Below are positions 1-64,000 of a stretch of DNA of 64,000 bases, piece after piece. The notes beneath the pieces were generated by a model. The model saw only the letters and a list, made by a program, of their open reading frames with translations, had not been told where the DNA came from and ran no database searches. Source of the stretch: Acidobacteriota bacterium (GTDB lineage Bacteria; Acidobacteriota; Vicinamibacteria; Vicinamibacterales; CAVVIG01); assembly GCA_003222395.1 (NCBI GenBank), contig QHWB01000030.1:234221-298220 (forward strand), in the 5' to 3' direction. How positions within the stretch are numbered: the first letter of the stretch is position 1; every line of letters starts with the position of its first letter. A program made the translations under genes and the position numbers.

Positions 1-2
1 GC

Positions 3-3000
3 ACGGTGCGGGACTCCACCGGCGCTGTGCTGCCTGGCGCGACGGTTTCCGCGACGAGCCTGGAAACGAGAGCGGTGCGCACGGTTGTCACAGACGTGGC
101 TGGCACGTACCAAATCCTCAGCATTGCTGCCGGAGACTACGCGGTCGAAGCGACGCTCAGCGGATTTCAGACGGCAACTCGAAGTCCCGTCACCGTCACG
201 GTCGGGGCGGCAGCGGTCGCGAACTTCGATCTCTCGCTAGGCGGAGTCACGCAGGACGTCACCGTGACCTCGGAGGTGCCGCAAGTCACCACGATCGATG
301 CGAGCCTCGGTGGGCTGGTGGGGGAACGAGAGGTTCGCGAGCTGCCGTTGAACGGACGCGATTGGCTGCAACTCACAACGCTCGAGGCGGGTGTCAAGGG
401 CGGCATCGGACAGCAGTCGGCCGCGAGCTTCTCGAATTCTCGCGCGGCACGCGGCAACGGCCTTGCGCTGTCCATCTCCGGAAATCGGCCCACCGGCAAT
501 GTGTTTCTCGTCGACGGCCTCGTTGTGAACGACTTTGCCAACGCGAGCCCCGGCAGCGGACTGAACGTCAATCTCGGCGTCGAGGCGGTCCGCGAATTCC
601 GCGTCCTGACCAACGAGTACACCGCCGAATATGGCCGGTCCACCGGAGGCGTGGTGACGGCGGTCTACAAATCGGGCACCAATGCCTTCCACGGGAGCGC
701 GTTTGAATTCCTGCGGAACAGCGCGCTCGACGCGCGGAATTTCTTCGACGCCGAGAGGCCGGACTTCCAGCGCAATCAGTTCGGCGGCTCGGCTGGCGGA
801 CCGGTCAGAAAGAACACGACGTTCTTGTTCGCCGACTACGAAGAGCTGCACGAGACCAAGGGCCTGGCGCACAACTCCGATACGCTGTCGCCAGACGCCC
901 GCAACGGCCTCGTGTGCGTCGCGGCCGGCGGCAATGCGTGCGCGTCCAAGACCCCGATCCCGATCGCGCCGCGCATCATCCCGTATCTGGCGTTCTTCCC
1001 AATCGCGAACGGACCGATTACCGGCGACACGGCGAAGTTCATCTTCGCGGGAAACCGGATCGGCCTCGAGCGATACGCGGTCGCGAAGATCGACCACAAC
1101 TTTTCCAATCGGACCACTATCTCCGGAAGTGTCCAGTACGACAACACCGACGAGTCGCAGCCGGATCCCTATAACCTGAAGCGCACGGGATCTCCGTCGC
1201 GGCATGCGAACGGTGTCGTGACCCTGCAGCGCGTTTTCACGTCTCACTTCCTCAACAGCACGCTCGTCGGCGCCAGCCATTCGCACGTGACCGATGCGCT
1301 CGACACGTCCGCTATCGATCCGATCGCGACCAACAGCTCGCTCGGGTTTCAGCCTGGCGTGCCGGCGGGCATCCTCGCGGTGGCGGGGTTGACCGGCACG
1401 CAGGGCGGGATCGGATCGTCGGGCTCCGACATCCTCGACTACACCTCGTTCCAGGTTGGCGATGATGCGTCGTGGATTACGGGGCGGCAGACGTTCAAAT
1501 TCGGCGGCAAAGTGGAGCGGATCCATTACGACAAGAACTCGCTCGTCGGCGCGCCAATCGGCGAGTACGACTTCGACACGGTGGCACTGTTTCTTCAGGG
1601 CATCCCCGGCCAGTTCAGGACCGACGTCCCCGGCACCGACGACGTGCGCGGGTTGCGCACGTCGTATACGGGTTTCTATCTCGAGGACGGCTTCGCCGTT
1701 CGCAGCAATCTGCACATCACCTTCGGGCTGCGGTACGAGTACGTCGCGCCGACCACGGAAGTGTCGGACAAGGTGGCCGTTCTGGTCGCCCCCGGATCTG
1801 CGGTGCCGAAGACAGGCGGCGCCTACTTCAACACCACGACGAAGAATTTCGCTCCGCGTTTGGCGCTCGGCTGGGATCCGTCGGGTGACGGCACGACGGC
1901 CGTCCGCGCCGGCCTTGGCGTGTATGACGTGCTGCCGTTTCCCTATTTGATGGAGAACCGCACGAACAGCTTCCCATACTTCGAGGAAGGCACCGTCAAT
2001 TCGCCGCCCGCAGCGGCGTTTCCGACGGGCGGCCTCGCCTTGATCACACCGAGCAGCCTGCGCGCGTCATATGTCGAGCAGGATCCCCAACGCGCCTACA
2101 TGACCCAGTGGAATCTGACAATCCAGCGGCAGCTCGCCGGCAGCGCCGCGCTGACGGCCGGCTACGTCGGATCGCACGGGACGAACCTGCCGCGAAGCAT
2201 CGAAGACGTCAATCAGGTGCCGCCGTCGCTGGTGACGACCTCGGCCGACGGCCATCTTGTCTTCCCCACCGATCCGTCCGCCAGGAACGGCGGACCGATT
2301 CCCAGGATCAATCCAAACTTCAGCCGGATCGCCGCAACGGTGTGGGATGATTCCTCGACCTACAACAGTCTCGTCGTCGACTTCAACAAGCGCTTCAGCC
2401 GCGGGTTGTTCTTCAAGGCGGCTTACACATGGTCGAAGAGCATGGACCTCGGGTCCAACACGTTCAGCGACAATGAGAGCACGAACACATCGGGATCCCC
2501 GTACGCGTTTCTTCCCGGGCTTCAGCGCGGCATCTCTGACTTCGACATCGCGCACCGCTTTGTCTTGAGCTATAGCTGGAACATCCCGATGCCCGAGTCG
2601 TTCGTTGGCACGGCGCACGCCCTCCTCGCCGGGTGGGAGCTCGGCGGCATTTTCAGCGCGCAGAGCGGCCCGCCCTTCACGGTGACGCTGCAGACCGACC
2701 AGGCGCGTACCGGTGACAGTCGCGTCCGGAGCACCTCCGGCGGCCAGCGGCCCGACTTCAATCCGTCGGCGCCCGGCTGCACGGTCAACGCGATCAATCC
2801 GGGCAACCCGTCGAACTACATTCGGACGGAGTGCTTCTCCTTTCCCGCGCTTGGCACGCTCGGCAATCTCGGACGCAACACGCTGCGCGGCCCCGGACTC
2901 AGCGAGTTCGACGCTTCACTCTTCAAGAACTGGTCGTTGACGCGCGATCGGATGCGCACGCAGTTGCGCATCGAAGCCTTCAATCTGTTCAACACACCGA

Positions 3001-3128
3001 ACTTCCAGGCGCCGAAGACGAAGATCTTCGACGGGAGCGGCAGGGTGATCGCGACCGCCAGTCAGCTCACGTCGCCCACGCAGACATCCGAACGGCAGAT
3101 CCAGTTAGCGCTCAAACTGAGCTGGTAA
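3..3128 (+). CDS. TonB-dependent receptor, Oar-like (5' end outside window)
   Basis: Outer-membrane receptor for energised uptake of an unknown substrate. The reading frame is open to the left edge and the first residues already lie inside a carboxypeptidase-regulatory-like fold (GAVLPGATV, then GTYQILSIAAGDYAVE), so signal peptide and true start are missing. A plug-like segment follows (LPLNGRDWLQL, VFLVDGLVVND, EYGRSTGGVV), then a long beta-barrel with alternating aromatic residues. It ends in Trp (QLALKLSW), as outer-membrane barrels usually do. About 1040 residues are visible, close to the usual 1000-1200 of acidobacterial Oar-type receptors. The next gene starts 2 bp after the stop, so the two are probably co-transcribed. 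The family is clear; the substrate cannot be read from sequence. Confidence 0.93.
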   Translation, partial: TVRDSTGAVLPGATVSATSLETRAVRTVVTDVAGTYQILSIAAGDYAVEATLSGFQTATRSPVTVTVGAAAVANFDLSLGGVTQDVTVTSEVPQVTTIDASLGGLVGEREVRELPLNGRDWLQLTTLEAGVKGGIGQQSAASFSNSRAARGNGLALSISGNRPTGNVFLVDGLVVNDFANASPGSGLNVNLGVEAVREFRVLTNEYTAEYGRSTGGVVTAVYKSGTNAFHGSAFEFLRNSALDARNFFDAERPDFQRNQFGGSAGGPVRKNTTFLFADYEELHETKGLAHNSDTLSPDARNGLVCVAAGGNACASKTPIPIAPRIIPYLAFFPIANGPITGDTAKFIFAGNRIGLERYAVAKIDHNFSNRTTISGSVQYDNTDESQPDPYNLKRTGSPSRHANGVVTLQRVFTSHFLNSTLVGASHSHVTDALDTSAIDPIATNSSLGFQPGVPAGILAVAGLTGTQGGIGSSGSDILDYTSFQVGDDASWITGRQTFKFGGKVERIHYDKNSLVGAPIGEYDFDTVALFLQGIPGQFRTDVPGTDDVRGLRTSYTGFYLEDGFAVRSNLHITFGLRYEYVAPTTEVSDKVAVLVAPGSAVPKTGGAYFNTTTKNFAPRLALGWDPSGDGTTAVRAGLGVYDVLPFPYLMENRTNSFPYFEEGTVNSPPAAAFPTGGLALITPSSLRASYVEQDPQRAYMTQWNLTIQRQLAGSAALTAGYVGSHGTNLPRSIEDVNQVPPSLVTTSADGHLVFPTDPSARNGGPIPRINPNFSRIAATVWDDSSTYNSLVVDFNKRFSRGLFFKAAYTWSKSMDLGSNTFSDNESTNTSGSPYAFLPGLQRGISDFDIAHRFVLSYSWNIPMPESFVGTAHALLAGWELGGIFSAQSGPPFTVTLQTDQARTGDSRVRSTSGGQRPDFNPSAPGCTVNAINPGNPSNYIRTECFSFPALGTLGNLGRNTLRGPGLSEFDASLFKNWSLTRDRMRTQLRIEAFNLFNTPNFQAPKTKIFDGSGRVIATASQLTSPTQTSERQIQLALKLSW

Positions 3129-3130
3129 CC

Positions 3131-4798
3131 ATGCGAACACCATTCGTCATCCTCGCGGCACTAGCTGCAGCGATCTTCTCGATCCTCGAGCTGTCGGCAC
3201 GCGTGACGCGACTGGACGACGAGCGCAGGCTCGCGTTGAGCGGCCAGGTGAAGTCCGCTGATGACGGCGCGATGGAAGGCGTGTTGGTCAGCGTCAAAGC
3301 CGACGGATCCACAATCACGACGACCGTGGTGAGTGATGATCAGGGGCGCTACCGCTTCCCTGCGGCGAGACTGGTACCAGGCCATTACACCCTCAGGATT
3401 CGCGCGGTCGGATACGATCTCGAAGGGCCCGCGGCAGTCCACGTCGGCGCGAACGGAACAACGGCCAACCTGACGCTGCGCAAGGCAAAAAACCTCGGTG
3501 CGCAACTCACCGACGCGGAATGGCTCGCGAGCATTCCGGGCACGGAGGACCAGAAAAAACAACTCCTCGGCTGCACGAACTGCCACACACTCGAGCGAAC
3601 GCTCCGATCGACGCACGGCGTGCACGAGTTCGGACGGGTTCTCGAGCGGATGGCGAGCTATGCGAACCAGAGCTTTCCGCTCCACCCGCAGAGGCGCGTG
3701 AGCGCGCCGAATCTGGTGCGGCGCTTCGGCGCGGGCACCAACGACCTGGCCGAGTACCTGGCAAGCGTCAACTTGAACGCAGGCCCTGCCTGGTCGTATG
3801 CGCTCAAGACGTTCCCTCGTCCGATGGGCGACGCCACGCGCGTCATCATCACGGAGTACGACGTTCCGAGGAAAACAATCGAGCCGCACGACGTCATCGT
3901 CGATGAAGCGGGCACGGTGTGGTTTTCCAATTTCGGCGAACAGTTCCTTGGAAGGCTCGATCCGAAGAGCGGCACGGTCACCGAGTACCCCGTGCCACTG
4001 ACCAGACCGGGGTTTCCCACCGGAATGCTCGATCTCGAAACCGATATGGAGGGGAACCTCTGGCTGTCGATGATGTATCAGAACGGGATCGCCAGGTTCG
4101 AAAAGAAGACCGCGACGTTCAAGACGTGGAGCGTACCGCCCGAGTTCACCAACGATGAAACGCAGCAATCGATGGTCGGCCCGCAGCATTGGGAGGTGGA
4201 CGGCAAGGTCTGGCTCAACGACGCGGGCGGCGCGACCGCTGTGTACCGGATGGACATGGCGACGGGCGCGTTCGAGCGGTGGGAGCCTTACAAGAACGCG
4301 CCGGGTCCCCATTCGGTCTACGGGATCTATGCTGATTCGAAGAACAATCTGTTCTTCTGCGATTTTGGCGGCGAAAACATCGGCCGCATCGACGCAAAGA
4401 CCGGTGCGCTCACGCTCTTTCCCACGCCGACGCCGAGATCGAGACCTCGCCGCGGACGCATGGACGCGCAAGATCGCCTGTGGTTTGGAGAATTTTACGG
4501 CGGCAAGATCGGGATGTTCGATACCAGGACGGCGACATTTCAGGAATGGCCGGTGCCGACGCCGTATACGGCGCCGTACGATGTCGTGGTCGACAAGAGC
4601 GGCGAAGTGTGGAGCGCGGGAATGGAAGCCGACCGCGTGATGCGACTGGATCCGAAGAGCGGCCGGTTCACCGAATATCTCCTGCCCCGGCAGACGAACA
4701 TTCGACGCGTGTTCGTCGACAACTCGACGACGCCGGTGACCTTCTGGGTCGGCAACAACGAGAGCGCGTCGATCATCAAACTCGAACCGACGCGGTGA
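3131..4798 (+). CDS. Secreted CpD / cytochrome c / Vgb-type beta-propeller protein
   Basis: Exported 555-residue protein with three modules. Residues 1-24 form a signal peptide. About 36-118 are a carboxypeptidase-regulatory-like beta-sandwich (GRYRFPAARLVPGHYTLRI). A c-type haem motif CTNCH lies at 148-152, with Cys148, Cys151 and axial His152. From about 230 to the end are repeated propeller blades with the VWFSNFG / LWFGEFYGGKIG pattern of virginiamycin B lyase (Vgb, streptogramin lyase) relatives. The ATG at 3131 was chosen because it begins the signal peptide; the upstream in-frame extension overlaps the receptor gene in another frame. Real lyase activity is not implied: most propellers of this type are uncharacterised. 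Periplasmic redox or sensor roles are possible. Confidence 0.88.
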   Translation: MRTPFVILAALAAAIFSILELSARVTRLDDERRLALSGQVKSADDGAMEGVLVSVKADGSTITTTVVSDDQGRYRFPAARLVPGHYTLRIRAVGYDLEGPAAVHVGANGTTANLTLRKAKNLGAQLTDAEWLASIPGTEDQKKQLLGCTNCHTLERTLRSTHGVHEFGRVLERMASYANQSFPLHPQRRVSAPNLVRRFGAGTNDLAEYLASVNLNAGPAWSYALKTFPRPMGDATRVIITEYDVPRKTIEPHDVIVDEAGTVWFSNFGEQFLGRLDPKSGTVTEYPVPLTRPGFPTGMLDLETDMEGNLWLSMMYQNGIARFEKKTATFKTWSVPPEFTNDETQQSMVGPQHWEVDGKVWLNDAGGATAVYRMDMATGAFERWEPYKNAPGPHSVYGIYADSKNNLFFCDFGGENIGRIDAKTGALTLFPTPTPRSRPRRGRMDAQDRLWFGEFYGGKIGMFDTRTATFQEWPVPTPYTAPYDVVVDKSGEVWSAGMEADRVMRLDPKSGRFTEYLLPRQTNIRRVFVDNSTTPVTFWVGNNESASIIKLEPTR

Positions 4799-5079
4799 AG
4801 CACAGTGGAGATCTGCGGGCGTCGAGCGTCCAGCTCATACCAACGCGGGCGATGAAGTTTCCGTGTCCCTGCTAAAAACTCGGTCGGCGTGAATTTTCCG
4901 CTGCTATTTCAAGTAAAGAGCTCAACGCTCCGGAGTCCGTGCGGAGCCGAACGCGGCGCGCGACTCGCGTTGAACGCATTCGAGGAAGCGACTCGAGTGT
5001 GGAGGCCGATATGGCACAGTTTCTGCTGTCGCTGTAGATGGAAGGCGCTCGGCATCTTGGCGCGAGCGAGGAGGGGATC

Positions 5080-5247
5080 ATGCTGTATTACGCGTTGGTA
5101 TTTCTCATTGTCGCGTTGATCGCCGGTGCGCTCGGTGTGTCTGGTGTTGCCGCTGTCGCAACCAATATCGCCTACGTCCTATTCGTCATTGCGATCGTCT
5201 TGTTCCTCGTGCACCTGCTTTCGGGACGCCGCACGCTCGCGCCCTGA
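5080..5247 (+). CDS. DUF1328 (YtjA-like) small membrane protein
   Basis: 55-residue protein that is almost entirely two hydrophobic helices (YYALVFLIVALIAGALGVSG, then NIAYVLFVIAIVLFLVHLLSG). This is the pattern of the DUF1328/YtjA family of tiny inner-membrane proteins. The ATG at 5080 is preceded by a strong GAGGAGGGG ribosome-binding site at about 5069-5076. In-frame upstream codons are unlikely because they precede that site. Function in the family is unknown. Confidence 0.85.
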   Translation: MLYYALVFLIVALIAGALGVSGVAAVATNIAYVLFVIAIVLFLVHLLSGRRTLAP

Positions 5248-5819
5248 GCGCCCTTTCGTCCGCGGACAATTGACATCTGTAGCATTTGACGCGCATCACG
5301 AGCCTCGTACGGGCAAATTCGCCTTGAGAACTCTCCAGGCAGACTAATCGTTAGTGCGAACGAAGCCAAACCGATGCAGCTCGACCGTAGTGTGTATCTG
5401 TTTGCCCATCGCCGCCCGCGGTCCGATATTTCTTTCGAGAAAACCGCCGCAATTTTCTCGTCAACGCGACCTCCCTTTTTCGCTCCCCGGCGACTACGGT
5501 TGGTACCGCGCCGCCTCAGCCTGCGTGTCGCCTCGCTGGAATATGTTCGACCCGGGCACGCTGTCGCGCAGCAAGCGTCGAAATCGTTTCGAGTAAACTC
5601 ATTTGAGTACTTGATCTGCTTCGCACCAACGCTTTGCACGCGTGGCACCATCTAACGGACCGTTGAAGGCGGTCACCGAGGTTCAGCCACGATCTCGTCC
5701 AAGGAACGCTGGACCTATTGGTGCAGAAGACTTCTGAGCGCGCACCACTCACAGTTCATGTCAGCCGACTCGCGCTCCGGTAAATACTACGGCGTTGTTC
5801 GCGATAAACACGCGAGATC
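5248..5819. other. 572-bp gap without an intact gene
   Basis: No intact gene is convincing here. Short open frames (for example 5374-5655 on +) lack a ribosome-binding site and recognisable motifs. The only interpretable stretch is a PadR-like relic at 5691-5783, listed separately. Confidence 0.6.
5691..5783 (+). pseudogene. Relic of a PadR-family regulator N-terminus
   Basis: Translation from 5691 reads DLVQGTLDLLVQKT, which matches the first helix of PadR proteins. The intact PadR at 33871-34227 has DVLQGTLDLMVLKT. After about 15 residues the similarity is lost and a TAA stop occurs at 5781. No wing or C-terminal helix follows. In-frame upstream sequence meets a TGA at 5664. This is a short decayed fragment, not a functional gene. 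Confidence 0.55.
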
Positions 5820-6128
5820 TCAAACGAGCCGATGTGTCCGAGTTACCTCGCGTCGTTCGTCGAGCAGGCCGTCGACGGTTTCCATGAAGGTCACGGTGTG
5901 CGGCAGCTGTGCGTGAATGTCAAACGCGCCTCCGTCGTTCCAGACGGAGTGAATGAAGAAAAGCCGCCGATCGCCAGCTGATCTAAATGCATGAATACTC
6001 ACGCAGCCGGGTTCTAAGCGTGAGCTCTTCACGACAGCCATTAAAGCGTCGCAGACCCTATCTTCGTTGCCAGCGGCCGAATGGAGCCGTACGAACACGA
6101 ACAGTGCAGCGTCAGAACTGGTGTCCAC
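5820..6128 (-). CDS. Antibiotic-biosynthesis-monooxygenase (ABM) fold protein
   Basis: About 102 residues with the ferredoxin-like ABM layout: strand LFVFVRLHSAAGNED, helix VCDALMAVVKSSRLEPGC, strand VSIHAFRSA, strand RLFFIHSVWNDGGAFDIHAQ, helix. These proteins act as small cofactor-free quinol monooxygenases (YgiN/LsrG/ActVA-Orf6 relatives) or lyases. A GTG at 6126-6128 just before the domain was chosen as start. The longer open frame up to 6554 has arginine/serine-rich shadow composition and overlaps the divergent esterase gene. No strong ribosome-binding site is visible, so the start is uncertain. Substrate unknown. Confidence 0.7.
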   Translation of the reverse strand: MDTSSDAALFVFVRLHSAAGNEDRVCDALMAVVKSSRLEPGCVSIHAFRSAGDRRLFFIHSVWNDGGAFDIHAQLPHTVTFMETVDGLLDERREVTRTHRLV

Positions 6129-6292
6129 CCGACCAAGTTTACGAGTCTGAGACTCTGCGAAACAACTGCCGGAGGAGCACCGAACTACTTCGCTCAGCGA
6201 CTGCCAGGCCGATCCTGCTACACAGGTAGGGAGCGCCGAGGGCACGGCACCCGGACCTCCGCTATCATCGGGCCCACCCAAAGGGGGAACGC

Positions 6293-7216
6293 ATGGCACG
6301 AGCGGCGACCGCGCAGGGCGATCCGCTGAATCCACGCCGATGGGGATGTTCGCAGCCGAACGCGACGCGTCATGACTGCCAGTCGATGGCCGAGCTGCCC
6401 GGCGCGCCGCCGCAGCCATGGATCGTGCGCAACGACACGATCCCGGCCGGCAAGGTCGACAAGCACAAGATCGCCAGCGACCTGTTGAAGAACGAACGCA
6501 ACCTCTCGGTGTACACGCCGTCCGACTACCGCGCGAACGGCAAGCCGTACGCACTGCTGGTCCTGTTCGACGAAGGCGCCTATTTGAACAGCGTGCCGAC
6601 GCCCGTCATTCTCGACAACCTGATCGCCGCGGGCAAGATTCCGCCGATGGTGGCCGTGCTCATCGCCAATCCCAGTCAGGACGCCCGCAACAAAGAGCTG
6701 CCGCCCAATCCGCAGTTCGCCGATTTCCTCGCGACGGAGCTGCTGCCCTGGGTCCACGCGCACTACACCGTGACGAGCGATCCGCATCTGACGACCGTTG
6801 CCGGATCCAGCTTCGGTGGCATTGCCGCGACCTACGCCGGACTTCGTCACTCCGAAATATTCGGCAACGTCCTCTGCCAGTCCGGATCGTTCTGGTGGGC
6901 ACCCGATCACAGCGGCTTCCCGGATGCCGACGCGACGACGGAGACGGGATGGCTGGCGAAGGAGTTCATCAAGAGCCCGAAGCTGCCGCTCAGATTCTGG
7001 ATGGACGCCGGCGTCTTCGAGGTCGACTCGCGCGGCAACGGCGGCGCGATCCTCGAACCGAGCCGCCACATGCGCGATGTGTTGCTCGCGAAAGGCTACG
7101 AGGTGCACTACCAGCAGTTCAACAGCGGGCACGACTACCTCAATTGGCGAGGCACGCTGGCCGACGGCCTGATCGCGCTGGCAGGGACGGACATCGCGCG
7201 TCCGCCAAGCCGATAA
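6293..7216 (+). CDS. Enterochelin-esterase (Fes)-like alpha/beta hydrolase without the N-terminal domain
   Basis: 307-residue esterase of the Fes/IroE/esterase-D superfamily. The nucleophile elbow is GSSFGG with Ser173. A conserved Asp is near WMDAGVFEVD (about 238-245) and the catalytic His is in SGHDYLNW (His280). The N-terminus starts inside the linker usual for this family (DPLNPRRW, then AELPGAPPQPWI). It therefore lacks the roughly 100-residue early-set domain of full-length enterochelin esterases. The ATG at 6293 has a GGGGGA ribosome-binding site 5 nt upstream, so this short form appears to be the real product. It may hydrolyse siderophore-like or other esters. No signal peptide is evident. 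Confidence 0.82.
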   Translation: MARAATAQGDPLNPRRWGCSQPNATRHDCQSMAELPGAPPQPWIVRNDTIPAGKVDKHKIASDLLKNERNLSVYTPSDYRANGKPYALLVLFDEGAYLNSVPTPVILDNLIAAGKIPPMVAVLIANPSQDARNKELPPNPQFADFLATELLPWVHAHYTVTSDPHLTTVAGSSFGGIAATYAGLRHSEIFGNVLCQSGSFWWAPDHSGFPDADATTETGWLAKEFIKSPKLPLRFWMDAGVFEVDSRGNGGAILEPSRHMRDVLLAKGYEVHYQQFNSGHDYLNWRGTLADGLIALAGTDIARPPSR

Positions 7217-7316
7217 GCGCGCGTAGAGCGGCTTCTCATCGATGCGAACACGGTGCTCTTTACGCCGAGCGCGCTGCTGCCGATCGTCAACGCGCTCGGG
7301 TCCGCGCCGGCGCCGG

Positions 7317-7951
7317 TTATTGGCCGCGCAACGCGATCACGGGATCGACTCGGCTCGCTCGCTGCGCGGGCACCCACACCGCGAGGAACGCGACGCCGCC
7401 TAACAGGAGCGGGATGACGGCGAAGGCCACTGGATCGAGCGGCTTGACTCCAAACAGAAAGCTGGCGATGAACCGCGTCAAGCCGTACGCGCCCACAATG
7501 CCGATAACCACTCCGACGATCGCGAGACGCATACCGTGCAGGATCACCATACGACGCACCGCGGGTGCGTCCGCGCGTGTGCGCACGACCCATGCAATCG
7601 GCGAGATGCGAACGTTCAGCGCGTTGACGGCGTCAGCCTCCTGCGCCTGCGGGATGAACATCATCGGTCCCGGATCACGATTCAACGCGTTATCGCGGCT
7701 GGCCACCGGCGGCGCCGCTCGGTCGTCGCGAGCGGTAAACGTGCGGCCACGTTTCACCCGAATCTTGAAGACTTCGAAATATCCTGGCGATACGGTGAAC
7801 CAGCCGCCCTGCTGCCTATGCCGAGCGTCAGTGCGGCGACGGCCGCGATCGTGAAGCCAGGCTCCGCCTGAACAACCGCAGCGAGTGCGCGACGTCTTTG
7901 AGTCCGAATCGAGGGCTCGACCGTCCCGACGTGCCGCAGTTCTGAATGCAT
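7317..7951 (-). pseudogene. ADOP/MacB-type permease relic with internal deletions
   Basis: Pieces of an approximately 800-residue ADOP permease are compressed into about 210 codons. The N-terminal segment starts at an ATG (7951) and includes EPGFTIAAVAALTLGIG, the typical first transmembrane helix. After a frame change come GWFTVSPGYFEVFKIRVKRG (periplasmic MacB_PCD core), MMFIPQAQEADAV, and the complete C-terminal FtsX end (FLFGVKPLDPVAF, PAQRASRVDPVIALRG). Hence several internal deletions plus at least one frameshift, but both ends retained. Non-functional as a transporter. It is divergent from the lipoprotein gene at 7971. Confidence 0.8.
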
Positions 7952-7970
7952 TCTGATGTAGAGTGCCGCT

Positions 7971-8615
7971 GTGGTGCGTAGCTTCAGGACGTGTAGCGGG
8001 TCGCGATGTAGGTGGTCGCGCACAGTTCACCTGTTGCTGGCCCTATCCATCGGATCGTGTTCTCGACCGGCGTCGATCAAAATTGCCGTGGTATTCAGCA
8101 CCACGTGGGCGTTCGAGTCGCTGAACGAGGCCGATCAAGCAGTCGTGAAGAGAGCGGCGCTTGACGCGTTGCGACAAGCCTTCGACGGCTTTGATGTTGT
8201 TTTCGCTGAAACGGCCGCCGGTGACCGGACAATCCGAATTGAGGACACGCCGTATGCGTCAAACCCTCGGCAGCTAATCTCGTTTGGCGCTGCCGGTGTA
8301 ACGTATCCGGCGGCTATGGTGAGCAGCGTCCATGACGACGTCCTGTTCAGCGCTGAACTCGCTGCAGTTCGCTGCCCGAAGGTGAACGAATGCACGAAAA
8401 CGCGCACCGAACTGATTGAAGCATTGGGCAGGGGCATCGGCGCAACAGCGGCTCATGAGCTGGGACATCAAACAGGTTTCGGCTTTTCACATGACTCGCC
8501 TTGTGTTGAGTGCTACGACGGCAAGTCCTCGACAGCGTATGTTCATTTCTTCGGCGTGAAGCACTGGTCCGATCAAGCTGTTCGGAGGATGAGACAGGTG
8601 CTACCGCGAAAATAA
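7971..8615 (+). CDS. Putative zinc metalloprotease lipoprotein
   Basis: 214-residue protein with a hydrophobic leader and lipobox IGSC (Cys30), indicating a lipid-anchored envelope protein. The zinc-binding segment is HELGHQTGFGFSH (His162, Glu163, His166, Gly169, His174). This resembles the metzincin motif HExxHxxGxxH, but with two extra residues before the third His. Four Cys (135, 141, 178, 181) could form disulfides. No known family can be assigned with certainty. The start is GTG 7971, or GTG 7974 two bases inside. It is transcribed divergently from the ADOP relic. Confidence 0.72.
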   Translation: MVRSFRTCSGSRCRWSRTVHLLLALSIGSCSRPASIKIAVVFSTTWAFESLNEADQAVVKRAALDALRQAFDGFDVVFAETAAGDRTIRIEDTPYASNPRQLISFGAAGVTYPAAMVSSVHDDVLFSAELAAVRCPKVNECTKTRTELIEALGRGIGATAAHELGHQTGFGFSHDSPCVECYDGKSSTAYVHFFGVKHWSDQAVRRMRQVLPRK

Positions 8616-8871
8616 TCCCCGTCCGGTACCATTGCGGAAGCGACAAATAGGAGCGACTCCACGCCCTCCCTCGCGCTGCCGCTGTCTGACAAGTTGTTGC
8701 ATCGCGTTGTCCCGGGACGGTCGTTATCATTGTCAGTAGTCAGCGAGCCTGGTCGCCGGATTGGTCGCGCGCGGCACTGCCAGCCGTTCCTTCGCTAGTT
8801 TCTTGAATACTCGAGTGACGCGCGTTCGGGGAGATGCAGCGGCATAGACATCTTCCTTCCATACGCGCCCG

Positions 8872-9060
8872 GTGTCCGCAATGGTCGGGCTGAAAGTCAG
8901 GATCAGTGAAGGGACCGGTACCGCGAGCAGCGGGTTCCAGTTCATGTTCGATTTCACGCCCGCGAATACCGCGCCAACCCCGGAGCCGGCATCGCTGCTG
9001 CTGCTGGAAACGGGCCTAGCCGGCGGCCTCGCGTACCGCCGTCGCTCGGCGCTTTCTTAA
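8872..9060 (+). pseudogene. C-terminal remnant of a PEP-CTERM exosortase substrate
   Basis: The frame ends with PTPEPASLLLLETGLAGGLAYRRR (residues about 36-59). This is the complete PEP-CTERM sorting signal: Pro-Glu-Pro, a hydrophobic helix and an Arg-rich tail. The frame is interrupted by a TAG at 8845, and the region upstream gives no signal peptide or globular domain. Only about 60 residues remain, so this looks like the surviving 3' end of a larger secreted-protein gene. The GTG at 8872 could initiate translation, but no ribosome-binding site is evident. Confidence 0.6.
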
Positions 9061-9529
9061 ACGAGCGTCAGAGTCGGACGACGGATGCGAGCGTAGGATG
9101 CGAGACAAGAACCTCATCGCAGCAACGACCCGGTGACAACGACAGTCGCGTCGACGGTGTTCCGCGGCACCCTGCCACGTAACCAGATCGGCGTTTGATC
9201 GGCATAGGGGCGGCGGTTGCCCGCCGACCCCTGCCACACCACCGTACGTACGGGTCCGTACACAGCGGTTCGAGCCGGTTACGCTAAGCCCCGTCGATCA
9301 ACGTCGGAAGCCTTACCGACGTCATGATCTGGTATGCCCTCTGCTGACTTCTGCGCCGCGGTCAGACCATCGTTCGACGTCCTCAGCGTGGAGTCTGCGC
9401 ATTTGTGGCGAGATGGCCGCGGCTGCTATACGCCGTCGACGGTTTCGAACGGACGATATCGAACCACGGACCTGTGCATTGCGGAATGGCGTTCGCGCGA
9501 GCCTGCGTTTATGCCATGCTGGTCCTGAC
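9061..9529. other. 469-bp stretch without a recognised gene
   Basis: I see no convincing coding region. An in-frame extension of the DedA gene reaches back to 9413 but has shadow-like composition. A tRNA 3'-half-like sequence at about 9455-9500 (minus sense) is treated as noise or a relic. Confidence 0.5.
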
Positions 9530-10126
9530 GTGGAACGCGAGCTCGTCGCGTGGCTGGTTCGGTTCGGGGCGCCGCTGCTGTTTTTCGCGCAGGTGTTCGG
9601 TATCTTCGGCCTTCCGATTCCGGACGAGCTGTTGCTCACCATCGCTGGCGCGTTGATCGCTACCGGACGTCTGAACCTGTCCAGCACGGTCGTCGCTGCT
9701 ATCGCCGGATGTTTGACCGGCATCACGTTGAGCTATGCGGTGGGCCGGTGGGTGGGTCTTCCATTGTTGCGCGTGCGATTTCGGGGCCGTCAAGACGTCA
9801 TCGAGCGCGCGCAGGGTTGGTTTCAGCGCTTCGGCGGCTGGCTGCTGACATTCGGCTACTTCATCCCCGGCGTGCGGCACGTCACTGCGATTGCTGCCGG
9901 TTCAGCGTGTCTGAATTACCCGCAGTTCGCCGCCTTTGCGTACTGCGGCGGCGTGCTGTGGTGCGCCGTCTTTCTGGGGCTCGGCTACTTCGCGGGCGAC
10001 CGCTGGCCGGAGGTCGCGCATGCGGCGCGATCGCACGTCGCCCGCGGCGCGATGATCATCGTCGCCATTGGTGCGATGTACGTCATCGCCAAGGTTGCCG
10101 CAGAACGATCGCATTCACGGTCATAA
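9530..10126 (+). CDS. DedA-family membrane protein
   Basis: 198-residue inner-membrane protein of the DedA/VTT superfamily (possible lipid scramblases/flippases, undecaprenyl-phosphate or phospholipid related). Evidence: an N-terminal amphipathic/re-entrant segment (LPIPDELLLTIAGALIATG), the family motif FGYFIPGVRHVTAIAAGSA with the PGxR core, and two C-terminal membrane helices (GGVLWCAVFLGLGYFAG and RGAMIIVAIGAMYVIAK). GTG 9530 was chosen because the mature domain begins there (ELVAWLVRFGAPLLFF) and gives the usual length of about 200. The family Arg two residues before the FIPGxR core is Tyr here. Confidence 0.85.
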   Translation: MERELVAWLVRFGAPLLFFAQVFGIFGLPIPDELLLTIAGALIATGRLNLSSTVVAAIAGCLTGITLSYAVGRWVGLPLLRVRFRGRQDVIERAQGWFQRFGGWLLTFGYFIPGVRHVTAIAAGSACLNYPQFAAFAYCGGVLWCAVFLGLGYFAGDRWPEVAHAARSHVARGAMIIVAIGAMYVIAKVAAERSHSRS

Positions 10127-10349
10127 ATTACTTCGACGAGCTGGCAGCGCCGTCGCCACGGAGCTGATCAACGCCACCACGATCGTCGCCGACGCCAGCA
10201 CCAGCGGATCGGATGCGCGGACGCCGTAGACGAGACCCGAAACGCTGCGTCCGCCGCCATACGCGATAGTCAATCCGATCGCGCCGCCGATCGCCGCCAG
10301 ACCCACGCCGCGGCGCATCATCGCGGAGATCCTGCAGCAGGGCGTCCAT
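10121..10349 (-). pseudogene. Mini-relic of an ADOP permease: N-terminus joined to C-terminus
   Basis: Reading leftwards from an ATG at 10349, MDALLQDLRD is the typical beginning of an ADOP/MacB permease. Within about ten codons the sequence switches frame into the family's C-terminal FtsX end: RRGVGLAAIGGAIGLTIAYG, VYGVRASDPLVLASA, then VATALPARR. An internal deletion of roughly 700-750 codons with a frame change explains this. The relic slightly overlaps the DedA stop region on the other strand. Confidence 0.75.
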
Positions 10350-10541
10350 CTCAGCCCTTGGACACTGAACGGCGATCTGAGGCGATCTGAATGGTGAGTG
10401 ACAAAAAAAATAATGCCGCCGACGAGTGGCATCGCGCGGAGGGCTCCTCATCAGCTGAGAGCATCGGCAGGCGCAGTTAGACGACAGTCTGTGAAGGGAG
10501 AATCTGCCAACAAAGGCGGCGATTTTTCCGTCTCATGCTCC

Positions 10542-12992
10542 ATGCGGTTCAGGCACACCCTCCGCCGCTTGTGGAAGGTCCCCGTGTTTACCAGCGTCGC
10601 GGTGCTCACCCTCGCGCTCGGCATCGGAGCCAACGCGGCGGTGTTCGGCATCGTCAACGGTGTGCTGCTCAAGCCGCTGCCGTATCCGCGGGCGGAAGAG
10701 CTTGTCGCGCTGGATAACGACGCCCCAGGACTCGGCCTGAAGAACGCCGGTGCGGCGCCGTTCCTGATGTTCACGTACGCTGACGAGGCACAGACGTTCG
10801 ATCGCGTCGGCTTGTGGCGGACCGGCACAGCGAGCGTCACCGGCACCGGCGAGCCGGAAGAAGTGAGGACGATTCAAGCGACCGACGGAGCGCTGCGGGC
10901 GCTCGGCGTCGCGGCCATGCTCGGCCGCACGTTTACGCCGCAGGACGACTCGCCTGGCAGCACCGAAACGGTCATCCTCATGGCCGGTTACTGGCGAACG
11001 AAGTTCGGTGCGGACCGCGGCGTGATCGGGCGGCGCATCGTCCTTGACGGGCGAGCGCGCGACATCATCGGCGTGATGCCCGACTCGTTCCGCTTCGTGG
11101 ATCGTCCGGCGACGATGATCACGCCGCTGCGGCTCGATCGGAATCAGACCCGCCTCGGCAACTTCAGCTTCCAGGGAATCGCGCGGCTCAAACGTGGCGC
11201 GACGATCGATCAGGCGACCTCCGACGCAGTACGGCTGATCCCGACGGCAATGCACAAGTATCCAGTCCCGCTCGGCGGGAGCCTGAAGCTGTTCGAGAGC
11301 GCGCGGCTCACGCCGGTTGTCAGGCCGCTCAGGGACGCGGTGATCGGCGACGTTGGCACCGTGCTGTGGGTGCTGATGGGGACGGTCGGACTCGTGCTCC
11401 TGATCGCCTGCGCGAACGTCGCGAACCTGCTGCTCGTGCGCGCCGACGGGCGCCAGCAGGAGCTCGCGATCCGCGCGGCGCTGGGCGCCGGACGCGGACG
11501 GCTGGCGCTCGAGATGCTTGCGGAAAGCGTCACGCTCGGGGCGCTCGGCGGCGCGGTCGGACTCGCGCTCGCATATGCGACGCTGCGCGCGCTGCTCCGG
11601 CTCGCCCCAGCCACCCTGCCGCGTGCGGGCGATATCGCGATCGACTGGCGCGTCGCGCTGTTCACCGGCGCCGCGTCGATTACCGCCGGACTGCTGTTCG
11701 GCTCGATTCCGGCTGTCCGCTGCGTGCGCGCGAATGTTGTCAGCGCGCTGCGCGGCGGCGCCCGAACGCAGAGCGCGGGCAAGGATCGCCACTTCGCGCG
11801 CAGCACCCTCGTCGTCGTTCAGGTCGCGCTCGCAGTTGTGCTGCTCGTCGGATCCGGACTGATGATCCGAACGTTCCAGGCGATGCGCCATGTGCCGGCC
11901 GGCTTCTCGGCGCCGGAACAGGTGCAGACGTTCCGGATTTCGATCCCGTCGGCGCAGATCCGAGAGGAAGAAGCCGTCGTGCGCATGACTCAGGCAATCG
12001 CCGACAGAATCGCCGCGACTCCGGGTGTCGACTCCGTCGCGATGACGTCGAACGTGCCGATGACGACGTCCGGCTGGCACGATCCGATCTTCACCGCCGA
12101 CCGACCGAGCGCCGAGACGCTGCCGGCGATTCGCACGTTCAGGTTCATCTCACCTGGGTTCTTCGAGACTATGGGGACTCGCATCGTCGCGGGCCGTGAC
12201 TTGACGTGGAGCGATCTCTACGACGGCCATATGGTGGTCATGGTGTCAGAGAACCTCGCGCGCGAGCTATGGGGCGAGCCGTCGGCCGCGCTCGGCAAGC
12301 AGATTCGCGAGACGCTCAATTCCCGCTGGCGCGAGATCGTCGGCGTCGCCGCGGACGTGCGCGAGGATGGTGTCGACCGGACGGCGCCGCCGATCGTGTA
12401 CTGGCCGCTGCTGATGGCCAACTTCCAGACCTCGGCGCACTGGGCGCAGCGAGGGGCGGCATTCGTCATCCGCAGCAGGCGCACCGGATCCGCGGGATTC
12501 GCGGCCGAGATCGGCCAGGCGGTGTGGTCCGTCAACGCGAACCTGCCGCTCGCGAATGTGCGGACGCTGCAGGAGATCAGCGAAGCGTCGATGGCGCGGA
12601 CGTCGTTCGCACTCGTGCTCCTCGCCGTCGCCGGCGGCATGGCGCTGCTGCTCGGCCTCGCAGGGATTTACGCGGTCATCTCGTACGTCGTGTCGCAGCG
12701 GACGCGCGAGATCGGCATCCGCATCGCGCTCGGCGCCAAGAGCGGCCAGATTACGCGGCTCTTCGTCGGGTACGGCGCCACGCTCGCGGCATGTGGCGTC
12801 GCGATCGGTCTTGTCATCGCGCTGGCGCTAGGTCGGCTGATGATCTCGATGCTGTTTGAGGTAAGCCCGATGGATCCGGCGACGTACGTCGCGGTCGCGG
12901 TTGGCCTGCTCACCGTCGCCGCGCTCGCGAGCTATCTTCCGGCCCGCCGCATGACGGCGCTCGATCCGGTCGAGGCTCTGCGGTCGGAGTGA
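10542..12992 (+). CDS. ADOP-family (MacB/FtsX-like) ABC permease
   Basis: 816-residue permease of the acidobacterial duplicated-permease family. The first helix (FTSVAVLTLALGIGANAAVFGI) is followed by a MacB periplasmic core domain. Next comes an FtsX block (VLLIACANVANLLLVRADGR, ELAIRAALGAGRGRL), a second periplasmic core (residues about 470-680), and a second FtsX block (REIGIRIALGAKSGQ). It ends in the family signature PARRMTALDPVEALRSE. No partner ATPase is adjacent, as usual for these genes. ATG 10542 was chosen because MRFRHTLRRLWK is the normal N-terminus; 48 extra codons upstream look non-coding. Likely involved in export or signalling of unknown substrates. A second ADOP follows 173 bp downstream. 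Confidence 0.9.
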   Translation: MRFRHTLRRLWKVPVFTSVAVLTLALGIGANAAVFGIVNGVLLKPLPYPRAEELVALDNDAPGLGLKNAGAAPFLMFTYADEAQTFDRVGLWRTGTASVTGTGEPEEVRTIQATDGALRALGVAAMLGRTFTPQDDSPGSTETVILMAGYWRTKFGADRGVIGRRIVLDGRARDIIGVMPDSFRFVDRPATMITPLRLDRNQTRLGNFSFQGIARLKRGATIDQATSDAVRLIPTAMHKYPVPLGGSLKLFESARLTPVVRPLRDAVIGDVGTVLWVLMGTVGLVLLIACANVANLLLVRADGRQQELAIRAALGAGRGRLALEMLAESVTLGALGGAVGLALAYATLRALLRLAPATLPRAGDIAIDWRVALFTGAASITAGLLFGSIPAVRCVRANVVSALRGGARTQSAGKDRHFARSTLVVVQVALAVVLLVGSGLMIRTFQAMRHVPAGFSAPEQVQTFRISIPSAQIREEEAVVRMTQAIADRIAATPGVDSVAMTSNVPMTTSGWHDPIFTADRPSAETLPAIRTFRFISPGFFETMGTRIVAGRDLTWSDLYDGHMVVMVSENLARELWGEPSAALGKQIRETLNSRWREIVGVAADVREDGVDRTAPPIVYWPLLMANFQTSAHWAQRGAAFVIRSRRTGSAGFAAEIGQAVWSVNANLPLANVRTLQEISEASMARTSFALVLLAVAGGMALLLGLAGIYAVISYVVSQRTREIGIRIALGAKSGQITRLFVGYGATLAACGVAIGLVIALALGRLMISMLFEVSPMDPATYVAVAVGLLTVAALASYLPARRMTALDPVEALRSE

Positions 12993-13165
12993 CTCATCGC
13001 ATGTATGGAGCAACATTGTAGATATTCTCGAATTCACCTTCTGCAAGCGGAAGCACTCGACGAAAGGCTTCCTCTGACACCAAAACGGATTCAGCTGGGC
13101 CGCGTCTATTAAGTGGCCCGGTCACCGGAGCCTGACGGCAAGCTAAGGCTGGGAGCACCGACCGT

Positions 13166-15637
13166 ATGTTGTGGGACTTGGCGTTCGCGGCGCGCGCCCT
13201 CCGGCGGAGCCCGGTCTTCACGCTGACCGCCGCGCTCACCATCGGGCTGGGCATTGGCGCGAGCACGGCGATCTTCAGCGTGGCCAACGCCGTGCTGCTG
13301 CGTCCGCTGCCCTACAAGGATCCCCAGCAGCTCGTCGTCCTGTACGCCGATCTCCGAGCACGCAATAACTTGGGCATGCCGATCTCCGCGGAAAACTATG
13401 CCGATCTGCGCAACGGCACCAAGGACGCGTTCGAGGACATGGCGGCGGTCAACACGGGCCGGCAGATCGTGCCTGGCGCCGATGGGACACCGGAGCAAGT
13501 CCGCGTCGGGCGCGTAACGACGAACTTCTTCCGCGTGATGGGCGCGACCATCCTGCTCGGCCGCGACTTCGACGATGCCGACGGGATCGCGCCGCCGCCG
13601 GTCCCGCAGGTGACCGGCGCGCCAGCGCAGGCGCCACAGTTGCCGGCGATCGCGATTCTGAGCTACGAGTACTGGCACCGCCGCTTCGGCAGTGATCCCG
13701 GCATCGTCGGGCACGACTTGCCTGGCGGCGGTCCGCGTCTCCAGCGCGTCGTCGGCGTCCTCGCGCCCGGATTCCAATTGCTGTTCCCGCCCGTCGACAA
13801 CATGGAAACGACGCCGGACGTGTGGAACGCACAGCGGCTCACATACGACAATGCCAATCGAAACGCGTACTTCCTGCGGCCGATCGGCCGGTTGAGGGCC
13901 GGCATCACGCTGACACGGGCGCAGCAGGAAGTCGAATCGGCAGCCGCACAGATCCGCAAGAACTTCTCGCTCTACGCGACGGCGCGCTTCTACGAGCGGG
14001 TCGAACCGATGCAGAAAGCGCTCGTCCAGGACGTACGTCCCGCAATTCTCGCACTGATGGGGGCGGTGATCTTCCTCCTGCTCATCGCGTGCGCAAATGT
14101 TGCGAACTTGCTCCTCGTGCGCGCGTCGCTGCGCCGGCCCGAGTTGGCCGTACGGTCCGCGCTCGGCGCCGGGCGGTGGCGCATCATGCAGCAGATGTTG
14201 GCGGAGGCCGTGTTGCTGACCGCGATCGGCGCTGCGATCGGCGTCGCACTGGCGTGGGCCGGCGTTCGGGAGCTGCTCGCGCTGGCGCCCGCCAACCTGC
14301 CGCGACTCAGCACCATTACCCTTGATTCGACTGTATTGGCGTTTACCGTGGCAATCTCGCTTGCAGCCGCCGCGTTCTTCGGGCTGACGCCGGCATGGAG
14401 CGCATTCGCGCTCGACGTGATGAGCGCGTTGCGCGGCAGCAGCCGGACCGCCGGGCTCAGCCGCGGCGGCGCCTTGCGCAACATCGTCGTCGTCGCCGAG
14501 GTCGCGCTGTGCTTCGTCCTGCTGATCGGATCGGGATTGATGTTCCGCAGTTTCCTCGAGCTGCAACGCATCAATCCCGGGTACGATCCGGCTCACCTCC
14601 TCACGTTCCAAATGCTCGGCGGCCGGCAGGGTCCGCCGGCGCAGCGCGCGGCGAACACCCGCGAGATTCAAGAACGATTGCACGCGATACCCGGCGTGCA
14701 GAGTGTGACCGCGTCGTTCCCGTTCCCGCTTGCCGGGGACTTCAGCACGATCCGGTGGGGTACCGAAGACGCACTGGCCGACAACAGTAAGTACCAGGCC
14801 GTCGACTGGCAACTGGTACGGCCCGGCTATTTCGAGACGCTCCGTACGCCGATCCTTGAGGGGCGCACCTTTAGTGATGCCGACAACGATCCCTCCCGCA
14901 ACGTCGTCGTCATCGATCAGTTCTTGGCCGAAAAGGCGTTTCCGCACCAATCGGCGGTGGGGAAGCGCATTCTGATCCGCGTGCGGACCCCGGAGCCTGA
15001 GTTCGTCGAGATCATCGGCGTTGTCGCGCATCAGCGCCTCACGTCGCTCGCGGAGCCGGGACGTGAACAAGTATTTTTTACCGACGGATTCCTGGGGTTC
15101 GGCGCGCCGAAATGGGCCCTGCGAACGTCCGGCGATCCGGCGCCGTACGCGGCGCTCGTGCGAGCGCAAATGGCGAAAACGGATCCGACGCTGCTCGTCA
15201 CCGATGTCGCACCGATGGAGACGCTCGTGTCTCGCGCACAAGCGCACACACGCTTCACGCTGCTGCTGATCGGCGTCTTCGCGGTTATCGCCGCGCTGCT
15301 CGTGGCGGTGGGCCTCTACGGTGTCCTGTCGACGGTCGTGCGCCAGCGCACGGCGGAGATCGGCGTCCGGATGGCACTCGGCGCGGCGCCCGGAAGGATT
15401 CTCGGACTCGTCGTCGGCCACGGACTGCGGCTGAGCGCGGCGGGGATTGGTGTTGGTCTCGTCGCAGCGCTGGCACTTACGCGGCTGATGACGACGATGC
15501 TCGTCGGGGTGAAGCCCACCGACCCGTTGACGTTCGGGACGATGGCAATCGTGTTCTTTGTGCTCGCGGCGATCTCGTCGTGGCTGCCGGCCCGCCGAGC
15601 CGCGGCGCTCGATCCGACAGTCGCGTTACGGGAGTAA
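13166..15637 (+). CDS. ADOP-family (MacB/FtsX-like) ABC permease
   Basis: 823-residue paralogue of the preceding permease, with the same order: helix FTLTAALTIGLGIGASTAIF, periplasmic core, FtsX block (LLIACANVANLLLVRASLRR, ELAVRSALGAGRWRI), second core, FtsX block (AEIGVRMALGAAPGRIL) and C-terminus PARRAAALDPTVALRE. It starts at ATG 13166 directly at the domain. The TonB receptor begins 98 bp after its stop on the same strand, a common pairing in Acidobacteria. No ATPase lies nearby. Substrate unknown. Confidence 0.9.
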   Translation: MLWDLAFAARALRRSPVFTLTAALTIGLGIGASTAIFSVANAVLLRPLPYKDPQQLVVLYADLRARNNLGMPISAENYADLRNGTKDAFEDMAAVNTGRQIVPGADGTPEQVRVGRVTTNFFRVMGATILLGRDFDDADGIAPPPVPQVTGAPAQAPQLPAIAILSYEYWHRRFGSDPGIVGHDLPGGGPRLQRVVGVLAPGFQLLFPPVDNMETTPDVWNAQRLTYDNANRNAYFLRPIGRLRAGITLTRAQQEVESAAAQIRKNFSLYATARFYERVEPMQKALVQDVRPAILALMGAVIFLLLIACANVANLLLVRASLRRPELAVRSALGAGRWRIMQQMLAEAVLLTAIGAAIGVALAWAGVRELLALAPANLPRLSTITLDSTVLAFTVAISLAAAAFFGLTPAWSAFALDVMSALRGSSRTAGLSRGGALRNIVVVAEVALCFVLLIGSGLMFRSFLELQRINPGYDPAHLLTFQMLGGRQGPPAQRAANTREIQERLHAIPGVQSVTASFPFPLAGDFSTIRWGTEDALADNSKYQAVDWQLVRPGYFETLRTPILEGRTFSDADNDPSRNVVVIDQFLAEKAFPHQSAVGKRILIRVRTPEPEFVEIIGVVAHQRLTSLAEPGREQVFFTDGFLGFGAPKWALRTSGDPAPYAALVRAQMAKTDPTLLVTDVAPMETLVSRAQAHTRFTLLLIGVFAVIAALLVAVGLYGVLSTVVRQRTAEIGVRMALGAAPGRILGLVVGHGLRLSAAGIGVGLVAALALTRLMTTMLVGVKPTDPLTFGTMAIVFFVLAAISSWLPARRAAALDPTVALRE

Positions 15638-15735
15638 GGTGCTCGTGTCGCTGCTGTCCTTGACAAGTCCCGGACGGTTCCGTAACGTTCGCGCAAATTC
15701 TCCGGCGCGTTCAGGTTGTGGGAGGACATCCAGCC

Positions 15736-18700
15736 ATGACGATCTCCCGTTCCTGCCTGTTGTCGCTCGTCGCGCCTGCTCGTTCGTACTCCCGCGTCAT
15801 CATCGCGGGCCTCGCGCTGCTCGCGCTGTGCGGATGGCCAACTCCCGCTGGCGCCCAGGTGTTATACGGCTCCCTCGTCGGCAATGTCACCGATGAGACC
15901 GGTGCGTCGATTCCGGGAGCAACGGTGACCATCACGCACCGGGAAACAGCCGCGTCGCGCGAGACCGTGACCGATACGGCCGGCGTCTACCGTTTTCCAA
16001 CGGTGCAGTCGGGCACCTACACGATCACGATCACACTCACCGGGTTCCGCACGTTCACTCGCGCGGACGTCCCGGTCACGCTCAACACCGCCACGCGCGT
16101 GGACGCCGCGCTGCAGGTCGGTGAGCTCCGCGAAATGGTGACGGTGTCGGCCGAGAGTCCCGTCTTGCAGACCGAGCGCGCCGAGGTGCGCGCAGAGTTG
16201 AAGGAGCGGGAATTCGTGAATCTTCCAGTCTCCCTGAACCGAAACTATCAGTACCTCTTTCGTGTCCTCCCTGGCTTCACGCCGCCAGCCGAGGCGCACT
16301 CGGTGCCGTCCAACCCGTCGCGCGCGCTCGTGTTCAACGTCAACGGTGCCAGCCGCAGCTCCAACAACATCCGGATCGACGGGGTCAGCACCACCAATAT
16401 CTGGCTGCCGCACGTGGCGGCGTACGTGCCCGCGCTCGAATCGCTGGAAACCGTCAACATCGTGACCAACAGCTTCGACGCCGAGCAGGGGCTGGCGGGC
16501 GGATCGGTCATCAACGTCCAAATCAAGAGCGGTACGAACCAGCTGCACGGCTCGGCGTTCGAGTATCACACGAACGAAAAGCTGAGGACGCAGAACTACT
16601 TCGATCCGCCCGGCACCTCGAAAGGAAAGTGGAGGTACAACCAGTACGGCGCCACCGCCGGCGGCCCTCTCGTCCGCAACAATCTTTTCTATTTCGTGAG
16701 CTACGAGGGGACGCGCGATCGACAGCAACTGAGCAAGACGGTCTCCGTCCCGACCGAGGCCATGCGCCGCGGCGATCTGAGCGCATCGTCGACGCCTATT
16801 TACGATCCGATGACCGGCAATGCCAACGGCTCGGGACGGGCGGCATTTCCGAACAATCTCATCCCCGCGGAACGCATCGATCCGATCGTGAAGCGACTCC
16901 TTGCGCTGATTCCGCTGCCGAACGTGCAAAACGCGGACGGTTCGATTCCTGAAACGAACAACTACTTCGTGCAGGCGCCCTTCGTCTTCAACCGGTGGAC
17001 GATCGACAGCAAGATCAACTGGAATGCCACGAACAAGCTGAATCTGTTCGGTCGGTACAGCGTTCTGGACTTCTACACGGACAACGCGACCGTGTTCGGC
17101 CCGCAGCTGCAGGGCCCCGCAATGGGGACGAGCAACCCCGGCACGGGAAGCGGCAACACCTACAACGTCTCGGCCGGGGCCACGTATGTGTTCTCTCCCG
17201 GCGTGCTGATGGATGCGCACCTGGGCTTCGTGCGGATGAACACCGGCGTGGCGCAGTCCGACATCAACGAGCGGAAGGGACTCGATTGGCTCGGCCTGCC
17301 CGGCACCAATGGTTCTCAGTCGTACGAAGGCGGCACGCCGTACTTCGATCTGGACACCTATGCCGGTCTCGGCACCGTTGACACGTTCATGCCGTACTAT
17401 CGAAACGACGATCAGTATCAGGCGGTGATGAACGTCAACTGGCTGAAAGGGCAACACAACGTCCGGTTCGGCACCGACATCTACTACCAGGCCCTCAACC
17501 ACACGCAGCCCGAGATCAGCGGCGGCACGAGCTTCGGCGCGCGCGGCGGCTTTCGGTTCCGATCGGGCCCCACGCAGATCCTGGGTGGTCCGAGCGGCAA
17601 TCAGTACAACGCGTTCGGCGCGTTTCTGCTCGGTTTGCCCGATCTGGTCGGCCGGCTCCGGCTGGTCGAGCCGTACACGACGCGCATGAGGGAGTACAGC
17701 CTGTATGCCCGCGATCAGTGGGAGGCCACGTCAAAGCTGACGCTGTCGTACGGCACGCGCTGGGAGTACTTTCCGATTCCCACCCGCGCCGACCGCGGCC
17801 TCGAGCGCTACGACGTGAACACCAATCAGATGTTGATCGGCGGCGTGGGATCGGTGCCCGAGGACCTGGGCGTGAAGGTCAGCAAGACGCTGTTCGCGCC
17901 ACGGCTGGGCGCGACGTACCGGATCAACGACGGGATGGTTCTGCGAGCGGGATTCGGCATCACCAACGATCCCTACTCGCTGGCGAGACCGCTGCGCACC
18001 AACCACCCGGCGGTGCTGAACCTGCTGATCCAGGGGCCGAACTCCCTCGCCTTCGCGAGCCGGCTCGCGGATGGAATCCCGCCGATTGCCGACGCCGATC
18101 TGGGGAACGGCCGCATCTCGGTGCCGAGCCCGCTGACCGTGTTCACCCTGGCCGATGAGTTCGACCGCGGCTACATCCGGTCGTGGAACGCTGCCGTACA
18201 GAAAGAGCTTCGGTGGGGCCTCGTCGCCGAGGCGGCGTACGTCGGGACGCGCCAGATCAATCAGCTCGGTTTTCTCGAGCTGAATTGGTCGCCGATCAAC
18301 GGCGGGCAGGCCGGCCGCCAGTTGAACCAGCGGTTCGGCCGCACCGGTCAGACGCGGCTGATCGCGCCGGTTGGCGACAGCCAGTACGATGCGCTGCAGG
18401 CGAGACTCGAACGACGCTTCGCCAACGGCGTCCAATTCGCCGTCAACTACACCTTGTCCAAATCGACGGGCCTTGCGGGCAATGCAAACAGCGACAGTGC
18501 GCTGCGCATCAATATTCCGGAGTTGTACGATCTCAACCGATCGGTCAGCGACTTCGATCGCACGCACAACCTCCACATCACGAACATCACCGAACTGCCG
18601 TTCGGGCCCGAACGCCGGTGGCTGAGCGATCACGGCATCCTCTCGCAGATCGCGGGCGGATGGCAGGTGAACAACGTCCTCAGCTTCTACAGTGGCACGC

Positions 18701-19149
18701 CGTTCAGCGTGACGGCCTCGGGCACGTCGCTCAACGCGCCGGAGAACGATCAGCGGGCGGATCTCGTGAAGCCTGACGTTCAGATCGTGGGCGGCATCGG
18801 TCGAAACAGCGCGTACTTCGATCCGCTGGCGTTCCGACCCGTGACCGATGCCCGTTTCGGCACGGCGCCCTTCAACCTTTTGCGCGGGCCCGGCGTCGCG
18901 TCGTGGGACCTGGGTGTGTTCCGGCAGTTTCAGTTGCAGCGGGAGTTGAACGTGCAAGTCCGGATGGAGATGTTCAACGTCACCAACCGGCCACGATTCC
19001 AGAATCCGGGCAACGGAAACACGAACGTTTCCAACCTGCGTCTCAATCCGGACGGGTCTGTACGCGACTTGAACGGCTTCGCCGTGATCACGGCTACACA
19101 GGATGGTAGCGAGCGCCAGGTCCGGTTTGGCGTTCGGTTCGGGTGGTAA
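15736..19149 (+). CDS. TonB-dependent receptor, Oar-like
   Basis: Complete 1137-residue outer-membrane receptor. A signal peptide (IIAGLALLALCGWPTPAGAQ) is followed by a carboxypeptidase-regulatory-like domain (VTDETGASIPGATVTIT, GVYRFPTVQSGTYTITI). Then come a plug region (LPVSLNRNYQYL, FNVNGASRSSNNIRIDG) and a large barrel ending in Trp (RQVRFGVRFGW). ATG 15736 is preceded by GGGAGG at about 15719-15725; the GTG at 15718 lies before that site and was rejected. It resembles the partial receptor at the left edge in organisation, but not closely enough to suggest a recent duplication. Substrate not predictable. Confidence 0.93.
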   Translation: MTISRSCLLSLVAPARSYSRVIIAGLALLALCGWPTPAGAQVLYGSLVGNVTDETGASIPGATVTITHRETAASRETVTDTAGVYRFPTVQSGTYTITITLTGFRTFTRADVPVTLNTATRVDAALQVGELREMVTVSAESPVLQTERAEVRAELKEREFVNLPVSLNRNYQYLFRVLPGFTPPAEAHSVPSNPSRALVFNVNGASRSSNNIRIDGVSTTNIWLPHVAAYVPALESLETVNIVTNSFDAEQGLAGGSVINVQIKSGTNQLHGSAFEYHTNEKLRTQNYFDPPGTSKGKWRYNQYGATAGGPLVRNNLFYFVSYEGTRDRQQLSKTVSVPTEAMRRGDLSASSTPIYDPMTGNANGSGRAAFPNNLIPAERIDPIVKRLLALIPLPNVQNADGSIPETNNYFVQAPFVFNRWTIDSKINWNATNKLNLFGRYSVLDFYTDNATVFGPQLQGPAMGTSNPGTGSGNTYNVSAGATYVFSPGVLMDAHLGFVRMNTGVAQSDINERKGLDWLGLPGTNGSQSYEGGTPYFDLDTYAGLGTVDTFMPYYRNDDQYQAVMNVNWLKGQHNVRFGTDIYYQALNHTQPEISGGTSFGARGGFRFRSGPTQILGGPSGNQYNAFGAFLLGLPDLVGRLRLVEPYTTRMREYSLYARDQWEATSKLTLSYGTRWEYFPIPTRADRGLERYDVNTNQMLIGGVGSVPEDLGVKVSKTLFAPRLGATYRINDGMVLRAGFGITNDPYSLARPLRTNHPAVLNLLIQGPNSLAFASRLADGIPPIADADLGNGRISVPSPLTVFTLADEFDRGYIRSWNAAVQKELRWGLVAEAAYVGTRQINQLGFLELNWSPINGGQAGRQLNQRFGRTGQTRLIAPVGDSQYDALQARLERRFANGVQFAVNYTLSKSTGLAGNANSDSALRINIPELYDLNRSVSDFDRTHNLHITNITELPFGPERRWLSDHGILSQIAGGWQVNNVLSFYSGTPFSVTASGTSLNAPENDQRADLVKPDVQIVGGIGRNSAYFDPLAFRPVTDARFGTAPFNLLRGPGVASWDLGVFRQFQLQRELNVQVRMEMFNVTNRPRFQNPGNGNTNVSNLRLNPDGSVRDLNGFAVITATQDGSERQVRFGVRFGW

Positions 19150-19451
19150 GTGAGCGGGCCGTGCAGTCTTGAACGGCGTCCGCGCATGCCGAGCGCACGC
19201 AGACCGGAACGTGGTTCGTTATCGCTGATTCGGTAACGAGTCGTCGCCAAGTGGCGACTCATCTTGCGATCGAGGTCGACAGATCAGCGTTTCCCTCTGA
19301 GTCGCCGCATCCGTTCATAATCACGGCGGGCCGGTCCGTTCCATGTCCCTCGCGCCAGGCCGCGGAGGTCTCGACCGAAGAAGGCAAGCAGTTTCTCGTT
19401 TTCCCGAGCAGGCGCTCGAGCGAGATCGGCGCGTGAGAGAATCTTCGCAGC
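19150..19451. other. 302-bp intergenic region
   Basis: No coding or structural element was recognised between the receptor stop and the dehydrogenase start. A GAGAGAA stretch shortly before 19452 could serve as the ribosome-binding site of the next gene. Confidence 0.5.
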
Positions 19452-20477
19452 ATGCGACACGTCCCGCCGTCGGCGCCCGCCGCGTGCCTCGTGCGCGTCG
19501 CGATCCTCGACGACTACTTCGACACGCTGCACACGCTCCCCTGCTTCGCCCGGCTCGCGCCGTTCGACGTGACGATCTTCGACGATCACGTGCAGGACGT
19601 CGACAGGCTCGCCGAGCGCCTCGCCGACGTGGAGGTGCTCGTGCTGATCCGAGAGCGCACGCGCATCGAAGCGGCGCTACTCGAGCGGCTGCCCAAGCTC
19701 AGGCTGATCAGCCAACGCAGCGTCTACCCGCACATCGACGTGGCCGCGTGCACCGCCCGCGGCGTGATCGTGTCGTCGAACCTGCACGCCGATACGCCGT
19801 CGTACGCGGCGGCCGAACTCACCTGGGCGCTGGTGATGGCGGCGATGCGGCAGCTGCCGCAGCAGATGGCCGCGCTCAAGCGCGGCGACTGGCAGATCGG
19901 CGTCGGTCACACGCTGCGCGGCAAGACGCTCGGGATCTACGGCTGGGGGCGCATCGGCCGCGTGGTGGCGGGCTACGGCAAGGCGTTCGGCATGGAGGTG
20001 CTCGCGTGGGCGCGGCCGGAGTCGATCGCGCGGGCGCGCGCCGAGGGCTGGCCGGTGGCGCCCGACAAGCAGACGTTCTTCGCGGCGTGCGACGTGCTGT
20101 CGCTCCACATGCGGCTCGTGCCGGCGACACGCGGAATCGTCACCGCCGACGACCTCTCGCGCATGAAACCGTCGGCGCTCCTGGTCAACACGAGCCGCGC
20201 GGGGTTGATCGCGCCGGGCGCGCTGGTGGCGGCGCTGCGCGTGGGTCGCCCGGGCATGGCCGCGGTGGACGTGTACGACAGGGAGCCGCTCATCGACGCG
20301 CACGATCCGCTGCTGGCGCTCGACAACGTGGTGTGCACGCCGCACATCGGCTACGTCACGCGCGACGAGTACGAGCTGCACTTCGCGGACATCTTCGATC
20401 AGATCGTGGCCTGGGCCGCGGGCGCGCCCATCAACGTCATCAACCCCGAGGCGCTCGCACGTCAGGGGCAGTTGTAG
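19452..20477 (+). CDS. D-2-hydroxyacid dehydrogenase family protein
   Basis: 341-residue NAD(P)-dependent oxidoreductase of the D-isomer-specific 2-hydroxyacid dehydrogenase/phosphoglycerate dehydrogenase superfamily. The Rossmann motif is [10 protein letters not shown] (residues about 161-170). The catalytic triad positions are visible: Arg in NTSRAGLI, Glu in YDREPL and His in TPHIGY. The N-terminal substrate-binding half ([18 protein letters not shown]) matches acidobacterial and proteobacterial homologues of unknown substrate. It stands alone, with a strong independent promoter starting the next gene. A role in 2-oxoacid reduction is likely; exact substrate unknown. Confidence 0.9.
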
Positions 20478-20648
20478 CCGAAGCGTCGCCGTGGCCCCGG
20501 CCGCCGACAGCCATAGCCGCGCGACTTACCCGAACCCCGGGCAGGTCCGTCAGACGCGCGCACGCAGCCGCGTCCGCTGCAGCGGCATCCAACCGCTCGC
20601 CATTCAACCCCCACCTGCTTCATCAATCGAGGCGCTTGACCTCAGTTA

Positions 20649-20677
20649 TTGACATACATAGAACCACAATGTATAAG
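20649..20677 (+). promoter_or_regulatory. Sigma-70 promoter with PadR-type operator between -35 and -10
   Basis: TTGACA at 20649-20654 (perfect -35), a 17-bp spacer, then TATAAG at 20672-20677 (5 of 6 for -10). Inside the promoter lies the inverted repeat ATACAT-N9-ATGTAT (20654-20674), the dyad form typical of PadR operators. Transcription would start at about 20683-20685, only 3-5 nt before the ATG at 20688, so the mRNA would be essentially leaderless. The placement predicts autorepression by the downstream PadR protein. Confidence 0.8.
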
Positions 20678-20687
20678 ACTTTTACGT

Positions 20688-21026
20688 ATGGACATGAGTA
20701 AGGACCTGGTTGCGGCTTCCGCCACGCCGCTCGTGCTCGCCATCCTTGCCGAAGGCGATAGTTACGGCTACGCCATCATCAAGCGAGTGACCGAGTTGTC
20801 AGGCGGGCACCTACAGTGGACCGACGGCATGCTCTATCCCGTGCTGCACCGGCTTGAACGCCAAGGTCATGTCGCGGCGAAGTGGGCCGCGTCGGAGAAC
20901 GGTCGCAGGCGTAAGTACTACCGGATCACCAGAGAAGGCCGGGCGCAGCTCGCAGCCCAGCGGCAGCAGTGGCACGTCGTGGACGGTACCCTGCGGGGTA
21001 TCTGGATGAAGGCGTGCACGGCATGA
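20688..21026 (+). CDS. PadR-family transcriptional regulator
   Basis: 112-residue winged-helix repressor. The PadR core is visible: PLVLAILAEGDSYGYAIIKRV (helices 1-2), GGHLQWTDGMLYPVLHRLE (recognition helix region), and wing GRRRKYYRITREGRAQL. It lacks the long C-terminal helix bundle, as in the short PadR-s2 type. ATG 20688 is used; the ATG two codons later is an alternative. The stop overlaps the start of the next gene (ATGA at 21023-21026), so both are translated together. It is probably autoregulated through the dyad at 20654-20674. Confidence 0.92.
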   Translation: MDMSKDLVAASATPLVLAILAEGDSYGYAIIKRVTELSGGHLQWTDGMLYPVLHRLERQGHVAAKWAASENGRRRKYYRITREGRAQLAAQRQQWHVVDGTLRGIWMKACTA

Positions 21027-22399
21027 CGACCTTCGCCGATCGACCGCTCGAGGAGCAAATCGCGCAGTGGCGGGCGTACGTACGCCGTCGGCAGGCCGTT
21101 CACGCTCCCGACGTGGAGGAGCTCGAGGGACATCTCCGCGACCAGCTGGTGGCGCTCACCGAGGTCGGCCTGGCAGGGGATGAGGCTTTCTTGGTCGCGG
21201 TCAAGCGCATGGGCAGCCTCGATGCGCTGTCACGCGAGTTCGCACGCGCGCACTCCGAGCGGCTGTGGAAGCAGTTGGTCATTGCCCCCGACGCTGCCGA
21301 TCAGTCGGCGAACACCTCACGCACCGAGATCCTCGTCGTCCTGGGCCTTGCCGTCGCCGCGGCGTTGGCCGTCAAGCTGCCGGCGCTGTTCGGTCTTCCG
21401 CTCCGCCCTGATCAAGAACTGCCGCCTTTCTATTTCCGGAACGCCAGTCTGTTCGTCTTGCCGCTGCTGACGGTCTACTTCCTGTGGAAGCGTGGGTTGG
21501 GCGTTGCAAGTGGCCTCTGGCTCGCGTTGCCTTTCGCGGCCGGGGCTGTGTTCGCCAACATGTTCCCCTTCCGCACGGGCAGTGACACTGAGAGGTTGAC
21601 CGCTCTGCACCTGCCGATCGCGCTTTGGCTGGCCGTGGGCTTCGCGTATGTCCGAGGCCGCTGGTTCGCCGACGGTGGGCGCATGAACTTCGTCCGGTTC
21701 TCGGGCGAGCTGGCGATCTATTACGTGCTCATCGCGCTCGGCGGGGGCGTCCTCACCGGCTTCACGTTCATGATGTTCGCCGCTATCGACATGAAAGCTG
21801 ACTGGTTCGTAGCGGGCTGGCTGATCCCGTGCGGGGCGGCGGGAGCCGTCATCATCGGATCCTGGTTGGTGGAGGCGAAGCAAAGTGTCATCGAGAACAT
21901 GGCACCAGTGCTGACCAGGCTGTTCACGCCGCTCTTCACAATTCTGCTTCTGGTGTTTTTGGCCACGATGGCGTGGACAGGCAGCCCCATCAACGTGAAG
22001 CGCGAGGTGCTGATCGGTTTCGATCTGCTGCTGGCGGTCGTCGTTGGGCTGGTGCTCTACGCCGCCTCCGCGCGCGACCCGCAGGCACCGCCCGACTTCT
22101 TCGACGGCCTGCAGCTGCTGCTTGTGGTCAGCGCGCTCGTGGTCGACGGGGTGGCGCTCGTGGCGATCGCAGCCCGCATCTCCGAGTTTGGCTTCACTCC
22201 CAACCGAGTGGCGGCTCTTGGCGAGAATCTCATTCTGCTCGTCAATCTGGCGTGGTCGGCGTGGCTCTATGCGTGCTTCCTGCGTCACCGGGGCTCGTTT
22301 GCAGCCCTGGAGCGATGGCAGATCGCCTATCTGCCCGTGTACTCCGTATGGGCGGCACTGGTGGTTGTCATGTTCCCGCCCGTGTTCGGCTACCGTTGA
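21023..22399 (+). CDS. Permease-prefix-domain membrane protein
   Basis: 458 residues. The first about 75 (PLEEQIAQWRAYVRRRQAVHAPDVEELEGHLR, then EAFLVAVKRMGSLDALSREF) form the helical prefix domain found at the front of ADOP permeases. The rest contains about ten hydrophobic helices but no MacB or FtsX blocks. It overlaps the PadR gene by 4 bp, the usual arrangement for a PadR-controlled membrane protein. The prefix domain presumably interacts with the PadR partner or regulates membrane insertion (inference). Function unknown. Confidence 0.85.
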   Translation: MTTFADRPLEEQIAQWRAYVRRRQAVHAPDVEELEGHLRDQLVALTEVGLAGDEAFLVAVKRMGSLDALSREFARAHSERLWKQLVIAPDAADQSANTSRTEILVVLGLAVAAALAVKLPALFGLPLRPDQELPPFYFRNASLFVLPLLTVYFLWKRGLGVASGLWLALPFAAGAVFANMFPFRTGSDTERLTALHLPIALWLAVGFAYVRGRWFADGGRMNFVRFSGELAIYYVLIALGGGVLTGFTFMMFAAIDMKADWFVAGWLIPCGAAGAVIIGSWLVEAKQSVIENMAPVLTRLFTPLFTILLLVFLATMAWTGSPINVKREVLIGFDLLLAVVVGLVLYAASARDPQAPPDFFDGLQLLLVVSALVVDGVALVAIAARISEFGFTPNRVAALGENLILLVNLAWSAWLYACFLRHRGSFAALERWQIAYLPVYSVWAALVVVMFPPVFGYR

Positions 22400-22780
22400 T
22401 GCCCCCCCAGTGGCACTGCACCGGCGGATAGTCCTCCTAACGGGGCGTTCGTCCGCTGTCGCCGGTTCGGGCCGGCGTAACCACTCACTGGGCCGGCCGC
22501 GGAGTTGAATCGTTGCGCGGGCGCGACGCGCGTCGTCGTGCACGACGACGCGTTTCCGAATACAGGGGACACGATCGGGTCTTCGCGAATTCAGCGTGCT
22601 CGAGGTCGAGCGGAATCGGCTCACGTTCGGGCAATCATTCGAGTGAAACCGCCGCGCGCCGATCCTCTGCGGGCGTCCGGCGCGCTGGTCGTCCGTGGAA
22701 TGAGCAAGAAAGTGCAAGCGGCTGATCCCGAGGTTCGCCAACAATTGGGTGAGGGACACGCAGCGCTCGAGGGCCTCACC
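22400..22780. other. 381-bp intergenic region with a GC hairpin
   Basis: No gene was recognised. A perfect 6-bp GC stem with a 6-nt loop lies at 22460-22477 (arms CGCCGG and CCGGCG), about 60 bp after the preceding stop. It has no T-run, so it is at best a weak or factor-assisted terminator. An in-frame extension of the next gene reaches 22505 but precedes a clear signal peptide and has shadow composition. Confidence 0.45.
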
Positions 22781-23833
22781 ATGTCGAGGAACATCCGGAC
22801 CACACGTGTCGGTATCTGTCTCGGTTTCATCGTCATCGCCGCCACAGCAGGACTCGTGTCGGCAAAGAACGCTGCGTCATTTCGAGCCGCAATGGTTGAT
22901 GTTCTCGGGTCGCCGACTCCGAATCCGTCGCTTGGCGAAGAGGCGCAGACTTTCGACCGTCTGGTGGGCACCTGGGATGCGGAGTTCACGTTCCACCGCG
23001 ACGACGGCACCGTGTTCCGCAAGAAGGGAGAGCTGCACTTTGGCTGGGTCATGGATGGCCACGCCATGCAGGACCTCTGGATCGGCTATCCGGCCGGAAA
23101 TCAGAAGGAGCGCACGGTCGGAACAACGATTCGGTTTTTCGACACGAAGCTCAAACAGTGGCGCATTGTCTTCATCAACCCGCAGTTCAACTATGTCGTC
23201 ACCACACAAGGCGGGCGGCAGGGCGACCGGATCGTTCTGCGCGGCGCGGATACGGACGGTCTGCCTATTCGATGGACGTTTCGTGACATAAGGCCGGAAT
23301 CGTTCCGCTGGCAGGGCGAGAAATCTCACGACGCCGGAAACACGTGGACGGTCGAAGAGGACCACCACATGAAACGGCGATCTGCACAAGACCACCCGCC
23401 GGACGGAACGAACAGCGAGGCTGCATTCAAGCAACTCGCATCACTTGCGGGCGAGTGGGAGACTGTTCAGGACGGCACACCCATTAAGGAGACGTACACG
23501 CTGACGGCAAACGGAAGCGCGCTGTTGGTGGAGACGAAGCCGCGCAATGAGCCGGCGATGATCACGATGGTCACCGTGGACGGCGATCGCGTGATCGCGA
23601 CGCACTACTGCAGCGCCGGCAACCAGCCCCAGATGGTGAGCAGCGCCCCGGTCGATCTGCGCAAGGGGCTGACCTTTTCGCTCGAGCGAGTTACGGGTAT
23701 GAAGACACCTGACGACTGGCACAACACGGGTCTCATCATCACACTCGATGATAACGATCACATGACGCAGCGATGGACCTATATGTACAAAGGGCAACGC
23801 GGGACCACGGTCTTTCATTACACACGCAAGTGA
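22781..23833 (+). CDS. Secreted DUF1579-like protein, two lipocalin-like halves
   Basis: 350 residues. A signal peptide (residues 1-27, GICLGFIVIAATAGLVSA) precedes a first half with LVGTWDAEFTFHRDDGTV and GELHFGWVMDGHAMQDLWIGYP. A second half from about 212 starts again with LASLAGEWETVQDGTPIKETYTL. Both halves look like the DUF1579/lipocalin-like beta-barrel in which Gly-x-Trp opens the first strand, so this may be a fusion of two normally separate proteins. ATG 22781 opens the signal peptide. Ligand and role unknown. Confidence 0.75.
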   Translation: MSRNIRTTRVGICLGFIVIAATAGLVSAKNAASFRAAMVDVLGSPTPNPSLGEEAQTFDRLVGTWDAEFTFHRDDGTVFRKKGELHFGWVMDGHAMQDLWIGYPAGNQKERTVGTTIRFFDTKLKQWRIVFINPQFNYVVTTQGGRQGDRIVLRGADTDGLPIRWTFRDIRPESFRWQGEKSHDAGNTWTVEEDHHMKRRSAQDHPPDGTNSEAAFKQLASLAGEWETVQDGTPIKETYTLTANGSALLVETKPRNEPAMITMVTVDGDRVIATHYCSAGNQPQMVSSAPVDLRKGLTFSLERVTGMKTPDDWHNTGLIITLDDNDHMTQRWTYMYKGQRGTTVFHYTRK

Positions 23834-23920
23834 TAGCGGTTTGTCGCGGGCAGGAGAACCGCAGCAATCCTGTCGAGCAAGCGCGCGAATTCATCAACCA
23901 TCGAGAGGAGAGAGCGAACG

Positions 23921-24121
23921 GTGTCGCGATCTGATAGGCTTGCAGCACTCGGGGAGCGCGCCATGCCCGGCGTTCGTCCAGGCTTCATCAAGATTTCGGC
24001 TGTCGTTCTGCTGCTGCTGGTGCCGGCTGCGGCGCACGCCGTCTGGGACTACCGTGCCTCTGTGAGGAAGCGCCGGAAGCGCTGTATGTTGCGCTATAGT
24101 CCGTGCGCTATCGGTGGATGA
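23921..24121 (+). CDS. Hypothetical small single-pass membrane or secreted protein
   Basis: 66 residues from a GTG preceded by a purine-rich GAGAGGAGAGAG at 23903-23914, a good ribosome-binding site. The only structural feature is one hydrophobic helix (FIKISAVVLLLLVPAAAHAV, residues about 22-41), followed by a very basic tail (RKRRKR). The helix could be a late signal peptide with an Ala-His-Ala cleavage site. No family recognised. The good ribosome-binding site supports expression, but coding status is not certain. Confidence 0.4.
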   Translation: MSRSDRLAALGERAMPGVRPGFIKISAVVLLLLVPAAAHAVWDYRASVRKRRKRCMLRYSPCAIGG

Positions 24122-24185
24122 ACGGCGACGTCGGGCGTTCGTCCGCACGCACCGGCCACGACAATGATCGAGGAGGATGCCGATT

Positions 24186-25037
24186 ATGGATCCGATCAGA
24201 CGCAAGATACTGGCAGCGGGCGCGGCGGCGATGGCCGCATCGCCGCGCGTGTTTGGTCAGCAGACTGGGCAAGGAGGTGCCATGTCCTTCTACGAGAAAG
24301 GCCCGGTTCGCATCCACTATGAGGAGGCCGGTTCCGGCTTCCCGTTGTTGCTCATCGCCGGCGGCGGATTGAACTCGACGATCTCCGGCTTGCACCGCGG
24401 CGATCCCTTCAATCCGATCGAGGAGTTCAAGCGAGAGTACCGCTGCATCGCGTCGGACCTGCGCAATGCCAATGACGGCCACTCCTCCGGCCCGCTCGAG
24501 ATCGATCGACCGTGGGATGCCTACACCGATGACCAGCTCGGTCTGATGGACTACCTGCGCATCGATAGGTTCATGGTGATGGGCTTCTGCATCGGCGGCC
24601 CCTTCATCTGGAACCTCTTGAAGCGCGCACCTGATCGCGTTGTCGCGGCCGTGCTGGCGCAACCCAGCGGGTCGCGTCCGGAGATGCGCGACCTCTTCTA
24701 CGAGACCAATATGAAGGGCTGGGGTCCGGCGCTGACGGCTCGCCGGCCCGACATCACGATGGAAATGGTCGACAGATTTCTGACCAAGATGTACCGCACC
24801 AACCCCGACTTCGTCTTCACCGTGACGCGCGATTTCGTCCGCAATTGCCGGACGCCCGTGCTGATCCTGCCGGATGATATCCCGGCGCATCCGTACGCCG
24901 TCGCCATGGAGGCCGCGATGCTCGCGCCGAACGCCGAAGTCAGCATGTTCCCGTGGAAGGAGCCCAAGGAGCGGATTCCCCTGGCGGTGCGCCAGATTCG
25001 TTCGTTCCTTCGCGCGCATCGGCCAGCTTCTGCCTAG
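24186..25037 (+). CDS. Alpha/beta hydrolase with Cys at the nucleophile position
   Basis: 283 residues. The N-terminus (PIRRKILAAGAAAMAASP) resembles a twin-arginine signal. The hydrolase core follows: LLLIAGGGLNSTI (oxyanion loop), SDLRNANDGHS, and nucleophile elbow MGFCIGGPF with Cys135 where Ser is usual. A strand before the Asp position is TPVLILPDDIPAHP. No clear catalytic His is obvious near the end (FPWKEPKERIPLAVRQ). ATG 24186 lies 9 nt after AGGAGG (24171-24176); the ATG at 24177 is too close to that site. Could be a dienelactone-hydrolase-like or esterase-like enzyme; substrate unknown. Confidence 0.8.
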   Translation: MDPIRRKILAAGAAAMAASPRVFGQQTGQGGAMSFYEKGPVRIHYEEAGSGFPLLLIAGGGLNSTISGLHRGDPFNPIEEFKREYRCIASDLRNANDGHSSGPLEIDRPWDAYTDDQLGLMDYLRIDRFMVMGFCIGGPFIWNLLKRAPDRVVAAVLAQPSGSRPEMRDLFYETNMKGWGPALTARRPDITMEMVDRFLTKMYRTNPDFVFTVTRDFVRNCRTPVLILPDDIPAHPYAVAMEAAMLAPNAEVSMFPWKEPKERIPLAVRQIRSFLRAHRPASA

Positions 25038-25255
25038 ACGGCCGCTGTCCATGAGTGCTGGACGTCTTTGAGTTTTTTTCAAACTGACACACCACCCTCA
25101 AGTCATGGCTCCAGGCCCCTCCAATCCGCTCCCGCGTCGACGAGTAGTCAGACACCGGGTGCCACGCCGGTTCCTGATCGCGGCCCGCGACCGCAGCCTC
25201 GCCCGCGGGCGCTCGTGAACCGCGCGCTAGATCGTGCCGAGGGAGCGCTTGGAGC

Positions 25256-26173
25256 TCAAGGCTGCCGCGCGCCCTGCTCGGCGAGGATCGCGCGGAACAT
25301 CGTCTCTGAGATCTCCGCCTCGAGCTTGCAGTTGTCAGGATCGATGAAGGGGTTCGGACCGCCGCTCCGGAGCTTGGCGTATTTCGCCTGCATGTTGTAC
25401 TGGGCCGCGTGATCGCCGAGCTGCACGTCGCACGGCAACGCGCGCACGAGCGCAAACGAACGGTTGAACTCGTCGACATTCTGAGGCGTGAGCTTCTCGG
25501 GCGCACGCAGGCTGCAGCCGAACATCACGTCGTACGTTTTTCCAGCGTCCTGTGCCTTCATCGTCCACGTCGTTGCGCCGCGCGTGTGGCCCGGTGTCAG
25601 ATGGGCGACGAGGGTGGTGCCGCCGAGCGTCACGCGATCGCCGTCGTGCAGAATCCTATCAATCGGATGCGCCTTGCCACCCGGCTTGATCGCTTCGAGC
25701 GCGGGGACGTCCTCGGCCATAGCCATCACTTGGGCGCCGGTCAGTTGCTTGACCAGCGCATCGCCTTCCTGATGGTCGCCGTGAGCGTGGTTGCCAAGCA
25801 CGATCTTGATGTCGGAGAACTTGAAGCCAAGCTGCTCGACCGACTTCTGAATCACTGGCACGTTCCGCTCGTACGTGCTGTTGATGAGGATGGCACCCTG
25901 TGGCGTCGTGACGAGGAAGGACGTCAGGGTCCTCGTCCCGACGTAATAGATGTTGCCAATGATCTTGTGAGGGGGAAAGGCGGTGCTCTGGTCCTCTGGC
26001 GTGCCCATGTTGCGTGCCAGAATCGATCGCGGCGTATAGGTCTGGCCCCGGATCGTGATTGCCGGATGATCCGGCGGCGGTTGGCCCTGCGCATGGAGCG
26101 TGTGAGGGCCGGCACTGACAATCACCACGGCGACGAGACACGTAGAGAGATTCAACGTGAACGCCCGTTTCAT
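25256..26173 (-). CDS. Subclass B3 metallo-beta-lactamase-like hydrolase
   Basis: 305-residue exported protein with signal peptide (LSTCLVAVVIVSAGPHTLHA). Zinc ligands of the MBL fold are intact: HAHGDH at 129-134 (His129, His131, Asp133, His134), His196 in TPGHTRG, and His254 in LGDHAAQYN. The spacing, and the C-terminal region with two Cys, match subclass B3 enzymes of soil bacteria, which hydrolyse penicillins, cephalosporins and carbapenems in the periplasm. Other B3-like hydrolases are not lactamases, so activity is an inference. GGAGG lies 8 nt before the ATG. The BNR-propeller gene ends 23 bp upstream on the same strand. Confidence 0.87.
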   Translation of the reverse strand: MKRAFTLNLSTCLVAVVIVSAGPHTLHAQGQPPPDHPAITIRGQTYTPRSILARNMGTPEDQSTAFPPHKIIGNIYYVGTRTLTSFLVTTPQGAILINSTYERNVPVIQKSVEQLGFKFSDIKIVLGNHAHGDHQEGDALVKQLTGAQVMAMAEDVPALEAIKPGGKAHPIDRILHDGDRVTLGGTTLVAHLTPGHTRGATTWTMKAQDAGKTYDVMFGCSLRAPEKLTPQNVDEFNRSFALVRALPCDVQLGDHAAQYNMQAKYAKLRSGGPNPFIDPDNCKLEAEISETMFRAILAEQGARQP

Positions 26174-26196
26174 CGTGGCCTCCGCGACCTGTTAAA

Positions 26197-27828
26197 TTAC
26201 GGTGCGATAGCGAAGAATGCGTCCTCGCCCTGTCCACAGCGGCTTCCGAAGCAGGCCTTCTGACGCATGTCCGTCCAATACGCCGCAATCCCGCCCGACG
26301 GCATCGCCGCGATGTTCGAGTAATCGCCCAGAAACGTCGTCGCAAACGGGAAGGCCGGGTTGACGGTCGCCGCGAACCAGCGATCTCCGGTTGTCGGATC
26401 CGACAGTTCTGTCGTCAACTGAGTCGTTGTGAAGGTCAGGGCGCCGGCGCGTTTCTCGGTCGCGAGACTATAGCCGTACATGTGGTTGGCCGCGTCGTAC
26501 CGGCGATCGAACAACCCGATGCGAAGGATGCCGCGTCTGTCGTATGCGCCCCAGGGCATGAACTGATCGCCCGCCAGCTTCAGCGCAGCGGGCGTCGCGG
26601 TCCATGTCCGCCCACGATCGAATGACTGGCTGACGATGACGTCAGAGTTCGTCGTGGCCGCGTATGGATTGCCGGGAGCGGGAAGCACACTGTTCCGCAT
26701 GTCCGACCACACCACCGCGAGATGTGCCGCGTTGGTGGGATCCGCTGTGATGTTGCCAGCCGCCCAGGTCCGGAACAGACTGTCCTGGTACGTCTGCCGT
26801 CCGAACGCCAGCGGATAATCGGTGAAGCCGTCGATCGTTGTGGCCACCTTGACCGGACCGAAAAGACGGGCGCCGGTCGACGGGCTGACTTCAACGACCT
26901 CATAGTCGTCGCGGCCGGTCGTCAGATCGGTCGTATTGAGGAATGCCACGTATATGCGGCTATCGGCAGCCACAACCGGCACCGAGACGAACGCTTCATC
27001 GAGATTTCCCGAGATGACCTGCGGCGTCGACCACGTCGTCCCGCCGTCGTGAGTGACCGAGCTGAAGATTCGGGCGCTGACGAACGAGCCTTTCTGAGCC
27101 AGTCGAAAGTCGCCAAAGGTGACGATCGCGTTGCCGTCGCCCCAGGCGGCGACGTATTCCTTGTCGAGAAGATCGCCGACGCTGCCGAAGTTGCCGCTGC
27201 CGGTGGCGACGCGAACCGATGCCCACGTCCTGCCGCCGTCGCCGGAGTTGGCCACGAGCACGTCGGGGTTCTGCGCGTTGGTCGGCCCGACGAATCGGAA
27301 GCCGAGCGTCGCGTAGTACGCGTGCCCGGCCGCGTCGAACGCGACGGCCGGATCGCCCGTGGCCTGATAGGCCGATCCGAACAGGATCGGGAACTCTGAC
27401 CAGCTCCTGCCGCCATCGAAGGTCACGTGCGCGCGAGAGTGGATCGTTTCGGTCACGTGTCCGCCGGAATTGAGACCAAGCTGGTAATCGTTCGCGCCGC
27501 CGATCATGTTGTCCTCATTGGTCGGGTTGATCGCGATCGACGTCTCGTTGCTGGGACCCTTCTTCTCGCAATCGGTGTCGACGTTCGCGCTCGTCTGGAA
27601 CGGCGTCGTGCAGATGAGATCTCCGGGGTGGAGCGCCGGACCGCTGCCGAACACGGCGCCCGCAACGGGCGCCGGAGCGTCGAGCACGTTGTGACTGAAG
27701 TCGACCGGTTGATTTTCCTGGCCAAAGATGGTCGCCAGGCCCGCACCGACCGCGAGCGCGACGATGGCCGCGACGAAGGCACTCAGAGAACGAGGACGAC
27801 GAATGGCACGGCGGATGTTCGATGTCAT
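26197..27828 (-). CDS. Secreted BNR/sialidase-like beta-propeller protein
   Basis: 543 residues with a signal anchor (LSAFVAAIVALAVGAGLATI). Repeated Asp-box style motifs follow: TFDGGRSWSEF, NSGDGGRTWASV, THDGGTTWSTP and SFDRGRTWTAT. The Ser/Thr-x-Asp-x-Gly-x-x-Trp pattern is the hallmark of sialidase/BNR propellers. The catalytic Arg triad of true sialidases is not apparent. Paired Cys occur near both ends. AAGGAAAG precedes the ATG. Followed after 23 bp by the lactamase-like gene, so the two may form an operon. Likely extracellular binding or glycan-related; function unproven. Confidence 0.82.
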   Translation of the reverse strand: MTSNIRRAIRRPRSLSAFVAAIVALAVGAGLATIFGQENQPVDFSHNVLDAPAPVAGAVFGSGPALHPGDLICTTPFQTSANVDTDCEKKGPSNETSIAINPTNEDNMIGGANDYQLGLNSGGHVTETIHSRAHVTFDGGRSWSEFPILFGSAYQATGDPAVAFDAAGHAYYATLGFRFVGPTNAQNPDVLVANSGDGGRTWASVRVATGSGNFGSVGDLLDKEYVAAWGDGNAIVTFGDFRLAQKGSFVSARIFSSVTHDGGTTWSTPQVISGNLDEAFVSVPVVAADSRIYVAFLNTTDLTTGRDDYEVVEVSPSTGARLFGPVKVATTIDGFTDYPLAFGRQTYQDSLFRTWAAGNITADPTNAAHLAVVWSDMRNSVLPAPGNPYAATTNSDVIVSQSFDRGRTWTATPAALKLAGDQFMPWGAYDRRGILRIGLFDRRYDAANHMYGYSLATEKRAGALTFTTTQLTTELSDPTTGDRWFAATVNPAFPFATTFLGDYSNIAAMPSGGIAAYWTDMRQKACFGSRCGQGEDAFFAIAP

Positions 27829-27886
27829 GTTTGTGCTTTCCTTGTTGACGTATCGTAGCCCTTCGACAGCTAAAGAATCTCTTTCA

Positions 27887-28027
27887 TCAGTACTTGTGAA
27901 GCTCGACGTCCTTGACGTTCATATGCACATGTCCGTAGGAAACGCCGGCCGCGTTGGACGCCGCGAGCTGCGCGTGGGCGGGCCAGGTGATCGAGAGCGC
28001 AAGCGCCGCGCTCAAAAGAAGCCTCAT
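27887..28027 (-). pseudogene. Truncated VOC/glyoxalase-type secreted protein
   Basis: From ATG 28027 the 46 codons encode a perfect signal peptide (RLLLSAALALSITWPAHA) and then GVSYGHVHMNVKDVELHKY. This is the first beta-strand of acidobacterial VOC-superfamily proteins (GHVHLNVxDVxxHKK-type). A TGA stop (27887-27889) follows immediately, and the remaining roughly 120-160 residues are absent in any frame. A strong GGAGGA ribosome-binding site lies 5 nt before the ATG, so a short secreted peptide may still be made. Confidence 0.7.
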
Positions 28028-28106
28028 CGTGTTCCTCCAAGGATGCGCACTGCGGCACGTCGATGTCGTGAGGCCCGATGATACTTCGTTGCGCCGCCGG
28101 TCACAG

Positions 28107-28856
28107 CTACTCCCACCGAAAGACTTTCGACGACAGGGTCATGAAAATGACGAACATCACGGTCAACACAGCGGCATCGCCGGCGTGGCGGTACCAGCCC
28201 TCGCCGTGCCAGATTCCCCGCAGCAGCGACACCGCGGACGTGAACGGCAGCGCGCGGGCAATCATCTGCGCCGTCGGCGGCAGCGCCTCGACTGGCACGA
28301 ATAGTCCCGAGAGCCCAATCATCGGATAGACGATCAGCGTGGCGATCGGCTGCGCGAACCGCGCGGTGGGAACGACGCTCGCAATCAGAAAGCCGAGCGA
28401 GACGATGCTCAGGGTGCTCAGGAGCAGCGCGAGCGTGAACGACGCAATCGGAACGTCGGCATCCACGGGATAGTAACGACGGCCGGCGAGCATCATCAGC
28501 GCGAGGGTGACCGCGGTGGACAGCAGCTTCACCAGCACCTGGGCGGCGAGGATCGTCAGCGGGCGCAGCGGCGTTGCCCGCAGCCGTTTGAGAATTCCGC
28601 CTTCGCGGTAGATCGCCACGATGGCGACGAGCGACAGCACCGCGCTGGCGGCGATCAGAATCGAAACAAAGATTGGCAAATCGACCGACACGAAGCGCGG
28701 CATGTCAGGTGCGCCGGCTCGCACCCGCGGGCCGAGCAGGCGTCCGAGGACGACGAAGACGAGCACTGGAACGCCGACCGTGCCAATCACGCCAAGCGGC
28801 TCGCGGACGAAAATCTTGATCTCGAGCCAGGTGAGTCGCCAGAGTCCGCGCAGCAT
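28107..28856 (-). CDS. ABC-2 type transporter permease
   Basis: 249-residue integral membrane permease with six hydrophobic segments. It shows the ABC-2 layout: cytoplasmic start (WRLTWLEIKIFVREPLGVIG), ILIAASAVLSLVAIVAIYRE, GILKRLRATPLRPLTILAAQ, and YPMIGLSGLFVPVEALPPT (the conserved Pro-containing loop before the last helix pair). The ATPase gene ends 12 bp upstream on the same strand, so the pair forms an exporter. Substrate (drug, lipid or polysaccharide) cannot be inferred. Confidence 0.9.
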   Translation of the reverse strand: MLRGLWRLTWLEIKIFVREPLGVIGTVGVPVLVFVVLGRLLGPRVRAGAPDMPRFVSVDLPIFVSILIAASAVLSLVAIVAIYREGGILKRLRATPLRPLTILAAQVLVKLLSTAVTLALMMLAGRRYYPVDADVPIASFTLALLLSTLSIVSLGFLIASVVPTARFAQPIATLIVYPMIGLSGLFVPVEALPPTAQMIARALPFTSAVSLLRGIWHGEGWYRHAGDAAVLTVMFVIFMTLSSKVFRWE

Positions 28857-28868
28857 GATGTCGGCTTC

Positions 28869-29789
28869 TCACTCGCGAATGGCGTGGCCGGTCAGCCGAA
28901 GAAAGACGTCCTCGAGTGTCGGCGTCTCCGTGCGGAAATCGATGACCCGCATCCGATGCTCGGCGAGACGCTGAATGACCTGAGTGACGAGATCATCACC
29001 GCGGCCACGAATGGTCACCCGCAACCCATCGCTGGTCACCGAATCAATCTGTGGAATGTCGCGAAATCGCATGGCCGCTGCCGGGTCGTCAGTGGCAACG
29101 ACGACGGTGTGCTCGGGACAGTGCCGCCGCACGAGCTCGGCCGGCGTGCCGACGTCGACGATGCGACCGTGATCGATAATCGCCACCCGATCGCACAACC
29201 GCTCCGCTTCCTCCATCAGATGCGTCGTCAGCAGCACGGTCTTGCCACGCCGGCGGATGCCGCGCACGAGATCCCAGATGGCCCGCCGCGCCTGCGGGTC
29301 GAGTCCCGTCGTCAACTCGTCGAGGAACACCAGCTCGGGGTCGTTGATGAGGGCGAGCGCGATGAAGAGCCGCTGCTTCTGGCCACCGGAGAGCGACATG
29401 AACCAGGCGTTCCGCTTGTCGCTCAACCCGAGCTGTTCGATCAGGCGATCGCCGCTTCCAGGTTTCTGGTAGAGAGACGCCCAAAGAGCGACCGCCTCCC
29501 ATACCTTGATCCGTTTCTGGAGCTGGGCCTCTTGAAGCTGGACGCCAATCCGCTTCTGCAGCGCGTAGGCGTCCCGCTTCGGATCCAGGCCCAGGACCGA
29601 GATGGCGCCGCGATCCGGCGTTCGCAACCCTTCGACGCACTCCATGGTCGTCGTCTTGCCGGCGCCGTTCGGTCCGATCAGACCGAAGATTTCTCCGGGC
29701 CGGACGTCGAACGACACGTCGTTCACGGCGACGGTACGGCCGTAGGTCTTCCGGATCGCCGCAACATGAATGGCAGGCTGGTGGATCAT
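28869..29789 (-). CDS. ABC transporter ATP-binding protein (ABC-2 exporter)
   Basis: About 306-residue ATPase. Walker A is GPNGAGKT, signature LSGGQKQR, Walker B LVFLDELTTGLD with catalytic Glu, and the switch His is in LLTTHLMEEAERL. A C-terminal accessory domain (ATDDPAAAMRFRDIPQIDS, PTLEDVFLRLTGHAIRE) is typical of DrrA/CcmA-like drug or lipid exporters. It energises the permease encoded directly downstream. ATG 29789 is used; an in-frame GTG at 29813 is an alternative. Neither has a strong ribosome-binding site. Confidence 0.92.
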   Translation of the reverse strand: MIHQPAIHVAAIRKTYGRTVAVNDVSFDVRPGEIFGLIGPNGAGKTTTMECVEGLRTPDRGAISVLGLDPKRDAYALQKRIGVQLQEAQLQKRIKVWEAVALWASLYQKPGSGDRLIEQLGLSDKRNAWFMSLSGGQKQRLFIALALINDPELVFLDELTTGLDPQARRAIWDLVRGIRRRGKTVLLTTHLMEEAERLCDRVAIIDHGRIVDVGTPAELVRRHCPEHTVVVATDDPAAAMRFRDIPQIDSVTSDGLRVTIRGRGDDLVTQVIQRLAEHRMRVIDFRTETPTLEDVFLRLTGHAIRE

Positions 29790-29959
29790 CCGGCTGCTGG
29801 CGCATTCTGTCACGGGCGGCGCCGATCAGCGTTCGGCTGCCCGCTCGGCGCCTTTGCGTCCGCGCGATTGTTCCGAAAGCGTATTATTCAGAAACGGACA
29901 AAACCTTACACGATTTTGCGGCTGGCCAATTGCGCACGCTGCAAAATTGAGCTCGCCAC

Positions 29960-29989
29960 CACGGAGCGCACGGAGGGCACGGAGGAAAA
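29960..29989. repeat. Short tandem repeat, three CACGGAG units with 9-bp period
   Basis: CACGGAG occurs at 29960, 29969 and 29978, followed by GAAAAA. It lies between the ABC ATPase start and the small membrane protein gene. Similar (C)ACGGAG repeats are common in intergenic DNA of Acidobacteria, Planctomycetes and Verrucomicrobia; their role is unknown. Confidence 0.7.
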
Positions 29990-30030
29990 AGTGGAGAGCG
30001 CGCTGCTGCGGGAAGGATGCGCGAAAACCG

Positions 30031-30378
30031 TCAGACGTCGATCACCGGCCCGTTGCCCGGCGGCGCCGGTTCGGGCGCCTGTCGCTTGCGGATGGACAGG
30101 ACGAGCGCCACCGACGCAGTCCACGTAGGCAGTAAATCGGCGAGAGGCACGAGCTCGAGCACGAACGTCGGCAACAGGAGCGCGTGGAACCCGATCAGCC
30201 GCGAGATCAGAATCATCGCGGCGACGTCGAGCACCTCGTCGGCGAACGCCCAGCCGAACGGCCCGAGAATCAGCTGCAGGCCGTCGGTGATCGCGCCGAC
30301 CGCGTATGCCGATCGGATCCGCGTTCGAGTCAGAAGAGGTATTTCGAATATTTTCCTGGCTGGAAGAAATTCCCACAT
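30031..30378 (-). CDS. Conserved small membrane protein of unknown function
   Basis: About 115 residues. The body is IRSAYAVGAITDGLQLILGP, then WAFADEVLDVAAMILISRLI, then HALLLPTFVLELVPLADLLP, ending WTASVALVLSIRKRQAPEP. That gives three to four membrane helices with conserved acidic residues inside them and a proline-rich tail. I recall similar proteins in other bacteria but cannot name the family. ATG 30378 is the best start. The open frame continues upstream to 30882 only because a frameshift in the neighbouring ADOP relic joins the frames; this fusion is probably not biological. Confidence 0.65.
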   Translation of the reverse strand: MWEFLPARKIFEIPLLTRTRIRSAYAVGAITDGLQLILGPFGWAFADEVLDVAAMILISRLIGFHALLLPTFVLELVPLADLLPTWTASVALVLSIRKRQAPEPAPPGNGPVIDV

Positions 30379-30442
30379 CTTCCAAATTCTAGCGAACCTT
30401 CGCTTCGCGCCCCACGATTTGCGCCCGAACCGCTCAGGTGCG

Positions 30443-31100
30443 TCACTCGTGCCGCAGCGCGACGGTGGGATCGATCCGCTCGCGCGCAGGGCTGGCACGA
30501 CGACGGCGAGCATGGCGACGCCGGCAAGCAATCCGCCGAGCGACGTCAGCGTCAGGGCGTCGGTCGGGCTCGTTTGCACCAGCATGCTGCGGACGAGCCG
30601 TCCGACGCCGAATGCGCCACCCATTCCGAGCGCGAGCCCGGCGCCGAGCGCCGGCAGCCTGCGGCGGACGAACAACGCCATCACGCGGCCCGCGCGCGCC
30701 CCCAGCGCCATGCGGATCCCGATCTCCTTCGTGCGCTCGACAACGGAGTACGCCGTCACCGCGTAGATGCCGACAGCGGACAACACCAGTGCGATGACCG
30801 CGAAGACGGTGAACATCGTCCCGAATACGCGATGGCCCATCGCGACTGCTCCATCCACGTCTCGAGCGGCATGAGGCGCCACACGACGATGTCGGGTTCG
30901 ATGGCCTGCACCTCGGATCTGACGATGGTTGGCGCGCTCTGAAGATCGGCGCTCCGAATCAACAGCATCCCGGATTCGTGCGGAGCCGCTCTTCGATGCG
31001 GCGGTACATCGCGAGCCACTGGTCCGGCGCCGTCACCTTCGCGGGCGGCGGACGCAGCGACCATTTCTTCCGCAAGATCGTCGTCGAACCGCTCAATCAG
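30443..31100 (-). pseudogene. ADOP permease relic, C-terminal third with frameshifts
   Basis: Pieces in order: LLIRSADLQSAPTIVRSEVQ and PDIVVWRLMPLETWMEQSRWAIAY (second periplasmic core). Then a frame change at about 30835 leads to the FtsX block VFAVIALVLSAVGIYAVTAY, ERTKEIGIRMALGARAGRV. A second frame change near 30470 is followed by RERIDPTVALRHE and a TGA at 30443-30445. The N-terminal two thirds are missing; directly upstream lies the intact ADOP gene. Clearly a degraded tandem copy. Confidence 0.8.
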
Positions 31101-33869
31101 CTACTCCCGAAGCGCCACCGCGGGGGCGAGCGTGGACGCGCGGCGAGCCGGAATCCATGCCGCGACGAGGCTCGCAGCGCTGAGCGCGCCGATCGCAACC
31201 GCGAACGACGTGGCATCGGATGGCGTCAAGCCATACAGAAGGCTTGCCGCATATCGCGACGCAACAACTGCAAGCGCCGCGCCGATGACGACGCCGACAG
31301 CGAGCAGCCTGCCCGAGTCCGCGAGCACCATGCGGATCACCGTGCGCGGCTCCGCACCGAGCGCCATGCGAACGCCGATCTCGACCCTCCTGCGCGTGAC
31401 GAGACAGGACATCACGCCGTACAAACCGATCGCTGCGATCAACGTGGCAAGCGCGCCGAAGAATCCGGAGAGCCACGCGATCAAACGCTCGCTGACGAGC
31501 AAGGCGTCGACGTATTTCGCGATGGCATCGTATGACACTGCGGCGCCCGGTGCGACGTCAGTGATGGCGCGCGTCAGCGCGCGCGTGATGGACGAGGGCG
31601 GCATATCGGCGCGCAGGACGATCCGGAAATCAGGCGGCGCCATCGTGTTCTGCGAGGCGGCCAGATACGCGATGGGCAGGAACATCGCGCTCGACTCATG
31701 AGCCGAAAACCTTATGGCCGCGGCGGTGCGCTCCTCCCGAACTCCGAGATATTTCGCATCCTTAGACACGCCGACGATCTGATAGACGGGTTGCGCGGCT
31801 CCGGCCGGCATGTCCATCTGAAACGTCTGCCCGATCGGATCCTCGTTCGGGAAATGCCGCCGCGCGAAGGTCTCGTTGACGATGGCCGACCGCGGCGTGT
31901 CCGGCCGATCCCGATCGTCGAACGTCCGTCCGGACAGGAGCGGCGTCGCCATCGCCCGGAAGTAACTGCCGCCGACTTCGTTGAAGTGCACGTCGCCTTC
32001 CTGTGCGACGCCGCCCCTGACAATGCGCCCGTTCCAGTCGGCGCCGCTGAGCGGGACGATCAACGTCTCGGCGGCGTGGCCGACGCCGGGTACCTCGCGG
32101 AGTCGTGCGACGATGTCGGCGAACGTGCGCGTACGCGCCTCAGCCGGCACGGCGGTTCGGCGGAGGTCGACCGACGCCACGAGGACGTTCGGATCGAAGC
32201 CCAAATCAACAGCGCCAAGATTCCTCAAGGTGCGCCCGAAGAGCACGGCCCCGACCACGAGCACGATCGAGAGGGCGACCTGGCCGACGACCAGGCCGCG
32301 CCGGACCGCGACCGCATCGTGTCCATCGGTCGACGATCGGCCGCCGGGCTCGAGCGTCGTCGCCGGATCACGTCGAGTCGCGGTCAGCGCCGGGCCGAGG
32401 CCGAACAGCATGCAGGCGACGAAGGCGGACGCGACGATGAACGCGAACAGGCGCCAGTCCGGCGTCAGATCGACGAAGACAGGAGCGGGGCCTGCGTTCA
32501 GGACTCTCACGAGCGTCTGGCTGATCCACCGCGCGAGCAGCAGCCCACCGGCCGCGCCGAGACCGGCGATGAGCGCGCTTTCCGACAGGAGCTGACGGAC
32601 GACCCGGCCACGCGATGCGCCAATTGCGAGCCGCACGGCAATCTCGCGGCCGCGGGACGTGGCGCGGGCGAGCATCAGGTTTGCCAGGTTGACCGACGTC
32701 AGGAGGAGCACCAACCCTGTCGCGCCCAGCAGCACCCACAGCTGCGTCGCATACGCCCTACGCAGGTTCGACACGCCGGTCGCGGCCGCGTCGGCGGTAA
32801 GCGTGAACGAGGTGTAGTTCTTCGCCGTGTCCGGCTTGTAACTCGGCGACACGGTCGCCCGGAAAATGTCCGGCGAAATGGTGGCGAGCTGCACTTGCGC
32901 CTGCTCGACGGTCCAGTCTGGTCTGAGTCGACCCATGACATCGAGCCACCACGCGTCGCGTCTACCGGTGGCAGGTTGCGCGCCGCGCAACAGCGGCTCG
33001 GCGCACAGCGGGATCGCCACGTCGAACGCTCGGCCGACTTCGACGCCGAAGAACCGCGGCTGCGCGACGCCGATCACATCGAACCGGCGGCGGTCGAGCA
33101 TGATCGTCTTCCTGATCGCGTCCGGATTGCCGCCGTATCGCGTCTGCCAGAACGCGTGCGACAGCACCGCGCCCGGCGAGCCGCATCCTTTCCGATCGTC
33201 CGCGTCGGTGAGGACGCGGCCGACATGCGCGCGAACGCCGAGCCCATCGAAGAAACCGCCGCTGACGTACAGGCCTCGCGCAGCCACCACTTCCCCTTCG
33301 GTCGAGAGATCCCACGCGTCCTTGCCCCAGGCGAACAGCGACGAGAACGCCTGCTGCCGCGAGCGGATCTCCTGCCACAGCGGCTCGGTGAAGATCGACC
33401 GGCCCCCCGGATAGCCCCTGCCCACGCGTCCCTTGCCGTGCTGATCGATTCCAATCGACACGAGCTCGTACGGCTTCTCCACGGGAAGCGAGCGGAGACG
33501 AAGCGCGTTCACGAGCTGGAAGATCGCAGCGTTGGCGCCGATGCCGAGCGTCAGCGTCAGGATCGCGACGAGCGAGAACGTCGGGTTCTGCCGAAGAAGC
33601 CGCAGGCCGTAGCGCAGATCCTGACACGTCGTGTCGAGGAAAGGCAGCGCCGAGTTCAGATCGTAAATCTCCTCGCGAACCAGAAGCGCGTTCCCGAACT
33701 GCCGCCGCGCCGCGGCCTCGGCCTCCTCCCGCGTCATCCCTGCACGGATGTAGCGATCGACCAGCAGGTCGATGTGCCCTTCGAATTCTCGACGCACCTG
33801 GTCGTCGACGCGTTGACGGGACAAGGCAAAACGCAGCCGCGATGCGATGATGACGATTCGGGACCACAT
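31101..33869 (-). CDS. ADOP-family permease with N-terminal prefix domain
   Basis: 922-residue permease. The first 75 residues (RVDDQVRREFEGHIDLLVDR, EEAEAAARRQFGN) are the permease-prefix domain. Then come the first helix (FSLVAILTLTLGIGANAAIF), a periplasmic core, an FtsX block (VNLANLMLARATSRGREIAV), a second core and a second FtsX block (RRVEIGVRMALGAEPRTV). The C-terminus is PARRASTLAPAVALRE. It starts 1 bp after the stop of the PadR gene (TGACATG), so the pair is translationally coupled and PadR-controlled. A decayed copy follows downstream. Function in export or signalling is unproven. Confidence 0.92.
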   Translation of the reverse strand: MWSRIVIIASRLRFALSRQRVDDQVRREFEGHIDLLVDRYIRAGMTREEAEAAARRQFGNALLVREEIYDLNSALPFLDTTCQDLRYGLRLLRQNPTFSLVAILTLTLGIGANAAIFQLVNALRLRSLPVEKPYELVSIGIDQHGKGRVGRGYPGGRSIFTEPLWQEIRSRQQAFSSLFAWGKDAWDLSTEGEVVAARGLYVSGGFFDGLGVRAHVGRVLTDADDRKGCGSPGAVLSHAFWQTRYGGNPDAIRKTIMLDRRRFDVIGVAQPRFFGVEVGRAFDVAIPLCAEPLLRGAQPATGRRDAWWLDVMGRLRPDWTVEQAQVQLATISPDIFRATVSPSYKPDTAKNYTSFTLTADAAATGVSNLRRAYATQLWVLLGATGLVLLLTSVNLANLMLARATSRGREIAVRLAIGASRGRVVRQLLSESALIAGLGAAGGLLLARWISQTLVRVLNAGPAPVFVDLTPDWRLFAFIVASAFVACMLFGLGPALTATRRDPATTLEPGGRSSTDGHDAVAVRRGLVVGQVALSIVLVVGAVLFGRTLRNLGAVDLGFDPNVLVASVDLRRTAVPAEARTRTFADIVARLREVPGVGHAAETLIVPLSGADWNGRIVRGGVAQEGDVHFNEVGGSYFRAMATPLLSGRTFDDRDRPDTPRSAIVNETFARRHFPNEDPIGQTFQMDMPAGAAQPVYQIVGVSKDAKYLGVREERTAAAIRFSAHESSAMFLPIAYLAASQNTMAPPDFRIVLRADMPPSSITRALTRAITDVAPGAAVSYDAIAKYVDALLVSERLIAWLSGFFGALATLIAAIGLYGVMSCLVTRRRVEIGVRMALGAEPRTVIRMVLADSGRLLAVGVVIGAALAVVASRYAASLLYGLTPSDATSFAVAIGALSAASLVAAWIPARRASTLAPAVALRE

Positions 33870-33870
33870 G

Positions 33871-34227
33871 TCAGGACCGCTCCGCCGTACCGAGAAGGCG
33901 CGCCATCACGCCGGCAATACGGCTCCAGTTCTCCGTTTCGCGCGCGAGCTGGCGTCGACCGGACCTGGTGATCGCATAAAACCGGGCTTTCCGGTTGTTC
34001 TCCGAGGCGCCCCAGCTCGCTTGAATCCAGCGCCGCTGCAACAACCGCATGAGCGACGCGTACACCGTTCCCTCGTTGAGCTTCAACACGTCTTCGCTCA
34101 TCTGCTCGATGCGCCGCGCGATCCCGTAGCCGTGCTGCGGGCCCAGCGTCTCGAGCGTCTTCAGGACCATGAGATCGAGCGTGCCCTGCAGGACGTCCCG
34201 CCGATCGCCCGCGGTTCCTTTGGCCAT
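33871..34227 (-). CDS. PadR-family transcriptional regulator
   Basis: 118-residue winged-helix repressor: DVLQGTLDLMVLKTLETLGP, QHGYGIARRIEQMSEDVLKL, NEGTVYASLMRLLQRRWIQA, wing NNRKARFYAITRSGRRQL, and C-terminal helix ETENWSRIAGVMARLLG. This is the short PadR type that precedes ADOP permeases. The ADOP gene begins 1 bp after its stop. A dyad of two 7-bp arms lies directly upstream inside its promoter, suggesting autoregulation. Confidence 0.95.
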   Translation of the reverse strand: MAKGTAGDRRDVLQGTLDLMVLKTLETLGPQHGYGIARRIEQMSEDVLKLNEGTVYASLMRLLQRRWIQASWGASENNRKARFYAITRSGRRQLARETENWSRIAGVMARLLGTAERS

Positions 34228-34228
34228 G

Positions 34229-34262
34229 CCAAAGGTGTAGCACCATGCCTTTGGGATGTCAA
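34229..34262 (-). promoter_or_regulatory. Promoter and dyad operator of the PadR-ADOP operon
   Basis: Read on the minus strand: TTGACA (34257-34262), a 17-bp spacer, TACACC (34234-34239, weak -10). A perfect inverted repeat CCAAAGG-N12-CCTTTGG spans 34229-34254 and covers the spacer and -10. The start codon is at 34227, so transcription would begin at or within a few bases of the ATG, giving a leaderless or near-leaderless mRNA. The -10 match is weak, so the exact start needs mapping. Confidence 0.65.
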
Positions 34263-34293
34263 CAGGAGCGACCGGGCGGACGAGGCCGCGGGG

Positions 34294-35379
34294 TCAGGCG
34301 TCGAGACCGAGAAAGCGGCGCAGACGATGTCGCTCTTCCTCGAGCGCGCGACCAAACGCCCGATCCCGCGGCGGGTACGACGCGACGTAGCCGAGGTCCG
34401 ATTGAAGCGCCCCGTTCCTCAGCGAGACGTTTCCCCAGCCGACGACACGGTCGCGCCACAGGAGTGGCAGCGCGTAGTAACCGAGCTTGCGCCTGGCCAC
34501 CGGCGTGTACGCCTCGAAGCGATAGGCCCAGCCCCAGAGGATCTCGAACCGGCGACGGTCCCACACGACCGGATCGAAAGGCGCCAGCAAACGGACCACC
34601 TCGTCTGATCCGTCACTCGCGAATCGTTCGTCGTCGGCCGGCCAGTACCAATCCGCGCCGTCGACGCGGGCATGGGCGAGCCGCCGCTTCGCGCGTTGAA
34701 GCGCGCCTCCCAACTCGCCGGTCCACTGCGGAACGGCGTAGCGCAGCCTTCTCACCAGGATCGACAGGCTGGCCGCCGGGAGCGGCGCGTACGTCCGCAC
34801 GACGACGTCCACGAGCCCGTCGAGGCGCCGACGTCGGGTCGCAGGATCGTGCGGCGCCGCGTCGTGTTCGTGCGCGGCATAGATCCGGATTCCGCCCTCC
34901 CGACCGACGACGCGGAGCAATCCGCGGTAGTGCATCGCATCGAGCAGGTGCGTCGTCGCGTTCGACGAGCCGCCCCAATAGTTAGTGACCGTCCCGTGCG
35001 AGAAGTGGCGGTCGACCTCGCGTGGATGCACCGCGCCGCGCGAGCGGACAAAATCCAGCAGAGCGCGCACGTATCGTCCGCGCGCCGCAGTCCAGGGCGC
35101 CGGACCACCGCGCGGATGCATCAGGATCTGCACCGCGCGGGTCACGAAGCCGTAGTTCACGAAGAAGTCCTCGTGGACGTCGAGGCTGGCATATCCGCGC
35201 TCGAGATCGCCGGCGCGATAGCCCGTCACGCGATGACGCAGCGTGAGGTCCTGCGCTCGCGCCGGCGCGCGAATGGGATCGGCCTGCACGAAGCCGAGTA
35301 TGTCGAGCGCCCGCTGCAGCGTGGTCGATGGGAAAAGGCTGCGCGCGACGGCGGCACGACGCAGGTGGTCGAGAGTCAC
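34294..35379 (-). CDS. YcaQ/AlkX-type winged-helix DNA glycosylase family protein
   Basis: 361 residues of the HTH_42 (YcaQ/AlkZ/AlkX) family, which remove alkylated bases or unhook interstrand crosslinks. The N-terminus has LDILGFVQADPIRAPARAQD: the QAD (Gln32-Ala-Asp34) is the catalytic Q-x-D motif of the YcaQ/AlkX branch. Later family segments include DFFVNYGFVTRAVQILMHPR, YWGGSSNATTHLLDAMHYRG and RLLAPFDPVVWDRRRFEILW. Length and layout fit a complete single-copy enzyme. It is transcribed alone. Confidence 0.88.
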   Translation of the reverse strand: MTLDHLRRAAVARSLFPSTTLQRALDILGFVQADPIRAPARAQDLTLRHRVTGYRAGDLERGYASLDVHEDFFVNYGFVTRAVQILMHPRGGPAPWTAARGRYVRALLDFVRSRGAVHPREVDRHFSHGTVTNYWGGSSNATTHLLDAMHYRGLLRVVGREGGIRIYAAHEHDAAPHDPATRRRRLDGLVDVVVRTYAPLPAASLSILVRRLRYAVPQWTGELGGALQRAKRRLAHARVDGADWYWPADDERFASDGSDEVVRLLAPFDPVVWDRRRFEILWGWAYRFEAYTPVARRKLGYYALPLLWRDRVVGWGNVSLRNGALQSDLGYVASYPPRDRAFGRALEEERHRLRRFLGLDA

Positions 35380-35636
35380 TCGGCACCATTATCCATGCGC
35401 AAGCGCCTGCGGCCACGCCGACGACCGGCGAGCGCGCAGCGCGAAGCCGGGGAGGCGTCACGGATCAAGCGCGTGGGGATGGGGCCCTACGCGCGAGTGA
35501 TAAATGAGTGACCTATGTCTGAGCGCCGTAGCTAAGTCGGTAAGATCTTGGTGCAGAGTGACTGTAAAAGATGAAGCAAGCCTGTGTTACATTTGGCTCC
35601 GACGAAACGGTCGTCAACGTTCATAAGGAGGCCGAT

Positions 35637-35936
35637 TTGCCGAATTCGCTTTCGACCGATCAACTTCGCCAGCTCGCACAACATGGTGCGGCAGCCAGAA
35701 TTCAGGAGCTCGAAGCCGAAATCGCCGCTATCCGTGGCGCTTTTCCCGGGAGTGGCGCCGCGCGACGGGCGGGTCGGCGGCGACGTAAGCGAGGTCGTCC
35801 TGCTGGCGTCGCTCGTACCGGCGGAGCCGGCCGGAAGCGCCGCCGGATGTCCCCGGCTGCGCGCAAGGCGGTCAGTGAACGGATGACGAAGTATTGGGCA
35901 GCTCGGCGCGCTCGAAAAGGCATGAAAAAGAAGTAA
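35637..35936 (+). CDS. Small basic putative nucleic-acid-binding protein
   Basis: 99 residues beginning PNSLSTDQLRQLAQHGAAAR and a helical IQELEAEIAAIRGAFPG, then a long Arg/Lys/Gly-rich linker. It ends with MSPAARKAVSERMTKYWAAR, a short helical motif repeated in many acidobacterial and deltaproteobacterial basic proteins. TTG 35637 was chosen because a perfect AAGGAGG (35625-35631) lies 5 nt upstream. The ATG at 35571 lies before that site and is unlikely. Composition suggests a histone-like or regulatory DNA/RNA-binding role (inference only). Confidence 0.68.
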   Translation: MPNSLSTDQLRQLAQHGAAARIQELEAEIAAIRGAFPGSGAARRAGRRRRKRGRPAGVARTGGAGRKRRRMSPAARKAVSERMTKYWAARRARKGMKKK

Positions 35937-35949
35937 GCGGTCGCGAACG

Positions 35950-36426
35950 TCAAAGATACCGTCGAACCTTCGATCGATATTGTCGATAGGTCTCACCAAA
36001 CTTCTGTTCGAGGTACCGCTCCTCGCGCAGCACGACGCCGACATGCATGACGATGACGAGCGGGACGAGTATGACGATGCCCCACCATGTATTGAACGCG
36101 AGGGTGAGACCGACAAAGAGGAGCGTCAAAGCGAGATAGAGAGGGTTGCGGCAGTAACGAAACGGACCTGACCGAACGATGGCCAGGGCTGGGAGCGAAG
36201 GGTTGATGTTCGTACCCGCGGCCCGCATCGTTCGTCTTCCCCATATTGCGATTCCCATTCCGATCGTAACGATGGCAAGACCAGTCCAGAAAGCAGCAGC
36301 CGGGAAGATTGGCATCGGCCAAAGCCATCGAAAAACGAGAACGACCAGGAACGCAACGCCATAAAGGACCGGGGGCCGTGCAACGACACCGGGGTTATCG
36401 GCGGATGAAGCCGTGATGTTCTGCAT
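35950..36426 (-). CDS. Isoprenylcysteine carboxyl methyltransferase (ICMT)/PEMT-like protein
   Basis: 158-residue membrane methyltransferase. Four to five helices (VLYGVAFLVVLVFRWLW, FWTGLAIVTIGMGIAIWG, LALTLLFVGLTLAF, WGIVILVPLVIVMHVG) surround the family motif IVRSGPFRYCRNPLYLAL and the C-terminal REERYLEQKFGETYRQYRSK. In ICMT-like proteins these motifs bind S-adenosylmethionine within the membrane. ATG 36426 is chosen because the first helix follows; longer frames upstream are shadow sequence. Substrate (lipid or isoprenoid) unknown. Confidence 0.88.
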   Translation of the reverse strand: MQNITASSADNPGVVARPPVLYGVAFLVVLVFRWLWPMPIFPAAAFWTGLAIVTIGMGIAIWGRRTMRAAGTNINPSLPALAIVRSGPFRYCRNPLYLALTLLFVGLTLAFNTWWGIVILVPLVIVMHVGVVLREERYLEQKFGETYRQYRSKVRRYL

Positions 36427-36458
36427 GATCCTTACTCGACCGCGTCGCTTCAAGATGC

Positions 36459-37592
36459 CTACGGCCTGCCGGAACGCGCGAGCCTGTACTGATTGATGAT
36501 TTTCAAGTAGTCCGGGTCGGTCGTGGTCACGCCCCCGGACAACCCCGCGAGGACGCGGCGTGCACGCCGGCGCGCCGCCGAATCGTCTGGCGCGTGGGCT
36601 GTGTCGGAAAGATCTTTCCAGCGCCGCCGCAGCTCCATTAGCGCGTCGCCTCGATCGGCGGCTTCGAGCCTGGCCTCGGCCATCCTGATGTCGTCGAGCA
36701 TCGACTCTTCGCGATCGTCTTCGTCGCGGTCGCGCTTCAGCGCCGCGCGGACGTTCTTGTCGCGCCCCAGCTCGGCGGCGCGCACAGCAATCGCGCGGAC
36801 ATCCTTCAACCGATCGAAATCGTCGGCAATCGCCTGCAGCGCGAGAAACGTGTCCTTGTCCACTTTCGCGGCGTCGACCGCCGCCTGGCGCTTTGCGAAA
36901 ATCTGATCGATCTCGCGGTCGTCGCGCGGCTTCAACCCCGATTTCATCGCCTGGAGCTCCATCCATTCGACGGCGTCGATCGCCAGCTCGCTCGAGAGCC
37001 ACACGTGCCCGCCTTCGAAAACCGCCAGCCGGTGCGGAGAGGTCAACGCGCGATCGAGCTGGCGCATCTCCAGATGATTGAAATCTTCGGCGCCGGCGGT
37101 CGCGAAGATCGGGAACGCCAGCGTCTTCCGGAGTTTGCCGTCCGGATAGCCGGCGCTCGACGCGATGACGCCGGCTACATGGTCCTTGGGCGAGCCGAGC
37201 GCCACTCCAAGCGCCACCCGCGAGCCGCCCGACATGCCCGCAAGGTACAGGCGATGCTCGTCGGCGCGGAACCGCGACAGCACGTCGCCGGTCATCGCGA
37301 CCACGGCCCTGGCGTTTTCCGCCGATCCGTTACGCGAGTTGTTGGATCCGGCGACAATGAAGCCGTAGCGTGCGGCGGCGGCCTGATACCGCTCGACCGG
37401 TATGCGGCCGCGGCCGCCTGGATCGAACGCGAAGATCACGGGCCATGCGCGGTCAGCGTTGTAATCACGCGGCAGATACAGCGCGTAGCTCTGAGTTGAA
37501 TCGGCGGCGCACACGACGTCGGGCACGACCTGCCCGGTCGGCAGATCGGCCGCGAGGGCGAGCGCGGCGACCGCCGCGGCTGCGATGAACAT
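36459..37592 (-). CDS. Secreted alpha/beta hydrolase (PHB-depolymerase/esterase-like)
   Basis: 377 residues. A signal peptide (FIAAAAVAALALAADL) precedes an esterase fold: SYALYLPRDYNADRAWPVIF, DPGGRGRIPVE, and nucleophile elbow LAGMSGGSRVAL. Near the C-terminal side of the fold is AVFEGGHVWLSSELAIDAVEWM, whose His is a plausible catalytic residue. The last about 120 residues are a charged helical domain (DREIDQIFAKRQAAVDAAK, DVRAIAVRAAELGRDKNVRA). ATG 37592 lies 4 bp after the stop of the SET-domain gene on the same strand, so the two are likely co-transcribed. Substrate unknown. Confidence 0.82.
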   Translation of the reverse strand: MFIAAAAVAALALAADLPTGQVVPDVVCAADSTQSYALYLPRDYNADRAWPVIFAFDPGGRGRIPVERYQAAAARYGFIVAGSNNSRNGSAENARAVVAMTGDVLSRFRADEHRLYLAGMSGGSRVALGVALGSPKDHVAGVIASSAGYPDGKLRKTLAFPIFATAGAEDFNHLEMRQLDRALTSPHRLAVFEGGHVWLSSELAIDAVEWMELQAMKSGLKPRDDREIDQIFAKRQAAVDAAKVDKDTFLALQAIADDFDRLKDVRAIAVRAAELGRDKNVRAALKRDRDEDDREESMLDDIRMAEARLEAADRGDALMELRRRWKDLSDTAHAPDDSAARRRARRVLAGLSGGVTTTDPDYLKIINQYRLARSGRP

Positions 37593-37596
37593 GGCG

Positions 37597-38013
37597 TTAG
37601 ATTTTATTCCTACAGCCAGGCCGGCAGCGGCACGGAATCGTCCGCTCGCCGTCAATCGAATAATCGTAGGTGAGCTCTTCGCCTCGGCGGATGTCGCGCC
37701 TGGCGCGGATCCAAATCGTCTTGTCGACGACCTCGAACCAGCAGTTCGGCGCGCAGGAGTGGTTGATGAACCGCGCGATGTTGCCGCCGACGTTCGCATC
37801 GCGGCTCCAGGCGCGGTTCACCCGGAAGACCCAGATGCAGCCCTCGGCGAGATACCGTTCTTCGCGCGCCTCCGATGCGTCGTTCGGAATGAGTTCACCC
37901 GCGTAATCGATGATTCGCGCGTCCTTCCGGATCCGCTCGGCGGCAAACACCCCGTAGCCGTGCACGCGCGATCGGCGGCGCACGATCCTGGGGAGAGCCG
38001 GCTCGGGCTTCAT
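37597..38013 (-). CDS. SET-domain protein-lysine methyltransferase
   Basis: 138-residue minimal SET protein. The S-adenosylmethionine site is VHGYGVFA (18-24 region). The pseudoknot motif is NHSCAPN (84-90) and the catalytic Tyr region GEELTYDY (111-118). A post-SET zinc-type Cys cluster is CRCRPGC (Cys128, Cys130, Cys134, with Cys87). All elements needed for activity appear present. Bacterial SET proteins methylate lysines of host or self proteins; the target here is unknown. It is the first gene of a pair with the secreted hydrolase (4-bp gap). Confidence 0.92.
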   Translation of the reverse strand: MKPEPALPRIVRRRSRVHGYGVFAAERIRKDARIIDYAGELIPNDASEAREERYLAEGCIWVFRVNRAWSRDANVGGNIARFINHSCAPNCWFEVVDKTIWIRARRDIRRGEELTYDYSIDGERTIPCRCRPGCRNKI

Positions 38014-38125
38014 CGGCTCATGTTACACAGAGCTCTTGCGGCACGGCGGGTTCAGGCGTAGACTCCGCCTCACATCTCGACAGCAGATTACCTCGGTGCG
38101 CGGCGTCTCGGTGGAAGGAGGGGCC

Positions 38126-38536
38126 ATGATCACCGCATTCCGCACGGTCGTCCTCAGTGGCGTCGTTCTCGCAGCTTGTCTCGTCGCCGCCTGCTCGTCC
38201 GCGTCGACCAACGCGGCAGGCGCGGTCGGCACATCGGGTGAAACCGCCGCGTTCATGAGCGTGGAGCTCTCGTCGATCGTGATGGTCATCGAGAATCAGG
38301 CGGCGCAGCCGCTGCTCGACATCCGCTTGGCCATCAAGCCGGTCGGCGGCGCGACGGAGTTCACCAAGCTGGTGAGCCGCATGGAAGCGGGCGAAAAGCG
38401 CACGATCTCGCTCGGCGACTTCGGCGGCCGCGACGGAACCCCGTTCAGCCTGCGAGTCGTCCGACCGAAGGAAGTCAGCGTCACCGCCGTCAATCTGATG
38501 GGGCAGAAATTTGCGATGACAAAACCCTGGAAGTAG
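38126..38536 (+). CDS. Putative lipoprotein of unknown function
   Basis: 136 residues with a leader AFRTVVLSGVVLAACLVAAC ending in a lipobox. A beta-rich C-terminal body (SSIVMVIENQAAQPLLDIRL, EAGEKRTISLGDFGGRDGTP) looks like a small Ig-like or FxLYD-type domain that binds protein partners. Start ATG 38126 follows AAGGAGG (38115-38121). No family recognised. Divergent from the SET/hydrolase pair. Confidence 0.72.
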   Translation: MITAFRTVVLSGVVLAACLVAACSSASTNAAGAVGTSGETAAFMSVELSSIVMVIENQAAQPLLDIRLAIKPVGGATEFTKLVSRMEAGEKRTISLGDFGGRDGTPFSLRVVRPKEVSVTAVNLMGQKFAMTKPWK

Positions 38537-38645
38537 GCGCAATCGGCGTGACGTCACCCACGACCGCCCGCTGACGACAGACACGCGGCAGGCCGGATGA
38601 CTCTCCGGTCTGCCTCTCCTCGGATTCCACTGATACCGGACGGGA

Positions 38646-38675
38646 TGATACGTAACCGGATAATACGAAACCGGA
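38646..38675. repeat. Two tandem 15-bp units plus a partial third
   Basis: Units TGATACGTAACCGGA (38646-38660) and TAATACGAAACCGGA (38661-38675) differ at 2 of 15 positions. A shortened copy TGATACCGGA lies at 38631-38640. The repeat sits between the lipoprotein stop and the convergent MBL gene, so it could be part of a bidirectional transcript end. No T-run hairpin was seen. Confidence 0.5.
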
Positions 38676-38751
38676 GATCATCTTTGCCGATTTTCGGGTC
38701 GCCGCTTATCGGCATGACACGTCGCGCACCGGTAGGCGCGATGATGGCTTC

Positions 38752-39669
38752 CTATTGAAGCTTGCCGGTCAGCTGCTGATACAGCCGCCGCACCGCCGTT
38801 TCGCGTTGAGCGCTGTATCCCTGCAGTCCTTCATACTGAGGCCATCGGATCGTCGCCACCGCCTGATCCTCCGTTGCGCCGCGCGCGATCTCCTTCTGAA
38901 CGGCGTCTCGAACGTCCACCAGCATCTGTCGGAAGCGGCGGAGGCCTTGTCGAGTTTCCCGAGGGTCCGGCGGGATCGGCCCGTGCCCCGGCACGAAGAT
39001 GTCGGCGTCGAGCGCTTCAACGGTATCCAGCGCGCGCAGCCAGTCGATGCCGTAGCCGTCGTTGATGAACAGGAACTGATTCGCGAAATACAGCTCGCTC
39101 AGGTAGACGATGCGATCCTGCGGAACGAACACGATGCTGTCGCCTCGCGTGTGCGCCCGGCCGACGTGGAGAATCTGAATTTCCTTGCCGCCGAGATACA
39201 GCGTCATGCGGTCGCGAAACGTCTGATTCGGGAGTCGGGCTCGTTGTTCCTCGGCCGATACGTTCCCGCGCCGCATCAATTCCAGCAGATCGGTCCGATA
39301 GTTTTCGTGGCCGATCTTCAGCACGTCCGCGTAGGCCACGTTGCCTTTCGAGTAATTGTCATGAAACGTCGAGGACACCAGAGCGCGTACCGGTTGACGA
39401 ATGGTACTGGCCATCGCCTCCCGCTGCGCCCGCGCCGTCGCCTCGGAATTCAACGCGTCGAGCACCACCAGGCCTTCGCTCGTCACGATGATCCCGCTGT
39501 TGTAGGTGGTGAAGCTGTAGACGTAGTGGCCCGGAACGATCTGCCGCAACTCGCCCGTCGGGTTGACCGCGGCGGCGGCCTGCCCGGCGGGACTGCGTGG
39601 CGGCTGCCGTGCGAACAATGCGACGCAAACGAGGGAGGACAACAGCGCGGCGAGCGTTGATTTCAACAT
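38752..39669 (-). CDS. MBL-fold protein with degenerate metal site
   Basis: 305-residue exported protein with a signal peptide (LKSTLAALLSSLVCVALFA) and metallo-beta-lactamase fold. Fold markers are YNSGIIVTSEGLVVLDAL, VGRAHTRGDSIVF (His173) and FVPGHGP (His229). At the place of the canonical HxHxDH motif the sequence is TFHDNY (101-106), so only the second His is kept. The first His, Asp and last His are replaced by Thr, Asn and Tyr. The GGGAG before ATG 39669 fixes the start. It may be a non-catalytic or differently ligated relative; see findings. Confidence 0.83.
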   Translation of the reverse strand: MLKSTLAALLSSLVCVALFARQPPRSPAGQAAAAVNPTGELRQIVPGHYVYSFTTYNSGIIVTSEGLVVLDALNSEATARAQREAMASTIRQPVRALVSSTFHDNYSKGNVAYADVLKIGHENYRTDLLELMRRGNVSAEEQRARLPNQTFRDRMTLYLGGKEIQILHVGRAHTRGDSIVFVPQDRIVYLSELYFANQFLFINDGYGIDWLRALDTVEALDADIFVPGHGPIPPDPRETRQGLRRFRQMLVDVRDAVQKEIARGATEDQAVATIRWPQYEGLQGYSAQRETAVRRLYQQLTGKLQ

Positions 39670-39750
39670 CGCGTCTCCCTTGCCTTTCATCGGCTCCGAT
39701 TCTATGCCCGCCCCTGATTTTTGTGTCAGCATCGCCGAACGGGCCGCGCC

Positions 39751-41019
39751 GTGACACACAATTCACGAGTGACGACCGCGCTTCGCTCTCTCGGCTCCGA
39801 CGGGCGGCTGTTGTTTGCGACACGCTTCATTCGACTGTTCGCGTACGGAGCGTTGTCGGTCGTCCTCGTGCTGTATCTCGTCGGGCTCGGCCTGAGCGAA
39901 TCCGAGACCGGCCTGCTGCTCACGTCAACGCTGCTTGGCGACACGCTCGTGTCGCTGTATCTCACGACTCAGGCCGACAGGATCGGGCGGCGCCGAATGC
40001 TGATCGTGGGCGCGGGCCTCATGGGAGCGGCGGGCGTCGCGTTCGCCTTCACGAATCGGATGTGGCTGCTGGTGATCGCCGGAACGATCGGGGTCATCAG
40101 CCCGAGCGGTCAGGAGGTCGGTCCGTTTCTGCCGATCGAGCAGGCGGCGCTGTCGCAGGTCGTGCCCAATCGGGTCAGAACGGAGGCGTTCGCGTGGTAC
40201 ACGCTGGCGGGCTCGCTCGCGACCGCGTTTGGCGCGCTCGCCGCCGGCACCTGGACTCACGCGCTGCAGACATCATGGGCGCCCGTCGACAGCTATCGCG
40301 CCGTCGTCGTCCTGTACGCGCTCCTCGGCGTCGCGCTCGCCCTGATGTTCAGCGCCGCCTCCCCGGCGGTGGAAGCAGGCGCGTCTGACAGGCAGGTCGG
40401 CGATCGATCGATGTTCGCGCGGTTCTCGGGCATCGACCGATCGCATCGTGTCGTGTTGAAGCTGTCGGGATTGTTCGCGCTCGATTCGTTCGGCGGTGGC
40501 TTCGTAATCCAGAGTTTTGCCGCGTACTGGTTTTACCTGCGGTTCGGCGTCGATCCCAGGACGCTCGGGACACTGTTTTTCGCGGCAAACGTGTTCGCAG
40601 GTATTTCCGCGCTCGTCGCATCGCGGCTCGCGTCTCGAATTGGACTCATCAATACGATGGTCGTGACGCACCTGCCCTCGAACATTCTGCTGATGCTCAT
40701 ACCACTGATGCCTACATTGCCGCTCGCCGCGCTCATGCTGCTGCTCCGGTTCAGCATCAGCCAGATGGACGTGCCAACCAGACAGTCGTACACGATGGCC
40801 GTCGTGGCTCCAGAAGAACGCTCGGCGGCGTCGGGGATCACCGGCGTAGCGCGCACGACCGGTGCGGCGTTGAGCCCGCTCTTCGCGGGGCTGCTGTTCT
40901 CGCGCCCCTCGATGATCGACGCGCCGTTCTTCATCGCCGGCACGCTGAAAATCGCGTACGACCTCCTGCTGTTCCGCGCATTCAAAGCCCTCGAGCCGCC
41001 GGAAGAAGTGGGACTGTGA
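39751..41019 (+). CDS. MFS transporter
   Basis: About 422-residue major facilitator with twelve predicted helices. The motif A-like loop is TQADRIGRRRMLIV between helices 2 and 3. A second-half equivalent (SRLASRIGLINTMVV) follows helix 8. A central cytoplasmic loop (about 205-230) contains SDRQVGDRSMFARFSG. The composition fits drug/metabolite exporters of the MdtG/YfcJ-like type. GTG 39751 is used; GTG 39769 is an alternative. Substrate unknown. Confidence 0.88.
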   Translation: MTHNSRVTTALRSLGSDGRLLFATRFIRLFAYGALSVVLVLYLVGLGLSESETGLLLTSTLLGDTLVSLYLTTQADRIGRRRMLIVGAGLMGAAGVAFAFTNRMWLLVIAGTIGVISPSGQEVGPFLPIEQAALSQVVPNRVRTEAFAWYTLAGSLATAFGALAAGTWTHALQTSWAPVDSYRAVVVLYALLGVALALMFSAASPAVEAGASDRQVGDRSMFARFSGIDRSHRVVLKLSGLFALDSFGGGFVIQSFAAYWFYLRFGVDPRTLGTLFFAANVFAGISALVASRLASRIGLINTMVVTHLPSNILLMLIPLMPTLPLAALMLLLRFSISQMDVPTRQSYTMAVVAPEERSAASGITGVARTTGAALSPLFAGLLFSRPSMIDAPFFIAGTLKIAYDLLLFRAFKALEPPEEVGL

Positions 41020-41123
41020 GAAACAGCGCAGAATCGGCTCGGGCGTTTCGAGTTGATGTCGGCATCTGCATCGAATTGTGGTAAGATTTCGTTACCCCCA
41101 CAACATCACGATTGAGGAATCCG

Positions 41124-42059
41124 ATGCCGCGAGTGGTGCGTCAACTCGGAATCGCGACGGCGATCTGTGCCGTATTGGGCTCGTCGCCTGCGCGGATTCA
41201 AGCACAATCCGTCGACCAGACATTCAAGAGCTCGGTCGATCTCGTCACGATCCAGGCTTCGGTCCGCGACCGGCGCGGTCGGCCCGTGGCGGGTCTCACG
41301 CCTCGTGATTTCGAAGTGCGGGACAACGGCGAGCTTCGTCCGGTCATCTCCGTCCGCGCCGACGATCGATCGTCGCTCAGTCTCGCCGTCCTCGTTGACA
41401 TGAGCGGCAGCATGAGCTTCGGACCTAAAGTGGAGATGGCTCGCCACGCCTTCGACACGCTGCTCGCGCAGCTCCGCACCGGTGACGACGAGCTGGGAGT
41501 CTTCACTTTTGATTCGTCGCTTCATCAACGGCACGCCTTCGGCACGGACCTCTCGTCGTTCGCGCACGCCCTCGACGATCTCGAGCCCTACGGCACGACG
41601 TCGTTGTTCGACGCGACAGCAGAGGTCGCACGCAAACTTGCCGGGCGTTCGGCAACACGCAAGGCCCTGGTCCTGATTACCGACGGCATCGACACGAGCA
41701 GTCAACTGAGCGCGTCCGAAGTGTCGGCCGTCGCGAGCGCGATCGATGTGCCGGTGTTCGTCGTCGCCGCGGTCCCCGCCACGGACGAACGCACGATGAT
41801 GGAGGCGACTGCGCGATCGCCGCAGCCCCATTTCCCCGACCTGCGCGACCTGGCCGAATGGACGGGTGGCCGCTTCATCTTCGCCAGCACGTTTCAGGAA
41901 ACGACGACCGCCGCCGGCAGCCTCGTCAACGAGCTGCGCCAGCAGTACGTGTTGGCGATTGAAGCGGCAGGATCGCGCGAGTGGCGACGCCTCGACGTGC
42001 GAGTGAAACAGCGTGCCGCGACGAGCGTGCGGGCCCGAAGCGGATACTTCGGCGGCTAG
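41124..42059 (+). CDS. VWFA-related acidobacterial secreted protein
   Basis: 311 residues: signal peptide (residues 1-28), a short N-terminal strand domain (VDLVTIQASVRDRRGRPVAG, DFEVRDNGE), then a von Willebrand A domain. MIDAS residues are VDMSGSMS (Asp92, Ser94, Ser96), a Thr in PYGTTSLFDA and LITDGID. This layout defines the VWFA-related proteins abundant in Acidobacteria, with presumed roles in extracytoplasmic protein binding. ATG 41124 follows GAGGA by about 7 nt; the TTG at 41112 is rejected. It stands alone. Confidence 0.9.
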   Translation: MPRVVRQLGIATAICAVLGSSPARIQAQSVDQTFKSSVDLVTIQASVRDRRGRPVAGLTPRDFEVRDNGELRPVISVRADDRSSLSLAVLVDMSGSMSFGPKVEMARHAFDTLLAQLRTGDDELGVFTFDSSLHQRHAFGTDLSSFAHALDDLEPYGTTSLFDATAEVARKLAGRSATRKALVLITDGIDTSSQLSASEVSAVASAIDVPVFVVAAVPATDERTMMEATARSPQPHFPDLRDLAEWTGGRFIFASTFQETTTAAGSLVNELRQQYVLAIEAAGSREWRRLDVRVKQRAATSVRARSGYFGG

Positions 42060-42383
42060 AGCGCCGGCATCTTCAGCAGAAAAGCCCGCGGAGATGCAGT
42101 TCGCCGTCAAGGCGATCTTCCAGCTCCCCGACGTCGAACAAACCGACCCTATCTGTACAAGAACAGCTGCCAGAACATCCAACTCACTCGGATCCGTTTG
42201 GGACCGGTCAATTGGGCGACTGAAGGGATCCACCGTACTGAACTCGACCGCCAATTGATCATGATGGACTGAATCATGTCGGACTCCGTCGCGCCGTACT
42301 TCCAGGCGCGATCTAACCGTGGCCCAAAACCTGACCAAGCCACGCACGGCGACCGGCGATGAGACCGGAAACGTCCGGCGGGC
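42060..42383. other. 324-bp intergenic region
   Basis: No gene, repeat or clear terminator was recognised between the convergent VWA gene and the FG-GAP protein gene. Confidence 0.5.
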
Positions 42384-43148
42384 TTACGACAGCGACTCGT
42401 GGGAACGGTTCGGAGGCGCGCGAGGAATCGTTCGACGGGAAGCGAACGAAGACTGGAGGCTGCGGCTGCGCGAGAGAAATGAGCCAGGCCGCGGGATTGA
42501 CGGCATGACGCCGAACGCAGCCGGAAGGCTGTCGTCCGTTCGCCACCGTGATGACTCGAAAGGCGTGAGATCGATGACCGCGTCTGTAATGTCGACTGTC
42601 TGTTGCGACTGCAGCGCCGCGGGGAACTTCAGGACATCGGCGGGGGTGAAATGCCCATGCCCGTCGTTCAACCAGACGGCAATCGTCTCGCCGGAAAAGG
42701 GATGGCGTACGATGATGTCAAGATCGCGGTCGCGGTCGACGTCCGAGACGCTGATCGTGACCGCGTCATGTACAGATTCGAACGTGACGCCTTCCGCAGC
42801 CTGGCCCGACATCGCGAGCTCGATGCGATAGGCGTAAATGCCCGCCCGCCGCCCGATGCGGTCCGCGACGGCCACGTCCGGCTTGCCGTCGGTATTGAAA
42901 TCGCCGATGGCAGTCGACCAGCTGAACGGTCTGGCTGCATTTCCCAACCTGAATGCCACGCGTCCCGACGGAGCCGGTTCGGTCCGCACCGCATCTGGTA
43001 AGGAGGAAGCTGGCGAACGGTCGATGAGCGGCCCGGTTTCCGCCTGGGACGTCGCCGATGCGAGCAGCACGAACGCGGCGCACACATACAGGGAACGCCG
43101 CAGAAGGCGTGTCGCGTCACCGAGCGTATTTCGGACGACGGTATTCAT
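42384..43148 (-). CDS. Secreted FG-GAP/VCBS-repeat protein (paralogue B)
   Basis: 254 residues: signal peptide (SLYVCAAFVLLASATSQA), then FG-GAP-type calcium-binding repeats: STAIGDFNTDGKPDVAVADR and VSDVDRDRDLDIIVRHPFSG. The latter is followed by AVWLNDGHGHFTPAD. It ends in a basic tail (PRAPPNRSHESLS). The closest relative in the window is the protein at 49384-50157, with the same order, same C-terminal motif and same N-terminal MN..VRN.LG.ATR pattern. A 27-bp element shared with that gene lies 119 bp before the start. Probably extracellular; function unknown. Confidence 0.8.
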   Translation of the reverse strand: MNTVVRNTLGDATRLLRRSLYVCAAFVLLASATSQAETGPLIDRSPASSLPDAVRTEPAPSGRVAFRLGNAARPFSWSTAIGDFNTDGKPDVAVADRIGRRAGIYAYRIELAMSGQAAEGVTFESVHDAVTISVSDVDRDRDLDIIVRHPFSGETIAVWLNDGHGHFTPADVLKFPAALQSQQTVDITDAVIDLTPFESSRWRTDDSLPAAFGVMPSIPRPGSFLSRSRSLQSSFASRRTIPRAPPNRSHESLS

Positions 43149-43266
43149 CAGTGGAGACGCGACCCGAGCGTCTCGAAACGATTTCTCAACCCCGAGCTCC
43201 GCAATGTCGATGCCACCGATTCTGCGTAGAAAGTTGGGATAACAGGTCATCAGATGCGAAAAACGT

Positions 43267-43293
43267 TGCGGCCGGAAAGACAAATGTCAGCCT
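43267..43293 (-). promoter_or_regulatory. 27-bp element upstream of FG-GAP gene B
   Basis: Twenty-six of 27 bases are identical to 50386-50412. The core on + is GGAAAGACAAATGTCAGCCT; it contains the short dyad GACA-AA-TGTC. It lies 119 bp upstream of the 43148 start. Likely a binding site for a shared regulator or part of a shared promoter. Confidence 0.65.
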
Positions 43294-43372
43294 TTCGGAC
43301 GACTCTCAACGCAGCGAACCTTAGAAAGCTAACGGCATTGAAGGCCGATCGACTATCGGCCGCCTGAACGCG

Positions 43373-43699
43373 CTACTGCGGACGTCCTCCTCCGAAAATC
43401 CGCACCAGCCGCGCGCGGTACACTCCACGCTGAATCGTGTCGACATCGACGACGACGCGAGTCCCGTCAAGCAAAGAGCGCCGTGAATCGGTGCGATCGT
43501 TCTTCACGAACGACGTCTCATCGTCAATCTGCAAATCGACGATGTCGCCGCTCTTGTGGCGTACCTGGAACATCGTGCCGTTCACGGATACGACCGCACC
43601 CCGGAGCCGCCACGCGTATGGGTAACTGCTCACGCGATGCACGCATGCGGCCCCGAGCGCAAGTCCGACGATCAACGGCACGCATACCCATCGGCTCAC
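43373..43699 (-). CDS. Small lipoprotein at the end of the RND operon
   Basis: 108 residues. The leader WVCVPLIVGLALGAAC ends in a lipobox. A beta-rich body follows (GAVVSVNGTMFQVRHKSG, VDLQIDDETSFVKN, RVVVDVDTIQRGVYRARLVR), an OB-like small domain as in DUF5666-type proteins. It starts at a GTG whose last bases overlap the stop of the RND pump gene (GTGA at 43696-43699), so it is translated with the pump. It may be an accessory periplasmic metal-binding or assembly lipoprotein (inference). Confidence 0.78.
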   Translation of the reverse strand: MSRWVCVPLIVGLALGAACVHRVSSYPYAWRLRGAVVSVNGTMFQVRHKSGDIVDLQIDDETSFVKNDRTDSRRSLLDGTRVVVDVDTIQRGVYRARLVRIFGGGRPQ

Positions 43700-46600
43700 G
43701 TGGTTACCTCCGGAACGTGCTGATGCCGGCCTTCGAACATCACGTACAGCGCCGGCAGGACCAGCAGCGTGAGCGCAGAAGCCGAGAACAGGCCGCCGAT
43801 GATGACGACCGCCAGCGGACGCTGCACTTCAGAGCCAATGCTGTGGGACAGCGCCATCGGTGTCAGTCCCAGCATCGCCAGCAGCGTGGTCATCAATACG
43901 GTGCGGAGCCGCACGAGCGACCCTTCGTACGCGGCGTTGTACGCCCCGATGCCCGTTCGACGCAGCTGATTGAAATAGCTGACCATGACGACGCCGTTGA
44001 GCACCGCCTGGCCGAAGAGCGCGATGAAGCCAATCGCCGCTGACACACTGAGATGAATGCCAGTCAGGTACAGGGCGAGAATGCCGCCGATGAGTGCGAA
44101 CGGGACGTTCACCAGAATCAACGCGGCATGCTTCACCGCTCCAAAGGCGTTGAAGAGCAAGAGGAAGATCAGGAGGACGCTGATCGGGACGATCAGCCGA
44201 AGCCGCGCCATCGCCCGCTGCTGGTTTTCGAACTCCCCGCCCCACGTGACGAAGTAGCCGGGCGGGAGGCGGAGGCTCGTGGCGACCCGCTCCTGCATGT
44301 CGCCGACAACGCCGCCCATGTCCCGGCCCTGAATGAATACGCCGATCGCGGCGACGCGCTTGCCGCCCTCCCGGGCGATGTTCATGCTGCCGCTCCCGAC
44401 CGACACGTTCGCGACTTCCGAGAGCGGAATTCTCGAACCGGTCGGCGTATCGATCAGCACGTTCGCGATGGCCTCCTGGTCGCCGCGCTCCTCCTCACCG
44501 AGACGCACGACGACGTTGAACCGTCGCTCGCCTTCCCATAACTGCGTGGCGGTCCTTCCGCCGAGCGCCGTTTCGATGACGTCCTCGACGTCCGCGACGT
44601 TGAGGCCGTACCGCGCCGCTCGCCCGCGATCGATCGCGATCCGCAGCTGCGGCACCTGGCCGGCACGGTCGACGAACGCGCGCGCGACGCCGCGCACACC
44701 CGAGATCGCGCGCAGCGCATCCTTCGCGACGCCTCTCAGCACGTCCACGTCGTCGCCGAAGATCTTCACGACGACCTGCCCGTCGATCTGCGAGATGCTC
44801 TCGAGCACGTTGTCGCGTATGGGCTGCGAGAAGCTGGGTTCGATGCCCGGAATCGTTTGGAGCGACGCGTTCATGCGCTCGATCAGACGGTCCTTCGTGA
44901 CGCCGCGTGGCCATTCGGCCTCGGGCCGCACGTCCACCAGGAATTCGGCCATGTTGATCATCTTCGGGTCGGTGCCGTCCTCCGGCCGTCCAGCCTTCGA
45001 AAGGACCGAGACGACCTCCGGAAACCGTCGAAGCATTCCGCGGATACGCGCCAGCTGCCGCGACGTTTCGGTCACCGAGATGCCAGGCGGCAACATGACG
45101 TTGATCCAGAGCGCGCCCTCATTGAGCTCCGGAAGGAATTCAGTGCCCAACGCCGGCACGAGCAGAAGGCTGCCCGCGAGCGCGGCCACGGCCGCGCCGA
45201 GAACCATCCTGCGGCGTTCGAGAGCGAACCGCAGTGCGGGCCGATACGCCCGCTTGCACAAGCGGACGATGACGTTGTCGCCGCCCTCCGCGTGGTTCCG
45301 AAGGAGGAAGAACGAGAGAAGAGGGACGAGCGTGAGAGAGAACAGCAGCGACCCGACCAGCGCCGAGACAACCGTATACGCCATCGGCGCGAAGATTCGC
45401 CCTTCGTGGCGCTGCAGCGTGAAGATCGGGAGGTGAGCGATGATGATGACGAGCATGGAGTACAGCGTCGGGCGTCCGACTTCCACGGCGGCGTCGAGGA
45501 CGATGGCTTTCGGCGCGCGATGATGTTCGCGGCGTTCGGTGAGACGCCGGAAGACGTTCTCCAGCACGATGACCGCCCCGTCGACGATGATCCCGAAGTC
45601 CATCGCGCCGAGCGACAGCAGGTTCGCCGGGATGGCGCGAAGCCTCAAGCCGATGAACGTCGCGAGCAGCGACAGCGGAATGACGACCGCGACGATGCCT
45701 GCCGCCCGGAAGTTGCCCAGGAACAGATAGAGCACGATCGTCACCAGCAGCGCCCCCTCGAGCAGATTCTTGAAGACGGTGTGCAGCGTGGTGTCGATCA
45801 GCTTCGTCCGGTCGTAGAACGGCACGATACGAACGGGTTTCGGCAGGATGGACGCGTTCATGGCCGCCACGCGATCCTTCACGGCGGCGAGCACGTCCGA
45901 CGGGTTCTCGCCTTTCCGCATCAGGACGATGCCGGACACGATCTCGTCGTCGCCGTCCTGGCCGACGATGCCCTGACGAGGCACTGCGCTGAGCGTGACG
46001 TCGGCGATATCGCGAATCAGTAGTGGCGTGCCGCCGTGCTCGGCCACAACGATGTCGCCGAGGTCGTCGCTCGACTGAAGCATCCCGATGCCGCGAATCA
46101 GATATTGCTGTTCGCCTCGTTCGAGAAAACTGCCGCCTGCGTTCGCGTTGCCACGCCCCAGCGCCGTGAAGACCTGCTGCAGCGTGACGCCGTAGGACTT
46201 CATGCGCGCGGTATTGACCGTCACCTCGTACTGCTTGATGAAGCCGCCGAAGCTGACCACGTCGGCGACGCCCGGGATCATCTTGAGATTGCGCGCGACC
46301 ACCCAGTCCTGGATGCTCCGCAGCTCCGCGGGACTCAGACCCTTCGCGGCGACGCGATACCGATAGATTTCGCCGATGGCCGTCGACATTGGCGCCAGCT
46401 CCGGCTGCACGCCGCCCGGGAGATCGATGCCCTGCAGCCGCTCGAGCACCTGCTGGCGCGCGAAGTAATCGTTCGCGTTGTCGTTGAACGTCAGGATGAT
46501 GTACGAGAGGCCGAACTGCGTGTGCGAGAACATGCGCACGGCGTTCGGCAATCCGCTCAACGCGATTTCCAGCGGGATCGTGACCTGTTTCTCGACCTCT

Positions 46601-46776
46601 TCCGGGGCATGTCCGGGAAACAGCGTGATGACCGTCACCTGCACGTCGGTGACGTCGGGAAAGGCTTCGACCGGCAGCGAGCGGAACGCCGCAACGCCCG
46701 CCGCGACGAACAGGACGAGCAACAAGGCGACGTAGAGCGGCTGGTGCAGCGCGACCGAAACGAGACGGCGAATCAC
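43696..46776 (-). CDS. czcA: CzcA-type heavy-metal RND efflux pump
   Basis: 1026-residue inner-membrane proton antiporter that exports divalent metal cations in a tripartite complex. The N-terminus (RRLVSVALHQPLYVALLLVL) and PVEAFPDVTDVQV are typical of the HME-RND family. The family-defining motif in helix 4 is DFGIIVDGAVIVLEN (393-407), matching the Zn/Co/Cd/Ni (CzcA/CnrA) branch and not the Cu/Ag CusA branch. Length and both periplasmic loops appear complete. Start and stop overlap the adaptor and lipoprotein genes by 4 bp. Confidence 0.93.
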   Translation of the reverse strand: MIRRLVSVALHQPLYVALLLVLFVAAGVAAFRSLPVEAFPDVTDVQVTVITLFPGHAPEEVEKQVTIPLEIALSGLPNAVRMFSHTQFGLSYIILTFNDNANDYFARQQVLERLQGIDLPGGVQPELAPMSTAIGEIYRYRVAAKGLSPAELRSIQDWVVARNLKMIPGVADVVSFGGFIKQYEVTVNTARMKSYGVTLQQVFTALGRGNANAGGSFLERGEQQYLIRGIGMLQSSDDLGDIVVAEHGGTPLLIRDIADVTLSAVPRQGIVGQDGDDEIVSGIVLMRKGENPSDVLAAVKDRVAAMNASILPKPVRIVPFYDRTKLIDTTLHTVFKNLLEGALLVTIVLYLFLGNFRAAGIVAVVIPLSLLATFIGLRLRAIPANLLSLGAMDFGIIVDGAVIVLENVFRRLTERREHHRAPKAIVLDAAVEVGRPTLYSMLVIIIAHLPIFTLQRHEGRIFAPMAYTVVSALVGSLLFSLTLVPLLSFFLLRNHAEGGDNVIVRLCKRAYRPALRFALERRRMVLGAAVAALAGSLLLVPALGTEFLPELNEGALWINVMLPPGISVTETSRQLARIRGMLRRFPEVVSVLSKAGRPEDGTDPKMINMAEFLVDVRPEAEWPRGVTKDRLIERMNASLQTIPGIEPSFSQPIRDNVLESISQIDGQVVVKIFGDDVDVLRGVAKDALRAISGVRGVARAFVDRAGQVPQLRIAIDRGRAARYGLNVADVEDVIETALGGRTATQLWEGERRFNVVVRLGEEERGDQEAIANVLIDTPTGSRIPLSEVANVSVGSGSMNIAREGGKRVAAIGVFIQGRDMGGVVGDMQERVATSLRLPPGYFVTWGGEFENQQRAMARLRLIVPISVLLIFLLLFNAFGAVKHAALILVNVPFALIGGILALYLTGIHLSVSAAIGFIALFGQAVLNGVVMVSYFNQLRRTGIGAYNAAYEGSLVRLRTVLMTTLLAMLGLTPMALSHSIGSEVQRPLAVVIIGGLFSASALTLLVLPALYVMFEGRHQHVPEVTT

Positions 46777-47984
46777 TGGCTCTCCGATTCCGATTCGAGC
46801 TGCCGGAGCAACAGCACGCCGTCGCTCACGATGTGTTCGCCCGCTTCGATTCCGTGCGTCACGCGGAGGCGATCACGGTCGCTCCGGACGGTCTCGATTT
46901 CCCTGCGCGCGAATTCCTGCGGCCCCACCTTGACGTACGCGAACGTTCGACCGTTTTCGACGAACACCGCTTTGGCGGGCACGGTCAGCGAAGATCCGGA
47001 ATCGGCCAAGTAGAGGGCGATGGAGGCGAACATTCCCGGTTTCAGCCGGCCGTCGGGGTTGGCGACGAGGAACCGGACCTTCGCGGTGCGCGTCTGGCTG
47101 TCGACCACCGCCCCGACGCGCGACACACGGGCGCCGAAGCGATCGGTCGGATAGGCAGCCGTCGTGACGTCCGCGTACTGGCCAATCGCGAGGTGCCGCA
47201 GGTCACGTTCGAAGATGTCTCCCTGGACCCAGACGCTCGAGAGATCGGCGATCGTGACGAGCGATGCGTTCTCGGGTCCGACGAACTGACCGTTCGTCAC
47301 GCTGCGTTCGATGACGGTGCCGTCGATCGGTGTGCGGACAGGGATCCGCGACTGCGTGATCGTCGGCTCGTGTTCGCGATGCGGCTCCAACCCCAGTACC
47401 TGAAGGCCCTCTTCGGTCTGCGTCACGCGCGCCCCCGCCTTCGCCAGCTCGCTCGTGGCCTGCTCCAGCGCGATGCGGGACGCGGCCTGGTGCTCGAACA
47501 GGTCCTGCGTCATCGCGAACGTTTTTTCCGCGAGCTCCAGATCCTTGTGGCTCGCGAGATGGTCCGTAGTCGCGGCGGCGACGTCGCGGCTGTTGAGGAC
47601 GAACAGCACGTCGTGCCTGCGGACGATGTCGCCAACGTTGACGGCCATGTCCTGCACATGACCCGAAACGGGCGGAAGCAGCTTCGCCATTCGATCCGCA
47701 TTGAATTCGACCGTGCCCGTGAGCTTGATGCAGTCCGATGGACGCTTGCTGGAGAGCTCTTCGACCCGGACCTGCTCGAGCTGCAGCTCTTCGAGGTGTA
47801 CGTGGCCGGGTGCGTGCGCAGCCTCATGGCCATCCGATGTCGCCGCCGACGCGTCGACCGCGGGCGTCGACTCGCGGCATCCCGCGATGCCGATCGCGAC
47901 GGAAAGCATCACGAACGTCAGGGCGGCAGTTCGCAGCAGCATCGCAGCCCGCACGAACCGCCGCCGTCTGTGTGGTGTGGTCAT
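46773..47984 (-). CDS. RND efflux periplasmic adaptor (CzcB-like)
   Basis: 403-residue membrane-fusion protein. An N-terminal lipoprotein-like leader ends at AIGIAGC. A His-rich stretch (HEAAHAPGHVH, about 51-61) may bind metal. Next come the lipoyl/barrel-sandwich hybrid (VSGHVQDMAVNVGDIV), a coiled-coil hairpin (HLASHKDLELAEKTF to ELAKAGARV), and beta-barrel segments ending in VPAKAVFVENGRTFAYVKVG. It connects the CzcA pump to the outer-membrane channel. It overlaps the channel gene upstream and the pump gene downstream by 4 bp each. Confidence 0.92.
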   Translation of the reverse strand: MTTPHRRRRFVRAAMLLRTAALTFVMLSVAIGIAGCRESTPAVDASAATSDGHEAAHAPGHVHLEELQLEQVRVEELSSKRPSDCIKLTGTVEFNADRMAKLLPPVSGHVQDMAVNVGDIVRRHDVLFVLNSRDVAAATTDHLASHKDLELAEKTFAMTQDLFEHQAASRIALEQATSELAKAGARVTQTEEGLQVLGLEPHREHEPTITQSRIPVRTPIDGTVIERSVTNGQFVGPENASLVTIADLSSVWVQGDIFERDLRHLAIGQYADVTTAAYPTDRFGARVSRVGAVVDSQTRTAKVRFLVANPDGRLKPGMFASIALYLADSGSSLTVPAKAVFVENGRTFAYVKVGPQEFARREIETVRSDRDRLRVTHGIEAGEHIVSDGVLLLRQLESESESQ

Positions 47985-49261
47985 TGAGCGGTCTCCGTTC
48001 CAATCGCCAGCGTGAGCCGGGCCTGAGCCCGGCGATACGCGGCTTGCGCCGAGTAGTACGTCTCCATCGTGTCGTTGTAGGCGCGCTGCGCGTCGAGGAC
48101 GTCAAGCAACGAAATGGCGCCGGCCTGATACACGTACGCCGTTCCCGTGCGCCCCTGGTCGGTCGGTTCGAGGAGATCGCGCTCGATCTCGTCGACAAGC
48201 TGCCGAGACGCTGTGAACTCCGCGTACGCCGAGGCGACCTGGCCGGCGACGTCGGTTTCGAGCGCGGTCAGCGATCGCGTCGCCTTGCCGGCTTCCGCTT
48301 CGGCCCGAACGATTTCACCTTGATTGCGGTTGAACAGCGGAAGCGGAACGCTGAAGAAGAGGCCTAGCAGGTTGCCGCGTCCATTCACGCCCTGCTGACG
48401 GCGGTACTCCGCCCCGAGCGTGTAGTCGACCTTGCCTTGTGCGAGCTGAAGTCGAAGATCGGCCTGCGTGCGAGCCTGCTCGCGTCGAGCCGCGAGAAGA
48501 TCTGGTCGCGTCGATCGGGCAGATTGCTGCAGCACGGTCAAATCGGCAGCGATCGCCGAGGCCGGCAACGCGAGCCGGTCGTCGATGTCAATCGGCTCTT
48601 CGTCGGGCTTCTTGCCAAGGAGTGGCAGCAGCTTCAATCGCGCCTGTGTCAGGACGAGCTGCGCGCTCCTGACGTTTCCGCGGTACTGCAGCATCGCCAC
48701 ACGCGACCGCGACACCTCGAGTTGCGGGATCGCGCCGCTGGTGAGGCGCCGCTCGTTCAGCTGAACGAGTCGTTCGAATGATTGAAGGGTGTCCTCGGCC
48801 AGGCGAAGCTTGGCTTTGGCCTCGAGAACGTCGATGCTCGCGAGAAGAACCTCCAGCATCAATCGCCGCACCGCGTCGGCGATTTGCGCCTCGGCGACCC
48901 GCCTGGTTTCCTCGGCGACGTGAGTGCGAAGCTCCCGCTTGCTCGCGCGTTCGAACGGCACGTCGACGCGGACGGCGTACTGAGGCGGCCCGGCGTTGTT
49001 CAGCTCGCTGAACCCTGTCCCGAGCCAATCGAGGCCGTCGGCACTTCCCGACAGCACCGGATTCGGTCGAAGCCGTGCCGTGACAAGGGCGGCCTCGGCG
49101 ACCGACAGATCCGCTCGCGCGGCGAGCAGTCCAAGATTCCGCTGAACCGCTTCGTTGACGGCTTCTTCGATCGTCAGCGTGCGAAATCCACCCTGACCAG
49201 CGATGCTCGTGACGGCGATGCTCGAAACGATCGCCGCGACGATCGATTGGCGAACCTTCAT
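47981..49261 (-). CDS. TolC-family outer-membrane channel (CzcC-like)
   Basis: 426-residue protein with signal peptide (QSIVAAIVSSIAVTSIAG). Two tandem outer-membrane-efflux repeats of long helices are seen: EAVNEAVQRNLGLLAARADL, LEAKAKLRLAEDTLQSFERL and DLLAARREQARTQADLRLQL. The beta-barrel segments lie between them. The second repeat contains NRNQGEIVRAEAEAGKATRS. It forms the exit duct of the CzcCBA complex. GGAG precedes the ATG. Gene order C-B-A-lipoprotein with 4-bp overlaps throughout. Confidence 0.92.
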   Translation of the reverse strand: MKVRQSIVAAIVSSIAVTSIAGQGGFRTLTIEEAVNEAVQRNLGLLAARADLSVAEAALVTARLRPNPVLSGSADGLDWLGTGFSELNNAGPPQYAVRVDVPFERASKRELRTHVAEETRRVAEAQIADAVRRLMLEVLLASIDVLEAKAKLRLAEDTLQSFERLVQLNERRLTSGAIPQLEVSRSRVAMLQYRGNVRSAQLVLTQARLKLLPLLGKKPDEEPIDIDDRLALPASAIAADLTVLQQSARSTRPDLLAARREQARTQADLRLQLAQGKVDYTLGAEYRRQQGVNGRGNLLGLFFSVPLPLFNRNQGEIVRAEAEAGKATRSLTALETDVAGQVASAYAEFTASRQLVDEIERDLLEPTDQGRTGTAYVYQAGAISLLDVLDAQRAYNDTMETYYSAQAAYRRAQARLTLAIGTETAQ

Positions 49262-49383
49262 GGACGATCGACTCCGAAATTGCGCCGCGCCGACAAGGGC
49301 GCCGCCTCGATGATTGACGAATGCGATGGATGCGCGCGCGAAAGAACGGCGGTGATCAGATACCCGCGCGTGTCACGCGTGCG

Positions 49384-50157
49384 TTACGACAATGAGGCTT
49401 CGGAGGGAATCGGAGGCGCGCGAGGGGCAATTCGAAAAGACGCGGGTGCAGACGAGAGGTCGTGAATGCGTGAGAACGATGTGCCGCGCGAGGCGTTCGG
49501 GGACGCCGCCACATCGAAGATCCGCCCGAGTCCGTCTTCCGCCCGGCGAGGAGACGGCTCGAACGGCGCCAGTCGGGCGAGCGAGTGTCCGATCGCGGCG
49601 GTCTGTTCCGCCTCGAGCGTTGCGGGAAACTGCGCGACATCGGCGGACGTGAAGTGCCCGTGCCCATCGTTCAACCACACGCCGAGGGTCCGGCCTGAAA
49701 TCGGCAGGCCGACGACGATGTCGAGATCCCGATCGGCATCAACATCGGCAGCGCGAATCGTGACCGCACTCTGTGTGGACTGGAAGGTGACGCCGCCGGG
49801 AGCCTGCCCCGACATCGAGAACTCGATGCGGTACGCGTAGCCGTTCGCGTCGCGCCCGATGTGGTCCGCGACGGCAACGTCCGGCTTGCCGTCCGTATCG
49901 AAGTCTCCGATGACCGTGGACCAGCCGAAAGGTCTGGCGGCATTCCCCAGTCTGAAGACAGCGGCGTCCGGCGCAGGCGCTTCGATCAGCGAGGCGCCTG
50001 AAACCGAAGAAACTCGTGATCGTCCTGCCTGGGATCTCGGTTGCGCCTGGGAATTGACCGATGCGAGCACGACGAGCGCGACGCACATGCACGCGCAGAA
50101 CGGACGTCGTACAACACGCGTTGCGTTACCGAGCTTGTTTCTGACGAACTGATTCAT
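49384..50157 (-). CDS. Secreted FG-GAP/VCBS-repeat protein (paralogue A)
   Basis: 257 residues: signal peptide (FCACMCVALVVLASVNSQA), then STVIGDFDTDGKPDVAVADH and AADVDADRDLDIVVGLPISG, followed by VWLNDGHGHFTSAD. The tail is PRAPPIPSEASLS. It is a clear paralogue of 42384-43148. Its stop is 122 bp before the start of the channel gene on the same strand, so it could be the first gene of the metal-efflux operon. The repeats bind calcium in known FG-GAP proteins. Role here unknown. Confidence 0.8.
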   Translation of the reverse strand: MNQFVRNKLGNATRVVRRPFCACMCVALVVLASVNSQAQPRSQAGRSRVSSVSGASLIEAPAPDAAVFRLGNAARPFGWSTVIGDFDTDGKPDVAVADHIGRDANGYAYRIEFSMSGQAPGGVTFQSTQSAVTIRAADVDADRDLDIVVGLPISGRTLGVWLNDGHGHFTSADVAQFPATLEAEQTAAIGHSLARLAPFEPSPRRAEDGLGRIFDVAASPNASRGTSFSRIHDLSSAPASFRIAPRAPPIPSEASLS

Positions 50158-50385
50158 GTGCGTGCGGAGACGCGACGAACACCTCGTCTCCGCAATGTCG
50201 ATGCCAAAGAGGACAATCGATTGCCGTCAGCGGTGGAAGGTCTGAAACCGGATGTGATTCGTCCTGGTCCTTCAGGCTAGATGTTGGTAGACCGATGCGA
50301 CTTTCGGGGAGCAGTCGTCCAACCGGTTTTTTTGACTGCCCAATAAAGCGAGCACCGGAACGGCATCAGCAACCTGCACGATAGC

Positions 50386-50412
50386 TGCGGCGGGAAAGAC
50401 AAATGTCAGCCT
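50386..50412 (-). promoter_or_regulatory. 27-bp element upstream of FG-GAP gene A
   Basis: Second copy of the element at 43267-43293 (26 of 27 identical), 229 bp upstream of the 50157 start. It lies within a 346-bp gap (50158-50503) that contains no gene and only a T-run at about 50325-50332. As gene A precedes the efflux genes, this element could control the whole czc operon. Confidence 0.6.
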
Positions 50413-50503
50413 GCAGGAAGTTTAGGGTACCAAGTTAGAGCGTTTGCGGAATGCATACGCCCTCCCGATCCTCGAGCCGATCGTAATGCGAGATCAATGG
50501 ACG

Positions 50504-52036
50504 TCAGTTGATTGCCGGTTCGAGCGGCTCGCCGGGCACGGCCAGATCGGGCATGGGTCTCCCGAGGAACAGCCGCCGGCAGGCAACGCCGATCCATCGC
50601 GCCCACTGCGTCGATCGCTGGACGCGCGCGCTGTCGGTCGCGATGCCCGTGTTCGCGTACATGTGTCGGTAGAGCTTCGAGATGAGTACGAAGGCGATCC
50701 GGGCACGAACGGTTTCGACGACGCTCGATCGCGCCCAGACGTGGCGCCACCCGTAAAAGCGATCCCACGCGCGCTGGGTGCCCACTCGAATCTCCTCGAG
50801 CGACATCGTCGGATGCGCGGCGTACAGTTTCGGCCGGCGTCCTTCGGGAATGAGCCAATGCTGTGTAATCGGCACGCCGTCGACCGTCGTCCCGCGGCGG
50901 CTCTCCTCGGCAGCCCACTTGTCGAAATCGACGGTGCCGGGGAACGGCGTCAGCAGCACGAACTGTGCGAACGTCAGATCGGCCCGTTCCGCGAGCGCGA
51001 CCGTCGCGTCGAACGTGTCCTTCGTGTCACTGTTGAGCCCGAAGATGAACGAGCCGAGGACGTGGATGCCATGACGGCGAAACTCGCGCAGCCGCGCCAC
51101 GAGCTCGTCGCCGGCCAGGTTGAAGCCTTTGTAGACATCCTTGAGCCCTTCGCGGGTCACCGACTCGACGCCGACGAGCGCGCCGCGAATCTTCGCGCGC
51201 TTCATCGCGTCGAGGAATTCCGGGTCTTCGGCGGCCTCCATCGTAATCTGGGTGTAGAAGACGAGATCGTGCGGCAGCTCGGCGAGCCTCGCCATCAGCG
51301 CGAAGCGCTCGTCGCGCAGCGCCTGGAGCTCGCGCAGCCGCGAGGAATCGGCTCGGCGCCGCGCCTGCGCCAGATCGTCGAACGTGACCGGATAGAAGTT
51401 GTCGTCGGCGAGCGCGATGAATCGAAATCCGAGACGGCGCAGCTCGACGATCTCGCGGACGACGCGATCGACGCCGCGCTGGCGCGGCTCCTGTCCGTCG
51501 GTCCGCCACACGGAACAGAACGAGCAATGCTTCGGGCAGCCGCGCAGCGTCTGTACCGACGCCCACATGTACCGCCGCTCCGGAAGCAGATCCCATCGCG
51601 CCGACACGAACTGATCGCCAGCGATGCGGCCCCCTTCGTAGACCGGCCGCGGCTGTCCAGCCAGGCACTCCTCGATGACGCGCGGCCAGACGACGTCGCC
51701 GTCGCCGCGCACGACCGCGTGCGCCTGACCGTGAGTCGCGGCTTCGTCCGGAAACAGCGTGGCATGAATGCCGCCGAAGACGACCCAGGCGCCGCGCTGG
51801 CGCACCTGGCGTCCGATCTCGTAACCGCGGAGCGCGTTGCCGGTATGAATGCCGATGCCGACGACGTCGCCCGCGCAAATCGTGTCGAGATCGACCGGAT
51901 CGAGCGTTTCGTCGACGATGACCGGATCGCCCCAGCGGCTGCCGGTCGCCGCCGCGAGGACGTAGAGCCAGCGCGGCGTAATCACGGCGACGCCGAACGA
52001 TTTCACACTCGGATTGACAAGATGAATGCGCGTCAA
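50504..52036 (-). CDS. B12-binding radical SAM protein
   Basis: 510 residues. The N-terminal Rossmann-like cobalamin-binding domain (about 1-140) includes GIGIHTGNALRGYEIGRQVR and WVVFGGIHATLFPDEA. The radical SAM core has RGCPKHCSFCSV with cluster Cys167, Cys171, Cys174. A C-terminal region continues to about 490. Such enzymes methylate unactivated carbons or build secondary metabolites and lipids. The start is TTG 52036 with GAGGA 9 nt upstream; that ribosome-binding site lies in the right arm of a leader hairpin (52048-52070). The substrate is unknown. Confidence 0.88.
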   Translation of the reverse strand: MTRIHLVNPSVKSFGVAVITPRWLYVLAAATGSRWGDPVIVDETLDPVDLDTICAGDVVGIGIHTGNALRGYEIGRQVRQRGAWVVFGGIHATLFPDEAATHGQAHAVVRGDGDVVWPRVIEECLAGQPRPVYEGGRIAGDQFVSARWDLLPERRYMWASVQTLRGCPKHCSFCSVWRTDGQEPRQRGVDRVVREIVELRRLGFRFIALADDNFYPVTFDDLAQARRRADSSRLRELQALRDERFALMARLAELPHDLVFYTQITMEAAEDPEFLDAMKRAKIRGALVGVESVTREGLKDVYKGFNLAGDELVARLREFRRHGIHVLGSFIFGLNSDTKDTFDATVALAERADLTFAQFVLLTPFPGTVDFDKWAAEESRRGTTVDGVPITQHWLIPEGRRPKLYAAHPTMSLEEIRVGTQRAWDRFYGWRHVWARSSVVETVRARIAFVLISKLYRHMYANTGIATDSARVQRSTQWARWIGVACRRLFLGRPMPDLAVPGEPLEPAIN

Positions 52037-52121
52037 GTCTGGACATCCTCACAGGCAAGGGCTTTGTGAGAGCCTGGTCAGGAGTGGCCGAGCGCTCAGA
52101 AAAGCAGAAGCGGTCAGTATA
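52037..52121 (-). promoter_or_regulatory. Structured 5' leader of the radical SAM gene (putative cis-regulatory RNA, copy 1)
   Basis: On the minus strand a TATACT hexamer (52116-52121) would start a leader of about 73 nt. It ends in a hairpin with arms CUCACA and UGUGAG (52048-52070). The right arm contains the Shine-Dalgarno GUGAGGA (52046-52052), 9 nt before the TTG start. The region is homologous to 57581-57667 upstream of the omega gene (GCTTTTCTGAGC, TCGGCC and CTCAC..AAGCC blocks shared). No good -35 is visible. Ligand or trigger unknown. Confidence 0.6.
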
Positions 52122-52209
52122 CGCCGGTTCAACGCGCGCACGCGTGACGCGTACGCACGTCGAGCATGGGCATAAAGGGAAGATGACGAACGTGATGAGC
52201 ACATATGCG

Positions 52210-52800
52210 CTATCCAGCGATAGACGTCCATACAAGCGCGATCGTGAGCGCGATCATCACCGCGCTCGTGCTCCAGGCAATCACGTTAGCGACGCGTGAG
52301 TTCCTGTACGTCCCCATCAGATCTTCGCGATTGATCAGACGCAGCATGAAAAACAACACGAACGGAATCAGCACGCCGTTCGCGACCTGCGAAACGATGA
52401 TGACTTTGATCAGCGGCAATCGCGGGATGAGAACGAATCCGGCGCCCACCACGACCAGCGACGTGTACAACCAGTAGAAGATCGGCGCTTCCGAGAATTT
52501 CTTGTTGAGGCCGGATTCGAATCCGAGGCCCTCGGCGACGTTGTACGCCGTGGCGAGCGGGAGAATCGCGGCGGACAGCAGCGCGGCGTTCAACAGGCCG
52601 ATCGCGAACAGGACCGATGCGAAGCGGCCCGCCAGCGGCGCCAGCGCCACGGCGGCGTCAGCGGCATCCTTGATTTCGCGAACGCCCCGCGTGTACAGCG
52701 TCGCTCCGCAGGCGACGACGATGAAGAATGCCACGACGTCGGTGATGATGCAGCCGATGATGACATCCCATCGACTCAGCGAGTATTGGCGCGTGCTCGC
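52210..52800 (-). pseudogene. 5'-truncated NRAMP-family metal transporter
   Basis: Homology begins at QYSLSRWDVIIGCIITDVVA, in the middle of the NRAMP fold. It continues through FFIVVACGATLYTRGVREIK, LFAIGLLNAALLSAAILPLA and GLNKKFSEAPIFYWLYTSLV to the C-terminal helix. The first about 210 residues, including the metal-binding helix 1, are missing. Upstream, an in-frame stop occurs at 52810-52812 and the histidine-kinase gene ends at 52802. No start codon context is convincing. A non-functional remnant. Confidence 0.75.
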
Positions 52801-52801
52801 G

Positions 52802-54505
52802 TTACAAGTTCATAGTCTTTGACGTGATGAGCGATTCGATTGCGCGAATCAACTCCCGGGCGTCGATCGGCTTCGACAGGTGTCGATCGTAGCCGGACGC
52901 TGCGGCGCGTTCGCGATCGGCGGCGGCGGCATACGCCGTCACCGCGACCGCCGGCGTACGTCCCCCATTCTCCGCCCGGCGCATCCTCAACTGGCGGACG
53001 AGCGCGTACCCGTCTTCGTCCGGTAGCCCGATATCGCTCACGAGCACATCGGGGCGCGCCTGGTCGATGCTTGCAAGGGCCTCTCGCGCCGATGCAACCG
53101 TCGTGACCTCGGCGCCCGCCTGCTGCAGCACGGCATGGAGCACTTCGCGCGCATCACGATCGTCGTCGACGACGAGAACGTGAACGCCGCGACTGAACCT
53201 CGGAAGCGGCGTGGTCTCCACCGGTCTGCCGATGACGGCGACGGGGCGCCGCTGCTCGACGTCGGTGGCGCCAGCCGCCAGCGGAAGGACGACCGTAAAC
53301 GTCGCGCCGCGACCGATGCCGGCGCTCTCGGCCCCAATCGAGCCTCCGTGCAGCACCACGAGGTGACGCACGATCGTGAGCCCGAGTCCGATCCCGCCGT
53401 GCACCCGCGTCGTGGAGGCGTCCTGCTGGCGAAAGGGTTCGAAGATGTGCGGCAGGAACTCCGGTCTGATGCCTGACCCGGAGTCGCCGACGATCAGGGT
53501 CGCGTGGCGATCGTCGCGAGACAGACGCACCCGGATGTCGCCTCCGGGCGGCGTGAACTTGATGGCGTTGGCGATCAGGTTCGTGGCAATTCTCTGCAAC
53601 TGAAGCGAATCGCCTGCGACCAGGGCATCGTCCTGCAGCTGGACGTCGAGCCGCACCTGTTTGGCGTCGGCGCTCGGAGACAGGTTCGCGACGGCCTGGT
53701 CGATGATCGGCGCGAGCGCCAGGAGCTGCCGCTCCACCTCGCGCTGTCCGGCCACGATCTGCGAGACGTCGAGGAGGTCTTCGACCAGCCGCGTTTGTGT
53801 CCAGGCGTTGCGTTCGATGGTGTCGAGCGCGCGTGCGCGCGCGTTCTCCGTCAGATGTTCTGTACGCAGCAGCCGCGTCCAGCCCAAGATGGCGTTGAGC
53901 GGTCCGCGCAGCTCGTGCGACACCATCGCCAGGAACTCGTCCTTCGCCGCATTCGCCGCCTGCAACCGTGCTGAAAGATCGACGTGCTCGCGTGAGCGAT
54001 CGTGCTCACGTAACACGGTCTCGGCCAGCACTTTCAGCAGTTCGCCGTCGGAGGTGATGCGGGACCGCGAAGCCGGTGTCTCATGGCGGACGGCGTCCCA
54101 GACTGGCGCTTGCGGCAATCGTGCCTCGCGCGCCAGCCGCTCGATCGCCATCGGCTGGGGAAATTCGGAAAGACGGTAGCCGGCCACGGCTGCGCCGACT
54201 GTGTCGCCGTTCAGCACGAGCGCGGTCCCGAGGGCTGCCAGCGCGAACCGGTTCGTGACCACGATGGCGTTCGCGCCCCGGCGGCACCGCGCCGCGCACT
54301 CGGCGAAAAGTCCGGGATCGTGTTCGGATTCGCCAAACAGATCGAACAGTGACGTGCGATTGATCGGTCCGCAGACGAGACGTCCCTCGGCGTCGTACAA
54401 CGCTACGGTGAGCCGTGTGACGCTGCCATATTTTTCGAGCGGAGGCCGCCAGATGTCTTGCGCCCACAAGCCTGGATCGTCGCGCCGCATCCGCTCACAG
54501 GTCAC
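52802..54505 (-). CDS. Hybrid sensor histidine kinase
   Basis: About 567 residues. The N-terminal sensor resembles a PocR-type ligand-binding domain (RLTVALYDAEGRLVCGPINR, two Cys in ECAARC). Then come a HisKA helix (KDEFLAMVSHELRGPLNAIL, His197), an HATPase domain (N box NLIANAIKF, GDSGSGI, GGIGLGLTIV) and a C-terminal receiver (VVDDDRDARE, phosphoacceptor Asp491 in VSDIGLPDEDGY). No transmembrane helix, so cytoplasmic. The GTG start overlaps the stop of the response-regulator gene (GTGA at 54502-54505); ATG 54487 is an alternative. Confidence 0.9.
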   Translation of the reverse strand: MTCERMRRDDPGLWAQDIWRPPLEKYGSVTRLTVALYDAEGRLVCGPINRTSLFDLFGESEHDPGLFAECAARCRRGANAIVVTNRFALAALGTALVLNGDTVGAAVAGYRLSEFPQPMAIERLAREARLPQAPVWDAVRHETPASRSRITSDGELLKVLAETVLREHDRSREHVDLSARLQAANAAKDEFLAMVSHELRGPLNAILGWTRLLRTEHLTENARARALDTIERNAWTQTRLVEDLLDVSQIVAGQREVERQLLALAPIIDQAVANLSPSADAKQVRLDVQLQDDALVAGDSLQLQRIATNLIANAIKFTPPGGDIRVRLSRDDRHATLIVGDSGSGIRPEFLPHIFEPFRQQDASTTRVHGGIGLGLTIVRHLVVLHGGSIGAESAGIGRGATFTVVLPLAAGATDVEQRRPVAVIGRPVETTPLPRFSRGVHVLVVDDDRDAREVLHAVLQQAGAEVTTVASAREALASIDQARPDVLVSDIGLPDEDGYALVRQLRMRRAENGGRTPAVAVTAYAAAADRERAAASGYDRHLSKPIDARELIRAIESLITSKTMNL

Positions 54506-55185
54506 AGACGGCGAAGCTGCCGTGTTCGTTGACGGTACTGGAAGGTGCCGCATCCCGCATGACACTCGAACAGATCCCATTGCTCCGGATGGCTGGCGCT
54601 GACGCCGCCGACGTAGCTCCGCTGGTACTCGAGCGGCTGGTCGCACGTCGGACACACCAGCGTCGGCGGCGGGTGGGGCGGAGCGTTGGTATGGCCGCGC
54701 GCATAGGCGCGGTTCTTGGTGAGCGCGCGGCGGCCGGCGGGCGGTTGCAGGCCTGCTTCACGCTCCACAGCCGCCATGTTCGACAGATCAGGATCCGCGG
54801 CATCCATCGCCTGGTGAATCGCCATCAGCAATGCCTCGGGAAGGCATGGCTTGACCAGGAGCGCGTTGGCGCCCGCACGCTTCACGCGCTCGAGCTCGTT
54901 TGGATGCGCGCCCCCGGTCACGACCACGATCGGAATCGTCCGCGTGCCGGGATCCCGCCGCAGGAGACCGCAGAGCTGATACCCGTCGATCCCGGGTAAT
55001 CGTGTCTCAGTGACGATCACGTCGTGGTGGGACGACAGGGCCTTCGCAAGCGCTTCGCGCCCCTCGCTGGCCTCGTCGATCTCGAACCGCGCGAGCGTCA
55101 GAACCTGCGAGTACAGCTGGCGGGTATCTGCATCGTGATCGACGATGAGGGCGATGGGCGATGAGGGCAAACCCCTTGAATCCAT
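54502..55185 (-). CDS. Receiver-domain protein with Glu at the phosphoacceptor position and a zinc-ribbon-like tail
   Basis: 227 residues. The receiver fold is clear: IALIVDHDADTRQLYSQVLT, switch Thr90 in VVVTGGA, conserved Lys112 in LLVKPCLP. The phosphoacceptor, normally Asp, is Glu60 (IVTETRLPG). A C-terminal extension has CPTC (178-181) and CHAGC (208-212), a potential zinc ribbon. It is translationally coupled to the hybrid kinase downstream (GTGA overlap). ATG 55185 is chosen because it directly precedes the receiver domain. Confidence 0.85.
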   Translation of the reverse strand: MDSRGLPSSPIALIVDHDADTRQLYSQVLTLARFEIDEASEGREALAKALSSHHDVIVTETRLPGIDGYQLCGLLRRDPGTRTIPIVVVTGGAHPNELERVKRAGANALLVKPCLPEALLMAIHQAMDAADPDLSNMAAVEREAGLQPPAGRRALTKNRAYARGHTNAPPHPPPTLVCPTCDQPLEYQRSYVGGVSASHPEQWDLFECHAGCGTFQYRQRTRQLRRL

Positions 55186-55353
55186 GGGCTGCGCGCCACG
55201 TGAAACGATGGTACCCCGTGAATCGCGCCACGCCAAGCGCCATCGATCGCGCGAAGCCCGGGCGCCGCGACTGAATCGATCGAGCGGCCGGGCATTTGAT
55301 TTGGCGCCCAGAGGGGCGTAACATCCCATCTTTCGCGCAATTACAGCGTATCA

Positions 55354-55770
55354 ATGGCCAAAGGTCCTCGATTTCAACACCTGCTGACCAGCATCGGGGT
55401 CCTCCGGCACCCGTGCGATCTCGATCTTCTCCTGTTTTTTCATCGCCATCCGCATGCCCTGCTGACGAGCGACCGGCTGGCCGCGTACGTGGGGGACGAT
55501 CTCAATCAGACGGCGAGGTCGCTCGATTTGCTGACCGATGCCGGTTTCCTGAAGCGCTCCCAGAACCCGACGCACGCTGCCCGGATGTATGTTCTCCAAA
55601 CCTCCGGGACAGGGTGGCTGACATCGTTGATCGACATCGCCTCGACTCCCGACGGGCGCAAAAGCCTGCTCGATGCGATGAAAGAAGCGTCAGAGGCGGA
55701 AGCGTCGCTTGCTGAATCGACCCAATCGGATGTCCTTCGACGCACGCGCCGCCGCACGAGCGTCTCATAA
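55354..55770 (+). CDS. Winged-helix regulator-like protein preceding the KaiC-like gene
   Basis: 138 residues with a MarR/ArsR-like winged helix: DLDLLLFFHRHPHALLTSDR, LAAYVGDDLNQTARSLDLLT (recognition helix) and the wing GFLKRSQNPTHAARMYVL. The C-terminal helix contains DGRKSLLDAMKEASEAEASL and a basic tail RRTRRRTS. The KaiC-like gene begins 9 bp after its stop, so the pair is an operon. No known partner; probably regulates or works with the ATPase. Confidence 0.75.
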   Translation: MAKGPRFQHLLTSIGVLRHPCDLDLLLFFHRHPHALLTSDRLAAYVGDDLNQTARSLDLLTDAGFLKRSQNPTHAARMYVLQTSGTGWLTSLIDIASTPDGRKSLLDAMKEASEAEASLAESTQSDVLRRTRRRTSVS

Positions 55771-55779
55771 GGTGGGCTC

Positions 55780-57315
55780 ATGGCGGAATCAGATCCGGTC
55801 AAGACCGGCGTCGTCGGACTCGATGCGATTCTCGGTGGCGGGATTCCACGCGGCAACGTGATCGTCGTCGAAGGACGGGCCGGCAGTGGCAAGACGACGC
55901 TGGGGGTCGAGTTCATCTACCGGGGCGCCACCGAGTTCGGCGAGCCGGGCCTCATCGTGCTGTTCGAGGTTTCGCCGATCAAGGTGATCCGCGACGCTGC
56001 GCAGTTCGGGTGGGACCTGCCGGACCTCGAACGTCAGGGCAAGGTCAAGGTCATTTTCACGACGCGGTCGGTGCTGCAGCAGGAGCTTCAGCAGGCCGAC
56101 AGCCTGTTGCTCGCCGAAGCGGCGCGCATCGGCGCGCGGCGAATGTTCATCGATTCGCTGCCGCCGCTTCCGGTCGACGGTCTGAATGGCCACGACGGCA
56201 ACAACGGTGGCGCGCGTGAAATGTTTCATACGCTCGTGCAGGGGCTGCACCGCGAGAACCTGACGGCGATGCTCGCCGTTGAATCGCCGGGACTCGAGCG
56301 GGTTCGCCATGCCACGCCTCCGGTCGAAGAATTCATCGCGGACACACTCATCGTCGTCCGCATCGAGGACGTTCAACGCGCCGCCATTCGCTCGATCGAG
56401 ATCGCGAAATCGCGCGGCCACCATTTTCAAATGGGCAGTCATTCGTTTCGCATCGTCGACGGCCACGGCCTCGAAGTATACAAGCGGGTGCAGGCGCCGC
56501 GCAGCATGAGCCGGGAGATGGCTGCCGCGTACGACCCGACGACCCGGGTGCCGACGGGCGTGTCCGGCCTCGACGAGCTCGTGAACGGCGGCTATTTCCT
56601 CGGAAGCACGACGCTCGTGGTCGGCGTATCCGGCGTCGGCAAGAGCGTCATGGCGCTCCAGTTCATCGCCGAGGGCGCTCGACGCGGCGAGCACAGCCTC
56701 ATGTTGAGCCTGGACGAGACGCCGGCGCAGATCATGCGCAACGGCCGCACGATCGGGATCGATCTCGAACCGGATATCGCGCGCGGGGTCGTGAGGGTCC
56801 AGTACGATTCGCCCCAGGAGATCGAGATCGATCGGCACTTCGCGCAGATCGAGCGGGTCGTCGAGGAATTCAAGCCCAAGCGTGTCGTCATCGACAGCTT
56901 GTCCACGTACGGATCGACGCTCGGATCGTCGAAGCGAATCTTTCGCGATTTCTTCCACGCGCTCGTGGCGCTCATGAAAGAGCACCAGATTGCGGCGGTC
57001 TACAATCACGAGAACCCTGAGATTCTGGGCATGTCGTCGATGGCAGGCGAGTACGCGATGAGCTCGCTCGTCGACAACATCCTGCTGTTGAACTGGGTCG
57101 AGCTGAGCGACGAATTCCGGCTGGCCATCACCGTCGCGAAGATGCGGGCGAACCCGACCAAACGCGTCACGCGGGAATGTGAAGTCGTGGACGGCGAGGG
57201 GATGCGCGTCCTGCCCCGTCAGATCCCGCCTGCGGCGTTGCCGTTCAGCGCGTATTACGGCCTGGTCTCCCGCTCGCCCGAGCGTCACGCGTCGCGCGCG
57301 CCCGTTCAGGAGTGA
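55780..57315 (+). CDS. KaiC-like double RecA-fold ATPase
   Basis: 511 residues with two tandem KaiC/RecA domains. Domain 1 has Walker A GRAGSGKT (32-39) and Walker B-like RRMFIDSLPPL. Domain 2 has Walker A GVSGVGKS (282-289), the catalytic pair Asp312-Glu313 in LMLSLDETPAQ and Walker B KRVVIDSLSTYG. Each domain starts with the family signature (VKTGVVGLDAILGGG, VPTGVSGLDELVNGG). True KaiA/KaiB partners are absent. Non-cyanobacterial KaiC homologues act in stress or signalling networks, often with receiver or kinase proteins; the adjacent kinase/receiver pair is suggestive. Role unproven. Confidence 0.92.
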   Translation: MAESDPVKTGVVGLDAILGGGIPRGNVIVVEGRAGSGKTTLGVEFIYRGATEFGEPGLIVLFEVSPIKVIRDAAQFGWDLPDLERQGKVKVIFTTRSVLQQELQQADSLLLAEAARIGARRMFIDSLPPLPVDGLNGHDGNNGGAREMFHTLVQGLHRENLTAMLAVESPGLERVRHATPPVEEFIADTLIVVRIEDVQRAAIRSIEIAKSRGHHFQMGSHSFRIVDGHGLEVYKRVQAPRSMSREMAAAYDPTTRVPTGVSGLDELVNGGYFLGSTTLVVGVSGVGKSVMALQFIAEGARRGEHSLMLSLDETPAQIMRNGRTIGIDLEPDIARGVVRVQYDSPQEIEIDRHFAQIERVVEEFKPKRVVIDSLSTYGSTLGSSKRIFRDFFHALVALMKEHQIAAVYNHENPEILGMSSMAGEYAMSSLVDNILLLNWVELSDEFRLAITVAKMRANPTKRVTRECEVVDGEGMRVLPRQIPPAALPFSAYYGLVSRSPERHASRAPVQE

Positions 57316-57367
57316 CGGACATCACGAGCGGTTCGACGCGCGGGCATCCCCGCCGCCGTCGGCGCCG

Positions 57368-57580
57368 TCATCGCGCGGCCAGGTCGACGGGATTCACGAG
57401 ACGGCGAGTATCGACGTCGGACCGAACCACCTTCCGTTCGGCGATTTCGTGCTGTGCGGTGACCGCGACCTTCTGTGATTCCGCCACGCGCGGCGTGCAG
57501 CCGCGGTGCAATTGGGCCGCACGAAGAGCCGACAGCACCGAGAACTCGAACGCATTCATTCCGTCCGGACGCTTGACCAT
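57368..57580 (-). CDS. rpoZ: DNA-directed RNA polymerase omega subunit
   Basis: 70 residues with the omega core: NAFEFSVLSALRAAQLHRG followed by PRVAESQKVAVTAQHEIAE. This matches the NRFDLV-x-A-x-RA-x-Q and K-x-(T/A)V-x-A-x-x-EI pattern of RpoZ. Omega assists assembly of beta-prime and, in some bacteria, binds ppGpp. It may be a paralogue and not the housekeeping copy, because no gmk or other usual neighbour is present. GAGGG lies 9 nt before the ATG inside the right arm of a leader hairpin. It is convergent with the KaiC-like gene. Confidence 0.83.
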   Translation of the reverse strand: MVKRPDGMNAFEFSVLSALRAAQLHRGCTPRVAESQKVAVTAQHEIAERKVVRSDVDTRRLVNPVDLAAR

Positions 57581-57667
57581 GATGTGACACCCTCACAAGC
57601 CGAGGCTTTGGTGAGGGCTCAGGCCAGGGGCGGCCGAAGGCTCAGAAAAGCGGGAGACGTCAGTATA
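57581..57667 (-). promoter_or_regulatory. Structured 5' leader of rpoZ (putative cis-regulatory RNA, copy 2)
   Basis: On the minus strand, TATACT (57662-57667) is followed by a leader of about 75 nt. It ends in a strong hairpin (57590-57617) with 7-bp arms CCCUCAC and GUGAGGG and inner pairing GCC/GGC. The Shine-Dalgarno GAGGG is within the right arm, 9 nt before AUG. The 5' part contains CGCTTTTCTGAGC and TTCGGCC blocks shared with 52037-52121. The arms differ from copy 1 but still pair, which is compensatory variation. Confidence 0.6.
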
Positions 57668-57674
57668 CCCCGGT

Positions 57675-57980
57675 TCAGCGCGGCCGTCGTCGGTGTCTCA
57701 CGCGGAGCGCGCGTGCGCCGCTGACGGCATCCTCGAACAACTCGAACGTGACGGAATCGCCGACGACGAAATCGTTGAACGAGGTGCCCTCGGCGACGTC
57801 ACTCCGATGAAAGAACACCTCGCGATCGTCTGTCAGGCGGATGAACCCGTGACCCTGGCCGACGAACAGCTTGGCGATTCGGCCCGTGGACACGATTCCG
57901 TGTGCATCGGCGGGACGCTTGGCGGCGTGTCGAGCGGGTGGCGCCGCCTTCCGGACGGCGCCGTGAAACCATTCGCTCAA
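57675..57980 (-). CDS. Cold-shock-domain RNA-binding protein
   Basis: 101 residues: a short basic N-terminus, then a cold-shock domain (GRIAKLFVGQGHGFIRL). RNP1 is GHGFIRL and RNP2 is VFFHRSDV. FELFEDAVSGARALRVR completes the barrel. Acts as an RNA chaperone or translational regulator. The TTG start at 57980 lies 3 bp after the stop of the RRM gene, so the two are one transcript. The rpoZ leader begins just downstream. Confidence 0.88.
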   Translation of the reverse strand: MSEWFHGAVRKAAPPARHAAKRPADAHGIVSTGRIAKLFVGQGHGFIRLTDDREVFFHRSDVAEGTSFNDFVVGDSVTFELFEDAVSGARALRVRHRRRPR

Positions 57981-57983
57981 GTG

Positions 57984-58292
57984 TTACCAACGCGGCTCGG
58001 ACCGGCGGCGATGCGACTGGCCGCCGCCGTAACCGCCGCTCTGCGGCTTCGGACGGGCCTCGTTGACGGTGAGACTTCGCCCGCCGAGTTGAAAGGCATT
58101 CAACTCGTGGATGGCCTTCTGAGCTTCCTCGTCGGTGCTCATCTCAACGAATGCAAAACCGCGCGCGCGGCCGGTCGCCTGGTCGCGCATGACATTTACC
58201 GACTCGACCGCTCCGGCGCGTCCGAACAGCTCGTGGAGCTCGGTCTCTCCGACTTCGTACGGCAGGTTTCCCACATACAACTTCCGACTCAT
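57984..58292 (-). CDS. RRM-domain RNA-binding protein
   Basis: 102 residues: one RNA recognition motif with RNP2 KLYVGNLP near the N-terminus and RNP1 RGFAFVEM, plus a Gly/Arg/Ser-rich tail (SGGYGGGQSHRRRSE). This is the bacterial glycine-rich Rbp type, linked in cyanobacteria and others to cold response and RNA localisation. AAAGGAG lies about 7 nt before the ATG at 58292; the longer in-frame start (58313) precedes that site. Heads the RRM - cold-shock gene pair. Confidence 0.92.
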   Translation of the reverse strand: MSRKLYVGNLPYEVGETELHELFGRAGAVESVNVMRDQATGRARGFAFVEMSTDEEAQKAIHELNAFQLGGRSLTVNEARPKPQSGGYGGGQSHRRRSEPRW

Positions 58293-58486
58293 GACAGGAC
58301 TCCTTTGTCGCAATCGCGACGCTCCCGACCATCGGGATCGATGTCGGGTGGATGTCGTCTCGTAGCTGGCTGAACTTCAGGAGGAGCGAGTCAGAAGCGG
58401 CTCGTCACGCCGGAGACACCACAGTACGCGGCAAAATCCGAACCATCAGGGTAGCACGGAATCTCCAGGTACCCAAGCTCCGCGGG

Positions 58487-59225
58487 TCATTCGCGAGCAG
58501 TCGCCTCGCGCTCGACGACCATCAACAACGTGATTGTGTCCGGCAGCACTGGTCCCCTTCCTCGGCCGGACGCCGTCGCCGGTCCGAACTTTCCGGAAAC
58601 GAGGAACACGCGGTGATTGGTCGGATCGAGGGCCATGTTCCGCGCGGCGGGCGCCGTTTGAACTGTCTGGACGACGCGGTATTTGTCGGGCGTGTCCTCG
58701 TGAATCACTGTGAGTGTGCCGTCGGCATTGGCGGCGAACGCATCGCCTGAGGCCCGAGCGCGATGTTCGTGATCAGAGTTCCCGCCCGTGGGTCGATGAC
58801 CGTCGACGGTGCGCGTCGCCGTTGAACGTGAACACGCGGTTCGACACACTGTCGTAGACGATCGCGTCCGCGTCCTCAGCGGCGGGGATACGAGCGAGCG
58901 TTTTGAGAGTCTTCAGATCGAACATGACGACTGACTGATCGTTCCCGGAAGTCGCGAATCCATGTCCAGTCGCCGCGGCGACGGCCGTGCCATGGGCTCC
59001 TTTGATCCCTGTGACGTCACCGAGCAGCGTCCCATTGTCTTCGTCGACGACCATCACTCGATTCTGGCGGCCGATGAACAATCGATGAGTCGACGGATCC
59101 GGGACGATGTAGTCCCAGCCGCCGTCGCCGCCAAGCACGTAAGTGTGCGCGATGCGATACGACGAGGATGACTGCGCGAGGGCGCTCGCGATCGCGACCG
59201 TAAGGATGATGGCAGCGGTACGCAT
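58487..59225 (-). pseudogene. YncE/YVTN-type beta-propeller protein, frameshifted and deleted
   Basis: It starts with a normal signal peptide (RTAAIILTVAIASALA) and propeller strands (YVLGGDGGWDYIVPDPSTHR, VVMFDLKTLKTLARIP) in one frame. At about 58800 it changes frame to VIDPRAGTLITNIALG. At about 58750 it changes frame again, with a deletion of roughly 100 residues, into ASGDAFAANADGTLTVIHED and NMALDPTNHRVFLVSGKFGP. Three frames are needed to follow it, so it is a pseudogene of the secreted YncE-like family. Confidence 0.8.
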
Positions 59226-59453
59226 AGCGGCTCCTCGACCCGGATCTACCGAGCCACAGCGCCGATCGGTCGATCGCATGCGAAGCGGTCAGGGCCGGCG
59301 TCAGCCGTCAACAACGGATGAGCGACGGGGCTGCCATCCCTGTGCTCCGCGATGACATTGTGGTCTTCGATGTGACCCTTCGGCGAGGGCGCAGCGATTG
59401 CAGACGCTGCTGTATTCGGCGTCCGCGCGAATTCGTCATGAAAGGCGACGCTG

Positions 59454-59999
59454 GTGACTGAAGAGTTGGACCCGTCGAGCCGTCAGTCCGTCATAGACAT
59501 GGGCACTTCGTCGCTGACCATCGTCAAGGGGCAGCACATCGTGCTCTCCGTGAACTGGTTTGGGTTCATCCTACAGTGGGCCCTTCGTCAAGCGCTCCGC
59601 CACACGCATTACCTCACCCTCGTGACGATTCGGGCGACTCGCGCGCACGTCGGGTGGACCGTCGACATCGGCGCGCCGGCTCTGACTGATATCGCGGAAG
59701 TCGTCGGTCCGACGATTCGAGAGACAGATCTCATCGGCGAGCTCGATGACGGACGATTGGGACTCCTGCTCTCGCATGCCGACGATGCGGCGGCATTACG
59801 CATCATTCAACGATTCGGGGAAACCCTCGGCGACGTTCAGTTTTCCGTCTCGTTGGCGTTTGTGATCGGCGCCGCCTGTTGTCCGACCAACGGCATAGAC
59901 ATGCGCGCGCTTGTGGCGCACGCCATGTCACATCCGGTGTTGAATGTTCCTGCGCGACCGCCGGTGTTTGCCGCGCCGTCTCTTCTAATGACCGTCTGA
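59454..59999 (+). CDS. Degenerate GGDEF-like domain protein
   Basis: 181 residues. The middle part follows the diguanylate-cyclase fold: LQWALRQALRHTHYLTLVTI, RETDLIGELDDGRLGLLLSH (the position of the GG(D/E)EF loop) and RIIQRFGETLGDVQFSVSLA. The catalytic GGDEF signature itself and the metal-binding Asp of the first strand are absent, so no c-di-GMP synthesis is expected. GTG 59454 has an AAAGG upstream. It is convergent with the Rieske-AIF gene. Role could be binding or purely structural; unknown. Confidence 0.65.
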   Translation: MTEELDPSSRQSVIDMGTSSLTIVKGQHIVLSVNWFGFILQWALRQALRHTHYLTLVTIRATRAHVGWTVDIGAPALTDIAEVVGPTIRETDLIGELDDGRLGLLLSHADDAAALRIIQRFGETLGDVQFSVSLAFVIGAACCPTNGIDMRALVAHAMSHPVLNVPARPPVFAAPSLLMTV

Positions 60000-60001
60000 C
60001 G

Positions 60002-61549
60002 TTACGTTCTTTGCGCCGAGACGATGGCGCGCTCCATCTCGGCCTCGACGGCAAGACTCTCGCGATCGCGGAAAATGGTCGCGACCGCGAGCCTTCGCCC
60101 GGCGCGCGAGTAGGTGACCGCGCAGTCGCGAGAATCGAGACTTCCGTCGACGCGAACGGCGTCCCAATGTTCCGCGTGGCCGACGTAGTTGATCGTGACG
60201 TCGTAGTGCTGGCTCCAGAAGAACGGAACAGTGTCGAATCGCTCGCGGACGCCGAGGATGTTGCGAGCGGCAACCTGACCTTGACGCTCGGCCACGACCC
60301 AGTGTTCGACGCGAATCCGATCGCCGCTGTGCGGGTCCGGCCATCGCGCGATGTCGCCAGCGGCGAATATCCCGGGCGCGCTCGTCTCGAGGAATTCGTT
60401 GACGCTGATGCCGCGATCCACCGCGAGACCCGCCTTCTCGGCGAGATCGATGACGGGGCTCACGCCGACGCCCATCACCACGAAGTCGGCGTCCAGCGCG
60501 GCGCCGCTGCTGAGGGTGACGGTTCGGCCATCGACGCGCCTCACCGTCTGCCCGAGGTGGAAGACCACTCCCTTTTCTTCGTGCAGCGATTGAATGAACC
60601 GGCCGACCTCGGCACCCATGACGCGCTCCATCGGCGTCGCTTCCGGCGCAACCGCGTCGACGGCAATCCCGCGGGTTCGCAGCGACGCCGCGACCTCGAG
60701 CCCGATGAAGCTCGCGCCGACAACGACGACGTGCCTGGCCGTCCCCGCTTTGGCCACCAGCGCGCGGCTGTCGGCGAATGAACGGAGGTAATGCACGTTG
60801 GCGCCGTCCGCGCCGGGAATCGGCAGCCGCACCGGGTCAGCGCCGGTCGCGATCAGGAGCGCTCCGAAGGCGCGCTTCGATCCGTCGCCGAGCGTAACGG
60901 TTCGTGCCGGAGGATCGATCGCCGACACGCGGGATCCGAGCAGCAGCTCGATGCGCCGTTCGGTGTAGAACTCCGGCGACCGCAAGGGAATCCAGTCCTC
61001 CTGCGCCTGACCGGCCAGATAGTCCTTCGACAGATTCGGACGGTCGACCGGCGGCGCTTCGTCAGCGCTGATCATCGTCACCGGCCCTTCGTAGGCCTCG
61101 CGCCTCAACATGTCGGCGGCCGCAAGTCCCGCGGCCCCGCCGCCGACAATGATCACCGATGGCGGCGTCTGACGAGCGGCAGCGGGAGCGGCCGGCGCAC
61201 GCTGCGCCTCGGGCAACTTCTCGCGCACGTAGACCATGTCGCCCTGACGATCCACGCGCCAGCAGGCGATCGAATCCAACGCCGGCGCGCGCACCGCGTC
61301 GCCGGTGCGCAGACTGAAACAGGCGTGGTGCCACGGACACCGCACGGTGTCGCCCACCACGAGCCCGTCGGCCAGAGGTCCGTGATAATGGGTGCAGTGC
61401 GCGCCAACGGCGAACAGTTCCGTTCCCGAGCGCACCAGCAACACGTCATCGTCGGCGACACGTCCGAGCAGCGTGCCGCCATCTGCAAGCGTGTTGGCGG
61501 CTATCCCCTTCGACAGATCCCGGCGCGGTACTTCGTTCGCGTCACTCAT
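60002..61549 (-). CDS. Rieske-domain AIF-like FAD/NAD(P)H oxidoreductase
   Basis: 515 residues: an N-terminal Rieske [2Fe-2S] domain (ligands Cys52 and His54 in CTHYH, Cys71 and His74 in CPWHH). A pyridine-nucleotide:disulfide-type reductase follows (SVIIVGGGAAGLAAADML for FAD, VVVVGASFIGLEVAASL for NAD(P), then GIFAAGDIARWP). It ends in an AIF-like C-terminal domain. This fusion matches AIFM3-like and bacterial ferredoxin-reductase relatives. Acts as electron carrier from NAD(P)H; acceptor unknown. GAGG precedes the ATG. glgX ends 17 bp upstream on the same strand. Confidence 0.92.
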   Translation of the reverse strand: MSDANEVPRRDLSKGIAANTLADGGTLLGRVADDDVLLVRSGTELFAVGAHCTHYHGPLADGLVVGDTVRCPWHHACFSLRTGDAVRAPALDSIACWRVDRQGDMVYVREKLPEAQRAPAAPAAARQTPPSVIIVGGGAAGLAAADMLRREAYEGPVTMISADEAPPVDRPNLSKDYLAGQAQEDWIPLRSPEFYTERRIELLLGSRVSAIDPPARTVTLGDGSKRAFGALLIATGADPVRLPIPGADGANVHYLRSFADSRALVAKAGTARHVVVVGASFIGLEVAASLRTRGIAVDAVAPEATPMERVMGAEVGRFIQSLHEEKGVVFHLGQTVRRVDGRTVTLSSGAALDADFVVMGVGVSPVIDLAEKAGLAVDRGISVNEFLETSAPGIFAAGDIARWPDPHSGDRIRVEHWVVAERQGQVAARNILGVRERFDTVPFFWSQHYDVTINYVGHAEHWDAVRVDGSLDSRDCAVTYSRAGRRLAVATIFRDRESLAVEAEMERAIVSAQRT

Positions 61550-61566
61550 GGCGACCTCGCACAGAT

Positions 61567-63633
61567 TTAATCATTGCCCGCCAATACGACGATGCTCCGC
61601 GCCTGGACCATCCGGCTGCCACGATCGATGAAGATCCGTTCTCCGCGTTCAGGCATGTCGGCTGGACTGGATGCGAACGTATCGATTGCCACCCACCATT
61701 TTGCCGCCGGCAGCTCGAATTCGAGCGGCTGCCAGAACATATTCATCATCACGTGCAGATCGGATGTTCCGCGGCGCCCGGCGATCGTGCACGCCAGCGC
61801 ACGCCCGTGCGGATCGTCGAAGCCGGGACTGTCGAGGATCGTCCCGTGCCACGCGATATCGGCGATGCCGCCCTCGGAGATCGCGCCGGTGTAGAACGTC
61901 GGCTGCCAGAGGGCGGGATGCGCCGTGCGGAACGCGATCATCCGCCGCACGAATCGCAGCAAGTCCTGGTTCGTGTCCACCAGCGTCCAGTCGAACCAAC
62001 CCGTCGGGTTGTCCTGGTTGTACGGGTTATTGTTGCCGCCCTGCGTGCGCCGGATCTCGTCGCCCCCGACGAGCATCGGGACGCCGCGCGAGAGCAGGAG
62101 GATCGTAAACAAGTTCTTGATCTGTCTCGTGCGCAGCGCGCGAATCGATGGATCGTCGCTGGGACCTTCTGCGCCGCAGTTCCAACTGAAATTTTCGTCG
62201 ATCCCGTCGCGGTTGCCCTCGCCGTTCGCTTCGTTGTGTTTCTCGTTGTACGACACGAGATCGTTCAGCGTGAAGCCGTCGTGCGCCGTCACGAAATTGA
62301 TGCTGTTGACCGGTGACTGGCCCCGCGCCTCGTAGATGTCGGCGCTGCCGCCGAGACGCGCCGCGACCGCCGCGGTCAGACCCGCGTCGCCCTTCACGAA
62401 TCGCCGCACGTCGTCTCGAAACCGGGCGTTCCATTCGGTCCAGCGATCGCCGGGAAAGTGGCCGACCTGGTACAGGCCGGCCGCGTCCCACGCCTCGGCG
62501 ATCATCTTCGCGTCCGCGAGCGCATCGTCGAGCTCGATTTGCCAGATGACCGGCGGGTGCACCAGTGGCGCGCCATCCTCGCCGCGCGCGAGAATCGACC
62601 CTTCGTCGAAGCGGAAGCCGTCGACGTGCATCTCCTCCACCCAGAACCGGAGGCAGTCGACGATGAATTTCTGCGGCAGCGGGTGATTCGCGTTGAACGT
62701 GTTGCCGCAGCCGCTGTAATTCAGATAGATGGCGGGGTTCCGCGGATCGAGCAGATAGAACGTCCGGTTGTCGATGCCGCGGAACGACTGCGTCGGCCCG
62801 AGCTCGTTCCCTTCGTCGGTGTGATTGAAGACGACGTCGAGGATGACTTCGATGCCGGCCCTGTGCAGCGCCTTCACGAGATCGCGAAACTCGTTGAGAT
62901 GGAGAGGGCCGCTCTGGTCGACCGCATAGCCCGAGTGCGGACAGAAGAACCCGATGGTGCTGTAGCCCCAGTAGTTCCGCAGCGTTTCGCCTGCTGGACT
63001 GAGCGCGACGCCGGAGTCGTCGAATTCGAAAACCGGCAGCAGTTCCACGGCCGTCACGCCGAGCGCCTGCAGGTAGGGAATTTTCTCGATCACGCCAGCG
63101 AACGTGCCCGGACGGGCGACGCCCGCGCTCGGCGATCGGGTCAGCCCTCCGACGTGCATCTCATAGATGATCGATTCGTGGATGGGCCGCTTCAGCGGGT
63201 GGTCGCCCTCCCAGTCGTAGGCAGCGGAATCGACGACGACGCAGCGCATCGAGGCGGCGATGTTGTCGCGAGGACTGATCGCGTCTCCGCGGTTCCAGAG
63301 CGCCCGGCTGATGCCGCGTGCGTACGGGCTGATCAGAACCTTGTTCGCGTTGAAGCGATGGCCCGCCGACGGATCGCTCGGGCCGTCGATCCGAAACGCG
63401 TAGAACGTCCCGGGGCCGCATTCGCGAACGAAGACATGCCAGAAATGAAACGTTTTGTTCTCGAAGGGATCCAGCCGAACGATCTGCAGCGGCTCGGTCA
63501 CGGTCGCGGAATCGAAGAGCAACAGCACGACCTCCGTTGCGGCTTCGGAGAAGAGCGCGAAGTTGACGCCGTCGGGGTAGACACCGACACCGAGCGGATG
63601 TGCCGAACCGGGCGCGGTCTCGAAAGCGGCCAC
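61567..63633 (-). CDS. glgX: Glycogen debranching enzyme (isoamylase-type)
   Basis: 688 residues: an N-terminal CBM48/early-set domain (HPLGVGVYPDGVNFALFSEA), then a GH13 barrel. Catalytic residues: Asp343 in GFRFDEGS, Glu380 in MIAEAWD, and His451-Asp452 in FVTAHDGFTL. A C-terminal beta-domain follows. It hydrolyses alpha-1,6 branches of glycogen or phosphorylase-limit dextrin. Length and motifs fit GlgX. GTG 63633 is the start. It precedes the Rieske-AIF gene by 17 bp; no other glycogen gene is in the window. Confidence 0.93.
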   Translation of the reverse strand: MAAFETAPGSAHPLGVGVYPDGVNFALFSEAATEVVLLLFDSATVTEPLQIVRLDPFENKTFHFWHVFVRECGPGTFYAFRIDGPSDPSAGHRFNANKVLISPYARGISRALWNRGDAISPRDNIAASMRCVVVDSAAYDWEGDHPLKRPIHESIIYEMHVGGLTRSPSAGVARPGTFAGVIEKIPYLQALGVTAVELLPVFEFDDSGVALSPAGETLRNYWGYSTIGFFCPHSGYAVDQSGPLHLNEFRDLVKALHRAGIEVILDVVFNHTDEGNELGPTQSFRGIDNRTFYLLDPRNPAIYLNYSGCGNTFNANHPLPQKFIVDCLRFWVEEMHVDGFRFDEGSILARGEDGAPLVHPPVIWQIELDDALADAKMIAEAWDAAGLYQVGHFPGDRWTEWNARFRDDVRRFVKGDAGLTAAVAARLGGSADIYEARGQSPVNSINFVTAHDGFTLNDLVSYNEKHNEANGEGNRDGIDENFSWNCGAEGPSDDPSIRALRTRQIKNLFTILLLSRGVPMLVGGDEIRRTQGGNNNPYNQDNPTGWFDWTLVDTNQDLLRFVRRMIAFRTAHPALWQPTFYTGAISEGGIADIAWHGTILDSPGFDDPHGRALACTIAGRRGTSDLHVMMNMFWQPLEFELPAAKWWVAIDTFASSPADMPERGERIFIDRGSRMVQARSIVVLAGND

Positions 63634-63710
63634 GTGATCGCGTAAGAATATCGCGCTCAGCGACGGAAGGTGTTTACGCCGCCGAGTCGCTGATGCAAGC
63701 TGGCGTCATC

Positions 63711-64000
63711 ATGTTCGTCATCGAACTGATCTACAAAGCCGCTCTCGCCGAAATCGACCGCAGTATGCCGGCGCACGTCGACTTCCTGAAAAAATATTAC
63801 GCTGCCGGTAATTTCCTGATCTCCGGCCGGAAGATCCCGCGGGATGGTGGAATCATTCTGGCGGTAGGCAGGAACCGACAGCAAATCGAAGCGATCGTCC
63901 GTGAAGATCCGTTCTACGAGCGCGGGCTCGCCGATTTTCGCATCGTCCAGTTTCGCGCGAGCCAGCGCGCGGACGACATCCCGCAGCGGGTCGAGAAGTA
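63711..64000 (+). CDS. YciI-family protein (3' end at window edge)
   Basis: At least 96 residues. The frame reads FVIELIYKAALAEIDRSM, HVDFLKKYYAAGNFLISG, IILAVGRNRQQIEAIVRE, DPFYERGLADFRIVQF. This is the dimeric alpha+beta-barrel YciI/YCII fold, with the usual His-x-x-(Y/F)-(L/Y)-xx-(L/Y) region and the Asp-Pro-Phe signature. The last visible bases are TA, so a stop (TAA/TAG) probably occurs one base beyond the edge. ATG 63711 is used. Divergent from glgX. Function of the family is largely unknown. Confidence 0.8.
   Translation, partial: MFVIELIYKAALAEIDRSMPAHVDFLKKYYAAGNFLISGRKIPRDGGIILAVGRNRQQIEAIVREDPFYERGLADFRIVQFRASQRADDIPQRVEK

Follow-up and report, generated by a model that had tools for sequence, protein, structure and literature searches.

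A conserved structured RNA upstream of otherwise unrelated genes in Vicinamibacteria, a candidate for cis-regulation

Two members of a family of structured RNAs precede the B12-binding/radical SAM gene and the omega (rpoZ)-like gene of the window (the whole 64,000-nucleotide stretch of DNA that was analysed). Members of the family share a core of conserved secondary structure with covarying base pairs, have a -10 box just upstream and a recurrent set of genes downstream and, in a subset, can by prediction form a further helix (P4) that includes the Shine-Dalgarno (SD) region. That the family and its core structure are real is close to certain. The family likely acts in cis on gene expression, and an earlier note that had read the two regions as a cis-regulatory RNA is supported; regulation itself, the signal and a universal sequestration of the SD sequence have not been shown.

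Acidobacteriota is a dominant soil phylum, from which to our knowledge (no exhaustive search was made) few regulatory RNAs have been described. The family brings together genes that showed no link before: besides accessory omega subunits and GroES they encode cold-shock proteins, synthases of cyclic glucans, small proteins of zinc-ribbon or membrane type and a B12-radical SAM enzyme. A common leader predicts a regulon and places uncharacterised small proteins in a stress context. It also raises the questions of which signal so many unrelated genes could have in common and why there is an extra omega subunit.

The two leaders and their family

Leaders A (52121-52037) and B (57667-57581), both on the minus strand, lie upstream of the genes starting at 52036 and 57580, where homologous regions with a common TATACT hexamer had been described. 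Both parts of that description hold. The leaders are identical at 77 of 97 aligned positions (E 2e-18), their local alignment scores 85, where the best of 2000 shuffles of B scores 30, and each carries the hexamer. The coordinates of the individual elements and of the neighbouring genes are collected below.

Features of leaders A and B and of the genes beside them (window coordinates)
Feature	Position	Strand	Basis or remark
B12-binding/radical SAM protein, 510 aa (gene A)	50504..52036	-	Pfam PF04055 E 3.4e-15; PF02310 E 4e-4, below cut-off
TTG start codon of gene A	52036	-	
Possible P4 3' arm, copy A (GUGAGG), contains Shine-Dalgarno	52047..52052	-	10 nt before TTG start
AAAGC, copy A	52065-52061	-	
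Possible P4 5' arm, copy A (UCUCAC), overlaps P2 strand CUCA	52066..52071	-	weak
CTCAC, copy A	52070-52066	-	
Core of leader RNA copy A, P1-P2-P3 (GCUUUUCUGAG ... CUCACAAAGC)	52061..52107	-	covariance models R2, R3
Block GCTTTTCTGAG, copy A	52105-52095	-	
-10 box TATACT, copy A, radical SAM gene promoter	52116..52121	-	sequence
Omega (rpoZ)-like protein, 70 aa (gene B)	57368..57580	-	Pfam PF01192 E 8.6e-5, below cut-off
ATG start codon of gene B	57580	-	
P4 3' arm, copy B (GUGAGGG), contains Shine-Dalgarno	57590..57596	-	
AAAGC, copy B	57609-57605	-	
P4 5' arm, copy B (CCCUCAC)	57611..57617	-	
Core of leader RNA copy B, P1-P2-P3	57605..57653	-	covariance model R2
Block GCTTTTCTGAG, copy B	57651-57641	-	
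-10 box TATACT, copy B, rpoZ-like gene promoter	57662..57667	-	sequence
Cold-shock-domain protein, just upstream of copy B	57675..57980	-	Pfam CSD E 6.5e-7
RRM RNA-binding protein	57984..58313	-	NCBIfam NF058537 Rbp_regulator 101 bits, cut-off 100

The likeness of A and B continues for about 15 nt beyond the -10 box on the upstream side (CGCG.TGAACCGG), a stretch that the remote family members compared lack, and as judged from the sequence the two are therefore probably local copies. If one promoter region had recently been duplicated, without any conserved RNA, this upstream similarity would be accounted for, but such a duplication is barely credible as the whole explanation and is refuted as such by the family: a third copy lies before another rpoZ-like gene, three more are found in the same genome, and matches occur in 61 of the 162 genomes of the order. 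Copy A may still have arisen by duplication. The likeness of A and B is by itself no proof of selection, and it is the family that supplies this proof.

The third copy, on contig C98, was found by searching with the block CTTTTCTGAGC..TCGGCC and has an RRM gene and cold-shock genes nearby. Covariance models were built from three (R1), 28 (R2) and 89 (R3) sequences. Model R2 finds six copies in the genome of the window, namely A, B, the C98 copy, C1:419273 (before a zinc-ribbon gene), C54:262756 (before a gene for a protein with one transmembrane segment, here one-TM protein) and one on C117 that precedes a gene of no recurrent family. On the scale of the whole genome copy B scores 58.5 bits with R2 (E 4.5e-10) and copy A 32.8 bits (E 9.8e-4); with R3 copy A reaches 37.9 bits (E 6.2e-5). 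Both copies were among the sequences used to build R3, and B among the 28 used for R2. Copy A is slightly degenerate, with a 3' internal loop one base short, an imperfect P3 and a low score.

The covariance-model search proposed in the earlier note did turn up further homologues. With R1 (E up to 0.5) 71 of 120 relatives have matches, many of them weak, and with R2 (E up to 0.01) 60 of the 162 genomes of the order. At E up to 0.001 the final model, R3, has matches in 64 of the 193 genomes of the class, of which 61 belong to the order and three to another family of the class. At this threshold 101 of the order's 162 genomes lack a match, so the RNA is common there, not universal. Among 396 genomes drawn from the phylum, R3 (E up to 0.001) matches 20, all in the class and none outside it; R2 (E up to 0.01) matches 21, of which two weak ones outside the class (L165, L166) were left out. 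An exact-pattern scan gave no match in viral contigs. The record titles that it returned include Vicinamibacterales and Luteitalea, and eight of the 37 titles name other groups. Spread across phyla is not supported by these. Loci L093, L100 and L113 share an identical 500-nt piece with loci of genomes in the same order, and L098, L102, L116, L118 and L122 look like chance matches (about 3-4 expected by a rough estimate), as does L125 (titled Acidobacteria), which is without P3. The titles of L093, L100 and L113 (Acidimicrobiia, Bifidobacterium breve and Cyanobacteria) look wrong.

The counts given below refer to 92 members, that is 100 matches minus eight rows: two on the mirror strand (L212 +, L069 +), three weak or truncated (L165, L166, L208) and three duplicates (L124, L109, L163). 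The 92 include two weak matches (L144 1250 -, E 0.013; L204 1299 -, E 0.039), and the tandem copies of L082 and L144 are counted twice for the same genes. The set of 89 (E up to 0.0015) comes from 82 of 89 sources and leaves out L165, L166, L167, L208, L124, L109 and L163.

No known Rfam family, Acido-1 included, matches in the window or in 16 further loci, to which the scan was limited; the remaining member loci were not covered. At the gathering score Rfam 15 gives no match over the whole window and only three tRNAs in the 16 loci, and at E up to 10 nothing overlaps a core in those loci or falls within 51900-57800. This answers the comparison with Rfam, and with Acido-1 in particular, that had been suggested earlier. 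Going by this absence alone, the leaders would constitute an undescribed and unnamed family of structured RNAs. The open-literature matches listed for regulatory RNAs of Acidobacteria contain no description of it, and one elsewhere is possible. Acido-1 (RF01686) and Acido-Lenti-1 (RF01687) are also structured RNAs of Acidobacteria and gave no Rfam match here; they are listed as not cis-regulatory (Table 1, PMC2864571). The Pseudomon-groES RNA motif (RF01721) is likewise a candidate cis-regulatory structure linked to groES; its Rfam model does not match the new family, and the same source lists it for Pseudomonas only (Weinberg 2010, PMC2864571).

Structure of the core

From 5' to 3' the core reads GCUUU-YC-UGAG, a spacer, the hairpin P3, a second spacer and CUCA-YC-AAAGC. 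P1 (GCUUU/AAAGC) and P2 (UGAG/CUCA) enclose a 2x2 pyrimidine internal loop (YC/YC), and P3 is variable. A competition of the UGAG in the 5' part for CUCA had been proposed from A and B alone; in the family the proposal extends to GCUUU/AAAGC. Of the 75 members in which the internal loop could be read, 62 have CC/CC, UC/CC or CC/UC. RNAalifold applied without guidance to the MAFFT alignment A6 recovers P1, P2 and P3, differing in the position of a single P3 pair.

Covariation had been named as a check for a larger alignment, and it is present. The share of cells that pair is 97.1% in the 89 members and no more than 62.1% in controls with slid partners, and two-sided changes occur in eight of 16 pairs against 2.6 in shuffles. 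As the alignment had been fitted to the model, the counts from the unfitted A6 are needed alongside it: 97.0% paired and four pairs with two-sided changes against 1.4, a value of four being reached in 3 of 500 shuffles. Seven of the eight pairs lie in P3. P1 and P2 are nearly invariant and show almost no two-sided covariation because they are too conserved, so the covariation test is hardly informative there.

The arms of P1 and P2 form an inverted repeat beside a shared promoter and almost lack two-sided covariation, as a DNA operator or promoter element bound by a repressor would. We consider it very improbable, however, that the element is DNA and not RNA: its two half-sites differ systematically at two loop positions, the spacer is widely variable (core length 44-87 nt in the 92 members) and P3 covaries. 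In AAAGC, moreover, the A changes mostly to G, by a single substitution that keeps U-G pairs in 22 of 92 members as against a single A to T or C in two of 92, although A to G is also the commoner mutation. The CIRCE/HrcA operator, too, is an inverted repeat and stands where groES operons begin; the leader family differs from it in its variable and structured spacer, and no CIRCE-like repeat was found in the loci examined.

A hidden leader peptide was also considered and rejected. Core lengths spread over all three remainders (34, 33 and 25 members), and ATG (seven of 92 cores) and GTG (ten of 92) are both rare. Two of the three reading frames contain no stop in 76 and 84 of the 92 cores, and it is the core lengths, not stops, that argue against coding.

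Promoter and genes served

Of the 92 members 52 have a perfect TATA[CA]T hexamer (6/6) in the 27 nt upstream of P1, as against only one of 276 control stretches; allowing at least 5/6 the counts are 68/92 and 9/276. The box ends 9-11 nt before GCUUU in 43 of the 68. From this spacing, and from general knowledge of promoters, transcription is inferred to start a few nucleotides before P1, which would place the RNA at the 5' end of the mRNA. No -35 box is detectable (mean best score 2.47 versus 2.59 in shuffles), and in 71% of 66 aligned promoters the base directly before the -10 hexamer is a G. The combination of a strong TATACT box, a G in front of it and no detectable -35 hints at a special sigma factor or an activator.

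In 80 of the 92 members a gene of one of twelve recurrent families lies on the same strand no more than 1500 nt downstream of the RNA; that the two are transcribed together is inferred. None of 42 control loci, which were taken from the genome of the window only, has a gene of any recurrent family. The families were picked from the same hits, and the figure of 80/92 is partly a product of that choice. As their first recurrent gene 21 members have an omega-like gene, 13 an NdvB-type synthase, 12 a zinc ribbon, nine a one-TM protein, six groES and three the radical SAM family (copy A included); in the other 16 it belongs to another small family or is of cold-shock type. Gene names rest on one representative checked per family, the others being named by similarity. 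Thus the GroES of L188 matches Cpn10 (E 5e-34), and the synthase of L179 aligns with the solved NdvB cyclic beta-(1,2)-glucan synthase (E 2e-167); for this large synthase no Pfam family was found, the NCBIfam match is weak and below cut-off, and a GH94 domain is not shown. A sigma-70-type factor occurs in L204, a Crp-type regulator in L206 and an Hsp20-like ORF downstream in L209 (E 0.0014, below cut-off). The stress character of this gene set is inferred. In L160 (1501-2700, +) an apparent operon runs from the RNA through an ORF of about 110 aa, a zinc ribbon and a one-TM protein to groES, a link between the chaperonin and the small protein families.

Homologues of the radical SAM protein, 67.6-77% identical, occur in seven other RNA-bearing loci. 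A second radical SAM gene of this genome (G000:C1, L211:256-1752, -; 67.6% identical) adjoins the zinc-ribbon RNA copy, with a small membrane protein between them. An omega gene above the Pfam cut-off is present on another contig, at G000:C18, beside a gmk-like ORF (gmk was read by eye), and gene B is therefore an omega paralogue. Two further ORFs of the window were noted. In the one just upstream of leader A (52210-52734, -) only positions 217-357 of the Nramp profile match, a pattern that a gene remnant or a frame shift could explain; a KaiC-family ATPase with two matched stretches (55780-57315, +) is convergent with the rpoZ-like gene.

Pairing of the Shine-Dalgarno region and the proposed switch

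In P4 the CUC of the 3' strand of P2 can pair with GAGG(G) of the SD region, so that P4 and P2, sharing bases, are mutually exclusive. A typical P4 is GCCCUC with GAGGGC, the latter containing the SD sequence. Scores of at least 16 are found in 40 of 92 members as against 7.7% with shuffled tails, and of at least 14 in 54 of 92 as against 18.0%. Matched changes occur in single members: GCUCUC/GAGAGC (L211), GUCCUC/GAGGAC (L183) and CCAGACUC/GGGUCUGG (L206). With their own tails the members have a mean P4 score above that of each of 2000 tail permutations, a test uncorrected for relatedness, which may explain part of the result. For the 41 non-consensus arms the values are 10.6 with their own tails, 10.1 with other non-consensus tails and 12.8 with the tails of consensus-arm members. 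The remaining 52 of 92 members score below 16, among them six of the seven groES-linked ones, in which the groES match begins 109-826 nt downstream. P4 is a feature of a large subset, not of all members, and is clear in B and weak in A.

The final hairpin that the earlier note saw in both leaders accordingly stands for B (score 19.5, reached by 5 of 100 shuffled tails) and is weak for A, whose score of 13.5 is no better than chance (19 of 100) and whose minimum-energy fold pairs the SD arm with a different segment. The note had also taken differing arms that still pair as a sign of selection for structure; this argument is weaker than it seemed, as the CTCAC/GTGAG core is the same in A and B and these two leaders by themselves give no true compensatory change. 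The spacing of SD sequence and start codon is indeed equal in the two leaders, but it measures 10 nt after GTGAGG, the 9 nt of the note counting one SD base more.

Predicted energies place the two states close together. P4 is favoured over P1+P2 at 37 C by a median of 1.4 kcal/mol, and in 61% of the 46 members compared, which were selected for P4; heating shifts the balance further to the SD-hiding state. Between 5 and 60 C the predicted unpaired fraction of the SD arm in the 40 P4 members goes from 0.11 to 0.09, while predicted P1 pairing drops on average from 0.35 to 0.10; at 5 C it exceeds 0.7 in 13 of the 40. These members too were selected for P4, there is no shuffled control, and the folding is prediction only.

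We tentatively favour a default-off translational switch in the leader of stress genes, opened by an unidentified ligand or protein, though our doubts slightly outweigh our confidence; no RNA, expression or binding data exist. Transcription from the -10 TATACT box, without a recognisable -35, would at once give a structured 5'-terminal leader RNA whose core folds into P1, the YC/YC loop, P2 and P3. In P4-bearing members the CUC of the P2 3' strand would then exchange its partner for GAGG(G) of the SD region: with P4 closed the SD sequence would be hidden and translation off, with P1-P2-P3 closed it would be free and translation on. Folding predictions for the naked RNA of these members leave the SD arm paired whatever the temperature, and an accessibility of about 10% between 5 and 60 C points to a default-off state in need of an opener. 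This could be a ligand or an RNA-binding protein, as yet unidentified, that acts by binding to the nearly invariant block of P1, loop and P2. A stress-type gene set, with up to six copies of the RNA per genome, would be served in this way. The direction of control, its translational level and the need for an opener are all inferences. For copy A this reading draws more support from the family than from the copy's own sequence, and because its P4 is no better than chance our confidence is lowered.

The same flat profile bears on temperature as the signal. An RNA thermometer, or a cold or heat thermoswitch of stress genes, would suit a gene set that includes cold-shock proteins, GroES and an Hsp20-like ORF, and two near-isoenergetic states whose balance shifts with temperature, and the drop of predicted P1 pairing on warming, which suits a cold-on switch, raises its chances; a cold-favoured P1 state is possible on these predictions. 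A simple melting thermometer, however, is contradicted by an SD accessibility that stays near 0.1 throughout, and the shift of the balance towards hiding the SD sequence on heating is the wrong direction for heat-shock genes. Temperature sensing by the RNA itself is in our view improbable. The cspA leader and the ROSE and fourU thermometers are stress-gene leaders with SD pairing and have a different sequence and fold; they differ from the present family also in that its predicted SD accessibility hardly changes with temperature.

The core, unlike P4, is universal in the family, its stem starts near the inferred 5' end of the mRNA, and the strands of P1 and P2 and the internal loop are nearly invariant in sequence. 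All this would fit a binding site for an RNA-binding protein, such as the neighbouring RRM or cold-shock-domain proteins, or (for the first two points) a 5'-terminal stem that stabilises the mRNA, SD pairing then being secondary in some members. An RRM homologue lies within 3 kb of eight of 92 members and a CSD homologue within 3 kb of 24 of 92. Against the RRM protein as binder, 84 of 92 members have no RRM homologue in the available short flank (the rest of the genomes is not covered), and a pure stabiliser would, we infer, not need such constraint on sequence. We regard this explanation as unlikely, yet as a serious contender.

The proposed switch resembles translational riboswitches that hide the SD sequence, SAM-II, preQ1 and others among them. 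It shares with these a compact 5' leader, a nearly invariant core and two exclusive pairings, with the SD sequence in the expression helix, although in a subset only. It differs from them in having no known ligand and in serving unrelated gene families and not one metabolic pathway. More speculatively, and in our estimate rather doubtful, the leader RNA and its -35-less TATACT promoter may form a unit that marks a stress regulon of Vicinamibacteria, a riboswitch-like stress sensor that controls, among others, an alternative omega subunit. If true, one RNA would couple the sensing of a signal, translation and the make-up of the transcription machinery.

Some loci carry more than one copy of the RNA. 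Copies lie back to back in L187, L214 and L123, and with a weaker second copy in L204 and L144. Tandem copies, an arrangement known from some riboswitches, occur on the plus strand of L082 (1400-1448 and 1504-1554, starts 104 nt apart) and of L144 (1435-1485 and 1501-1550, starts 66 nt apart).
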